A DNA stretch of 42,361 nt, taken from NCBI GenBank assembly GCA_019695295.1, contig JAIBAH010000028.1, forward strand, positions 1-42,361, given 5' to 3'. A program made the translations under genes and the position numbers. Below, one piece after another: positions 1-42,361 of this stretch (position 1 is the first letter of the stretch; each line of letters begins with the position of its first letter). The stretch comes from Bacteroidia bacterium (GTDB lineage: Bacteria; Bacteroidota; Bacteroidia; J057). The notes under the pieces are model-generated. The model was not told where the DNA came from. It did not search any database and saw only the letters and a list, made by a program, of their open reading frames with translations.

Positions 1-3000
1 ATTACCTTTACCAATAATGCAACGGAAGAAATGAAAACCCGGATTATCGAAACCCTTTCCGAACTTGCATCAGGACACAAAAATACCTATTTTCATAAAC
101 TGACAGAATATTACCAAAGCAAAGGAATTCCCGGAATCGATATTCAGGAAAATGCCGATAAAGCCCTGAATCTGATTCTGAAAGACTATTCCAGTTTTTC
201 TATCAGTACAATTGAAAGTTTTTGTCAGCGGGTGATTCGCTCCTTTACCAAAGAACTGAATCTGCCTTTGGGGTATGATATTGAAATGAGGAAAGACAAA
301 GTGCTTCAGTCCATTGTGGATGAATTGATTATGGAGGCCGGAAAAGAAGAAAAAAAATACCTGACTCACGCCCTGACCGATTTCCTCGAATTTCAGATTG
401 AAAATGAAAAAGACTGGAAAATTGAAAAGGAAATTCATTCGATGGCGGATGAGATTTTTAAGGAAAATTATCAGAAACTGGCTCGTTTTGATATTGATGA
501 CAATACAGAAGACTATGTAAGCCTGATTTCTGACATCAAAACCCACATGGATAAAAGCATTGCTTTGGTGAGGTCAGAGATGAAAAAAATGGGTCAGGAA
601 GGGAATGACTACATAGAAGAAAACGGGGTGGATTACAATTATTTTGAAAAAAAATCCAATTCACCGATTCGTCTGTTTCGCTCGCTTACGCAAAAAGGAG
701 TCACCGAAAAAGACTACGAAAAATTTCTGAATACAGATATATATGAAAGAAATGCAGAAGAATGGCTTCACGGGACTTTACTCAAAGAAAAAGCAAAGGA
801 AAGCCTGAAATACCTGAATCTACCGCATGCTGAGTTTTTCAGCAGTCTGTATCGCCGGGTATATGAATTTTACAAAGCACACAAAGAAGAATATTTAACC
901 GCAATTTCTGCCCGGAAAACAATTCAAACCCTTCGGTTGATGAACGACCTCAGGCGCAAACTTGCGGATTATCGCCGGGAAAACCGTCAGATGATGATTT
1001 CGGATACCAATATTTTGCTGAAGGGAATTCTGGCGAGTAATGAAGATGTGCCTTTTGTGTATGAAAAACTGGGAAACCGGTACGCATTTTATCTGATAGA
1101 TGAATTTCAGGATACTTCGGATATGCAATGGGAGAACCTTATTCCTTTGGTACTGAATGCGATATCTTCTGTTCCCTGGGAAGGAAATATGATTGTAGGG
1201 GATGTAAAGCAGTCGATTTACCGGTGGAGGGGAGGTGCCTTTGAATTGCTTTTGCATAAAGTGGAAAATAAACTCCGGGCCAATGGTCAGATAGTCCATA
1301 ATCAAACCCTTCAGGACAACTGGAGGACAGCCCATAAAGTCGTGGAATTCAATAACTTGTTTTTTGAAAGAGCAAGAGATGTGCTCGCTGACGAGCAGTC
1401 CGGTAATTATGGAGAGATATTACAGAATGCCTATCAGGATGCCTATCAGGTTCCTCAGAAAAAAAACATTAAAGGATTTTCGCATTTTGAGTTTATCGAA
1501 TCCAAAAACAAGGAGGAAAGAATCCAGAATATTTTTCCCCGTCTCCACGAAATACTGAAAGAGGTTACGGAGGATGGATTTTTGCTGAAAGATGTCATGA
1601 TTCTGGTTCGGAAAAATGAGGAAGCGTCTTTGGTGGCGGGTTTTCTTCAGAAGAAAAAAATCAAGGTTACTTCTTCCGAATCTTTAGTGCTGGATAATAG
1701 TCCTGCCGTAAAGATGCTTATCGCAACCCTGCAATACCTGCTGGACGATTCCAATATTATTGCAGCAGCTACGGCGGCATATTATTATCATTTGTTTCAG
1801 AATTATCTTCGCCCGGGGGAAATGGCGGATGAATTTCCGGATGAAGAAGCCCTCATTACGCTATTTCAAAACCCAAAATACAATCTTCCCCCTAAAATAG
1901 AAGCAAACCGTACCGAATTGCTGCGTTTGTCTCTGTATGAGTCTGTCGAAAAGCTTATCCGTTTTTTTCCGGAAATTGAACATGCAGATGCTTATATTCA
2001 GGGGCTGCTCGATACGGTGATGGGTTTCTATAAACAAAATGAGGGCGGACTTGCCGAGTTTCTGGAGTGGTGGGAAGAAATCAAAAACAAAACCTATGTG
2101 ATATGTGCACCTGACCCGGATGCCGTTCAGATTATGAGTATTCATAAAGCAAAGGGGCTGGAGTTTCCGGTGGTAATTATGCCGTTTTGCTCATGGTCGT
2201 TTTTTCCGAAAAAAGACAGCGTTTTTTGGATAAACAGTACCGTCAGTCCTTACAGTAAATCCGATGTTTATCCCCTGGTTTACAGAGAAGATCTGGCAGA
2301 TACTTTGTTTATGCCTCATTTTCATGAAGAGAAATTTCTCAATGTATTTGATAGCTTAAATCTGCTGTATGTGGCATTTACCCGCCCGAAATACCGCCTT
2401 TACGGGTTTGTTCCGGTTAAAAAAAGAAATCCGGATGTGTCAAAGCTGGATAATGCCGATAAACTGATTTACCGGATTCTGTCAGAATTGCCTGAAGGGT
2501 TTGATGAAGCGGAAATGACGTTTTCTATGGGAGCAAAGGAAACCTTTAAGGAGATTATGATGAAAGAAGGAAAAGCGGAGTCCGCCACACATTTCCCCGA
2601 TACCCCCGGTAATTATCATCCGGTTTCCAACTGGGACGATATTCTCAGGATTAAAACGCATAAAAACAGAATCTATAAAGCCTCGCTTCAGGAACTGGAA
2701 GATAAAATTCAGGCAGGGAATCTGCTGCATCAAACCCTTCAGTATATCAACACTGCTGCGGATATTCCCCGTGCAGTTTCCCGTATGATACTCGAAGGTC
2801 TAATTCCCAAGGAGAAGGAGTCAGAATATAATGACAGATTGCTTGCAGTGGTATCGCTGCCTCAGGTTCAGCCGTGGTTCTCCGGTGTGGGAAATGTAAA
2901 AAATGAAGCCGAAATTCTTACCCGGAACGGCGACATTCTCCGGCCGGATAAAATCATTCTGAATGGAAAAAATGCAATTATAATAGACTACAAGACAGGA

Positions 3001-3123
3001 AGTTATACATCTCAGCATAAATCACAGGTTGAAACCTACAGACAAGCTTTGCTGTCTTTGGGGTATCTGGAAGTAAAATGTTTTTTGTATTACATACAGG
3101 CCGGAAAAGTGATAGAGTTGTAA
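1..3123 (+). CDS. AddA/RecB-like UvrD helicase with C-terminal nuclease (5' end outside window)
   Basis: ATP-dependent DNA helicase-nuclease expected to process double-strand breaks for recombination. The frame is already open at base 1 and reads ITFTNNATEEMKTRI, which is SF1 motif Ia, so the ATG at base 31 is internal and the Walker A motif lies off the left edge. Further motifs in order: DEFQDTS (Walker B, near 1096-1120), GDVKQSIYRWRGG (motif III, near 1200-1237), LQDNWRT (IV), SIHKAKGLEFPVV (V, near 2137-2175) and LLYVAFTRP (VI, near 2362-2390). The last 150 residues contain LLHQTLQYI and RPDKIIL...IIIDYKTG, the PD-(D/E)XK nuclease signature of AddA/RecB. About 1040 residues are visible, so most of the protein is present. 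An AddB-type partner would be expected upstream. It converges with the flippase gene on the other strand. Confidence 0.92.
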   Translation: MTFTNNATEEMKTRIIETLSELASGHKNTYFHKLTEYYQSKGIPGIDIQENADKALNLILKDYSSFSISTIESFCQRVIRSFTKELNLPLGYDIEMRKDKVLQSIVDELIMEAGKEEKKYLTHALTDFLEFQIENEKDWKIEKEIHSMADEIFKENYQKLARFDIDDNTEDYVSLISDIKTHMDKSIALVRSEMKKMGQEGNDYIEENGVDYNYFEKKSNSPIRLFRSLTQKGVTEKDYEKFLNTDIYERNAEEWLHGTLLKEKAKESLKYLNLPHAEFFSSLYRRVYEFYKAHKEEYLTAISARKTIQTLRLMNDLRRKLADYRRENRQMMISDTNILLKGILASNEDVPFVYEKLGNRYAFYLIDEFQDTSDMQWENLIPLVLNAISSVPWEGNMIVGDVKQSIYRWRGGAFELLLHKVENKLRANGQIVHNQTLQDNWRTAHKVVEFNNLFFERARDVLADEQSGNYGEILQNAYQDAYQVPQKKNIKGFSHFEFIESKNKEERIQNIFPRLHEILKEVTEDGFLLKDVMILVRKNEEASLVAGFLQKKKIKVTSSESLVLDNSPAVKMLIATLQYLLDDSNIIAAATAAYYYHLFQNYLRPGEMADEFPDEEALITLFQNPKYNLPPKIEANRTELLRLSLYESVEKLIRFFPEIEHADAYIQGLLDTVMGFYKQNEGGLAEFLEWWEEIKNKTYVICAPDPDAVQIMSIHKAKGLEFPVVIMPFCSWSFFPKKDSVFWINSTVSPYSKSDVYPLVYREDLADTLFMPHFHEEKFLNVFDSLNLLYVAFTRPKYRLYGFVPVKKRNPDVSKLDNADKLIYRILSELPEGFDEAEMTFSMGAKETFKEIMMKEGKAESATHFPDTPGNYHPVSNWDDILRIKTHKNRIYKASLQELEDKIQAGNLLHQTLQYINTAADIPRAVSRMILEGLIPKEKESEYNDRLLAVVSLPQVQPWFSGVGNVKNEAEILTRNGDILRPDKIILNGKNAIIIDYKTGSYTSQHKSQVETYRQALLSLGYLEVKCFLYYIQAGKVIEL

Positions 3124-3167
3124 AAAAAGGGATGAGTATTTTTTCTGAATGACTTCCGGTGGTGAAA

Positions 3168-4442
3168 TCAATCCGGTTTTTCTTTTGAAACAATCGTTCC
3201 TTTGCCTGCAAGATTCAGTAAATATCCTATCTGAATCAAAACAATCATCGCTGAACCTGCTCCGTAGAATAATTTCATACTCGTTTCATTGCCTTCGGTA
3301 CTTCCCGCTACAAAAGCCGAAGAGCGAAGCACTAAAAGAAGGGCATTCAGTACTAAAAACTGACCCATTTTTCGTTTTACATCCACCAGATACGAAAGCG
3401 GAATCACGATAAAAGTACCCAAAGTATATAGCGAAAAAGCCCTGAAGTAATCGCTTACCCCTTTGTATTCTTCTCCCAGTACCCAGGAGTAGAAAGATTC
3501 TCCCGGAACACACAAAATTCCGTAAATAACCGTTCCGGAGGCAAGTAAAAAATAAAAAGTGTTAAGAGTGATTTTCCGGATTTCAGCTTCAGTATTTTCT
3601 GTAATCCCCGCAATTTTCTGATAAAAGACCTCCCCGGTCGCCAGGGAAAGAAAAATCGGAATCATCAGGATTTTTTCTGCCATTCCAAAAACCCCCAGTA
3701 CAGATGCCGGAGCCGCAAAAAATACCGGCATAAGAAAGAAATGAATTTTTTTGAAAAGGGAGTTTAGCCAGGCACTAAGGGTGGCAAACTGCAAAAAGTC
3801 CTTATATTTTGTGATTAATATCCTTAAAACCCCGAAATCCAGGGGCATAAACCGAAAGCCGGAAAGCCGGGCGGCTCTGCCATAAATTAATAAATTCACT
3901 GCCTGACCGATAAGAAATGAGAGAATCAGCCAGAAGTACGAGCCGCTCAGATACCCAATCAGTACAGAAAGGCCGTTTTTGAAAATGACATTAAAGAGTT
4001 TTCCGGAGGCTATCGTTTTATATTTTCCGTTTCGGTTCATCAATACCCGGAATACCTGACTCATCCCTTCCATCATTACACTGAGCGGAATCAGAAATAC
4101 CCAGAACAAAGGGAGGTTTCCCACTACCGGAAGAGGGGAAAAGAAATACAGTATTCCTAATATAATAAATATGGCTAAAGAAAGAAAAATACATATCACC
4201 AGTCCCAGACGGGAAAGATTCATGGCTTCTTCCTTTTGGGGAGGCAGCATAATTGCCAGTTCGTATCCGCCGTTGATTCCGACGGAGAGGGAAAACACAA
4301 TGGCAAAAAAAGTCTCAGCCATTCCCGTTTCAGCCGGAAGATAAAGCCGTGAAATCACCGGAATCAGGAAAATACTCAAAGCCTGAGACAGAACCGTACC
4401 TGAAAGTAAAGTTGCGATTTTACCCGCAAAAGATTTTGTCAT
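3168..4442 (-). CDS. Wzx-like polysaccharide flippase (MOP superfamily)
   Basis: Predicted multi-pass inner-membrane protein of 424 residues that should translocate lipid-linked oligosaccharide units. The N-terminus (MTKSFAGKIATLLSGTVLSQ, then IPVISRLYLPAETGMAE) has the look of Wzx/RfbX-type exporters: a short amphipathic start, then alternating hydrophobic helices across the whole length with short charged loops such as PPQKEEAMNLSR. The length fits the family (about 400-480). The ATG lies 30 bases after the stop of the UspA gene, so the two are probably cotranscribed. No glycosyltransferase cluster is adjacent; the nearest envelope-glycan genes are the O-antigen ligase and GT2 genes more than 25 kb away. 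Substrate cannot be told from sequence. Confidence 0.82.
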   Translation of the reverse strand: MTKSFAGKIATLLSGTVLSQALSIFLIPVISRLYLPAETGMAETFFAIVFSLSVGINGGYELAIMLPPQKEEAMNLSRLGLVICIFLSLAIFIILGILYFFSPLPVVGNLPLFWVFLIPLSVMMEGMSQVFRVLMNRNGKYKTIASGKLFNVIFKNGLSVLIGYLSGSYFWLILSFLIGQAVNLLIYGRAARLSGFRFMPLDFGVLRILITKYKDFLQFATLSAWLNSLFKKIHFFLMPVFFAAPASVLGVFGMAEKILMIPIFLSLATGEVFYQKIAGITENTEAEIRKITLNTFYFLLASGTVIYGILCVPGESFYSWVLGEEYKGVSDYFRAFSLYTLGTFIVIPLSYLVDVKRKMGQFLVLNALLLVLRSSAFVAGSTEGNETSMKLFYGAGSAMIVLIQIGYLLNLAGKGTIVSKEKPD

Positions 4443-4472
4443 TCGCTCAATAAAAAATGCATTTGCCGGAGA

Positions 4473-5363
4473 CTACATTTCATCGATATTTTTACCCCGG
4501 AAAGTAAATACAGGAATTCGGGAGCGGGACACTACATGATGCGTGACGCTGCCCATAATCAGGTTTTCCAGCCCGCTTCTGCCGTGAGTATTCATCATAA
4601 TCAACTGGAAATTGCCGGCTACTGCATAGTCATTGATAGAGGCACCGGGATTTTTTCCACTGATTACTTTCAGGCTTGTATTGTTGAATCCCCGTTTTTT
4701 GATTTCATCCCTGAATTTACCCAGATAATTTTCGATTCTTGAAATGAACCCCAGGTCATCGGCATGCTTTGTATCAACCATGTTGATTAACTGTATCTCA
4801 GGGTCTCTTGAGTCGAAGTAGTCCACGATATAATCTATCAGTTCGCTGATACCATAAGTAATATCCACCGGAATCAGGATTTTGCCGAAGCCTTTCTCTT
4901 CTCCCATTTCCCGGAAAGTAAGTACAGGGCAGCCCGCTCTGCTGATGATATCATTTACGGTATTTCCCAGCGGCAGGTTCAGGAGGTCATCATTGCTGTG
5001 TGTAGCAAGAATGATGAGGTTCGCATTTAACTCCTTTGCTTCTTCGAGAATTTCATCCCGGATATTTCCATACCGAATGCTCGATTTACAGGTTACTGCA
5101 TAGGGTACAAACTGTTGTTTCAAATCTCTGAGGAGTTCTCTCGCTCTTTCTTTGGCCTGCTCGGTTACCGGAAAAAACCACTCCGGATTGGCAGCTGAAT
5201 CAAACCCGTACAGACTTCCCATATAGGCAGTCATATTGCTGACCACATGAACAAGCGTAAGGTCGGCTTGATGCAAACGGGCAAAAAATGCCGCTTTTTC
5301 TATCATTTTTCCTGATTTTTCGGAGAAATCTACCGGGCAAAGGATGTTTTTAATAGTATGCAT
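4473..5363 (-). CDS. Tandem-domain universal stress protein (UspA family)
   Basis: Cytoplasmic stress protein of 296 residues made of two Usp domains (about 1-150 and 157-290). Each starts with the typical strand: KNILCPVDFSEKS and GKILIPVDITYG. The second domain keeps most of the ATP-binding pattern G-2x-G-9x-G-S in THGRSGLENLIMGSVTHHVV, although the first Gly is Asn. In the first domain the pattern has decayed (ATHSNDDLLNLPLGNTV), so only the second domain may bind nucleotide. This division of labour is common in tandem Usp proteins. First gene of a probable pair with the flippase. No clear TAnnTTTG promoter was found upstream. Confidence 0.9.
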   Translation of the reverse strand: MHTIKNILCPVDFSEKSGKMIEKAAFFARLHQADLTLVHVVSNMTAYMGSLYGFDSAANPEWFFPVTEQAKERARELLRDLKQQFVPYAVTCKSSIRYGNIRDEILEEAKELNANLIILATHSNDDLLNLPLGNTVNDIISRAGCPVLTFREMGEEKGFGKILIPVDITYGISELIDYIVDYFDSRDPEIQLINMVDTKHADDLGFISRIENYLGKFRDEIKKRGFNNTSLKVISGKNPGASINDYAVAGNFQLIMMNTHGRSGLENLIMGSVTHHVVSRSRIPVFTFRGKNIDEM

Positions 5364-6013
5364 ACAACTTTGATGTTAGATATGAAACGATAAAAATAAT
5401 ATCAGAAAGCAAAAATCTTTAATATAATCCGGGAATCCTTTGTGAGTAAAACTCCGTTATTAAAGAATTCAACTGAATCGGATACTTTTTTACAATAATA
5501 GCGTTATTTTCTAAATACTCCAAATAATTTTAACATTTTATAAAATGAATTTTTATTTTAATATTCCTTTCCGGTAAGAGAAGTTGTCTTCGTTTGGGTT
5601 ATTGGTTTTAGTTCTTTATTAATGAAAAAAATAATTTAATTTCCTGATTTTTTACTCAGGTATGATTTTTGTTGAAGAATAAACAGGAGCTGATAAAATA
5701 TCCGGATTCTCGTTTTTTATCTTTCAGGACTTACCCCGTTTCCCGTTTTCGGAGGGGTATTCTGACCCCGCTCACAGACCGGAAATCAGGAATTTTCACA
5801 TAAAAGAGCGTAACTTTTCCTGTAAATTCTGCATCGATCTTCTTTTTTGAGCCCGGAGCCGGATGATTTATCCAATTCATTTAAAATTTTTTCAGATGTG
5901 ACTTGATTATTTTGAAAAAATGCTGAAATTACCCCGGAATTTCATGAATATTTACAAACAAATTTGCTTTATTTTCGTAATATTATTAAAACAAAAAATA
6001 AAAATCTTAAATA
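5364..6013. other. 650-bp intergenic gap without a supportable gene
   Basis: Divergent region between the UspA gene (minus) and the S41 protease gene (plus). It is AT-rich and full of stops in the frames inspected. It holds a small GGGGT/ACCCC hairpin (5754-5758 with 5765-5769) and a near-match to the Bacteroidota -7 element (TATCTTTC at 5719-5726). Another imperfect match, TATTTTCG at 5970-5977, lies about 37 bases before the protease ATG. It probably carries both divergent promoters. I see no RNA gene, IS end or tandem repeat. Confidence 0.5.
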
Positions 6014-7651
6014 ATGAATCGTTTTTTGAGAAATTTTTTAATTACTTTTGGCATTCTCACCCTTGGTCTTACACTGGGTTTTAAAATTGATTCTTATCTG
6101 ACTCCACATCAGGCTGCCGATGTGGATAAAGGCGTGAAAAAGTTTGAACAGGCACTTGCCTTTATCGAAAGAAATTATATCACCGAACCAAATCATGAGG
6201 AGTTGGTGGATAATGCAATCAAGGGAGTGCTGGAAGAGCTGGATCCGCATTCTTTTTATATTGGCAGGGAAGAAATGATGTCAAGAGATGAGGAGATGAG
6301 CGGTAGCTTTGAAGGGATTGGGATAGAGTATAATCTGCTCGACGATACTTTGTATATCATCAATCCTTTGGCTGGAGGACCAAGCGAAAAAGCAGGGATT
6401 AAATCAGGCGATAAAATCATCAAAATTGACGGGGAGTTACTGGAAGGGGCAAGGCTTACAAGTAGCTTTATTACCCATAAACTCAAAGGGATAAAAGACT
6501 CAAAGGTGAAAATCAGTGTAAAGAGAAAAGGATATGAAAATCTGCTTGATTTTATCGTAACCCGGGATAAAATTCCATTGTACAGCGTGCCTTATGCCTA
6601 TCAGATTACCCCGGAAACCGGTTATATGCAGATTTCGAGCTTCTCTGAAACCACTTATGATGAATTTGTTAAGCAACTTAACCGCTTAAAGCAGGAAAAT
6701 ATCAAAAACCTCATCCTCGATTTAAGAGGAAACCCCGGAGGGTATCTGCTGATGGCAAAAAATATTGCAGACGAGTTTTTGCCTGCCGGTAAAAAAATTG
6801 TGAGCACCAAAGGCAGAGGAAAAGACAGTCAGCAGGAATACAACTCTACCAACTCCATGAACTCATTTGAAGAAGGCGGATTAATTATTCTGGTAGATTA
6901 CGGAACTGCCTCAGCAAGCGAAATTCTTTCAGGGGCAGTGCAGGACCATGACAGGGGATTGATTTTGGGAGTGAGAACTTTTGGGAAAGGCCTTGTTCAG
7001 GTTCAGAAAAAATTTGATGATGGTTCTGCAATGAGAATCGTTGTTTCTGAATATTTTACCCCCAGCGGAAGATGTATTCAAAAACCCTACAATAAACCCA
7101 ATGAGCAGTATGATAATGAAATTGAAGAGCGGTTTAAGTCAGGAGAAATATACGATCAGTCCAAGATTCATTTTGCAGACTCAATGGTGTATCATACCGA
7201 CGCAGGCCGTACTGTATATGGTGGCGGAGGAATAGTGCCGGATGTATTTATTCCGGATGATACAACCTCCAACAGTAAATATCTCGCCTTATTGTTTGCC
7301 AATGATGTCTTCCGCAGTTTTGCGTTCCGGTATGTGGATAATCATTCAGAAATCAGAACTACTTATCCTCATTCTGCCAGATTTATCTACGAGTTCGAAA
7401 CCAGCAATGAGTTGCTCAGGGAGTTTGTAAATTATGCTGCACAGAAAGGAGCGCCTTTTGATGAAAAAGGATATATTACCTCGATGAACATAATCAAAAC
7501 CCGGATTAAAGCCTATATCGGAAAAAGATTGTTTCAGGATGATGGATATTATCCCGCTCTCCATGAATCAGACCCTGTAATCCAGAAGGCACTCGAACTC
7601 ATGCCTGCGGCGTATGAATTGCAAAAAACGGGGAGATTTACCCTGCGGTAA
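6014..7651 (+). CDS. C-terminal processing peptidase, S41 family, with PDZ domain
   Basis: Tail-specific serine protease of 545 residues acting in the periplasm or at the inner membrane. The N-terminus is a signal or anchor segment (MNRFLRNFLITFGILTLGLT). A helical region with LDPHSFYI follows, then a PDZ domain at about 90-170 (INPLAGGPSEKAGIKSGDKI). The protease core has LILDLRGNPGGYL and the catalytic Ser300-Lys325 pair (GTASASEILSG, then VRTFGKG), with Asp311 at the position conserved in Prc. All expected residues are present, so it should be active. The C-terminal about 110 residues lie beyond the core. The gene is monocistronic and ends four bases from the stop of the convergent alpha-galactosidase gene. 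Confidence 0.93.
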   Translation: MNRFLRNFLITFGILTLGLTLGFKIDSYLTPHQAADVDKGVKKFEQALAFIERNYITEPNHEELVDNAIKGVLEELDPHSFYIGREEMMSRDEEMSGSFEGIGIEYNLLDDTLYIINPLAGGPSEKAGIKSGDKIIKIDGELLEGARLTSSFITHKLKGIKDSKVKISVKRKGYENLLDFIVTRDKIPLYSVPYAYQITPETGYMQISSFSETTYDEFVKQLNRLKQENIKNLILDLRGNPGGYLLMAKNIADEFLPAGKKIVSTKGRGKDSQQEYNSTNSMNSFEEGGLIILVDYGTASASEILSGAVQDHDRGLILGVRTFGKGLVQVQKKFDDGSAMRIVVSEYFTPSGRCIQKPYNKPNEQYDNEIEERFKSGEIYDQSKIHFADSMVYHTDAGRTVYGGGGIVPDVFIPDDTTSNSKYLALLFANDVFRSFAFRYVDNHSEIRTTYPHSARFIYEFETSNELLREFVNYAAQKGAPFDEKGYITSMNIIKTRIKAYIGKRLFQDDGYYPALHESDPVIQKALELMPAAYELQKTGRFTLR

Positions 7652-7655
7652 TCTT

Positions 7656-9836
7656 TTAAGGTGAATATTTCACCCAGAAACGACCCTCTCTTTCCTCCGG
7701 GAAGCAGAGGGTTTTGTTGATACTGATGGCCTGAAGTTCAGGAACCTGTATCCATATAATCCCGGACTTTATTTTGTTTTGTGGATGAAAGGTAAGTTGA
7801 ATATGGTAGTTTTCTGTTTTGATGCTTTGGATTTCGCTTCCCGGAAATAAATGCAGGTTGTCTGTAACAACAGAATATTCAGCATTGGCGGGAATGTGTT
7901 TCAGTAATACAGACTGAAAAGAGCTCAGGGAAATAAAGTCATTTTTTTTGTATAGCAGAGGATAACCCGAGTCCGGATGCATCCATACATAATCATCATA
8001 GGGAAAACGTACTCTGGCTTTCTCATCACCAAGGTTAAAAAGATAATAATACTGATACTCTCCGGACGTAAATGCAACCCCGTAAACGCCTTCTTTTTTT
8101 ACATGGGTGTTTGCAGCACCGGATGGTTTTTCCCAGATTCTGTCTGAATGGGTATTATCGAGGGAGGTCTCAAAACGCTGAAACTCAATACCCGACTTTT
8201 CCAGTACCGGAAACTGACTGAGGAATTGATTTTTTTGCTCAGGGCTGTATTCAGCGGGATTATCAGAGGTGAGAATCAGGCCTCCGCTGATTTGATTGAT
8301 GGTGAATATGATTTTCTTCTGCTCCGGAGTAAGTCGGTTATCATTGCCCCTCAGATTATAGACATCCGGGTCATTCAGGTATCCGTAACCGTTGGTCTGA
8401 TAGCGGTTAAGGGCATTGATTACACTTCTTTTGCAGGAAATCGTCTCGCGGAAACGGGCAATTTTATCTATCAGGTTGTTGTTCCATACAAGGCCTACAT
8501 CCGGACCAATCCGGCAGTAATCCACGGTATTTCCCAGCGAAGCCATCGGTACCCCGCAACCCAGAATTTTCTTTTCACCCAGGCATTCTCTCAGGAATTC
8601 CATCGCTTCTGACATTACCTGCCCCCGGCTTTTTCCATTCTGAGGAAGAATAGCTACTGCATACAAAAAATCCAGTTTTACCATATCAAACCCCCATTCG
8701 CCCGTAACTTTACGGAAAACTGTCCGGATATATTCCCTTACCTCGGGATGTTCAATATTCAGAGCGTAAAAATTGCCGCTCCAGCCCGGATTATATCCGG
8801 CTTTGACGGGTTTTCCCTTTGCATTTTTCAAAATCCAGTCAGGGTGTTTTTTGAATAACGCTGATTTCTGCTCACAGATAAATGGTGCAAGCCAAAGCCC
8901 GGACTGATATCCTTTCTGATGAATTTCGCCGGATAAAGCGGAAAGTCCGGAAGGGAATTTTTCATTGACAATCAGCCAGTCTCCGACAGCCCCCTGCCAG
9001 CCATCATCAATTTGAATATAATTCACCGGGGCTTCCGCCTGCTTCAAAGCATTGAGGTTTTCCTTTACGATTTTTTCAGAAACACGGGTATAATACTGAT
9101 ACCAGCTGCACCAGCCGGTTTTGGGGGTTTGTGGTTTCAGGGTTCTGTTTCCGGCTTTAAAATACCGCTCAAACACAGGATTCATGGCACCTTCCTCAAA
9201 ATAAACAGAAAGGATATTCTTCTTTTCGCCTTTATTCCAGACAGCGCCTTCCAGGTCTTTCCGGATAATAATCTGACTGTGAGGAACATCAAATATAATC
9301 TGTGTAAACCCTTCTGACTCATCCAAAGAGCCAATGAGCTGAATTGCGCTACTGTTTTTTAGGATGTATCCGTATTGCCAGCCATAAATCATTCCTTTTC
9401 GGGACGGCACATCTGCAAAAAGATAATCGCCGGAGTTAAGGAGCACTTTCGGCACCCAAAATCCCGGAAATACCATTTTTTCTTCTGTATGCATTAACCC
9501 GGAAGCCGACCAGGACTGATACCCGTCCGCATAGAGCAAATCCGTGGCAGTAAAGGAATAGGGAATGATGATTTCCGCTTTTTCCCACCGGATATTTTCC
9601 CTGAATTCCGCCTTTACCGCAAGGGTCTCTTCCGATTCTCCTTTGACACTTTCCGTAAAAAAGGTGCCCTGATCGGTGGTGAGCGTGGAAGTAGGGGAGG
9701 ACGGAGAAAAAAGGTTTCTGATTGTCTGACCCTTTTCGTCGGAAAATTCTATTCTAAGCCTGATATTTCCTTTGTCAAAAGCCGGTAAAACAGCATAAAC
9801 GAATAATACAATGCAAAACAGAATGGATGATTTCAT
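7656..9836 (-). CDS. Secreted GH36 alpha-galactosidase
   Basis: Glycoside hydrolase of 726 residues expected to release alpha-galactose from oligosaccharides. A signal peptide is visible (MKSSILFCIVLFVYAVLPA), so it is exported. An N-terminal beta-sandwich region (about 25-225) precedes a TIM barrel with family signatures: GWCSWYQYYT, YIQIDDGWQG, the nucleophile motif MVKLDFLY, the acid/base region YCRIGPDVGLVW and the LNDPDVYNLRG loop. A short C-terminal beta domain follows. No SusC/SusD pair or other glycosidase is nearby, so it is not in an obvious polysaccharide utilisation locus. The gene is convergent with the S41 protease and lies 83 bases downstream of the unknown pair on the same strand. 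Confidence 0.9.
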   Translation of the reverse strand: MKSSILFCIVLFVYAVLPAFDKGNIRLRIEFSDEKGQTIRNLFSPSSPTSTLTTDQGTFFTESVKGESEETLAVKAEFRENIRWEKAEIIIPYSFTATDLLYADGYQSWSASGLMHTEEKMVFPGFWVPKVLLNSGDYLFADVPSRKGMIYGWQYGYILKNSSAIQLIGSLDESEGFTQIIFDVPHSQIIIRKDLEGAVWNKGEKKNILSVYFEEGAMNPVFERYFKAGNRTLKPQTPKTGWCSWYQYYTRVSEKIVKENLNALKQAEAPVNYIQIDDGWQGAVGDWLIVNEKFPSGLSALSGEIHQKGYQSGLWLAPFICEQKSALFKKHPDWILKNAKGKPVKAGYNPGWSGNFYALNIEHPEVREYIRTVFRKVTGEWGFDMVKLDFLYAVAILPQNGKSRGQVMSEAMEFLRECLGEKKILGCGVPMASLGNTVDYCRIGPDVGLVWNNNLIDKIARFRETISCKRSVINALNRYQTNGYGYLNDPDVYNLRGNDNRLTPEQKKIIFTINQISGGLILTSDNPAEYSPEQKNQFLSQFPVLEKSGIEFQRFETSLDNTHSDRIWEKPSGAANTHVKKEGVYGVAFTSGEYQYYYLFNLGDEKARVRFPYDDYVWMHPDSGYPLLYKKNDFISLSSFQSVLLKHIPANAEYSVVTDNLHLFPGSEIQSIKTENYHIQLTFHPQNKIKSGIIWIQVPELQAISINKTLCFPEEREGRFWVKYSP

Positions 9837-9919
9837 GAGCTGGAATGAAAGTCAGGGTGAAATACCGGTGATTTTGGAATGATAAGGCTATAATTCAGAG
9901 ATTAGCTACCTTTGGCTAA

Positions 9920-10594
9920 TCATAATTTGATATTAACAGGCAGTTTTCCGAATGTATGAATTCCTGTAGCGGGAAAAGCCATCAATTCTCTTTCGGCGGT
10001 TTCTTCTTCCAGATACACAGGCATTACATGAACCGGACAATACACAAATTTATTGAAAGACTCGTAGGTATCACCGATATAATAGGGTGGTTCTGTGTCC
10101 CTGAGTAAAGTCCCTTCCACCCGGAACAATTCGTCGTCTTTGTTTTTTTTCATAAATTTCCCTACGAGACTGCCAATTTGTCTTACAACTTCTGCGGCAG
10201 CTCCATAAGTAGGATTTGCGAAGCTCAGCACCTTTGAAATGGCTTTGATTTCTGTAGAGTTCATGAAGTTACTCAGGTTTTCCCCTGCGGTTCTTACGTC
10301 TTCATCACTTTCCATGAATAAAATACTGTAGGTTACAAACTTTCCGGGATTCTGAGGCCCGTAGATTACCCTTCCAACGCCCCCAAAATTTACCCGGGTG
10401 CATTTTTTGATATTGGGAAAGTAAAAATTGTTGAGATGAAGCGTGGAAGAACCGTCTTTAATAGTGGATTCGCTTACCGCAATGGAAATAATATAAGGCT
10501 CACTCATTCCGCCCAGAAAATCTCCACTTTTTTTTAACTCAAAGTAAGGAATTGTAATTGCAATCTCATCGGTTTTTTTTTGAAATTCTCTCAT
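9920..10594 (-). CDS. Protein of unknown function, 224 aa
   Basis: I do not recognise this family. It is a soluble 224-residue protein with no signal peptide. The N-terminal half looks beta-rich (EIAITIPYFELKKSG, EPYIISIAVSESTI, FVTYSILFMES). A more helical middle follows (SSTEIKAISKVLSF-like region, then VVRQIGSLVGKFMKKNKDDE), and the end is beta-rich (RVEGTLLRDTEPPYYIGDTY, FVYCPVHVMPVYLEEE). It starts two bases after the stop of the membrane-anchored gene upstream, so the two are translated together. That suggests a membrane protein with a cytosolic partner, but this is inference from order only. A 7-bp hairpin (9900-9906 with 9915-9921) overlaps its end. Confidence 0.7.
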   Translation of the reverse strand: MREFQKKTDEIAITIPYFELKKSGDFLGGMSEPYIISIAVSESTIKDGSSTLHLNNFYFPNIKKCTRVNFGGVGRVIYGPQNPGKFVTYSILFMESDEDVRTAGENLSNFMNSTEIKAISKVLSFANPTYGAAAEVVRQIGSLVGKFMKKNKDDELFRVEGTLLRDTEPPYYIGDTYESFNKFVYCPVHVMPVYLEEETAERELMAFPATGIHTFGKLPVNIKL

Positions 10595-10596
10595 GG

Positions 10597-11305
10597 TTAT
10601 TTATAACTTTTAAGGATGTAATAAAAATCAGGTAAATAGTTTTCAAATTCTTCTTTTTGTCCTGTAGTAAGGGTAAATGCAAGCAGATATTTTTCATTAT
10701 GGTCAATATAGCCATAAGCCACGTATTTTTCTTTGATAAAACTTTCAAAAACGGGTCTTTTTCCCCATAAATATTCACCTGTCAGGGCTTCTCTTCCATT
10801 TTGAGTTTTAATGGTTCTTCTTTTGTTCAGCATTTTAGACTCCTGTACCAGAAAAATCGTTTTTTCAATGGCCATCAGTGCTGAGTCTTTGGTACTAAAT
10901 CCCGGGTTCTTACGATTTACATAATATACCTGAATGTATGGGTCTTTGAGAGCCGCCCTTTTTCCCTTGGCAACAAAAGTAGCAATGTGGCCACTGTTTT
11001 CATCATCTGCCTGAATTTGGCCGCCCCACGGAAGAGAATCTCTGCCAAGGGCTTCAAGGTGTGTGGGGCTGGTAAGGCTTAAATTTGTTTGATATACCTT
11101 ATAGTTTTTACTGACTCCTTTCGAAAAATCAGCCGGGCCTGTATCTCCACCTTTATGGGTGGAAAGCGTTCTGGAGGCAAAGAAAATGCCCGCCCCGGCT
11201 AAGAGGAGTATAAAAATGAAAGGAATTAGCTTATTAATTTTACTGGAATCAGAAATAGAATAATTAAATATATAGTAAGTTTTTATTAGGGATGATAATT
11301 TTCAT
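10597..11305 (-). CDS. Membrane-anchored protein of unknown function; start codon lost by a one-base frameshift
   Basis: The only ATG in the main frame gives 92 residues (10597-10875), but hand translation shows the frame open back to 11301 with coherent protein: a membrane segment LIPFIFILLLAGAGIFFASR, then a polar region including GRDSLPWGGQ and AALKDPYIQVYYVNRKNPGF. No ATG, GTG or TTG occurs in that 142-codon extension. An ATG at 11303-11305 in another frame reads MKIIIPNKNLLYI and stops at 11264. Removing one T from the TTT at 11266-11268 would join it to the main frame and give about 235 residues. A promoter sits directly upstream (11324-11354). So this is either a sequencing error, a decayed gene or a frameshifting site. 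It forms a tight pair with the next gene. Function is unknown. Confidence 0.6.
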
Positions 11306-11323
11306 CACTCTGTATATTGTCGC

Positions 11324-11354
11324 CAAAAGTAAAAAAAAAATCAGGATTACACAA
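11324..11354 (-). promoter_or_regulatory. Bacteroidota-type promoter for the unknown pair
   Basis: On the minus strand TTG (11352-11354), a 20-base spacer and TACTTTTG (11324-11331) match the TTG-N19/20-TAnnTTTG consensus. It points at the ATG at 11305 and supports a real gene beginning there rather than at 10875. Confidence 0.5.
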
Positions 11355-11489
11355 TTTTTATCTGAGCGTTTTAAATTATCTTGTTCAGTTCAAAATATAA
11401 AAATTACCATTCAAGATTAAGAATCGGCAATTCAACATATAAGAATGGCAATTCAGGTATTTTTTTAAAAAAGAAAAAAATCTTCCCTC

Positions 11490-11497
11490 TATCTTTG
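11490..11497 (+). promoter_or_regulatory. Orphan -7 element TATCTTTG
   Basis: A perfect TAnnTTTG on the plus strand with no plus-strand gene downstream: the next gene, MazG, is on the minus strand. There is no good TTG at the expected distance. Transcription from here would start near 11503 and enter the hairpin at 11522-11560. Confidence 0.35.
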
Positions 11498-11521
11498 TAT
11501 CAGCAGGTTAAAGAATGAGCA

Positions 11522-11560
11522 TTTCGGGGTTGACTCGCTTCGCGCTTGAGTCCCCCGAAA
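11522..11560. terminator. Strong hairpin 20 bases downstream of mazG
   Basis: TTTCGGGG (11522-11529) pairs perfectly with CCCCGAAA (11553-11560), and GACTC (11532-11536) with GAGTC (11548-11552), leaving a two-base bulge and an 11-base loop. On the plus strand it is followed by CTCTTTTATAA, on the minus strand by no T-run. It could be a terminator for either direction, a REP-like element, or the body of a small RNA made from the element at 11490. Confidence 0.5.
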
Positions 11561-11580
11561 CTCTTTTATAAAGGTACTGT

Positions 11581-11907
11581 TTACTGAAGTTTCGGATTGT
11601 TTTTATGCCTTTCTCCATCCCTTTTCGTTTTCTTTTCCAGGTTTTTGCGAAGGGCTTCTTCTAAGTCTATCCCCGTTTGATTGGCAAGGCACATCAGTAC
11701 AAAAAGCACATCCGCCATTTCATCCCCCAAATCGATGGATTTATCCGACTCCTTGAAGGATTGTTCACCGTATCTTCTTGCCATGATTCTGGCCACTTCT
11801 CCCACTTCTTCCATTAGAATTGCGGTATTAGTGAGTTCCGAGAAGTATTTCACCCCTATCGTTTGAATCCACTCGTCTATGATTTTTTGTGCTGCTGAAA
11901 TTGTCAT
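11581..11907 (-). CDS. MazG-like nucleotide pyrophosphohydrolase
   Basis: Small all-helical NTP pyrophosphohydrolase of 108 residues, expected to hydrolyse (d)NTPs to NMP and pyrophosphate as housecleaning of damaged nucleotides. The Mg-binding pattern ExxE...ExxD is present: EVGE at 34-37 and EMAD at 63-66 (IDLGDEMADVLFVLM). A basic tail KKTKRDGERHKNN follows. The length fits the single-domain MazG/RS21-C6 group, not the two-domain MazG of E. coli. It is apparently monocistronic, with the strong hairpin just beyond its stop. No phage or toxin genes are adjacent. Confidence 0.88.
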   Translation of the reverse strand: MTISAAQKIIDEWIQTIGVKYFSELTNTAILMEEVGEVARIMARRYGEQSFKESDKSIDLGDEMADVLFVLMCLANQTGIDLEEALRKNLEKKTKRDGERHKNNPKLQ

Positions 11908-12045
11908 AAATTTTTATTTAAAAACTTCACAGGCATCATTAAGGTTTAGTATAACACAATCTATGGGCTTGACGTTGGGTTTTGAGTGACTTTTTTTAAG
12001 GTAATTTAATCCAATGAAAAAGGATATTATTTTGTTGCGAAAAAA

Positions 12046-12077
12046 TTGGGAGAGGTAAGTTTTTTTAATTATATTTG
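12046..12077 (+). promoter_or_regulatory. Bacteroidota-type promoter upstream of the T9SS cargo gene
   Basis: TATATTTG at 12070-12077 matches TAnnTTTG; TTG at 12046-12048 lies 21 bases upstream, slightly longer than the usual spacer. It would give a leader of about 100 bases before the ATG at 12184. Confidence 0.4.
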
Positions 12078-12183
12078 CGGGTGAGTTCTTGTCCGGTCAG
12101 TGGAGGAGGAGAAATGTTCCGTAATTTATTAACTTTAAATATTAAAAGTACAAATGCACCTCAATAATCACCATTAATAAAAA

Positions 12184-12984
12184 ATGAAAACTAAAATTGT
12201 ATTTCTTCAGAAACTGCCATTCTTATTCTGCTTAATGATTTTATTTGCCTGCAACAGTAAAATCTACTCACAAATTATCTATACTGACATCCCTGACGCT
12301 ACTCCCAATGCAACTTTTACTTTAGATTTGAATAATGACCTTGTCGATGATTTTTCTATTTATTTCGGAGCGACTGATAAAGTGATGTGTTCGCCTTCCA
12401 ATGACAACGCCTATGCCGGGAACTTTGTGGGGGGAATGTATTTACCATGGGCAATAGCGCAATCGAATAGTATTTGTGACACCCTGTCAACGTGGTTTGA
12501 CGGCAGTAATCCCGGTACTTTGGCCATAGGTTTGGGTACCGGTTACTGGGCAGGACAAACCGATAAATATTTAGCACTTAAACTCATCGTAGGGACAAAC
12601 ACATATTATGGCTGGGTACGCTTAGATATGTCTGGAGCTTCCACCTCCTTCACTGTAAAAGATTATGCCTACGAAAGCTCCCCCAATACCTGCATTCAGG
12701 CCGGACAGACAGCTTTAAGTATAGATGAAAATACAAGCCGGAGCGGTTTTTCTGTCTATCCTAATCCTGTTATCCCTTTTGCCACGATACAGACAAAGGA
12801 CAACCTTAAGAATGCAACCCTGACTATCTGCAACTCAAATGGCCAAACCGTAAAGCAAATCCATAACCTTTCCGGACAGACATTTTCTGTGTCCCGTGAC
12901 AATCTTCCCGGCGGAGTATATTTCATTCGGATTACAGATGAAAATACATTCATCGGAGAAGAGAAATTAATCATTACCGACTGA
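12184..12984 (+). CDS. Secreted protein with T9SS type A sorting domain
   Basis: Exported protein of 266 residues. The N-terminus is a signal peptide (LPFLFCLMILFACNSKIYSQ). LFAC resembles a lipobox, but cleavage after YSQ is more likely for T9SS cargo. The middle (about 32-180) is a beta-rich domain with FTLDLNNDLVDDFSIYFG and YYGWVRLDMSG, a pattern seen in uncharacterised secreted proteins with an Asp/Asn-rich strand that may bind calcium (inference). The last about 80 residues are the type A C-terminal sorting domain: SVYPNPV, then LPGGVYFIRI and a final EEKLIITD strand. This domain directs passage through the T9SS at the outer membrane. Function of the passenger is unknown. Confidence 0.85.
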   Translation: MKTKIVFLQKLPFLFCLMILFACNSKIYSQIIYTDIPDATPNATFTLDLNNDLVDDFSIYFGATDKVMCSPSNDNAYAGNFVGGMYLPWAIAQSNSICDTLSTWFDGSNPGTLAIGLGTGYWAGQTDKYLALKLIVGTNTYYGWVRLDMSGASTSFTVKDYAYESSPNTCIQAGQTALSIDENTSRSGFSVYPNPVIPFATIQTKDNLKNATLTICNSNGQTVKQIHNLSGQTFSVSRDNLPGGVYFIRITDENTFIGEEKLIITD

Positions 12985-13070
12985 GAGTAAATTATAAATT
13001 ATAAGGGGTTAATTCCGTAAAGTGTAAGGAAACGGTTTCGTTTATTATTTTGGAAAAAGCATAAATAATA

Positions 13071-13643
13071 TTGAATATGATATTTATCGACAGTAAAAAG
13101 AAATCCGAAAAAACATTACAAATGTTGTATCCCAATGCAAAAATTGTGGATGTAACTTCAAAAGCAACAACAGAGCTAATAAAGTTAAGTCCGTTTTATC
13201 CGCATGGAGGAATACCCGTACCGTTTTCTGAAAACATCAAAGCAAAATCCGTGGAAGGAATCTGGCAAGGGTTAAAGGTTTTTGAAGCGGCTGATATTGA
13301 TATCTCTATGTTCGGAAATGACACAATGAAAAACATCAAACGCACTGTAAGACGATTTGGTAAACCCTTAGGACATAGAAAAGGCGTTCAAGGCGTAGAA
13401 TTGTTAGATTATATTCAGGCAAGAATAGAAATTTATTTGCCCTCTTATCTGTGGGTTTTAGAAAATAAAGTTCAATCTCTCCTTGAAAAATTAAAAAAAG
13501 CAAGTGAAAAAGAAGATATCGTTTTACTGGATTATGAAACCAACTGCGATGTGTTTAACCCCAGCAAACCACTTTCCCACGCCTGTTTGGTAAAAGCCTG
13601 TATAGAAGGAAATTATCCAACGAAAGAGAGGCTTGAAAATTGA
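13071..13643 (+). CDS. Uncharacterised protein, possibly NADAR-like (DUF6939-type)
   Basis: A 190-residue soluble protein. The stretch LSPFYPHGGIPVPFSEN, then SVEGIWQGLKVFE, NIKRTVRRFGKPLGHRKGVQG and LDYIQARIEIYLPSYLWVLENKV looks like a conserved core. It recalls the NADAR/YbiA arrangement (surface loop, a helix carrying W-Q, then a Gly-rich turn) and, from memory, a family called DUF6939; neither link is certain. NADAR proteins handle ADP-ribose-like substrates. The C-terminus has DYETNCDVFNPSKPLSHACLVK. A start at 13077 (MIF) is possible instead. Flanked by gaps on both sides, so probably a single-gene unit. Confidence 0.6.
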   Translation: MNMIFIDSKKKSEKTLQMLYPNAKIVDVTSKATTELIKLSPFYPHGGIPVPFSENIKAKSVEGIWQGLKVFEAADIDISMFGNDTMKNIKRTVRRFGKPLGHRKGVQGVELLDYIQARIEIYLPSYLWVLENKVQSLLEKLKKASEKEDIVLLDYETNCDVFNPSKPLSHACLVKACIEGNYPTKERLEN

Positions 13644-13731
13644 GGTACTCTTTTGTATGGCAGGGGTGTTTAATCTATATATCAATATTCCAGTTCTTTT
13701 TTGCCTGAGACTGAAAAGAATAAATGGAAAA

Positions 13732-13770
13732 AAGTTTGTAACTTTTTTTGCGTTTAAAAGTTACAAACTT
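13732..13770. repeat. 15-bp perfect inverted repeat (hairpin)
   Basis: AAGTTTGTAACTTTT (13732-13746) is the exact reverse complement of AAAAGTTACAAACTT (13756-13770), with a 9-base loop. It lies in the 288-bp gap between the NADAR-like gene and the membrane protein. It could act as a terminator in either direction or be a mobile palindrome. Confidence 0.7.
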
Positions 13771-13784
13771 ACGCTTAATTTAAT

Positions 13785-13814
13785 CCTGTAAGTTACGTTT
13801 CACAAACTTACAGG
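13785..13814. repeat. Second palindrome, 10-bp stem
   Basis: CCTGTAAGTT (13785-13794) pairs exactly with AACTTACAGG (13805-13814) around a 10-base loop. It shares the AAGTTAC/AAACTTAC wording with the first hairpin 15 bases upstream. CCTGTAAG appears again at the end of the membrane gene (near 14477), hinting at a dispersed repeat. Confidence 0.6.
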
Positions 13815-13931
13815 GACGAGAGGGAAATCTAAAGTTATTAGATTTGTGATACAGGAACGAGGGGAGCACATCATTAATGTCACTATTAGTAGCTATTCTA
13901 AACAGATAATTCAAAAACAAAAATACAAGCA

Positions 13932-14483
13932 ATGAATAAATTTTGGGTTTTGATTTTATTTCTCATCATTTCCCCAATTATAGGAGGGCTTTATGGCGGT
14001 TTACATGACCAATTTACCTATACTATTTCGCCGGAATACTATACAAAATTCAAATTTTATCAGTTTGGGCTAATGGATATGGGAAATGAGGCGATATTTC
14101 CTAATCCCCGAATAGAAGTTTTTGCGGTGGGATTTATGGCTACATGGTGGATGGGGTTGCCCATTGGCTTAATTTTAGGATTGGTTGGGTTAGTGCATTC
14201 CGAATGGAAAGATATGTTTAATGTAACGATTAAAGCAATAATCATAACCATTACAGTAGCTTTTATTACAGGACTTATTGGGCTTGGGTTTGGGTATTTT
14301 TTTCTGAGTAACCAGCCCATAACCGAATTTGAGAATTGGTATCTTCCCGAAAATTTAGTGGATTATAAAAACTTTATACGAGTAGGAAGTATGCATAATT
14401 TTAGTTACCTCGGAGGGCTAATAGGACTAATCAGTGGTATTATTTACTCAATAAAAGAGAAAAACAGACTTAAAAACCTGTAA
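13932..14483 (+). CDS. Four-helix membrane protein of unknown function
   Basis: 183-residue integral membrane protein. Four hydrophobic segments are visible: about 4-24 (FWVLILFLIISPIIGGLYGG), 65-88 (VGFMATWWMGLPIGLILGLV), 99-125 (IKAIIITITVAFITGLIGLG) and 157-173 (LGGLIGLISGIIY). Between the first two lies a conserved-looking loop with HDQFTYTISPEYYTKFKFYQF. I have the impression that similar proteins are widespread in Bacteroidota, but no function is known to me. No partner gene is evident, though the small ORF and the next gene follow on the same strand. Confidence 0.75.
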   Translation: MNKFWVLILFLIISPIIGGLYGGLHDQFTYTISPEYYTKFKFYQFGLMDMGNEAIFPNPRIEVFAVGFMATWWMGLPIGLILGLVGLVHSEWKDMFNVTIKAIIITITVAFITGLIGLGFGYFFLSNQPITEFENWYLPENLVDYKNFIRVGSMHNFSYLGGLIGLISGIIYSIKEKNRLKNL

Positions 14484-14500
14484 GGTTAAGCACAAATAGA

Positions 14501-14641
14501 ATGAAACCAATGAAAGCTACAAACAGAAATATTGCGGAAAATGCCTTTTACCCGAAATGCCAAGCCAAGGCTCAAAAAGCACTTCGTCAATATAAGCCGT
14601 TCTGCACAATTAATAAAAAGGAAAACCAAAAATGCAAATAG
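14501..14641 (+). CDS. Possible 46-aa small protein
   Basis: An ATG at 14501 opens a 46-codon frame: MKPMKATNRNIAENAFYPKC and onward, rich in Lys and with three Cys. It ends with TAG at 14639-14641, overlapping the ATG of the next gene (14632) by ten bases, which would allow coupled translation. It starts 17 bases after the membrane gene's stop. No homologue is recognised and it may be chance. Confidence 0.25.
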   Translation: MKPMKATNRNIAENAFYPKCQAKAQKALRQYKPFCTINKKENQKCK

Positions 14642-15174
14642 ACTTTACAATACTTCAGAAATTATTCATTGAGAAAATAAAAAAGGAGGAAGGTTTAATT
14701 CTGCGTGGTCATGATGTTTCGTTTCAAATAGAACCAAACTTTGAACATTATAATCTAAATGTGAGAATTAAAGTCTTTGGGGAAGAATTCAGCATTGGTT
14801 ATCCTAAAGAAAATACAACAGAAGAAGATTTAATAAAAGACTTTTATTCCCGTCTTCATGATTATAATACTGATGATGCAAAATATCATATAATCAGATT
14901 GAAAATACAAGAGTTAGAAAAAAGATACCGTGAAAAAATCAGGTCTTTAAGGGAAAATATTTTGAGCCGGAAAAAAGAAATATCACCCGAAGATATCTTT
15001 GTTAATATTAGTGATTTAGCACCGAATGAAGAAGACGAAAGAGGTTTTCCAAAGTTTGAAATTTTTGTAGTGATAAAGGGAAAACAAGTGGTAACCAGGG
15101 AAATTGGATTTTACGAATACAATCACAAATTAGTGGAAGATCTTGAAAATGAAATAATGAAAACCGAAAACTGA
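14632..15174 (+). CDS. Protein of unknown function, 180 aa
   Basis: Soluble, highly charged protein of 180 residues that I do not recognise. The first half looks like a small alpha/beta domain (MQIDFTILQKLFIEKIKKEE, then NLNVRIKVFGEEFSIGYPKE). A probable coiled coil at about 95-120 follows (LKIQELEKRYREKIRSLREN), and the end is beta-rich (PKFEIFVVIKGKQVVTREIG). It has no signal or membrane segment. Base use is more AT-rich than in the neighbouring housekeeping genes, in keeping with an accessory region. It lies downstream of the membrane protein and may be cotranscribed with it. Confidence 0.65.
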   Translation: MQIDFTILQKLFIEKIKKEEGLILRGHDVSFQIEPNFEHYNLNVRIKVFGEEFSIGYPKENTTEEDLIKDFYSRLHDYNTDDAKYHIIRLKIQELEKRYREKIRSLRENILSRKKEISPEDIFVNISDLAPNEEDERGFPKFEIFVVIKGKQVVTREIGFYEYNHKLVEDLENEIMKTEN

Positions 15175-15313
15175 GCAGACCCTCCGTTTCAGAAAGTATT
15201 CAGACCAAAATTACTTTCCAAAGAGTAGAAAATGAGCCTCATGACTTCAATCAAAATCCTCCTTATTTCACCCCTCCTCAATTTATAATAAGAACAATTA
15301 CAATAGAATTTCG

Positions 15314-15321
15314 TAATTTTG
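15314..15321 (+). promoter_or_regulatory. -7 element deciding the start of the radical SAM gene
   Basis: TAATTTTG fits TAnnTTTG. Transcription would begin near 15327, downstream of the first possible start at 15319, so the ATG at 15343 is the usable start. No clear TTG at -33. Confidence 0.4.
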
Positions 15322-15342
15322 CAAAAAAGTTGTAATTTACGC

Positions 15343-16365
15343 ATGTATTCATTCCGGAAGTTAATTTTATTATTACGCACGCTTACCTTCAGAAAAGTCT
15401 GGAATTTTATAAAACTGTATCTGTCCTTTTTTTATTCCCGATACAGAAAAAGTTCCGTTCATCTTGGAAATCCGATGAAAGTGGGGATTGAGCCTACTAC
15501 TTATTGCAATCTCCGGTGTCCGGAATGTCCGAGCGGGCTCAGGGCGTTTACGCGTCCTACGGGAATGCTGAAGCCTGAAAATTTCGAAAAAATGGTGGAT
15601 CAGCTGAAGGATGATTTGATTTATCTGCTGATGTATTTTCAGGGAGAGCCTTATCTGAACCGTAAATTTCTGGATATGGCAAAATATGCCACCGACAATG
15701 GAATTTATGTCGCAACGAGTACAAACGGACATTATCTCACCGAAGAAGTAGCCCTCAAAACCGTTGAAAGTGGCATTACCGAAGTAATTGTTTCCATTGA
15801 TGGCACTACTCAGGATACGTATGAGTCTTACAGGGTAGGGGGGGAGCTGGAAAAAGTCGTGAATGGGGTAAAAAATCTGGTTAAAGCCCGGGCGGATAAA
15901 AAGTCTCAGACTCCCTATATTTTAATACAGTTTCTGGTCGTAAAGCCCAATGAGCACCAAATCGGGGACATTAAAAAAATGGCAAAAGAATGGGGGGCAG
16001 ATGATGTATTGCTGAAAACCGCTCAGATTTATGATTATGAAAACGGGAGTGATCTGATTCCCACTATCAGCAAGTACAGCAGGTATCGTCAGAAGCCGGA
16101 CGGAAAATGGGAGTTAAAAAATCCCCTCAATAATCAGTGCTGGAAACTATGGCACGGGGCAGAAATCACCTGGGACGGAAAAGTGCTTCCCTGTTGTTTT
16201 GACAAAGACGCTCAGTATGAAATGGGAAACCTGCTTACCGACTCCTTTGAAAAAATATGGAGAAGTAATCAGTATGATTCATTCCGTAACCGGCTGCTGA
16301 AATCCCGTAACGAAATTGATATTTGTCAGAATTGCTCTGAAGGACTGAGTGTTTTCAGTGAGTAA
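15343..16365 (+). CDS. Radical SAM/SPASM domain protein
   Basis: Iron-sulfur radical SAM enzyme of 340 residues from the chosen start. The cluster-binding CxxxCxxC motif is in EPTTYCNLRCPECPSG, followed by the radical SAM barrel (FQGEPYLN, STNGHYL and VSIDGTTQDTYESYR for SAM binding and strands). The C-terminal SPASM region has further Cys for auxiliary clusters: NQCWKLWHG, then KVLPCCFDKD and DICQNCSEG. The N-terminal about 40 residues are basic and hydrophobic (FRKLILLLRTLTFRKVW) and may attach it to the membrane. The substrate is unknown. No recognisable peptide precursor is adjacent; trxA follows after 88 bases but is probably transcribed separately. Confidence 0.88.
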   Translation: MYSFRKLILLLRTLTFRKVWNFIKLYLSFFYSRYRKSSVHLGNPMKVGIEPTTYCNLRCPECPSGLRAFTRPTGMLKPENFEKMVDQLKDDLIYLLMYFQGEPYLNRKFLDMAKYATDNGIYVATSTNGHYLTEEVALKTVESGITEVIVSIDGTTQDTYESYRVGGELEKVVNGVKNLVKARADKKSQTPYILIQFLVVKPNEHQIGDIKKMAKEWGADDVLLKTAQIYDYENGSDLIPTISKYSRYRQKPDGKWELKNPLNNQCWKLWHGAEITWDGKVLPCCFDKDAQYEMGNLLTDSFEKIWRSNQYDSFRNRLLKSRNEIDICQNCSEGLSVFSE

Positions 16366-16453
16366 AAAATCCTTCTGAGAAAAAGCTGTTTTCCGAACCT
16401 TTTTATTCAGTATTCGTTTAAAGGATTAAAGTTTTAAAATTAAAAATAATACA

Positions 16454-16786
16454 ATGGCAGGAAAAGTAGTAACATTTACAGATGATAACTTTAATGAGTT
16501 AGTATTAAAGTCCGATAAACCCGTTTTGGTTGATTTTTGGGCTGTTTGGTGTGGTCCTTGTAAAGCGATTGCTCCTTCTATCGAAGAACTATCTGATGAA
16601 CTTGATGGCAAGGCAGTTATCGGTAAACTGGATGTGGATCATAATCCTGAGATTTCCATGAAATACGGAATTATGTCTATTCCTACTTTATTGGTTTTCA
16701 AAAACGGAGAAATCGTTGATAAATTAGTGGGTTCAGCACCTAAAGCTACCATTAATTCCAAATTGGCTGCGCATTTACCTGCATAA
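16454..16786 (+). CDS. trxA: Thioredoxin
   Basis: Cytoplasmic disulfide reductase of 110 residues, the usual length. The active site is WCGPC (Cys33 and Cys36), preceded by PVLVDFWAVW and followed by the cis-proline loop at Pro77 (MSIPTLLVF). The C-terminal helix ends AAHLPA. No signal peptide, so it acts in the cytosol and keeps enzymes such as ribonucleotide reductase and peroxiredoxins reduced (family knowledge). It is apparently a single-gene unit, closed by a strong terminator 23 bases after the stop. Confidence 0.97.
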   Translation: MAGKVVTFTDDNFNELVLKSDKPVLVDFWAVWCGPCKAIAPSIEELSDELDGKAVIGKLDVDHNPEISMKYGIMSIPTLLVFKNGEIVDKLVGSAPKATINSKLAAHLPA

Positions 16787-16809
16787 TTGCGGGTATTGTT
16801 TCATATAAA

Positions 16810-16846
16810 AATCCTGTTGCCACAATCCGGCAACGGGATTTTTTGT
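16810..16846 (+). terminator. Intrinsic terminator of trxA
   Basis: AATCCTGTTGCC (16810-16821) pairs with GGCAACGGGATT (16829-16840): 12 base pairs with one G-U, a 7-base loop, followed by a run of T to 16844. Confidence 0.88.
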
Positions 16847-16890
16847 GTTTGGTAAAATCTCCCGCAAAAGGTGATAAGATTGTTTTGAGG

Positions 16891-16963
16891 GTTTCTCGCA
16901 GAGTCGCAAAGACGCTAAGCTTGGTTTGTGCTGGGGGAATAGGTTTCTCGCAGAGTCGCTAAG
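16891..16963. repeat. Two copies of a TTTCTCGCAGAGTCGC repeat
   Basis: GTTTCTCGCAGAGTCGC occurs at 16891-16907 and 16943-16959; both copies run on into AAAGACGCTAAG or TAAG. Related TTTGCGAGAAA lies inverted at 17076-17086. From memory this wording (gcgtctttgcgactctgcg) is a common dispersed intergenic repeat in Bacteroidota and other environmental genomes. Confidence 0.65.
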
Positions 16964-16993
16964 GGTGTTGAGTAAAACCTCCACCCATTTTGT

Positions 16994-17038
16994 CAAGCGG
17001 ATGCTTGAAGATAACCTGTGCAAGCGGATGCTTGCACA
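16994..17038. repeat. Two copies of the hairpin CAAGCGGATGCTTG
   Basis: CAAGCGGATGCTTG occurs exactly at 16994-17007 and 17021-17034. Each folds as CAAGC-GGAT-GCTTG. The second extends to a 9-bp stem, TGTGCAAGC (17017-17025) with GCTTGCACA (17030-17038). This fills the 305-bp gap between trxA and tsaB together with the terminator and the TTTCTCGC repeats; a further GGGCTTT/AAAGCCC pair is at 17049-17055 and 17086-17092, at the end of tsaB. No gene was seen in this gap. Confidence 0.7.
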
Positions 17039-17091
17039 AGCATAGGAGGGGCTTTGCGTGAAAAAAAAATCCCCCTTTGCGAGAAAAAGCC

Positions 17092-17790
17092 CTACGTAAG
17101 CAATTTGTTTTTAGTAGAAGTCGTGGCAACAAAATTTTTCAGATAAAACGGCTCATACGTAACGAGGTCTTCAAAGCGTCCCGCCTCAAAGAATGCACTC
17201 AGTTTAGCCGCAAGCCTTTCGGGAGCATGGATTCTCTCCGGGATAATCCATGCGTTGGGATGAAAGGAAAGAAGCGATTTGCATTTTTCCGCCCCATCTC
17301 CCGTAAAAATAATTTTATGCTGGTTCAGGATATCCTCAAAAGGGTTATCCTCCATGATTTTTGCATGTACCGCTACCGTTTCATTTCCTGACTGATCGTA
17401 ACAGGCACAATATACTTCCATTCTTCTTGCGTCAATCATGGGGCAAATCCATGCGTCTGACAGTCCGGCAAAAGGAATAAGAGAAAGCGCAATGTATTCC
17501 AGACTACTCAGAGCAATCAAAGGGATATTGAGTGCCATAGCGATTCCCTTGGCTGTAGATACGCCCACTCTCAGACCTGTATAGGAGCCCGGCCCGCCAC
17601 TTACCGCTACCGCATTCAAATCCTTCATCGTAAGCCCGCAATCCTTTACGATTTGCTGAATCATGGGAGTAATCAGGCGGGCATGCGATTTTTCTATTTT
17701 ATATTCCCACCATCCGATACAGGTTTTTTCCTGAACGAGCGCAACAGTTCCGGTTTCCGTTGCAGTATCTATCCATAAAATATTTGCCAT
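17092..17790 (-). CDS. tsaB: tRNA t6A biosynthesis protein TsaB
   Basis: Partner of TsaD in making N6-threonylcarbamoyladenosine at position 37 of ANN-decoding tRNAs; an inactive ASKHA-fold protein that scaffolds TsaD and TsaE. The start is taken at 17790 (MANILWIDTATETGTVALVQ), giving 232 residues, the usual size. The longer frame from 17853 would overlap the upstream gene by 59 bases and adds residues unlike the family. Key stretch: VSGGPGSYTGLRVGVSTAKG. Its ATG is only four bases after the stop of the barrel-like gene, so it is the last gene of that transcript. Confidence 0.93.
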   Translation of the reverse strand: MANILWIDTATETGTVALVQEKTCIGWWEYKIEKSHARLITPMIQQIVKDCGLTMKDLNAVAVSGGPGSYTGLRVGVSTAKGIAMALNIPLIALSSLEYIALSLIPFAGLSDAWICPMIDARRMEVYCACYDQSGNETVAVHAKIMEDNPFEDILNQHKIIFTGDGAEKCKSLLSFHPNAWIIPERIHAPERLAAKLSAFFEAGRFEDLVTYEPFYLKNFVATTSTKNKLLT

Positions 17791-17794
17791 TTTT

Positions 17795-18592
17795 TTAGAA
17801 AAGTATTCCCCAGGTCCATACAACCCGGTTGTAAGTAATTTTTCCCTCTGCATTAACGGTTACAAAAGTCCATTCTCCCGTTTGATCATTAAAGCGGGGG
17901 ATTCTCTGAGTCCATTTCTGTTCTGTCGCCTGCAACTGAAATCCGACGGAGTACATCCATCCGAATTTTCGGGCGGTATATTCCCGGTATCCAAATCCAA
18001 AGCCAAAAAAAGTACCGGCTTTAAAGCTTTCAGATAATCCCGTTCTGACCGAGCGTACGGCATAGCCCGCTTTTGCATAATACATCGGAGACATCCTTTT
18101 TTTGCCGACATTCCCTCTGAATTCTAAATAAAGCGGATTCACATTGCCGGAAGTAGGGTAAATATGCAATCCGGTTCCGATTCCGGCAGAGGCATACTTA
18201 TTAAAACGGTATCCCAGAGAAAGGTCTGTATTCAGCATAAAAAAAACATCCCTGAAAGCATTTCCAAACCCAATCCCCCCGGCATAAGTACCGTAAATCC
18301 CTTTATCCCGGTAGAGGATATTCATATTTTTTTTGAGCATGGGTAAGCCAATCGTCTCAGGTTTTCCGGAAGAGATACTTTTTATCTCATCATAAGGAAT
18401 AACGAGGGTGGTTTCTTCCGAAATTTTAAGCGTAATAAACTCATTTTCTTTTTTTTCCAGAATTTCTCCATATAAAATGCTGCCATTTTTGAGAATGACT
18501 TTAGGGGAGGACTCCGGATTCTGTGCCTTTATTATCAAAGACAAAAAAAGCAGAAAGATTAAAATAAAAAACGGGATGAATTTATAGCGCAT
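17795..18592 (-). CDS. Predicted outer-membrane beta-barrel-like protein
   Basis: Exported protein of 265 residues with signal peptide (FIPFFILIFLLFLSLIIKAQ). Residues about 30-75 form a small beta domain of the sort that opens many Bacteroidota envelope proteins (KVILKNGSILYGEILEKKEN, then LVIPYDEIKSIS). From about 95 on, alternating strands with many Gly and aromatic residues suggest a short outer-membrane barrel (GTYAGGIGFGNAF, LSLGYRFNKYASAGIGTGLH, GTFFGFGFGYREY). It ends in Phe (VVWTWGILF), as barrels often do. No specific function is assignable. It sits between the symporter gene (19 bases upstream) and tsaB. Confidence 0.72.
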   Translation of the reverse strand: MRYKFIPFFILIFLLFLSLIIKAQNPESSPKVILKNGSILYGEILEKKENEFITLKISEETTLVIPYDEIKSISSGKPETIGLPMLKKNMNILYRDKGIYGTYAGGIGFGNAFRDVFFMLNTDLSLGYRFNKYASAGIGTGLHIYPTSGNVNPLYLEFRGNVGKKRMSPMYYAKAGYAVRSVRTGLSESFKAGTFFGFGFGYREYTARKFGWMYSVGFQLQATEQKWTQRIPRFNDQTGEWTFVTVNAEGKITYNRVVWTWGILF

Positions 18593-18611
18593 TCAATGTA
18601 AAATTAAAAAG

Positions 18612-20180
18612 TTATACTGCAACTTTTGCCGGCGTTTCCGGAGACCATTCGCCTTCCCATTTTGCAATTACAACAGAAGCCAGGCAGTTTCCAATCATAT
18701 TAACTGCTGTACGGGCCATATCCATGAGCTCATCTATCCCTAAAATCAGATAAATCGGCCATTCCGGTAGTCCGAAGGAAGACGCAGTACCAAATAGAAT
18801 AACGAGTGAAGCCCTGGGTACGGCAGCCACTCCTTTACTGGTAAGCATTAACGTAAAAAGCATCGCCATCTGTTGCCCCATACTCATTTCGATTCCGGCA
18901 GCCTGGGCTACAAAGATGGAAGCCAGAGAAAGATAAAGCGTCGTACCGTCGAGATTAAAGGTATATCCTGTAGGCACCACAAAGGCGATAATTCTTCTGG
19001 GAAGCCCGAATTGTTCCAGTTTTTCCATGGCTTTGGGCAGGGCTGCGTCACTGCTTGTCGTAGCAAACGCAATAGAAACCGGCTCGATGATGGCCTGAAG
19101 GAAACGTTTGATAGGCAATTTAATCAGCAGGGCGATGGGAAGCAGGACTGCCACGAGAAACACAAGCAGTGCTACATACAAAGTAGCAAGTAGTTTCAGC
19201 AGATACACCAGTACATCCAGCCCCATATGGGCTACCGTTACGGCAATTGCTGCGCCTACTCCTATCGGGGCATAATACATGATGATATTGGTAAATTTAA
19301 ACATTCCCTCCGAGAGGCTTTCTGCAAAATGAAGCATCGGGGCACGTTTTTTTTCATCCACCATCGCCAGCGCAATCCCAAACAATACACTGAAAACCAC
19401 CACCTGAAGTACTTTGCCTTCCATTACGGATTTCGCAAGATTTTCAGGGAAAACATCAAGCAGTAACTGAGTATGGTCCTTTTGTTGTTTCTCCGCATTG
19501 GCTTTCGCTTCTTTCATGGTCGTTTCCTTGGATTTGACCACGGCTTCCGTAGGCGGCTTGATTCCCACTCCCGCCTGGGAAATATTAATGGCACCCCAGC
19601 CGATGAATAACGCAAGAGTGGTAACGATTTCAAAGTAAACCAATGATTTCCAGCCCATCCTGCCAATCTGCTTTATGTTGGCATGTCCGGCAATTCCTAC
19701 TACCAATGTACCAAAAAGTAAAGGTGCTACGATGGTTTTAATCAGTTTGATAAAAATTTTGCTGAGTACCTGAAGTTCAAGTGCGACACTCGGGTGGTCG
19801 TAACCAATCGCAATCCCGATAACCATGCTGACAAAAATCCAGGTGGTAAGCGTTTTTTTATGAGCAGCATAATGAATCAGCCCGCCCAGAATTACCCAAT
19901 GCGCCACTTCCGGAAAATAATGTGGAATCACTCCCCCCGGAATACAGGTTAATGCGAGTACAGCAGCGACAAGAATACTCATAAGAAAGGCTCCGACCTG
20001 AACGTACCGGTTTCCCATATATCTGTAAGCTGCGGCTGCAACAAGGGCAGCAGAAGTATTTCTGAGCAGTTCGATTACCTCAGCGTATCCGTACAGATAT
20101 CCATTGTATAATATCAGTAAGACTGCTGTCAGAAGTGATAAGCCCATTGCAGTATAGGCAAGTATATGTTTTTTATTCAT
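18612..20180 (-). CDS. Dicarboxylate/amino acid:cation symporter (DAACS) with N-terminal extension
   Basis: Sodium- or proton-coupled transporter of glutamate/aspartate or C4-dicarboxylates, of the GltP/DctA fold. The core begins near residue 112 (WIFVSMVIGIAIGYDHPS) and has the hairpin-loop signature FATTSSDAALPKAME, the substrate/Na segment GYTFNLDGTTLYLSLASIFV and MLTSKGVAAVPRAS. Typical proteins are about 400-440 residues, whereas this one has 522: the first about 110 add roughly three hydrophobic helices (LLTAVLLILYNGY, SAALVAAAAYRYM, LMSILVAAVLALTCIPGG). A charged insert NAEKQQKDHTQ lies in the core. Substrate cannot be told. The YkgJ-type gene ends 62 bases upstream. Confidence 0.9.
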   Translation of the reverse strand: MNKKHILAYTAMGLSLLTAVLLILYNGYLYGYAEVIELLRNTSAALVAAAAYRYMGNRYVQVGAFLMSILVAAVLALTCIPGGVIPHYFPEVAHWVILGGLIHYAAHKKTLTTWIFVSMVIGIAIGYDHPSVALELQVLSKIFIKLIKTIVAPLLFGTLVVGIAGHANIKQIGRMGWKSLVYFEIVTTLALFIGWGAINISQAGVGIKPPTEAVVKSKETTMKEAKANAEKQQKDHTQLLLDVFPENLAKSVMEGKVLQVVVFSVLFGIALAMVDEKKRAPMLHFAESLSEGMFKFTNIIMYYAPIGVGAAIAVTVAHMGLDVLVYLLKLLATLYVALLVFLVAVLLPIALLIKLPIKRFLQAIIEPVSIAFATTSSDAALPKAMEKLEQFGLPRRIIAFVVPTGYTFNLDGTTLYLSLASIFVAQAAGIEMSMGQQMAMLFTLMLTSKGVAAVPRASLVILFGTASSFGLPEWPIYLILGIDELMDMARTAVNMIGNCLASVVIAKWEGEWSPETPAKVAV

Positions 20181-20242
20181 TCCTTATTTGATTAAAAAGT
20201 AAAATCCGATACGAAGATGGTGACAATTCTCTGAAAAAACAA

Positions 20243-20737
20243 TTAAACAGGAATATTCTTTTTCATATTTTCGAGAATGTGGTAAACTGCCGGGCAATAC
20301 AGCGCATTTACAGCATGATAGGAAAGATTGGAGGAAAAGGTAAGATGATTTGTATGAGGATAATCCCGGCAGGCTTTGGGTCTTACTTCATAAATGGAGC
20401 AGGTATTGTCATTTTGAAGAAAAGGACAAGGGGTCTGATTGATAACGGTATCGTTGTCTTCATCATTTTTGAGGTACTTTTTTTCAAAATCAGTATGACT
20501 AATCCCCAGATACCGGGCAATTCTGGCACTATCCGTTTTATTAACCATAGGGGGAATAGAGGAGCAGCAACCCGCACATTCCAAACAATTGATCTTAGCA
20601 AAAACCGTATCATGGGTTTCTTCTGCAAACCGGTCTAACGCTTTACTCTTATGTTTGGTAAGTTTGGAGAGGAATTTTTTATTGGAAGAAAAAACCGAAT
20701 TTTTCTTTTTATTCCACTCCTCAATCAGCGGATTCAT
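20243..20737 (-). CDS. YkgJ family cysteine-cluster protein
   Basis: Small protein of 164 residues that probably binds zinc or an Fe-S cluster through conserved Cys: INCLECAGCCSSIPP at about 51-65, TPCPFLQNDNTCSIYEVRPKACRDYP at about 106-131, and a later Cys in LYCPAVY. These are the CxxCxxCC and CPFL...CxIYxxRPxxCRxYP signatures of the family. Biochemical role unknown. The ATG overlaps the stop of ispD by four bases (ATGA), so the genes are translationally coupled. Confidence 0.87.
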   Translation of the reverse strand: MNPLIEEWNKKKNSVFSSNKKFLSKLTKHKSKALDRFAEETHDTVFAKINCLECAGCCSSIPPMVNKTDSARIARYLGISHTDFEKKYLKNDEDNDTVINQTPCPFLQNDNTCSIYEVRPKACRDYPHTNHLTFSSNLSYHAVNALYCPAVYHILENMKKNIPV

Positions 20738-21450
20738 GTTCCCTCTTTCAGAATGATTTCTCCCAAAAGCATATCTTCGGGAGTAGTGATTTTTATATTG
20801 TGATAATCTCCTTTTACAATTGCAATGTTTTTACCGCTTACCTCCTGAAAAAGAGAAGCGTCGTCTGTGTAGTCATCGTGTTTCCTTTCTTCAAAGCAAT
20901 CCCAGAGTGCAGAGAAGGTAAAAGTCTGAGGCGTTTGTACCTCCATGTATTCTGCTCTTGATACAGGCTGAGTTGTTTCCCCATTTTCAACCGGAATGAT
21001 TCTTCTGAGAGAAAATTTTACAGGAAGGCAGGGGATTGCCGCTTCGTACTCCAGCGCTTTCTCAAAGCATTCTTCAATAACGGCGGTACTCACAAAAGGC
21101 CTTACCGCATCATGAATTGCTACCAGGGCATTGAGATTCCCCAGAATATTTTCTTTCAGGAAAAGAAGTCCTTTGTAAACCGAATGAATTCTCTCCTTTC
21201 CTCCGTTACAGACATACAGATTTTCTCTTTCTTCTTCCGAAAGATATTGTCCGGCAAGGGATTCCCAGTGAGAAAGATAGGCCTCGTGCATGACAATAAC
21301 AATGGGCATATCTTTCTGTACCAAACGGAAACGCCGGATAGTAAGTACCAGAACGGGAAGATGATTTAACAGCATAAACTGTTTGGGGAGTACTCCTCCC
21401 ATTCTGGAACCTGTGCCGCCTGCCACGAGTAAAGCAGTTTTAAGAATCAT
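20734..21450 (-). CDS. ispD: 2-C-methyl-D-erythritol 4-phosphate cytidylyltransferase
   Basis: Third step of the MEP pathway of isoprenoid synthesis: MEP plus CTP gives CDP-ME and pyrophosphate. 238 residues, the usual size. The nucleotide-binding start is LLVAGGTGSRMGGVLPKQF (GxGxRMG...PKQ), followed by VAIHDAVRPFVS for substrate binding and TDDASLFQ and NIKITTPEDML near the C-terminus. All signature residues are present. Middle gene of queA-ispD-ykgJ-type; the gap to queA is 34 bases. Confidence 0.95.
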   Translation of the reverse strand: MILKTALLVAGGTGSRMGGVLPKQFMLLNHLPVLVLTIRRFRLVQKDMPIVIVMHEAYLSHWESLAGQYLSEEERENLYVCNGGKERIHSVYKGLLFLKENILGNLNALVAIHDAVRPFVSTAVIEECFEKALEYEAAIPCLPVKFSLRRIIPVENGETTQPVSRAEYMEVQTPQTFTFSALWDCFEERKHDDYTDDASLFQEVSGKNIAIVKGDYHNIKITTPEDMLLGEIILKEGT

Positions 21451-21484
21451 TTTTCAGTGTTTGAAAATAGATTTTTCGGGATAA

Positions 21485-22531
21485 TTACAGGATTAGCATA
21501 GCATCTCCGTAACTATAAAAACGGTATTTTTCTTTAACGGCTTCCTGATAGCAATGCATCATAAATTCATAGCCCATATATGCCGAAATCATCATCAGCA
21601 AAGTAGATTTGGGTCTGTGAAAATTGGTTACCATTGCATTGGCGATACTGAAATCGTAAGGCGGATAGATAAATTTATCAGTCCACATTTTCTGAGGGTT
21701 CAGAAAGCGTGCAGCAGAAACAGAAGATTCCAGTGCGCGCATTGTAGAGGTTCCTACTGCAATTACCTTATTGCCATTCCGTTTTGCTTCGTTTACCATA
21801 TCTGCTGTTTCCTGCTCAATGGTAAAATATTCAGAGTCCATTCTGTGTTTGGATAAATCTTCCACCTCAACCGGAGCGAATGTACCGATTCCGATATGAA
21901 GGGTAATTTGAGTTTGCTCTACGCCCTGAAGTTCCAGTCTTTTGAGTAATTCACGGGTAAAGTGAAGTCCGGCAGTAGGAGCTGCAACCGCACCGATATT
22001 TTTAGCATAGACGGTTTGATAATCTTCATAATCCCTGTCTTCTACTTCCCGTCCGATATATTTAGGAATAGGTGTTTTACCCAAACGGTGAATTACATTG
22101 AGTAAGTCCTGAGTATTTCCATCAAACAAAAACCGTACGGTTCTGCCTCTTGAGGTGGTATTATCTACCACTTCAGCAATCAAATCATTGTCTCCGAAAA
22201 ATAATTTATTTCCTACCCTGATTTTTCTTGCAGGATCTACCAGTACATCCCAGAGTTTTTGTTTCGCATTTAATTCCCTGAGCAAAAACACTTCAATGTT
22301 TGCTCCGGTTTTCTCTTTGTTTCCAATTAATCTGGCAGGGAATACTTTAGTGTTATTCATCACCATTACATCTCCCTCACCAAAATACTCCAGAATGTCT
22401 CTAAAGGTTTTGTGTTCGATTGTTTGGGTTTTTCTGTTTACAACCATCATTCTGCAACTGTCCCGCGGATCCATCGGATATTGAGCAATCAGTTCATCCG
22501 GCAACTCAAACGAAAATTCAGAAAGTTTCAT
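21485..22531 (-). CDS. queA: S-adenosylmethionine:tRNA ribosyltransferase-isomerase
   Basis: Transfers and isomerises the ribosyl part of SAM onto 7-aminomethyl-7-deazaguanine in tRNA, giving epoxyqueuosine. 348 residues, the typical length, starting [19 protein letters not shown]. Family stretches: [52 protein letters not shown] and [13 protein letters not shown]. The protein is complete. First gene of the minus-strand run, with its own promoter 29 bases upstream. Confidence 0.96.
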
Positions 22532-22559
22532 TTTTTATAGATTTTTTAAAAATACGCCG

Positions 22560-22590
22560 CAAAAATACATTCTCAAAATGCGTTTGTCAA
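22560..22590 (-). promoter_or_regulatory. Promoter of the queA operon
   Basis: On the minus strand TTG (22588-22590), a 20-base spacer and TATTTTTG (22560-22567) match the Bacteroidota consensus. The predicted leader is about 25 bases. It is likely to drive queA, ispD and the YkgJ-type gene, and perhaps the genes after them. Confidence 0.65.
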
Positions 22591-22644
22591 GGGTTAAGCA
22601 AAATAATTTGAGAAATCCCTCATTAAGTAGGATAAAAACACCGT

Positions 22645-22658
22645 TTTAAGGCCTTAAA
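22645..22658. promoter_or_regulatory. 14-bp perfect palindrome TTTAAGGCCTTAAA
   Basis: An uninterrupted palindrome in the 166-bp gap upstream of queA, about 55 bases before its -33 element. It could be an operator for a dimeric regulator; no regulator gene is adjacent. Confidence 0.35.
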
Positions 22659-22697
22659 GGACACTTTATTACGGGAATGTGGATAAAATTCAGGCTC

Positions 22698-22910
22698 TTA
22701 TTGTTTTTCTACCTTAAAACCGGAAGGCCTCAGTGTTTTTTCGATTAATTCAAAAGTGAGGTCTTCTCCTTTAATCGTAATGAGTTTATCCGGATTCTGA
22801 GTATCTACCACCCATTCCTGAATTTTGGATTCTTTGTTTAAAAAAGGAGTTACCTTCTGAACGCAGTTATTGCAGTTGATGTTGGATTTTAAAACAAGTG
22901 TGTTTTGCAT
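22698..22910 (-). CDS. Heavy-metal-associated (HMA) domain mini-protein
   Basis: 70-residue ferredoxin-fold protein related to CopZ-type copper chaperones. The start is taken at 22910 (MQNTLVLKSNINCNNCVQKV); the longer frame from 23006 would run back into the terminator hairpin and adds an unrelated segment. The metal motif is CNNC (Cys13 and Cys16). The usual GMTCxxC is changed to NINCNNC, a wording common in Bacteroidota HMA proteins. The C-terminal half has ITIKGEDLTFELIEKTLRPSGFKVE, as in the family. No copper ATPase is nearby. Copper binding is inferred. Confidence 0.85.
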   Translation of the reverse strand: MQNTLVLKSNINCNNCVQKVTPFLNKESKIQEWVVDTQNPDKLITIKGEDLTFELIEKTLRPSGFKVEKQ

Positions 22911-22969
22911 ATTTTTTGAGATGAATGTTTCTATCTCATCAACCCAAAAATGAGGCAGATAGTTTGATG

Positions 22970-23001
22970 AAAAAAACGGAAGGAAATGACTCCCTCCGTT
23001 T
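22970..23001 (-). terminator. Intrinsic terminator of the giant T9SS gene
   Basis: On the minus strand AAACGGAGGGA (23001-22991) pairs with TCCTTCCGTTT (22984-22974) with one G-U, a 6-base loop, then a run of seven or more T. It lies 43 bases beyond the stop of the giant gene and just upstream of the HMA gene. Confidence 0.82.
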
Positions 23002-23044
23002 TCCAATATGTTTATTTTTTAATAAAACGCTGTCAACCGTAGTT

Positions 23045-26000
23045 TTAGCGGATAATTATAACACTTCCCCCTCTTTCAAAACCCCTTCCATCATTCATGG
23101 TGCAACGGAATTTATAGACATAGGTGCCTTCCGGTAAATCTCTTCCGCTTTTATCTTTCCCGTTCCAGGTATCAGAAGGAGAGGTTAATGCAGCGACAAG
23201 AGTACCCCATCTGCTATAAATCAAACATTCCATTTGTGTAATTCCCTGACCGGATACATAAAACAAATCATTTACCATATCTCCGTTGGGAGAGAAGGCG
23301 TTCGGGAAATATACTACTCCGTTGGGAATGATATGATATGTCAGAGAGTACGTGTCCGGACAATCCGTAAATCCATTGTAAGCAGTCAGGCTGACTGTAT
23401 AAGTGCCATGAGTCTGAAAAGTATGCGTAGGGTTTTCCTTATTGCTTATACTTCCGTCTCCGAAATTCCAGCTGTAACCTGAGCCTCCCTGAGTCAGGTT
23501 TTCAAAGGCAATCGTTGCATTATTCAGGACAATGGAATCAGCATTGGTAGGATTACTGTTAAAAAATGCAGTTGCCGGTGGCCTGTTGTTAATATCAACA
23601 TCAAAGGAAACCTGACATCCGTTGGCATCTGTAAGAAAAGCGGTATAGGTTCCGGCTGCAACATCTGATATCTCAGGTCCGGTTTGCACAGGAGTGGTAT
23701 TCCATGAAATCGTATAAGGCATAGTTCCGCCGGATGCTTTTACAGCGGCTTTGCCATTCGGTAAATCGCAGTAGGCATTCACAACCCAGTCCAGTGCCAT
23801 TTTTAATTTTTGAGGCTGAACGATGGATTCCGTTGCGGTTTGAGTACATCCGTTTGTATCCCTTACCGTAATCAGATAAGTTCCGGTACTCATACCCGTA
23901 GCCGTAGGTGTGTACTGACGGGGAATTGTATTCCATGTGTAAGTATAACCTGGTGTGCCCCCATTGGCAATTACGCCTGCCGTTCCGCTATCATCATCAA
24001 AGCATAGCAAATCTGTGTGAGAGGTCTGTATATTAAGCGGAGAAGCCGGTTGAGTAAGGGCAAAATTACGGGAAATCGTACATCCGTTTGCATCGGTAAC
24101 GGTTACGGAGTAATTTCCGGCAGTCAGTCCGGATGCCGTATTGGTTGCAGAAGCTGAACCGGTCCAGTTGTAACTATAGGGAGCAGTTCCTCCGGAAATA
24201 ACCACTTTGGCCTGTCCGGTTGCCTCGCCGAAGCATTTTACATTTACCTGAGACGAAATTGCTCTCAAAGAATCCGGCTCTGCAAGGGTGAATGATTTGA
24301 TGATTTGGCAATTATTCGCATCGTTTACGGTAACGGTATAGTTTCCGGCTCCCAGATTCATCATAGCATTGACATTCATCCCGGGATTGTGACTCCAGGT
24401 ATAAGTGTAAGGCATTGTGCCGCCGCTGATATTGACCACCGCTGACCCGTTCGCATCACCGAAGCAGTTCAAAGGAGTAATGATGGTGTTTTCGGCAAGT
24501 ACAGCAGGCGCAACTATCATCACAGGTAACGACTGAGAAGTAACACATCCAATGGCCAGTGCATCCGCAATAAATACAGTGTAGTTTCCGGAGTTGAGTG
24601 TGGCAGAGTCGGTAAACTGAGCCGGAGTACTATTCCAGGAATAACTGTATGAACCCGAACCTCCGCTTACACTAACAGAAGCAGAACCCGGTAATCCGGC
24701 ACAAAGCGGCTGATTAATCTGGGAAATCGCTGCTACAAGGGGAGAAGGCGGGTTGATGGTGATACTGAAAGTACAGACACTGATTAGTCCGGCGGCGTCT
24801 GTAGCAGTATAGGTTACATTGGTTGTACCCAGGGGGAAAACCGAGCCGGGAGTATGACTTGAGACAAATGCTGGTATTCCGCAATTGTCAGCGGCTGTAG
24901 GAGCAGTCCAGGAAACCGTGGTGTCACAACCTGCTCCCAGATTGATGACCATATTGGAAGGGCAGTTGCTGATTACCGGTGGTGTTGCATCAGAAATTGT
25001 CACGGTAAATATACAGTTGGCGGTATTGCCGGCGGCATCCGTTGCGAGATAAGTAACGGTAGTAGTCCCTAACGGGAAAGTGCTTCCGGGAGCAATAGCA
25101 GTACTCAGGGTTGCTCCTGCACAGTTGTCCGAAACAGTAGGGGCAATCCAGTTTACGAAAGCATCACAATTCGGGCCTGCGTTTTGGGTGATATTCGCCG
25201 GACAGTTATTGATTACCGGAGGAGTATTGTCGGTTACCGTTACTGTAAAAGAACAGGTACTGGTAAAACCTAAAGCATCCGTTGCGGTATAGGTGACCAC
25301 TGTGCTTCCCAGTGCAAAAGAGGTTCCGGGGTTATGGGTGGAGGCCAAAGCTACGCCCGGACAGTTGTCGGTAGCGGTAGGGGCAGTCCAGTTTACAATT
25401 GCAGCACAGTTTGCCCCGGCATTTACACTGATATTCGCCGGACAGTTGGCAATTACAGGATTTTCATTATCGGTTACTGTAACCGTAAAGGTGCAGGTAT
25501 CCTGATTTCCTCCCGGGTCAGTAGCGATATAGGTTACTACAGTGGCTCCTGTCGGGAAAAAACTACCGGGCGTATGAGATGCATTGACTATGGCAGAGCA
25601 GTTATCATTCACAGTAGGAGCAGTCCAGGATACAATTGCACCACACTGACCGGAATCGTTGTTTTGAGAAATATTAGCCGGACAACCGGAGAAAACGGGA
25701 GGGACAGAGTCGTTCAGGGTTACTACAGCATTGCAGGTGGAGATATTTCCGTTTACATCTGTTACTGTTAATACTACATTATTGGCACCAGGCGTTGTAC
25801 AGTTAAATGTGGAGGGGGAAACCGTCACAGAGGCAATGCCACAATTGTCAAAACTACCATTATCAATCTGAGCGGCTGTAATACTCGCACTACCGGAAGC
25901 ATCGAGTTGTATGGATATATTCTGGCAGATAGCGGTAGGAGGAATACTGTCCTGAACAGTAACCGTTGAAGTACAGGTACTTATATTCCCATTCACATCA

Positions 26001-29000
26001 GTAACCGTTAATACTACCGGGTTGGGGCCTGCATCAGCACAGGTAAATGAAGAGACATCAATTGTAGTGGAAGCGATTCCGCAATTGTCGTTGCTTCCAG
26101 AATCAATCTGATTGGTGGTAATAGAAACATTTCCCCCCGGGTCAAGATATACGGTGATATTCTGACAGGCAGCAACCGGAGGGGTTGAGTCAGAAACGGT
26201 AACTACTGCTATGCAGGAATCAATATTTCCGTTTATATCCGTAGCTGTTAATGTTACATTGTTTGGTCCTACATTCGTACAGTTAAAAGTAGTATTGCTG
26301 AGGGTAAGACTACTGATACCGCAGTTGTCTGTTGTCCCTCCGTCAATCATTGGTAGTGTAACCGAAGCATTTCCGGTTCCATCTAAATATACTGTCAGAT
26401 TCTGGCAAATCATCGCTGGATTTTCAGCATCATTTACTGTTACTGTAAACGAGCAGGTATCCGTATTTCCCACAGAATCCGTTGCGATATACTGAATATT
26501 GGTAGTCCCAATGGGGAATAAAGAGCCTGAAATCAGTCCTGCGCTTTGAACAATCGTTGCATTCGGGCAATTATCACTTACCGTGAGTGCCGGCCACGTA
26601 ATTTGTGCGCCACATATTCCGGGGTCATTATTGACAGTAATATTCGCCGGGCAGTTGGCGATTACCGGATTTTCAGTATCATTTACAGTTACATCAAAAT
26701 TACAGGTTACTGTATTTCCCGATGAATCCGTTGCGGTAAATTCTACCTGAGTCGTTCCTATCGGAAAAACACTGCCGGAAGGAAGCCCAAGCGTCTGCCC
26801 AAAAGTAAAGCTGCAATTATCCGAAGCCGTAACCGGAATCCAGTTTATTACCGCTCCACAAACACCATTATCATTGGATACATTTATATTGGCTGCCGGG
26901 CAATTCTGAATTACAGGGAGTTCAGTATCATTTACAGTAACACTAAAAGAGCAGTTTGCTGTATTTCCTGAAGCATCGGTGACGGTATAACTAACCTGTG
27001 TTGTTCCTATTGGAAAGGTACCCCCATCCGCAATACCAAAATCCATAATCATAGTGGCTCCCGGACAGTTGTCACTGAATGCAGGGGTGCCGTAATTTAC
27101 TACTGCACCACAAATGCCAGGGTCATTGGCAATGACAATACTGGTGGGGCAGCCCGCAATTACAGGCAGTTCAGAGTCGGTAATCGTTACATCAAATGTA
27201 CAGATTGCGGTAAGTCCGGCAGCATCCGTTGCAAGATAAGAGACCGTAGTAGTACCAATTGGGAAAACGGTTCCGCTTGCAGGCCCCGAAGTCTGCACAA
27301 AATTTAATCCCGGACAATTATCCGTAGCTGCCGGAGCCGTCCAGTTTATTAATGCACCGCAAACCCCCGGATCATTGGGGATATTAATATTTGCAGGGCA
27401 TCCTGTGATTACCGGATTTTCTGAATCGGTAACGGTTACATTAAAAGAGCAACCGGAAGTAAGTCCCACCGCATCTGTAGAGAGATAGGAGACTAAAGTG
27501 GTTCCAATCGGAAAAACGGAACCGCTTGCCGGGCCGGCGGTCTGAGTGAAAACCACTCCCGGACAATTGTCTGTAGCGACCGGTGTAACCCAGTTAATCA
27601 GTGCACCACATATTCCTGGGTCATTGATTACATTAAAGTTTGCAGGGCAACCACTGATAGCAGGAGGCTCAGTGTCAGAAACAGTGATATTAAAATTACA
27701 GGTGGCGGTAAGGCCGGAGGCATCCGTTGCAAGATACGAAACCATCGTTGTACCCAAAGGGAAAAGTGTGCCGCTTACCGGTCCCGCTGTCTGAACCAGG
27801 GTTGCATTGGGGCAATTGTCTGTTACCGTAGGGGTTGTCCAGTTAATGATTGCACCACAGGCGCCGGGGTCATTGGGTAAACTGGAGTTCGCCGGACATC
27901 CGTTAATTGCAGGAGGAGTATTGGCAAGGGTATTAATCGTTACCGAAGTAGAAGTAGAACAGGCCGGGTTTGCGGTTACGCTTACATAGCAGGTGTAGTT
28001 TCCTGCAGTAAGATTGGATACGGTAGCAGTATTACCCACGTTCGGCACCCAGGAGTAAGTATAGGGTCCGGGAGTAGTCCCTCCGGTAGTTACAGTTGCA
28101 GAACCATTGTTTCCTCCGGCGCAGGTTACAGCAGTGGGGGTATTGCTTGCAGTAAGGTTACAGGTATTGCATGGGGCAGGAGAACCGCTTCCACCTGTTT
28201 GACTAATACTAACTGTAGTGTTTACATTGCAAAAGTTACTTACCAGTAATATATAAAACTGACCCGAAACCGCACTTGCCGGAATATCTGCATACTCTAC
28301 ATTGGAGGTGGAAAAACTACAGTCCACCAGATTGGTAGGGATAAAAGTACATCCATTCTGAAAAGTCGTAAAAGGGCCCCATAAAGCAAAGTCCACATCA
28401 CAGGAAGAACTGATAGTCCAGGTCTGACTTCCGGAGTTTTGAATCTGAACATAATACCAGTTAGGATTATAAATCGCCCCCAGACAGTTCACAGAGCCAA
28501 AGTTAGGTTGATTGGGTGGGGCCGGGTATGAGGTGGGGCCACATAACGGGGTAATCGTAGTGGAACAGTCAATACTGAGGGGAGATGGCGGGGGTGGGGG
28601 AGGAGTACCACAGCCAATTGCCGCTACCCATCCGGAAAGGGTTACACTTCCATCCGAGGTAAAAACAAACGTCAGACAGTTGGATGGATTGGTGGACTGA
28701 ATTGTTCCGGGAGAATTGGTTCCTGTATAGCTTCCCAATAAAGGAGAAGCAGTATTGGGACCATTATATATCACCAGATTATCGAAAAAATTTTCGAGTT
28801 GAAAATTGCTGAAGGTAAAAAAAATAGGTTGACCTGAGTTGGAACAGAAAGTCATCGTTGTATTTTGATTATTGGCATAGTTTCCCGTTCCTCCGGGGTC
28901 ATAGAAAGTCCCGCTACAGGTATTCACCGTTGTGGTACTCATATTATAGTTCTGTGCAAAAAGGGGCTGGTACGCAAAAAACAAAAACCCTGTGAGCAAA

Positions 29001-29017
29001 AGTAAAAATTTATTCAT
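23045..29017 (-). CDS. Giant modular surface protein: CUB, SprB, 13 HYR-type modules, PKD, T9SS type B sorting domain
   Basis: Predicted secreted or surface-attached adhesin of 1990 residues. The start is taken at 29017 (MNKFLLLLTGFLFFAYQPLF), which begins a clean signal peptide cleaved after FAQ; the frame also opens 14 codons earlier. Domain order: CUB-like (about 34-136, CSGTFYDPGGTGNYANN); a second beta domain with DVDFALWGPF (about 150-285); one SprB-like repeat (about 290-365); 13 HYR-type modules (about 367-1423); five SprB-like repeats (about 1424-1808, each with SGGxxPYxYxW and AGxYTVTVTDANGC); PKD (about 1809-1897, YSWNFGDGSISNKENPTHTF); type B T9SS sorting domain (last about 93, YFPNAFSPNGDMVNDLF to VIIIR). 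Monocistronic with a terminator. It probably mediates adhesion or gliding-type contact (inference). Confidence 0.93.
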   Translation of the reverse strand: MNKFLLLLTGFLFFAYQPLFAQNYNMSTTTVNTCSGTFYDPGGTGNYANNQNTTMTFCSNSGQPIFFTFSNFQLENFFDNLVIYNGPNTASPLLGSYTGTNSPGTIQSTNPSNCLTFVFTSDGSVTLSGWVAAIGCGTPPPPPPSPLSIDCSTTITPLCGPTSYPAPPNQPNFGSVNCLGAIYNPNWYYVQIQNSGSQTWTISSSCDVDFALWGPFTTFQNGCTFIPTNLVDCSFSTSNVEYADIPASAVSGQFYILLVSNFCNVNTTVSISQTGGSGSPAPCNTCNLTASNTPTAVTCAGGNNGSATVTTGGTTPGPYTYSWVPNVGNTATVSNLTAGNYTCYVSVTANPACSTSTSVTINTLANTPPAINGCPANSSLPNDPGACGAIINWTTPTVTDNCPNATLVQTAGPVSGTLFPLGTTMVSYLATDASGLTATCNFNITVSDTEPPAISGCPANFNVINDPGICGALINWVTPVATDNCPGVVFTQTAGPASGSVFPIGTTLVSYLSTDAVGLTSGCSFNVTVTDSENPVITGCPANINIPNDPGVCGALINWTAPAATDNCPGLNFVQTSGPASGTVFPIGTTTVSYLATDAAGLTAICTFDVTITDSELPVIAGCPTSIVIANDPGICGAVVNYGTPAFSDNCPGATMIMDFGIADGGTFPIGTTQVSYTVTDASGNTANCSFSVTVNDTELPVIQNCPAANINVSNDNGVCGAVINWIPVTASDNCSFTFGQTLGLPSGSVFPIGTTQVEFTATDSSGNTVTCNFDVTVNDTENPVIANCPANITVNNDPGICGAQITWPALTVSDNCPNATIVQSAGLISGSLFPIGTTNIQYIATDSVGNTDTCSFTVTVNDAENPAMICQNLTVYLDGTGNASVTLPMIDGGTTDNCGISSLTLSNTTFNCTNVGPNNVTLTATDINGNIDSCIAVVTVSDSTPPVAACQNITVYLDPGGNVSITTNQIDSGSNDNCGIASTTIDVSSFTCADAGPNPVVLTVTDVNGNISTCTSTVTVQDSIPPTAICQNISIQLDASGSASITAAQIDNGSFDNCGIASVTVSPSTFNCTTPGANNVVLTVTDVNGNISTCNAVVTLNDSVPPVFSGCPANISQNNDSGQCGAIVSWTAPTVNDNCSAIVNASHTPGSFFPTGATVVTYIATDPGGNQDTCTFTVTVTDNENPVIANCPANISVNAGANCAAIVNWTAPTATDNCPGVALASTHNPGTSFALGSTVVTYTATDALGFTSTCSFTVTVTDNTPPVINNCPANITQNAGPNCDAFVNWIAPTVSDNCAGATLSTAIAPGSTFPLGTTTVTYLATDAAGNTANCIFTVTISDATPPVISNCPSNMVINLGAGCDTTVSWTAPTAADNCGIPAFVSSHTPGSVFPLGTTNVTYTATDAAGLISVCTFSITINPPSPLVAAISQINQPLCAGLPGSASVSVSGGSGSYSYSWNSTPAQFTDSATLNSGNYTVFIADALAIGCVTSQSLPVMIVAPAVLAENTIITPLNCFGDANGSAVVNISGGTMPYTYTWSHNPGMNVNAMMNLGAGNYTVTVNDANNCQIIKSFTLAEPDSLRAISSQVNVKCFGEATGQAKVVISGGTAPYSYNWTGSASATNTASGLTAGNYSVTVTDANGCTISRNFALTQPASPLNIQTSHTDLLCFDDDSGTAGVIANGGTPGYTYTWNTIPRQYTPTATGMSTGTYLITVRDTNGCTQTATESIVQPQKLKMALDWVVNAYCDLPNGKAAVKASGGTMPYTISWNTTPVQTGPEISDVAAGTYTAFLTDANGCQVSFDVDINNRPPATAFFNSNPTNADSIVLNNATIAFENLTQGGSGYSWNFGDGSISNKENPTHTFQTHGTYTVSLTAYNGFTDCPDTYSLTYHIIPNGVVYFPNAFSPNGDMVNDLFYVSGQGITQMECLIYSRWGTLVAALTSPSDTWNGKDKSGRDLPEGTYVYKFRCTMNDGRGFERGGSVIIIR
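23596..24750 (-). repeat. Five SprB-like repeats inside the giant gene
   Basis: Five modules of about 77 codons, each with a conserved Cys near the front (PLCAG, LNCFGD, VKCFGE, LLCFDD, AYCDLP), an SGGT.PY.Y.W core and GNYTVTVTDANGC near the end. Bounds are approximate. A sixth, isolated copy precedes the HYR block at the N-terminal side. Confidence 0.75.
24751..27919 (-). repeat. Thirteen tandem HYR-type modules inside the giant gene
   Basis: About 244 bases per module. From the N-terminus: six modules with GCPAN...NDPGxCGAxINW...DNC; then three of a different subtype with CQNxTVYLDxxG...DNCGI and TVTDVNGNISTC; then four of the first type, the last three of which have NAGxNC or LGAGC in place of NDPGxCG. 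Each module ends near CxFxVTVxD. Confidence 0.85.
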
Positions 29018-29056
29018 ATAAAGTAGTAAATATAGATAGACTTTGATTTGAAAAAA

Positions 29057-29087
29057 CAAAGAAATAAATTATTCTTAAATTTTACAA
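29057..29087 (-). promoter_or_regulatory. Likely promoter of the giant gene
   Basis: On the minus strand TTG (29085-29087), a 20-base spacer and TTTCTTTG (29057-29064), one mismatch from TAnnTTTG. It would give a leader of about 35 bases before the ATG at 29017, which supports that start over 29059. Confidence 0.4.
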
Positions 29088-29202
29088 CTAAAACAGGCCG
29101 GATGGTATTAAATTATGTTTAAACTGTGTACACACAATAAAATAAACAGGACTAATCTTAATGTTTTTTTGTTATTGCCGCAGGCAGAAATATAATAGAA
29201 TT

Positions 29203-29233
29203 TTAGCTATAGTCATTTTATCCATTATCTTTG
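29203..29233 (+). promoter_or_regulatory. Promoter of the GT2 gene
   Basis: TATCTTTG at 29226-29233 is a perfect -7 element; TTAG at 29203-29206 is a weak -33 at the 19-base distance. The leader would be about 32 bases. Confidence 0.55.
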
Positions 29234-29269
29234 CAGAAAATTTGAGCAGATTATTATTTACAGAAGAAA

Positions 29270-30457
29270 ATGCCATTGATAGAGTACTGGAATACATATA
29301 AACCCATAATATCCGTTCTTGTAAAAAGTCCGTTATTTTATATCTCATTGATTATTACGGTTTTTATGACATATTATTGTGTTTATGTACTGATGGCAGC
29401 CAAAAAATTCCGAAAAAATCTTCCTCCTCTTCAAAGCGGGCTTTTTCCCTTTGTCAGTGTAATTATTCCGGCCAGAAATGAGGCCTTTTCCATCTCTGCC
29501 TGCCTTCATTCTGTGATTAATCAGAATTATCCTGCTGACCGGTTCGAGGTGATTTTAATCAATGATCATTCCGAAGACCAAACCGGTGCAATTGCTTCGG
29601 AAATTGCCTCCGCAAGCATGAATCTCACGGTAATTGATTTACAGGATGAGGATATCAATTCTTTTAAAAAAGCAGCAGTGGCCAGGGCTGTTTCCCTTTC
29701 CAAAGGAGAAATAATTCTTCAAACAGATGCTGATTGCGTGGTTTCCCGAAAGTGGATTAGTGCAATGACCGGGTTTTTTGATTCAGAAACAGCATTGGTA
29801 TCCGGCCCGGTTCAGTTTACTTACCGGAATTCCTGGTTTGAAAAAGTACAGACGCTTGAGTTTTTGGGACTGAACCTGCTCGGAGCCGGAGGGATAGCGA
29901 TGAAACGCCCCAATATGTGTAATGGTGCTAATCTGGCTTATCGCAAAGCTGTATTTGAAGAGGTAAACGGATTTCAGGGCGTGGATAATGTCGCTTCAGG
30001 AGATGATGAATTGCTTCTTCAAAAAATCTACAGACTCAAAAAATACAAAATCCGATATGCCTGCGCCGAATCGGCTATCGTTAAAACTGCCGCTTTGAGT
30101 TCTCTTGCAGCGTTTTTCAATCAACGGTTGCGGTGGGTAAGCAAATCCAGAAGTTATCTGAACCGGTGGATTAATGTAACCCAACTCCTTTTTTTTCTGG
30201 CTATCTGCGGAATTCCATTGCTTTTTGGGTTATCGTTCATTTCAATTTATATGCTGATTCCTGCAGTTATCGTTTTTGGGATGAAAATTCTCTCAGATAT
30301 TCCTCTCATGATTCAAGCTACCCGTTTCTTCCGGGAAAAAAAACTGTTAAAATGGTTTCTTCTCCTGGAAGTGTTATATATTCCTTACGTTATTCTCATT
30401 GGAATTGCCGGAAATCTGATATCCAGTTATAGCTGGAAAGGCCGCAAAGTAAGGTGA
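29270..30457 (+). CDS. Membrane-bound family 2 glycosyltransferase
   Basis: Inner-membrane GT-A-fold glycosyltransferase of 395 residues. An N-terminal membrane helix (about 20-42, PLFYISLIITVFMTYYCVYV) precedes the catalytic domain: VSVIIPARNEAFSI, VILINDHSED, the DxD site LQTDADCVVS, then VASGDDELLLQKIY and the QRLRW motif (FFNQRLRWVSKS) typical of processive or CESA-like GT2 enzymes. Two or three helices close the protein (LLFFLAICGIPLLFGLSFI onward). Sugar donor and acceptor are unknown; a surface glycan or glycolipid is likely. Divergent from the giant surface gene. The gap to sufS (30458-30653) shows no gene. Confidence 0.87.
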   Translation: MPLIEYWNTYKPIISVLVKSPLFYISLIITVFMTYYCVYVLMAAKKFRKNLPPLQSGLFPFVSVIIPARNEAFSISACLHSVINQNYPADRFEVILINDHSEDQTGAIASEIASASMNLTVIDLQDEDINSFKKAAVARAVSLSKGEIILQTDADCVVSRKWISAMTGFFDSETALVSGPVQFTYRNSWFEKVQTLEFLGLNLLGAGGIAMKRPNMCNGANLAYRKAVFEEVNGFQGVDNVASGDDELLLQKIYRLKKYKIRYACAESAIVKTAALSSLAAFFNQRLRWVSKSRSYLNRWINVTQLLFFLAICGIPLLFGLSFISIYMLIPAVIVFGMKILSDIPLMIQATRFFREKKLLKWFLLLEVLYIPYVILIGIAGNLISSYSWKGRKVR

Positions 30458-30653
30458 AGTTTCCCCCGAAAAATACTTACAGTTCCTGTGCTTTTAAAAG
30501 GATATCACAAAAATGGTAATCAGGCAAACAAAAATGCTGATTTAGTTTTAAATGAAATTGAATTAAAAAAAAACGTAAACAAAATAAATCCTGAACAAAT
30601 TTATCCATTCCGGGTTTTATTTGTAATTATTCTAAATAAGGTACTTTCTAAAT

Positions 30654-31877
30654 ATGAGCATAAAAAATATAGAAGCAATCAGGATGGATTTTCCGGTATT
30701 ACACCAAAAAGTACATGGAAAGCCCTGGGTGTATCTGGATAATGCCGCAAGTGGCCAAAAACCTCTGCCCGTAATTAATGCTATCTCTGAGTATTATCTG
30801 AAGTATCACAGCAACGTTCACAGAGGGGTGCATTATATGAGTCAGCTTGCTACGGATAAATTCGAAGCAGCACGCAAAACCGTTCAGCATTTTTTAAATG
30901 CGGAGCACGATCATGAAATTATCTGGACTACGGGTACCACTGAGGGGATTAATCTGGTTGCTGCTACTTACGGACGAAAATTCCTGAAAGAAGGGGATGA
31001 AATTCTGATTACAGGAATGGAACATCATGCCAATATCGTTCCGTGGCAGATGTTGTGTGAAGAAAAAGGCTGCGTTCTCAGAGTCGTTCCCGTACTGGAA
31101 AACGGAACTCTGGATATGGCCTCATTCTATGAACTGTTCAGCGATAAAACCCGTTTTCTTTCCGTTGTTCATGTTTCCAATGCTTTGGGTACGCTGAATC
31201 CGGTTAAGGAAATGATAAAGCATGCCCACAGCAAAAATATTCCTGTTTTGCTGGACGGAGCACAGTCTTCCTGTCATTTTGCGATAGATGTACAGGATCT
31301 CGATTGTGATTTTTTTGTGTTTTCGGGACATAAAGTTTTTGGCCCTACGGGAATCGGAGTACTATACGGCAAAACCGAATACCTCGAAAAAATGCCTCCT
31401 TACAAAGGCGGGGGTGAAATGATAGAAACCGTTACTTTTGAAAAAACCACTTACGCCGGATTGCCTTTTAAATTTGAGGCAGGAACGCCTGATATTGCCA
31501 ATGCAATCGGGCTGGCTGCTGCAATGGATTATATACACTCAATAGGGTGGGATGTAATGGAGGCTCAGGAAAAGTTTCTGCTGGAATATGCAACGGAAGA
31601 GATTCTCAAAATCGGAGGAATAAAACTTTATGGAACTTCACCTGAAAAATGTAGTGTTCTTTCTTTTCTGATAGAGGGGATTCATCCATATGATACCGGT
31701 ACAATTCTCGATAAAATGGGAATTGCAGTAAGAACAGGACATCATTGTGCTCAACCCCTCATGGGCAGATTCTGTATTCCCGGAACAGTAAGGGCTTCTT
31801 TTGCCTTTTATAATACTAAGGAAGAGGTGGACGCTTTAATTTCGGGCCTGAAAAGGATAAAAACGATGTTTTTATAG
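30654..31877 (+). CDS. sufS: Cysteine desulfurase SufS
   Basis: PLP-dependent enzyme of 407 residues that takes sulfur from L-cysteine for Fe-S cluster assembly. The PLP lysine is Lys227 (FSGHKVFGPTGIGVLYG), and the persulfide cysteine is Cys365 in RTGHHCAQPLMGRF, the short-loop group II type that depends on SufE. Other family stretches: VYLDNAASGQKP, TTGTTEGINLVA and EHHANIVPWQ. It is complete. The other suf genes (sufBCD) are not in the window, but the probable partner sufE lies 1.5 kb downstream, after a histidine kinase gene. Confidence 0.94.
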   Translation: MSIKNIEAIRMDFPVLHQKVHGKPWVYLDNAASGQKPLPVINAISEYYLKYHSNVHRGVHYMSQLATDKFEAARKTVQHFLNAEHDHEIIWTTGTTEGINLVAATYGRKFLKEGDEILITGMEHHANIVPWQMLCEEKGCVLRVVPVLENGTLDMASFYELFSDKTRFLSVVHVSNALGTLNPVKEMIKHAHSKNIPVLLDGAQSSCHFAIDVQDLDCDFFVFSGHKVFGPTGIGVLYGKTEYLEKMPPYKGGGEMIETVTFEKTTYAGLPFKFEAGTPDIANAIGLAAAMDYIHSIGWDVMEAQEKFLLEYATEEILKIGGIKLYGTSPEKCSVLSFLIEGIHPYDTGTILDKMGIAVRTGHHCAQPLMGRFCIPGTVRASFAFYNTKEEVDALISGLKRIKTMFL

Positions 31878-32045
31878 AGATTTATTACATCTCCGTCATT
31901 TTCAATCTCTTTTTGCTGGAGATGGTTTTCGCTTAACTCTAAGGGATAATAAAGGAATTGCGGATAAAATAATACAATTTTGCCAAAGTTCTGACATCTT
32001 CAAATATTAGTATGAGATTTGCAGTTTAGTCGTAAAATAGCGTTT

Positions 32046-33410
32046 ATGCTGAAGAAGTTTTTATTCTTGTTTGAGAAAATAGAAAAAATAGGGCTAACAA
32101 AAGAAGCAGAAGCGAGATTGGGGGATGAATATATAAGAAGTTCAAACCGGATTTCCGTTATTAATTTTTTTCTTATATTTCAGGCTTCAGTCTTTGTTTA
32201 TTATACTTTACCCGAAATCTCTGTTTACCTGATTGTGTTTTTTATTGGGTGGCTTAATCTGCTCAGTATTCCCCTGAATTATTTTGGTTATTTCAGGATG
32301 GCCAAGATATCCCCCTGGTTTTTTTCTATATTGGGCGTTTTGATTTGCTCCTCAATACTGGGGGTTGAGAGTCAGGTACATACACTGATTCCTATTATTG
32401 TATTTGGGGCAATTCTGGCCCATACCAATGAATCGATTTTAATATACTGGCTGTTAATGGCCATGGTAGTAACGGTAGGCTTCATTCTGATTATAACCGA
32501 CTTTTCGCTTTTGAGGGATGATACCATTAATTTGATTCAAAAAAACAAACTGGCAGGCAACGTTTTTTTTATCAATATATTCAGTACCATTATTTCTGTT
32601 GTTTTTTATTTCCGGAAAATACAGACAAAACAGCGGCTCATTGAGGAAGCCCGTAATGAAACCGAGAAAAAATACGAAGAACTCTCTCAGGCTCATAATG
32701 AACTGGATAATCTGGTTTACAGTGTATCTCACGATTTGAGGGCACCTATCGCTACTACTTTAGGTATTATTCATTTATGTATAGAGGAGGAAAACAAAGA
32801 TACCGTTACAACTTATCTTAAACTAGGGGAGCAGTCACTGAACAAACTCGATAAATTCATTTACGATGTACTGGTTTATTCCAAAAATACAAGAATGGAA
32901 GTGGAGTATAAACATACAAGCCTGGAGACCGTAGTGGAAGAGGCTTTATCGCTTCAGCTGAATACCGGAGCACTGCCTGAAGTTTCAGTGATTAAAGAAA
33001 TAGAAGAGACAATTCCTTTCTACGGAGACCGTCAAAGACTGTTTTTTGTAGTGAATAACCTGATTTCCAATGCGATTCGCTATCGCAAAAAGGTTGGACC
33101 CACTGAAATCCGGATTTCCGTAATTACCAGTGCCGAAAATCTGATTATCAAAATAAAAGACAACGGACAAGGAATAGAAGAAAGCGTTCTGCCCCGGATT
33201 TTCGATATGTTTTTCAGAGCCAATACTCATTCTCAGGGCTCCGGACTTGGTCTTTATATCGTCAGGGAAACCCTCAAAAAATTAAATGGCACCATTTCTG
33301 TAACCTCTCAGCTAAACAAAGGAACGGAATTCATAGTTAAAGTGCCAAATTATCATAACGGGCATTATCATGAAACAGTCAATTCTGGATACAGAGTCGG
33401 AAATAATTGA
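32046..33410 (+). CDS. Membrane sensor histidine kinase
   Basis: Sensor kinase of 454 residues. The ATG at 32046 is preferred to the in-frame TTG at 32019. About five or six hydrophobic segments lie between 40 and 185 (ISVINFFLIFQASVFVYYTL, ISVYLIVFFIGWLNLLSIPL, SWFFSILGVLICSS-like and others), with no evident extracellular sensor domain. A coiled linker leads to the HisKA domain with His229 in SVSHDLRAPIATTLG, then the ATPase domain: N box VVNNLISNAIRYRKK, G1 DNGQGIEE, F box FDMFFRANT and G2 GSGLGLYIV. All catalytic motifs are present. No response regulator is near, so it is an orphan kinase. Its 3' end overlaps the sufE start by 41 bases. Confidence 0.9.
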   Translation: MLKKFLFLFEKIEKIGLTKEAEARLGDEYIRSSNRISVINFFLIFQASVFVYYTLPEISVYLIVFFIGWLNLLSIPLNYFGYFRMAKISPWFFSILGVLICSSILGVESQVHTLIPIIVFGAILAHTNESILIYWLLMAMVVTVGFILIITDFSLLRDDTINLIQKNKLAGNVFFINIFSTIISVVFYFRKIQTKQRLIEEARNETEKKYEELSQAHNELDNLVYSVSHDLRAPIATTLGIIHLCIEEENKDTVTTYLKLGEQSLNKLDKFIYDVLVYSKNTRMEVEYKHTSLETVVEEALSLQLNTGALPEVSVIKEIEETIPFYGDRQRLFFVVNNLISNAIRYRKKVGPTEIRISVITSAENLIIKIKDNGQGIEESVLPRIFDMFFRANTHSQGSGLGLYIVRETLKKLNGTISVTSQLNKGTEFIVKVPNYHNGHYHETVNSGYRVGNN

Positions 33411-33798
33411 AGAGTTTGAAATGTTTGACGACTGGACAGACAAATATCAGTACATCATTGATATGGGGAAGTCGCTTCAGCCGCTTTCTGACAACGAAAA
33501 AACAGAACAGAATCTTGTAAGAGGCTGTCAGTCTCAGGTCTGGCTTACGGCACATACCGAAGGCGAAAACGTAGTCTTTCAGGCTGACAGTGACGCGATT
33601 ATCACAAAGGGGCTGATTGCCTTGCTGGTAAAAGTCCTGAGCGGAAATACCCCTGATGAAATTCTGGCTGCCCGGCTTGAGTTTATGGATAAAATCGGTA
33701 TCCGGGAACACCTTTCCCCCACAAGAGCCAACGGACTCAATGCAATGGTTACCAAGATGAAAGCGTATGCACTGGGGTTAAAGTCCCTGAAAGGATAA
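33370..33798 (+). CDS. sufE: SufE-type sulfur acceptor
   Basis: Sulfur-transfer protein of 142 residues that accepts persulfide from SufS and passes it to the SufBCD scaffold. The acceptor cysteine is Cys53 in NLVRGCQSQVWL; other family stretches are FDDWTDKYQYIIDMGK and ITKGLIALLVKVLSG, with HLSPTRANGL towards the end. Complete and of usual length. It starts inside the last 41 bases of the histidine kinase gene in another frame, so its translation is probably coupled to the kinase. Confidence 0.94.
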   Translation: MKQSILDTESEIIEEFEMFDDWTDKYQYIIDMGKSLQPLSDNEKTEQNLVRGCQSQVWLTAHTEGENVVFQADSDAIITKGLIALLVKVLSGNTPDEILAARLEFMDKIGIREHLSPTRANGLNAMVTKMKAYALGLKSLKG

Positions 33799-33846
33799 GC
33801 ACATCCTCCTGATGATTTCATCAAAAATTGCCAAAAATCTGTTTTT

Positions 33847-33877
33847 TTTGAAAATTCATAAACCTTGCTTATCTTTG
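33847..33877 (+). promoter_or_regulatory. Consensus Bacteroidota promoter
   Basis: TTTG (33847-33850), exactly 19 bases of spacer, then TATCTTTG (33870-33877). This is the best consensus match in the window. It heads the tightly packed seven-gene run beginning with the EnvC-like gene. Confidence 0.8.
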
Positions 33878-33934
33878 CCCTGCTTAATTGATAAAACAGT
33901 GCAGGCAAATCTTTTCCTTGCGCAAATTTCATGA

Positions 33935-35206
33935 ATGGTATTTTTTATTAAAATGAATCAGGGAATCATATTCAGCAGTCAGTGGAATTGTAAGGAAAGA
34001 TTCTTCCGGAAGGGGGCGGTATTCCTGATGTTTATCCTGACGCTTTCCGCTCTCAATGCGCAGCGAAAACCCAAAGTGATACTGATGAAAGAACGCCAGT
34101 CGCTGGAGGGTAAAATCATCCTGATTAATAAATTACTCCTCGAAACTGCCTCCAAAAAGCAAAAATCCCGCAGCGAACTCTCGGTAGTAAATCAGCAACT
34201 TCAATTAAGGGAAAGTCTTATTGAAACCCTGGAAAAAGAAATTCAGGCTCTGGATTTCGATATCATGAATCTGGAAGAAAAAATCTGTCTGATGAATGAA
34301 GATTTAATAAAAATCCGGGAGAATTATGGCAGAATTATCAATACAACTTACCGGCATTTGCATAAACAAAATATCTGGCTCGCCATTTTCAGTTCAGGAA
34401 GTATAAGGGAAGCCTTTCAGCGAATGGTGTATTTCCGTCAGTTTTCGGCTTACCGTAAAAATCAGATTGCCCTGATTGTCAAAACTGAAGAAGAAATTAC
34501 TGTCAGTATTCGGGAATTTGAAGCGGCTATCCGGGAAAAAAGTGAACTGATTGAGGAGAAGAAAAAAGAAATGGAAAGCCTGGAGGAAAGTAAAAGCAAT
34601 AAAATGATTTTGTTTACCCAGCTGAGAAACAAGGAAAATGAATACCGGAACGAGCTGGAACTGCAAAGACTTTCTTTGAAAAACGTACTCGATAACCTGA
34701 AACTGGATGATTCTCCTCCTCCTCCGCCAGCCAAAGCGAAAAATACGGAAGAAAAAGGAAAACCCCAAAAAGTAAATTATGACCCTACGGGAAAGGACTT
34801 TGCTAAAATGAAAGGAAAACTCATGTGGCCGATTCCGGCTTCTCAGGCCGTAGTTACTGAAAAATTCGGTAAGGTAAAAGATGATTTTGACAATGATGTA
34901 CAGAATGACGGTATCACAATCCGTACCGCAAAAGGACAATCGGTAACGGCTGTGTATGAAGGAAAGGTAGCGGCTGTAATGAAAGTCCCAATGAGCGGAA
35001 TGTTAATCATTGTTTCACACGGAGAGTACCGGTCTGCATATACAAATCTGACGGATGTTGCGGTTAAGCCCGGAGAATACGTAAAGTCCGGTCAGGTAAT
35101 CGGAAATGTACGCCTTGATCCGAGAACAGACGAGTCGGTTTTTCAGTTTTTGATTCATCGTCCGCCTTCCTATCTCAATCCCTTGCAATGGCTGATTAAA
35201 AATTAA
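33935..35206 (+). CDS. EnvC-like murein hydrolase activator (degenerate M23/LytM domain)
   Basis: Periplasmic protein of 423 residues from 33935 (33953 is also possible) with a signal peptide ending SALNAQ. Residues about 55-280 are coiled coil (KERQSLEGKIILINKLLLET onward), then a Pro-rich linker DSPPPPPAKAK and a LytM domain (about 295-420). The LytM zinc ligands are missing: the usual HxxxD is NDGITI-like and the HxH position reads SHGEYRSAYTNL, where Asn replaces the second His. EnvC-type proteins with such dead domains activate cell-wall amidases at division (family knowledge), so the same role is inferred. First gene of the run; DinB follows after four bases. Confidence 0.87.
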   Translation: MVFFIKMNQGIIFSSQWNCKERFFRKGAVFLMFILTLSALNAQRKPKVILMKERQSLEGKIILINKLLLETASKKQKSRSELSVVNQQLQLRESLIETLEKEIQALDFDIMNLEEKICLMNEDLIKIRENYGRIINTTYRHLHKQNIWLAIFSSGSIREAFQRMVYFRQFSAYRKNQIALIVKTEEEITVSIREFEAAIREKSELIEEKKKEMESLEESKSNKMILFTQLRNKENEYRNELELQRLSLKNVLDNLKLDDSPPPPPAKAKNTEEKGKPQKVNYDPTGKDFAKMKGKLMWPIPASQAVVTEKFGKVKDDFDNDVQNDGITIRTAKGQSVTAVYEGKVAAVMKVPMSGMLIIVSHGEYRSAYTNLTDVAVKPGEYVKSGQVIGNVRLDPRTDESVFQFLIHRPPSYLNPLQWLIKN

Positions 35207-35210
35207 TTTT

Positions 35211-35780
35211 ATGAATAATGCTGATTTCATTTCAGAAACGCTCAGAGAAGGAAAAAATATTTCCGAAGCCGTAGCGCAAAAATTCGGCAATCTTTCCCCC
35301 GAACTCCAGAATACCCGGCCTGCGCCGGATAAATGGAGTATAGGTCAGTGCCTCGATCATCTGATTGTGTTAAATTCAACGTATTTTGAAGTGCTCAGTC
35401 AGTTAGAGGCCGGAACTTATCAGCCTTCATTTTGGGCTAAAATCAGTCCTTTCAGCGGAATGTTTGGGAATATGCTGATAAAATCCATTGACCCTCAGAA
35501 TATTACCAAAGTCAAGACTCAGCCTGTTTGGGAACCTTCCCAAAGTAATGTTTCCGAAGATATCGTTTCCCGCTTTTTAAGCAACCATGAAATTTTAATG
35601 AATAAACTTGGGAAACTAACGGCGGTAAACCTGAATAAAACAATTATTTCCTCTCCTGCTGCCGGGTTTATCACTTATTCCTTATATTCTTTGTACAAAA
35701 TTTTGATTCTACATGAAAAAAGACATATTTTGCAGGCTGAAAATGTCTTAAAAACGATTTCAGATGCTAATAAACGATAA
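35211..35780 (+). CDS. DinB/DfsB-like four-helix protein
   Basis: Cytoplasmic four-helix-bundle protein of 189 residues of the DinB superfamily, many of which are metal-dependent thiol-processing enzymes. The metal histidines are visible: CLDHLIVLN in the second helix and LHEKRHILQAE (HxxxH) near the C-terminus. The region RPAPDKWSIGQCLDHL is the usual N-terminal signature. The reaction is unknown. It starts four bases after the EnvC-like stop and its end overlaps the MFS start by 17 bases. Confidence 0.84.
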   Translation: MNNADFISETLREGKNISEAVAQKFGNLSPELQNTRPAPDKWSIGQCLDHLIVLNSTYFEVLSQLEAGTYQPSFWAKISPFSGMFGNMLIKSIDPQNITKVKTQPVWEPSQSNVSEDIVSRFLSNHEILMNKLGKLTAVNLNKTIISSPAAGFITYSLYSLYKILILHEKRHILQAENVLKTISDANKR

Positions 35781-37080
35781 AAAAACCATCAATGCCTGGT
35801 GCTTCTATGACTGGGCAAACTCTGCTTACTCTCTTGTCATTACTTCCACTATTTTTCCCATTTACTACCTTGTAGCCACAAGGGCTCAGTTTAACGGGGA
35901 TATTGTCCGCTTTTTTGGGTTTCCTATCACCAATTCGGTATTGTTTTCCTATTCGATTTCGGTGTCTTATCTGCTGATTGCTTTTATCTCGCCTCTGTTA
36001 TCGGGTATTGCAGATTATGGCGGCAAAAAAAGGCGGTTTATGCAATTGTTTGTAATGATAGGTTCGCTCGCCTGTATTTCCCTCTTCTGGTTCAATGGCA
36101 AAAATGTTGAGCTGGGTGTCATCGCCTTTGGACTGGCAACGTTGGGGTATTCGGGAAGTATCGTTTTTTACAATGCTTTTCTCCCCGAAATTGTAACCGA
36201 AGATTTATATGATAAAGTAAGTGCAAGGGGATTTTCCTTTGGTTATGTAGGAAGTGTATTGCTGCTGGTAATTAACCTTATTATTATACAGTTTCATGAA
36301 AGCATAGGGATTTCGAAAGACCTTGCTACCCGGCTTGCTTTTCTGATGGTTGGTTTCTGGTGGATAGGGTTTTCCATGATTACTTTCTTCCATATCAAAG
36401 ACAGGCACCGGAACAAAGTGGGCTTTAATCCGGAAATTCTGGTAAAAGGATTTAATGAAATCGGAAAAGTATTCCGGTACGTTATCACTCAGAAGAATAT
36501 TCTGTTGTTTTTATCCTCTTTTTTCTTTTACAGTATGGGCGTACAGACGATTATGTTTCTGGCGGCCACTTTTGCAGAAAAAGAACTGAAAATGGAAGGC
36601 GCAGAACTGATTTTAATTGTATTGATATTACAACTTGTAGCGATTGCCGGGGCATATCTCTTCGCGAAAATATCGGAACGGTTCGGTAATAAAATATCCC
36701 TTATGATTCTACTGGTGATTTGGGTTGTAACCTGCTTTGTGGCTTATATTATTAACACCAAGCTGGAGTTTTATCTTGTGGCGGCTGTAATTGGTTCTAT
36801 CATGGGAGGGATTCAGTCTATGTCCCGTTCTACTTATTCCAAACTGATTCCGGAAGGGACAAAAGACAATGCTTCTTTCTTTAGTTTTTATGATTTTCTG
36901 GAAAAAATAGCCATCGTAATCGGTACATTCTCTTATGGTTATATAGAAATGCTTACAGGTTCTATGCGAAACAGCATTTTGGTGTTGGGGATTTTCTTTG
37001 TGGTGGGGGTGATATTTATGGGCCTCACCCGAATCGGAAGAGAGAATAAAAACGAAAATCCAATCCTTGCGGAAATCTAA
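35764..37080 (+). CDS. UMF1-type MFS transporter
   Basis: Multi-pass membrane transporter of 438 residues, with about 12 hydrophobic helices. The N-terminus INAWCFYDWANSAYSLVITS is diagnostic of the UMF1 (Atg22-like) family, and the loop SGIADYGGKKRRFMQ is the MFS A-motif. GGIQSMSRSTYSKLIPEG lies in the second half. Substrate unknown; relatives are thought to export amino acids or other metabolites. Start codon at 35764 overlaps the DinB gene in a different frame, indicating coupled translation. Confidence 0.9.
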   Translation: MLINDKKTINAWCFYDWANSAYSLVITSTIFPIYYLVATRAQFNGDIVRFFGFPITNSVLFSYSISVSYLLIAFISPLLSGIADYGGKKRRFMQLFVMIGSLACISLFWFNGKNVELGVIAFGLATLGYSGSIVFYNAFLPEIVTEDLYDKVSARGFSFGYVGSVLLLVINLIIIQFHESIGISKDLATRLAFLMVGFWWIGFSMITFFHIKDRHRNKVGFNPEILVKGFNEIGKVFRYVITQKNILLFLSSFFFYSMGVQTIMFLAATFAEKELKMEGAELILIVLILQLVAIAGAYLFAKISERFGNKISLMILLVIWVVTCFVAYIINTKLEFYLVAAVIGSIMGGIQSMSRSTYSKLIPEGTKDNASFFSFYDFLEKIAIVIGTFSYGYIEMLTGSMRNSILVLGIFFVVGVIFMGLTRIGRENKNENPILAEI

Positions 37081-37106
37081 TTACAGAAACCCGGTCAAAG
37101 GCTAAT

Positions 37107-38051
37107 ATGAATATTCAGAAAATTATTTTTTCCCCTGATTTTGAATTTGCAAATGCAGTTGCTGAAGTATGGGAATATCAGTATCATCAGAATCCCGTTC
37201 TGAGGAAATACTGTGATTTATTAGGGCGAAGTGAACTTACCTTTATGCCGGTTTCATTTTTTAAGGAGTTTGAAGTGAAAACGGGAAAATGGAAAGAGGA
37301 AGCCGTTTTTGAAAGCAGCGGAACTACCGGTCAGATTCCCTCGAGGCATTATGTCAAAGACCTTGAACTTTATAAAAAACTGAGTATTGAGGGATTTCAT
37401 CAGTTTTTTGCAGATAAACAATACAAAATCCTGGCCTTATTGCCTTCTTATCTGGAACGGAAAAATGCCTCTTTAGTCAAAATGGCTACGGATTGGATGG
37501 AGGCATTCGGAAGTCCGGGAAGTGGATTTTATCTTCATAATTTTGACGAACTGGAAAAAGCAATAGTGGAATCGGAGGGCGAGGATTTGCTTGTCATTGG
37601 GGTGGCATTTGCGCTCCTTGATTTTACGGAAACAGTCCCGGTGCATTTTCCTGACGGTACGATAGTCATGGAAACCGGAGGGATGAAAGGCCGGAAAGAA
37701 GAGTTAATCCGGAAAGAGTTACATCAAAAACTTTGCGATAATACCGGCCTGAAAAATATCGCTTCGGAGTATGGAATGACGGAGCTGATGAGTCAGGCTT
37801 ATGCCATAAAAGACGGGCGTTTCCGTACTCCTCCCTGGATGAAGGTCGTTATTACTGATGTCAATCTTCCGAATAAAATGCTGCCTGACACACAGGCCGG
37901 AAGAATCAATATTATCGATTTGGGAAATGTACACTCCTGTGCTTTTATTGGCACTGATGATGTGGGCGTTTGCCATGAAGATGGTACTTTTGAGGTGTAT
38001 GGCAGGATAGAAAATGCGGAACTGAGAGGCTGTAGTCTGATGTATGTTTAA
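37107..38051 (+). CDS. LuxE/PaaK-like acyl-activating protein
   Basis: 314-residue protein of the ANL adenylating superfamily, close to LuxE-type acyl-protein synthetases. The P-loop-like phosphate motif is FESSGTTGQIPSRH (about 70-83). The later adenylate-contact stretch is IASEYGMTELMSQAY, followed by INIIDLGNVHSCAFIGTDDVG and GRIENAELRGCSLMY. The start VLRKYCDLLGRSELTFMPVSFFKEF, shorter than PaaK, fits LuxE. It probably activates an acyl group for transfer, but donor and acceptor are unknown. Neighbours (MFS transporter, O-antigen ligase, SGNH hydrolase) allow a role in acylating a surface glycan, as inference only. Confidence 0.78.
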   Translation: MNIQKIIFSPDFEFANAVAEVWEYQYHQNPVLRKYCDLLGRSELTFMPVSFFKEFEVKTGKWKEEAVFESSGTTGQIPSRHYVKDLELYKKLSIEGFHQFFADKQYKILALLPSYLERKNASLVKMATDWMEAFGSPGSGFYLHNFDELEKAIVESEGEDLLVIGVAFALLDFTETVPVHFPDGTIVMETGGMKGRKEELIRKELHQKLCDNTGLKNIASEYGMTELMSQAYAIKDGRFRTPPWMKVVITDVNLPNKMLPDTQAGRINIIDLGNVHSCAFIGTDDVGVCHEDGTFEVYGRIENAELRGCSLMYV

Positions 38052-38058
38052 GAATTAA

Positions 38059-38089
38059 TTTCAGTCTTTGGAAAATGTCATTATCTTTG
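38059..38089 (+). promoter_or_regulatory. Internal promoter before the O-antigen ligase gene
   Basis: TATCTTTG at 38082-38089 is a perfect -7 element; the -33 position (TTTC, 38059-38062) is weak. It would give a leader of about 35 bases before the ATG at 38129. Confidence 0.5.
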
Positions 38090-38128
38090 TACGAATTTGA
38101 AGTTTGAAACGCTTACTCTAAGGATATT

Positions 38129-40327
38129 ATGGCAAAAAAAGTGATAAAAAAACCGGCGAACAGTACGGATTCTCCCCTTAAATCCAATCCTCAGATGATT
38201 TTGCCCTGGGTATTGATTATTCCGGTTTTAATGATTCTCGGGCTGTATTTTTACAATGTGCTCGACCCTACGCTTATGCCTAAGTATATGGGAATAATGG
38301 GATTTGTGCTGATATTCTTTTTCTATAAAGGAGTTGTTAAAAACAATTTACCCCTGATTGATACGATAAAAAATGACCGGTTCTGGTGGGTTTATCTGGC
38401 GTTTCTCTTCTTTACTGCACTCAGTATTTCCGGCTCTGCATTACTCGGGGACGGACTTTTTGAATGGGCAAAATACCTGATGGGCTTTGGGCTTATCTTC
38501 CTCTGGGTACTGAGTTATTCCAAAACGGAAAATGAGCAATCGGTAAGAAGGGACTTTTCCAGAGTAATTACTGCAATGGCATTATTTGCCGGACTCATTG
38601 GGTTATATCAATTCACAGATGTATTAATACAATCCGGCTTTCAGCACGATAAACTCTATCAGGTATCCGGTTTTTTTGCCCACAGAAATATTTATTGTGA
38701 GTCTTTGTTTTTGTGCCTGCCTTTTTCTTTCTATTCTGCAATGTACGACCGGAATGCTGTATTCCGGCGGATTGCTTATGGGATTACTTTTGTTCTCCTG
38801 CTCCTGTGTCTTGCTTTACTGTCAAGAGCGGTTTGGATCGCTTTGGGCGGGAGTTTTCTGTTGATTACTGTTTTTTTTATTCTGATGGAATATCCTCTGT
38901 GGAAAAAAGATGAGGAATTAAAGAAAAAAGAGGTTTCCCTGTTGCTAAAAATCGGCCTCTTAGGGCTTGTTTCGATAGGAGTAGTGCTTATTTATGGGTA
39001 TATTACGAATAAAGCCACGATTTCCGGATTTATTGACTCTATTACACAGGTTAATTATTATCAGAACTGGGACAGAATGCAGAAATGGCGGGATAGTTAT
39101 ACGCTGTTTAAGGAAAATCCATGGTTAGGGATTGGCATAGGCGACTGGAAGATTGATATCCTTCGGTTTCCTCCAAAAAACTCTGTGGCAGAAGCAGGTT
39201 TTCTGTTTTTTCAGCGGCCTCATAACGATTATTTGTGGGTTTTGTCGGAGTCGGGTATTTTTGCCTTTATGGCTTACTGTGGTCTGTTTTTTTCGGCTTT
39301 ATTCAAAGTTGCCAGAAGGCTGAGACAACCGGCTGATAATGAGAAGCGGTATTATCTCTATCTTCTGACCGCCGGACTTTTGGGGTATATGATTTTTTCG
39401 TTTTTCTCTTTTTCCAAAGAAAGAATAGAAGAAGTAGTGCTTTTGAGTGTTATTTTTGCGGCAATTCTGCTGGAAAGCAGGTCTTTACCCCAAATAAAAA
39501 CTTCGGCTCAGCCGGCGGACAGGGGATTGGGTGTAGTTCTGACTGCGCTTTTTGCATTATTGTTTTATGTTGGCTACACCCGTATGGAAGGGGAAATGAT
39601 ACTGGTTAAATTTCAGGATAGTAATGAAAGAAATAATATAAAAGAATCTATACGACTGGCTGAAAAGGCTTACCGTCCGCTCTATCAGATGGATCCTGTA
39701 AGTGCGCCAATCCGTTTTTTTTCGGGAACGGGTTATCTTAAGCTTAAGGATTTCAAAACGGCTACGAAACATCTTGAGGAAGCTTATGCTTTGTCTCCGT
39801 ATCATGTTCAGGTGATGAATAATCTGGCTGGATGTTATTATACATTCGGTGAGGTGGACAAAGCAGAGAAAATGTATAAGGAGGCCAGTGAACTTGCCCC
39901 GAAATATACAGATGTTTTACTGAGCTACGGAGTAGTCGTTTTTAATAAAAAAGGAGCGGAAAATGAACAGAACGGCTTTGTCATTACGGCAAAAGTAGAT
40001 ACTCTGGAAACCAGGGAAAATTACAAAACCCAGCTCAGAACAATGGCGGATAAAATCACTGCGGATATTCTGAATAAAACTCCGGACTCTTTGCTGAGAA
40101 ATGAGGTGGCCAGAATCATGAAAAATGAACGGGAGTATATTCCGATTGCCCGGCGTTCGTCGGGAAAGCGTCTTTTTGCTGTTCAGTTATATGCCGAAGC
40201 ATTATATAAGCTCTATACTCAGCAAAAAATCAGTGAAGCGGAACATGAAGCGCTGAAAATTAAGTATAATTGTGATTTACTGAATCAAAATACGGAAAAA
40301 AATAATATTCAAATCAGTCTTCCATGA
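38129..40327 (+). CDS. O-antigen ligase/polymerase-like protein with TPR region
   Basis: Integral membrane protein of 732 residues. Ten or more hydrophobic helices fill about 25-490 (MILPWVLIIPVLMILGLYFY onward). The Wzy_C/WaaL signature is in the large loop: PWLGIGIGDWKIDI, then FFQRPHNDYLWVLSESGIFA. An earlier conserved stretch is VSGFFAHRNIYCESLFL. The last about 200 residues carry TPR-like repeats (FKTATKHLEEAYALSPYHVQ, then VDKAEKMYKEASELAPKYTD). This combination is common in Bacteroidota and in PglL/WaaL-type enzymes. Lipid-linked glycan ligation or polymerisation is inferred. The stop overlaps the SGNH start by four bases. Confidence 0.85.
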   Translation: MAKKVIKKPANSTDSPLKSNPQMILPWVLIIPVLMILGLYFYNVLDPTLMPKYMGIMGFVLIFFFYKGVVKNNLPLIDTIKNDRFWWVYLAFLFFTALSISGSALLGDGLFEWAKYLMGFGLIFLWVLSYSKTENEQSVRRDFSRVITAMALFAGLIGLYQFTDVLIQSGFQHDKLYQVSGFFAHRNIYCESLFLCLPFSFYSAMYDRNAVFRRIAYGITFVLLLLCLALLSRAVWIALGGSFLLITVFFILMEYPLWKKDEELKKKEVSLLLKIGLLGLVSIGVVLIYGYITNKATISGFIDSITQVNYYQNWDRMQKWRDSYTLFKENPWLGIGIGDWKIDILRFPPKNSVAEAGFLFFQRPHNDYLWVLSESGIFAFMAYCGLFFSALFKVARRLRQPADNEKRYYLYLLTAGLLGYMIFSFFSFSKERIEEVVLLSVIFAAILLESRSLPQIKTSAQPADRGLGVVLTALFALLFYVGYTRMEGEMILVKFQDSNERNNIKESIRLAEKAYRPLYQMDPVSAPIRFFSGTGYLKLKDFKTATKHLEEAYALSPYHVQVMNNLAGCYYTFGEVDKAEKMYKEASELAPKYTDVLLSYGVVVFNKKGAENEQNGFVITAKVDTLETRENYKTQLRTMADKITADILNKTPDSLLRNEVARIMKNEREYIPIARRSSGKRLFAVQLYAEALYKLYTQQKISEAEHEALKIKYNCDLLNQNTEKNNIQISLP

Positions 40328-41049
40328 AACGATTTTCTCTGATTTCTACGATATTGCTCCTGATGGTTTTGGGGAATTATGGCTGTGGTACAAAAATTCC
40401 GCCGGTAAAAGAGTCAATTCCGGTATTTCAGGATACGATGAAGATAACTTACCTCGCCCTTGGGGATTCCTATACCAAAGGAGAATCTGTTCCTTTATCA
40501 CAGAGTTTCCCCTATCTTCTAAAGAGTGCTTTGGAAAAGGGCCCGCTGATACAGGTAAAAGGGCTGAAAGTGGTGGCTCAGACTGGTTGGACTACCCGTA
40601 ATCTGCTGACAGCAATCGACAATACGCCTTTGGACGCGCCTTACAGTTTTGTGACTTTGTTGATTGGGGTAAATAATCAGTATCAAAAAATCCCTGTTGC
40701 TACCTATCATCAGGAATTGCCTGCTCTCATTTCCAAAGCAATTGAATTTGCGGGGGGAGATACTTCCCGGGTGTGTATGGTCAGTATTCCGGATTATGCC
40801 TGTACGCCTTATGGTCAGGCAAACTCTCCTCAAAGTATTTCTCCTCAGATAGATCAGTATAATGAAATTGGAAAAATGTATGCCGGTCAGTTTCATGTTG
40901 AATGGGTTGATATTACGGACATTTCCCGCAGAGGGGTAGCTGAGCCGGGGCTTGTGGCTAATGACGGACTTCATCCTTCCGGGCTGCAATATCAGAAATG
41001 GGTGGAAAGAATTCATTCCAGGGTTACTTTATTATTAAAAAAACAATGA
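40324..41049 (+). CDS. SGNH/GDSL hydrolase, probable lipoprotein
   Basis: Exported esterase-type hydrolase of 241 residues. The first 22 residues form a signal with NYGC, a relaxed lipobox, so it is probably lipid-anchored. SGNH blocks: block I ALGDSYTKGES with Ser49; block II around QTGWTTRNLL; block III LIGVNNQYQ; block V ANDGLHPSG with Asp214 and His217. All catalytic residues are present. Such enzymes remove acetyl or other acyl groups from glycans or lipids (family knowledge); the substrate is unknown. It overlaps the genes on both sides by four bases (ATGA). Confidence 0.87.
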   Translation: MKRFSLISTILLLMVLGNYGCGTKIPPVKESIPVFQDTMKITYLALGDSYTKGESVPLSQSFPYLLKSALEKGPLIQVKGLKVVAQTGWTTRNLLTAIDNTPLDAPYSFVTLLIGVNNQYQKIPVATYHQELPALISKAIEFAGGDTSRVCMVSIPDYACTPYGQANSPQSISPQIDQYNEIGKMYAGQFHVEWVDITDISRRGVAEPGLVANDGLHPSGLQYQKWVERIHSRVTLLLKKQ

Positions 41050-41582
41050 GTTTTATTACCTCTTTCTTCAAAAAGTTATTTTCTTCTTCCGGGAAAAAAA
41101 GTCCTTCTTCTAAAACGGAGGTGTCTCCGAAGTCCGATTTTCCGGCTTCTGAGGCCTTTTTTAGTCCCGGACCGGATTGTATGAACTGCATTATTGACAG
41201 TCTGAATCTGGCTAAAAAAAGTGTGGATATTTGTGTGTTTACTATTAGTGATGACCGGATCAGTAAGGCGATCGTGGCGTGTCATACCCGGAATGTAAAA
41301 GTAAGGGTACTGACGGATGACGAGAAAAGCAGTGATTTAGGCTCAGATATCGGAACGTTTTCCAAAAAAGGAATCTCCGTAAAAACCGACCGCTCAGAAG
41401 CGCATCTTCATCATAAGTTTATGATTGTGGATAAAAAAATCCTAGTGAACGGAAGCTATAACTGGACGAGAAGTGCCGCTGACTTCAATGAGGAAAACCT
41501 TGTTCTGACTTATGAACCGGGGTTAATCCGGGCTTTTTCACAGGAATTTGAGCAGTTATGGAAAAAATGTGAGGATTTTTGA
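41046..41582 (+). CDS. Phospholipase D-like protein with one HKD motif
   Basis: 178 residues from the ATG at 41046, which overlaps the SGNH stop as ATGA; the longer frame from 40998 is unlikely. After a basic, Ser/Lys-rich leader (about 1-40) comes one PLD domain: DSLNLAKKSVDICVFTISD, VKVRVLTDDEKSSDLG and the HKD site HHKFMIVDKKILVNGSYNW (His122, Lys124, Asp129), then NEENLVLTYEP. Single-HKD proteins of this size act as dimers and include nucleases (Nuc) and cardiolipin hydrolases (MitoPLD). Which of these applies is not clear. Last gene of the run. Confidence 0.86.
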   Translation: MSFITSFFKKLFSSSGKKSPSSKTEVSPKSDFPASEAFFSPGPDCMNCIIDSLNLAKKSVDICVFTISDDRISKAIVACHTRNVKVRVLTDDEKSSDLGSDIGTFSKKGISVKTDRSEAHLHHKFMIVDKKILVNGSYNWTRSAADFNEENLVLTYEPGLIRAFSQEFEQLWKKCEDF

Positions 41583-41630
41583 GGGGGGGTACTAAAAGGA
41601 AGAAATGTCAATTTCATAGCGAACAGCGTA

Positions 41631-41664
41631 AAATGTCATTTCGACATTAGGAGAAATGGCATTT
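41631..41664. repeat. Palindrome upstream of the RAYT gene
   Basis: AAATGTCATTTC (41631-41642) pairs with GAAATGGCATTT (41653-41664): 12 bp with one G-U, a 10-base loop. TTTTA follows. Part of the left arm (AAATGTCA) is also at 41613-41620. It may be a REP-type palindrome served by the adjacent transposase, or the terminator of the preceding run. Confidence 0.6.
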
Positions 41665-41671
41665 TTTATAC

Positions 41672-41709
41672 TACTTTGCTTTATATTTACTACTTTTCTT
41701 TATATTTAA
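41672..41709. repeat. 19-bp tandem direct repeat
   Basis: TACTTTGCTTTATATTTAC (41672-41690) is followed at once by TACTTTTCTTTATATTTAA (41691-41709), two differences. It lies just before the RAYT ATG and may contain its promoter region. Confidence 0.6.
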
Positions 41710-41723
41710 TTTAGCTGTCAGAA

Positions 41724-42155
41724 ATGAAAAATTATTACGCACCCATCATTGAAGAGCAGACTTATCATATTTATAACCGTGCAAATAATAAAGATATTCT
41801 GTTTTACAATTCAAAAAGTTATGAGCTGTTTTTAAAAAAATTTGCACTATATTTGGGCGAATATTTAGAGGTTTATGCTTATTGTTTAATGCAAAATCAT
41901 TTTCATTTGCTTGTGCGTGTTAAGCCTTCTGAAGAGGTAAATGCTTGCTTTCGGAAAGATTTGCTTGTAAAAGGAACTGTTTCTAAACGTTTTTTAGCAT
42001 GGCTGGAGGGAAAAGGGGTATTGAGTGTGGAAGAGATTATAGTTGAACGTTTTCGTTCTTTTTTCATTAGTTATGCCAAGTCATTTAGCCAGTATACTAA
42101 TCACAAAGGCGCACTGTTTATGCGACCTTTTAAACGTATTTGGGTAGATAGTTGA
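41724..42155 (+). pseudogene. REP-associated tyrosine transposase (RAYT, IS200-like), 3' end lost
   Basis: Y1 transposase of the RAYT group, single-strand HUH nuclease related to IS200/IS605 TnpA. 143 residues remain: QTYHIYNRANNKDILF at the front, the HUH motif MQNHFHLLVRV, and FSQYTNHKGALFMRPFKRIW towards the end. Family members are about 180-230 residues and continue after this point with a stretch around YIHHNP, which is missing. The frame ends VDS-stop exactly where an IS3-type end begins (42157), so an insertion has cut the gene. The product is unlikely to work unless the truncated form keeps activity. Confidence 0.85.
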
Positions 42156-42243
42156 TTGAGGTGTACCCCAATCTTTGGACAGCCAAACAGCTAAAATTAA
42201 ACTTGAAAATACAGTCAATTCTAAACGGTGAGCGAAAAAAGGG

Positions 42244-42276
42244 ATTCTGAGGCTGCGTCAGCTTAAGCCTCGGAAT
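42244..42276. terminator. Bidirectional hairpin inside the IS end
   Basis: ATTCTGAGGCT (42244-42254) pairs with AGCCTCGGAAT (42266-42276), 11 bp with one G-U. T-runs follow on both strands (TTTCTTTTTTTT on plus, CCCTTTTTT on minus). It lies after the transposase stop, so it probably ends IS transcription and blocks read-through from the flank. Confidence 0.75.
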
Positions 42277-42303
42277 TTCTTTTTTTTGCGCTTTTATACC
42301 CCA

Positions 42304-42360
42304 TTAATTCTTGTCTGCACGATAGACCTCTTTGGGCGTTTTAAAGTCTAATGCCTGGTG
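42304..42360 (-). CDS. C-terminal 18 codons of an IS3-type transposase
   Basis: Reading from the right edge on the minus strand gives HQALDFKTPKEVYRADKN then TAA at 42304-42306. HQxLxxKTPxEVY is the usual end of IS3-family OrfB (rve integrase core). The catalytic DDE part is outside the window. Confidence 0.75.
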   Translation of the reverse strand, partial: HQALDFKTPKEVYRADKN

Positions 42361-42361
42361 A

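Follow-up and report, generated by a model that had tools for sequence, protein, structure and literature searches.

The window, by which we mean the whole stretch of DNA that was analysed, is a complete contig (C38) of 42,361 bases from a draft assembly of 4.9 Mb in 223 contigs. It was compared with the rest of its own genome (G000), with a congener belonging to a sister species (G001), with other members of the family and with 395 genomes of the phylum. The right-hand end of the window carries the following features.

41600..41667, plus strand: worn REP-like pair of inverted palindromes (BIME/REPIN-like), which aligns with a pair on contig C45 of G001
41630..41665, plus strand: intact palindrome, AAAATGTCATTTC-loop-GAAATGGCATTTT, 13 pairs including one G-T
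41669..41706, plus strand: 19-bp direct repeat TACTACTTTnCTTTATATT, two copies, 18/19 identical by eye, spacing 19
41724..42155, plus strand: 5' part of a RAYT gene, 143 codons, HUH motif kept; from Pfam/NCBIfam and alignment of homologues
42157..42361, minus strand: right end of an IS3-type insertion sequence, opposite to the RAYT and cut by the contig end
42157..42182, no strand: IS terminal repeat TGAGGTGTACCCCAATCTTTGGACAG, read from the sequence; recurs in other contigs
42235..42285, no strand: terminator-like inverted repeat in the IS, 20-nt arms, 85% complementary
42304..42360, minus strand: last 18 codons of the IS OrfB transposase, HQALDFKTPKEVYRADKN*, from the translated minus strand

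A preliminary description, made from the sequence alone, had reported a RAYT frame that keeps its HUH motif and stops at 42155, a 12-bp palindrome upstream of it, and an IS3-type terminal repeat followed on the other strand by an OrfB C-terminus. Each of these is present as described, the palindrome at 41630-41665 and the terminal repeat from 42157. We find the identity of the open frame as a RAYT to be above chance because its score against the Pfam Y1_Tnp profile exceeds the gathering score (E 4.8e-5); the NCBIfam model REP_Tyr_transpos matches residues 8-90 with an E value of 1e-4, which is under the curated cut-off. The HUH motif reads QNHFHLLV (residues 57-64, with NHFH at residues 58-61), and the frame is closed by an in-frame TGA at 42153-42155. 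Contig C197 of the same genome encodes a complete homologue that is 37% identical (252 amino acids from a TTG, 212 from an ATG) and is covered almost from end to end by the RAYT model; a second, weaker homologue is encoded on contig C106. Across the phylum, RAYT matches at an E value of 1e-12 or better occur in 63 of the 395 genomes, and their open frames mostly span about 190-260 codons. RAYTs are usually single copies; in genome G415 two matches of equal score stand in tandem about 1 kb apart (C165:9771-10241 and 10754-11224, L114). The neighbour of another RAYT carries a type IX sorting-like tail, which, like the nature of the database matches, indicates a Bacteroidota host.

Which part of the protein is missing? 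In the alignment, all 31 of the longer Bacteroidota-type homologues extend beyond the last residue of the window RAYT, by about 55-87 residues in those for which the length was calculated, and the thought that full-length homologues might likewise end at VDS, raised earlier as a point against truncation, can thus be set aside. The missing segment starts after (V/I)-x-S in the homologues and contains a near-invariant Y-I/V-H-x-N-P followed by Ser-Ser. The Tyr is found in nearly all homologues, and the window frame ends 11 residues short of its position. In the C197 homologue, the Tyr of YIHHNP aligns with residue 115 of the E. coli TnpA-REP structure 4ER8 (phmmer; counted from the alignment), and Y115F is a catalytic mutant of the E. 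coli enzyme (PMC8266576). The window gene therefore has the Y1_Tnp domain and the HUH motif, and lacks the catalytic Tyr in a Y-I-x-x-N-P helix; since this motif is absent, we regard it as a fragment of a RAYT gene and not as a working RAYT. Judged by the alignment, the last third of the RAYT, cutting residue included, is gone. Having lost its catalytic Tyr along with the C-terminal part, the fragment should be unable to cut or move DNA.

The last 205 bp of the window have the layout of an IS3-type right end. The OrfB remnant closes with residues that we take to be typical of IS3-family OrfB, the stretch being too short for a profile search, and the terminator-like inverted repeat sits between the OrfB stop and the terminal repeat. 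Three other contigs, C144, C210 and C222, have the same IS end at one of their tips, over 118-127 bp and at 97-98% identity; the outermost bases are TG in three of the four copies and TT in one, with one end of the element seen. The element is multi-copy and, given these further contig tips, is also the likely cause of the contig stopping here. A loosened pattern for the left IS end, run over the own assembly, returned only the four known ends and three related pieces on contig C128. The body of the element, orfA with it, was not found in the own assembly, and a search for a complete relative in the family, the 395 genomes of the phylum, plasmids and viral contigs gave nothing useful; the single family match covers 35 bp beside a decayed orfA (L032). 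On C128, relatives of the IS end lie in direct orientation about 100 bp apart (G000:C128:33832-33854 and 33931-33952; L016, L092). No transposase frame was found near this pair, which probably represents remnants of a relative of the window element.

What silenced the gene? The junction reads GTA GAT AGT TGA T/TGAGG, the slash marking the IS end, so that the TGA lies 5' of the IS and the stop is one base from the IS end. Since the TGA precedes the IS, the RAYT gene may already have been frameshifted. The simplest reading would be one extra T just before the IS (AGT T GAT), because D and E are common as the next residue after the break in homologues; the extra T could date from an earlier frameshift, be left over from the insertion, or be an error close to the end of the contig. 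That the RAYT was a pseudogene before the IS landed, for instance through a one-base frameshift giving AGT TGA T for AGT GAT, and that the IS consequently silenced nothing, is a real possibility to which we give somewhat less than an even chance. It fits both the TGA 5' of the IS end and the D or E of the homologues, and the congener has one RAYT truncated without any IS and another with stops; it would, however, make a coincidence of a stop that lies one base from the IS end in a frame that is otherwise open. It is very improbable that the RAYT and IS pieces were misjoined by the assembler. The assembly is a draft of 223 contigs, a repeated element (the IS) is involved and the junction stands 205 bp from the end of the contig, all of which would favour such an artefact, but the joining point coincides with the terminal repeat of the IS, as in three other contigs, and the C38 copy of the IS has differences of its own and extends beyond the other three. 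A simple IS insertion into the RAYT is likely, not proven: the C-terminus of the C197 homologue, used as a query against the own assembly (E up to 10), returned no RAYT end besides those of the C197 and C106 genes, and neither a second IS end nor a target duplication was found in the same assembly, so that the insertion is deduced from one junction.

Comparative evidence comes from the palindromes upstream of the RAYT. The window palindrome with its loop, 41 nt, is matched at 98% identity at C45:7766-7806 of G001 (BLAST, E 3.6e-13). The element in G001 consists of two inverted palindromes and measures about 105 nt, and its similarity to the window ends on both sides; relative to it, the left palindrome of the window pair lacks 21 nt. 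The G001 pair adjoins the end of an Eco57I-type methylase gene, and no RAYT was detected nearby. The inverted pair is thus found at unrelated loci with different neighbours, two loci only. At the G001 locus (L035), the REP-like pair lies between 131-bp, 93% identical copies of the 3' end of the methylase, at positions 1351-1480 and 1601-1730. The DNA fold of the window palindrome region has a z of -3.4, and the window has five hairpins whose stem is at least 12 bp long, this one included; the hairpin is above chance because of the 41-nt, 98% match in the congener, stem size alone not being rare. The two pairs look as a transposed BIME/REPIN-like pair would look.

Could the palindrome instead be a terminator-like hairpin of the upstream PLD-like gene, unrelated to the RAYT? 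About 50 nt separate it from the stop of that gene, which ends at 41582, and a T run follows the stem; the window has four other hairpins of similar size, and the palindrome is unrepeated in the own genome. Yet the 41 nt, loop included, recur almost unchanged at an unrelated locus in another species together with the partner palindrome, and a terminator scan did not return this palindrome; we consider a terminator unlikely. In our view the palindrome is a REP-like element that may plausibly be cognate to the window RAYT lineage. What points to cognacy is position, together with one truncated relative described below; the pair lies on the upstream side of the RAYT, the other flank being beyond the IS and the contig end. 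The 19-bp tandem repeat, which had been considered together with the palindrome as a possible REP-type substrate, exists (41669-41687 and 41688-41706) and has only chance-level matches elsewhere. It is missing from the congener's copy and hence local, and we reject it as a part of the REP-like element.

The preliminary description had further proposed that any REP copies left in the rest of the genome would be orphans. The palindrome pattern occurs once in the own genome, in the window copy itself, while a looser core pattern occurs at three places; BLAST with the palindrome (E up to 10) gave own-genome matches at chance level only, and the viral contigs gave no match. A hairpin survey of 795 kb, about 16% of the own genome, yielded 185 hairpins without an abundant family, and the palindromes of the other two own-genome RAYTs likewise have no dispersed copies in this sample. 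With no dispersed copies of the palindrome in the own genome, we see no sign of an orphan REP population, and that proposal is not supported; neither copies elsewhere in the host genome nor the high copy number of REPs was found. The palindrome is indeed unique in its genome, which the preliminary description had named among the outcomes that would refute it, and it is the copy in the congener, with its REP-like pair, that keeps the REP-type reading alive. Hairpins at C113:42518 share the decamer ATGTCATTTC with the palindrome but belong to a local tandem unit of about 52 bp, and we did not find them convincing as a further copy. In that region (G000:C113:42490-42580; L072, L138), strong hairpins with the stem GAAATGACATCTT/AAGATGTCATTTC stand in tandem after an FGE-like gene.

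The closest relative of the window RAYT is also found in the congener (L008, G001:C50:6931-7134; 56% identity over 68 amino acids). It is cut off after about 70 codons and an unrelated gene directly follows; an almost perfect 53-nt TGTCATTT palindrome lies 31 nt upstream of its start. The other RAYTs of the own genome and of G001 have flanking palindromes of their own. In one of these (L010, G001:C48, about 1500-2150), a RAYT with stops, a copy of its flanking palindrome AGGTTCGGCGGGTTTTCAAAACCCGCCGAACCT lies inside the coding region; REP insertions of this kind have been reported for subclass 2.4.

The core TGTCATTT...AAATGRCA occurs at 16 places in G001, as against 0-3 in other family members, and the reversed pattern, used as a control, occurs at none in G001. 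At ten G001 loci (L064, L076, L082, L083, L095, L096, L098, L099, L100 and L101) a longer stem carries the core at its tip, and the outer 7-17 bp of that stem pair with up to one mismatch and differ in sequence from locus to locus; no obvious T-run follows these stems. A RAYT of the genus might act on mini-palindromes made of the fixed core and locus-specific outer arms. We regard this as a long shot; were it true, it would agree with REP-like elements spreading through fold-back copying or through the core entering hairpins that were already there. Finally, we note that in about half of the palindromes in the RAYT flanks of L009, L107, L114, L115, L119, L123, L130 and others the arms are themselves short palindromes (for example CCTGACAGG), and such an element could therefore fold as one long or two short hairpins. 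Self-complementary arms reach p<0.05 in 11 of 24 RAYT-flanking palindromes, the window copy having a p of 0.055, which is suggestive only, and we do not adopt them as a hallmark of these palindromes.

Taken together, the locus is in all probability a dead Bacteroidota RAYT locus, with a gene like those of group 5/subclass 2.6, a REP-like pair upstream and a break at a multi-copy IS3-type element. By analogy with TnpA-REP, we propose that the enzyme, when intact, would have bound the hairpin as single-stranded DNA and that the Tyr of the YIHxNP helix would have cut beside it. Hairpin pairs would occasionally have moved, presumably by the enzyme of the window RAYT; a near-identical pair is present in the sister species. 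The gene now ends after codon 143, one base before the oppositely oriented IS, and the locus would since have been inactive; either the IS killed the RAYT or it landed in an already frameshifted gene.

The locus is a case of ordinary genome decay, and the palindrome pair is the one comparative result, a modest one, that it yields. RAYTs count as domesticated transposases that are mostly inherited vertically, and what benefit they bring is not known. A RAYT that is lost while its palindrome stays behind suggests that at least one Bacteroidota lineage can do without the gene, and makes it possible to compare the states before and after the loss. Because REPINs that persist in RAYT-less E. coli genomes have already been reported (PMC8049555), the window locus adds a case and no principle. 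The comparison with the congener yields a candidate cognate element for a group-5-type RAYT; group 5 palindromes are described only as atypical (PMC6006769).

How does the locus compare with known systems? Its insertion sequence resembles the IS3 family in a terminal repeat that starts with TG in three of the four copies, in an OrfB-like C-terminus near the right repeat and in being multi-copy, although the window element is known from 205 bp, with left end, orfA and target duplication unseen. We found no direct report of IS-interrupted RAYTs in the literature. Like REPINs and BIMEs (PMC3116915, PMC2817692), the palindromes form an inverted pair of about 100 nt at unrelated loci, here in two species of one genus; unlike them, they have a very low copy number, and one half of the window copy is deleted. 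The likeness to E. coli TnpA-REP (YafM, PDB 4ER8) lies in the HUH fold family, in the Tyr within Y-I-x-x-NP of the homologues and in a hairpin by the gene. In contrast to that system, no GTAG-type foot was recognised on the window palindrome, there is no REP population and the gene is truncated. The closest counterpart is subclass 2.6, which corresponds to RAYT group 5 (Bertels et al., as cited in Quentin et al. 2018, PMC6006769). Subclass 2.6 occurs mostly in Bacteroidetes, has the motif YIH[QN]NP, and has atypical secondary structures on the flanks of its genes, which also occur at other places in the genome (Quentin et al., PMC6006769). Here, too, the host belongs to the Bacteroidota, most homologues have an HUH motif of the NH[LIV]H type, a Tyr motif of the YIH[QN]NP type, a Ser-Ser tail and the long HUH-to-Tyr spacing of subclass 2.6 (median 82), and the genes have unusual flanking palindromes. 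For the window gene, the alignment predicts an HUH-to-Tyr spacing of about 93. By contrast, this gene itself reads NHFH and has lost both its C-terminal part and the Tyr motif, and no further copies of its palindrome occur in its own genome. With these exceptions, the window locus appears to be a decayed member of a lineage like RAYT group 5/subclass 2.6, into which its homologues fit by motif and often by their flanks.
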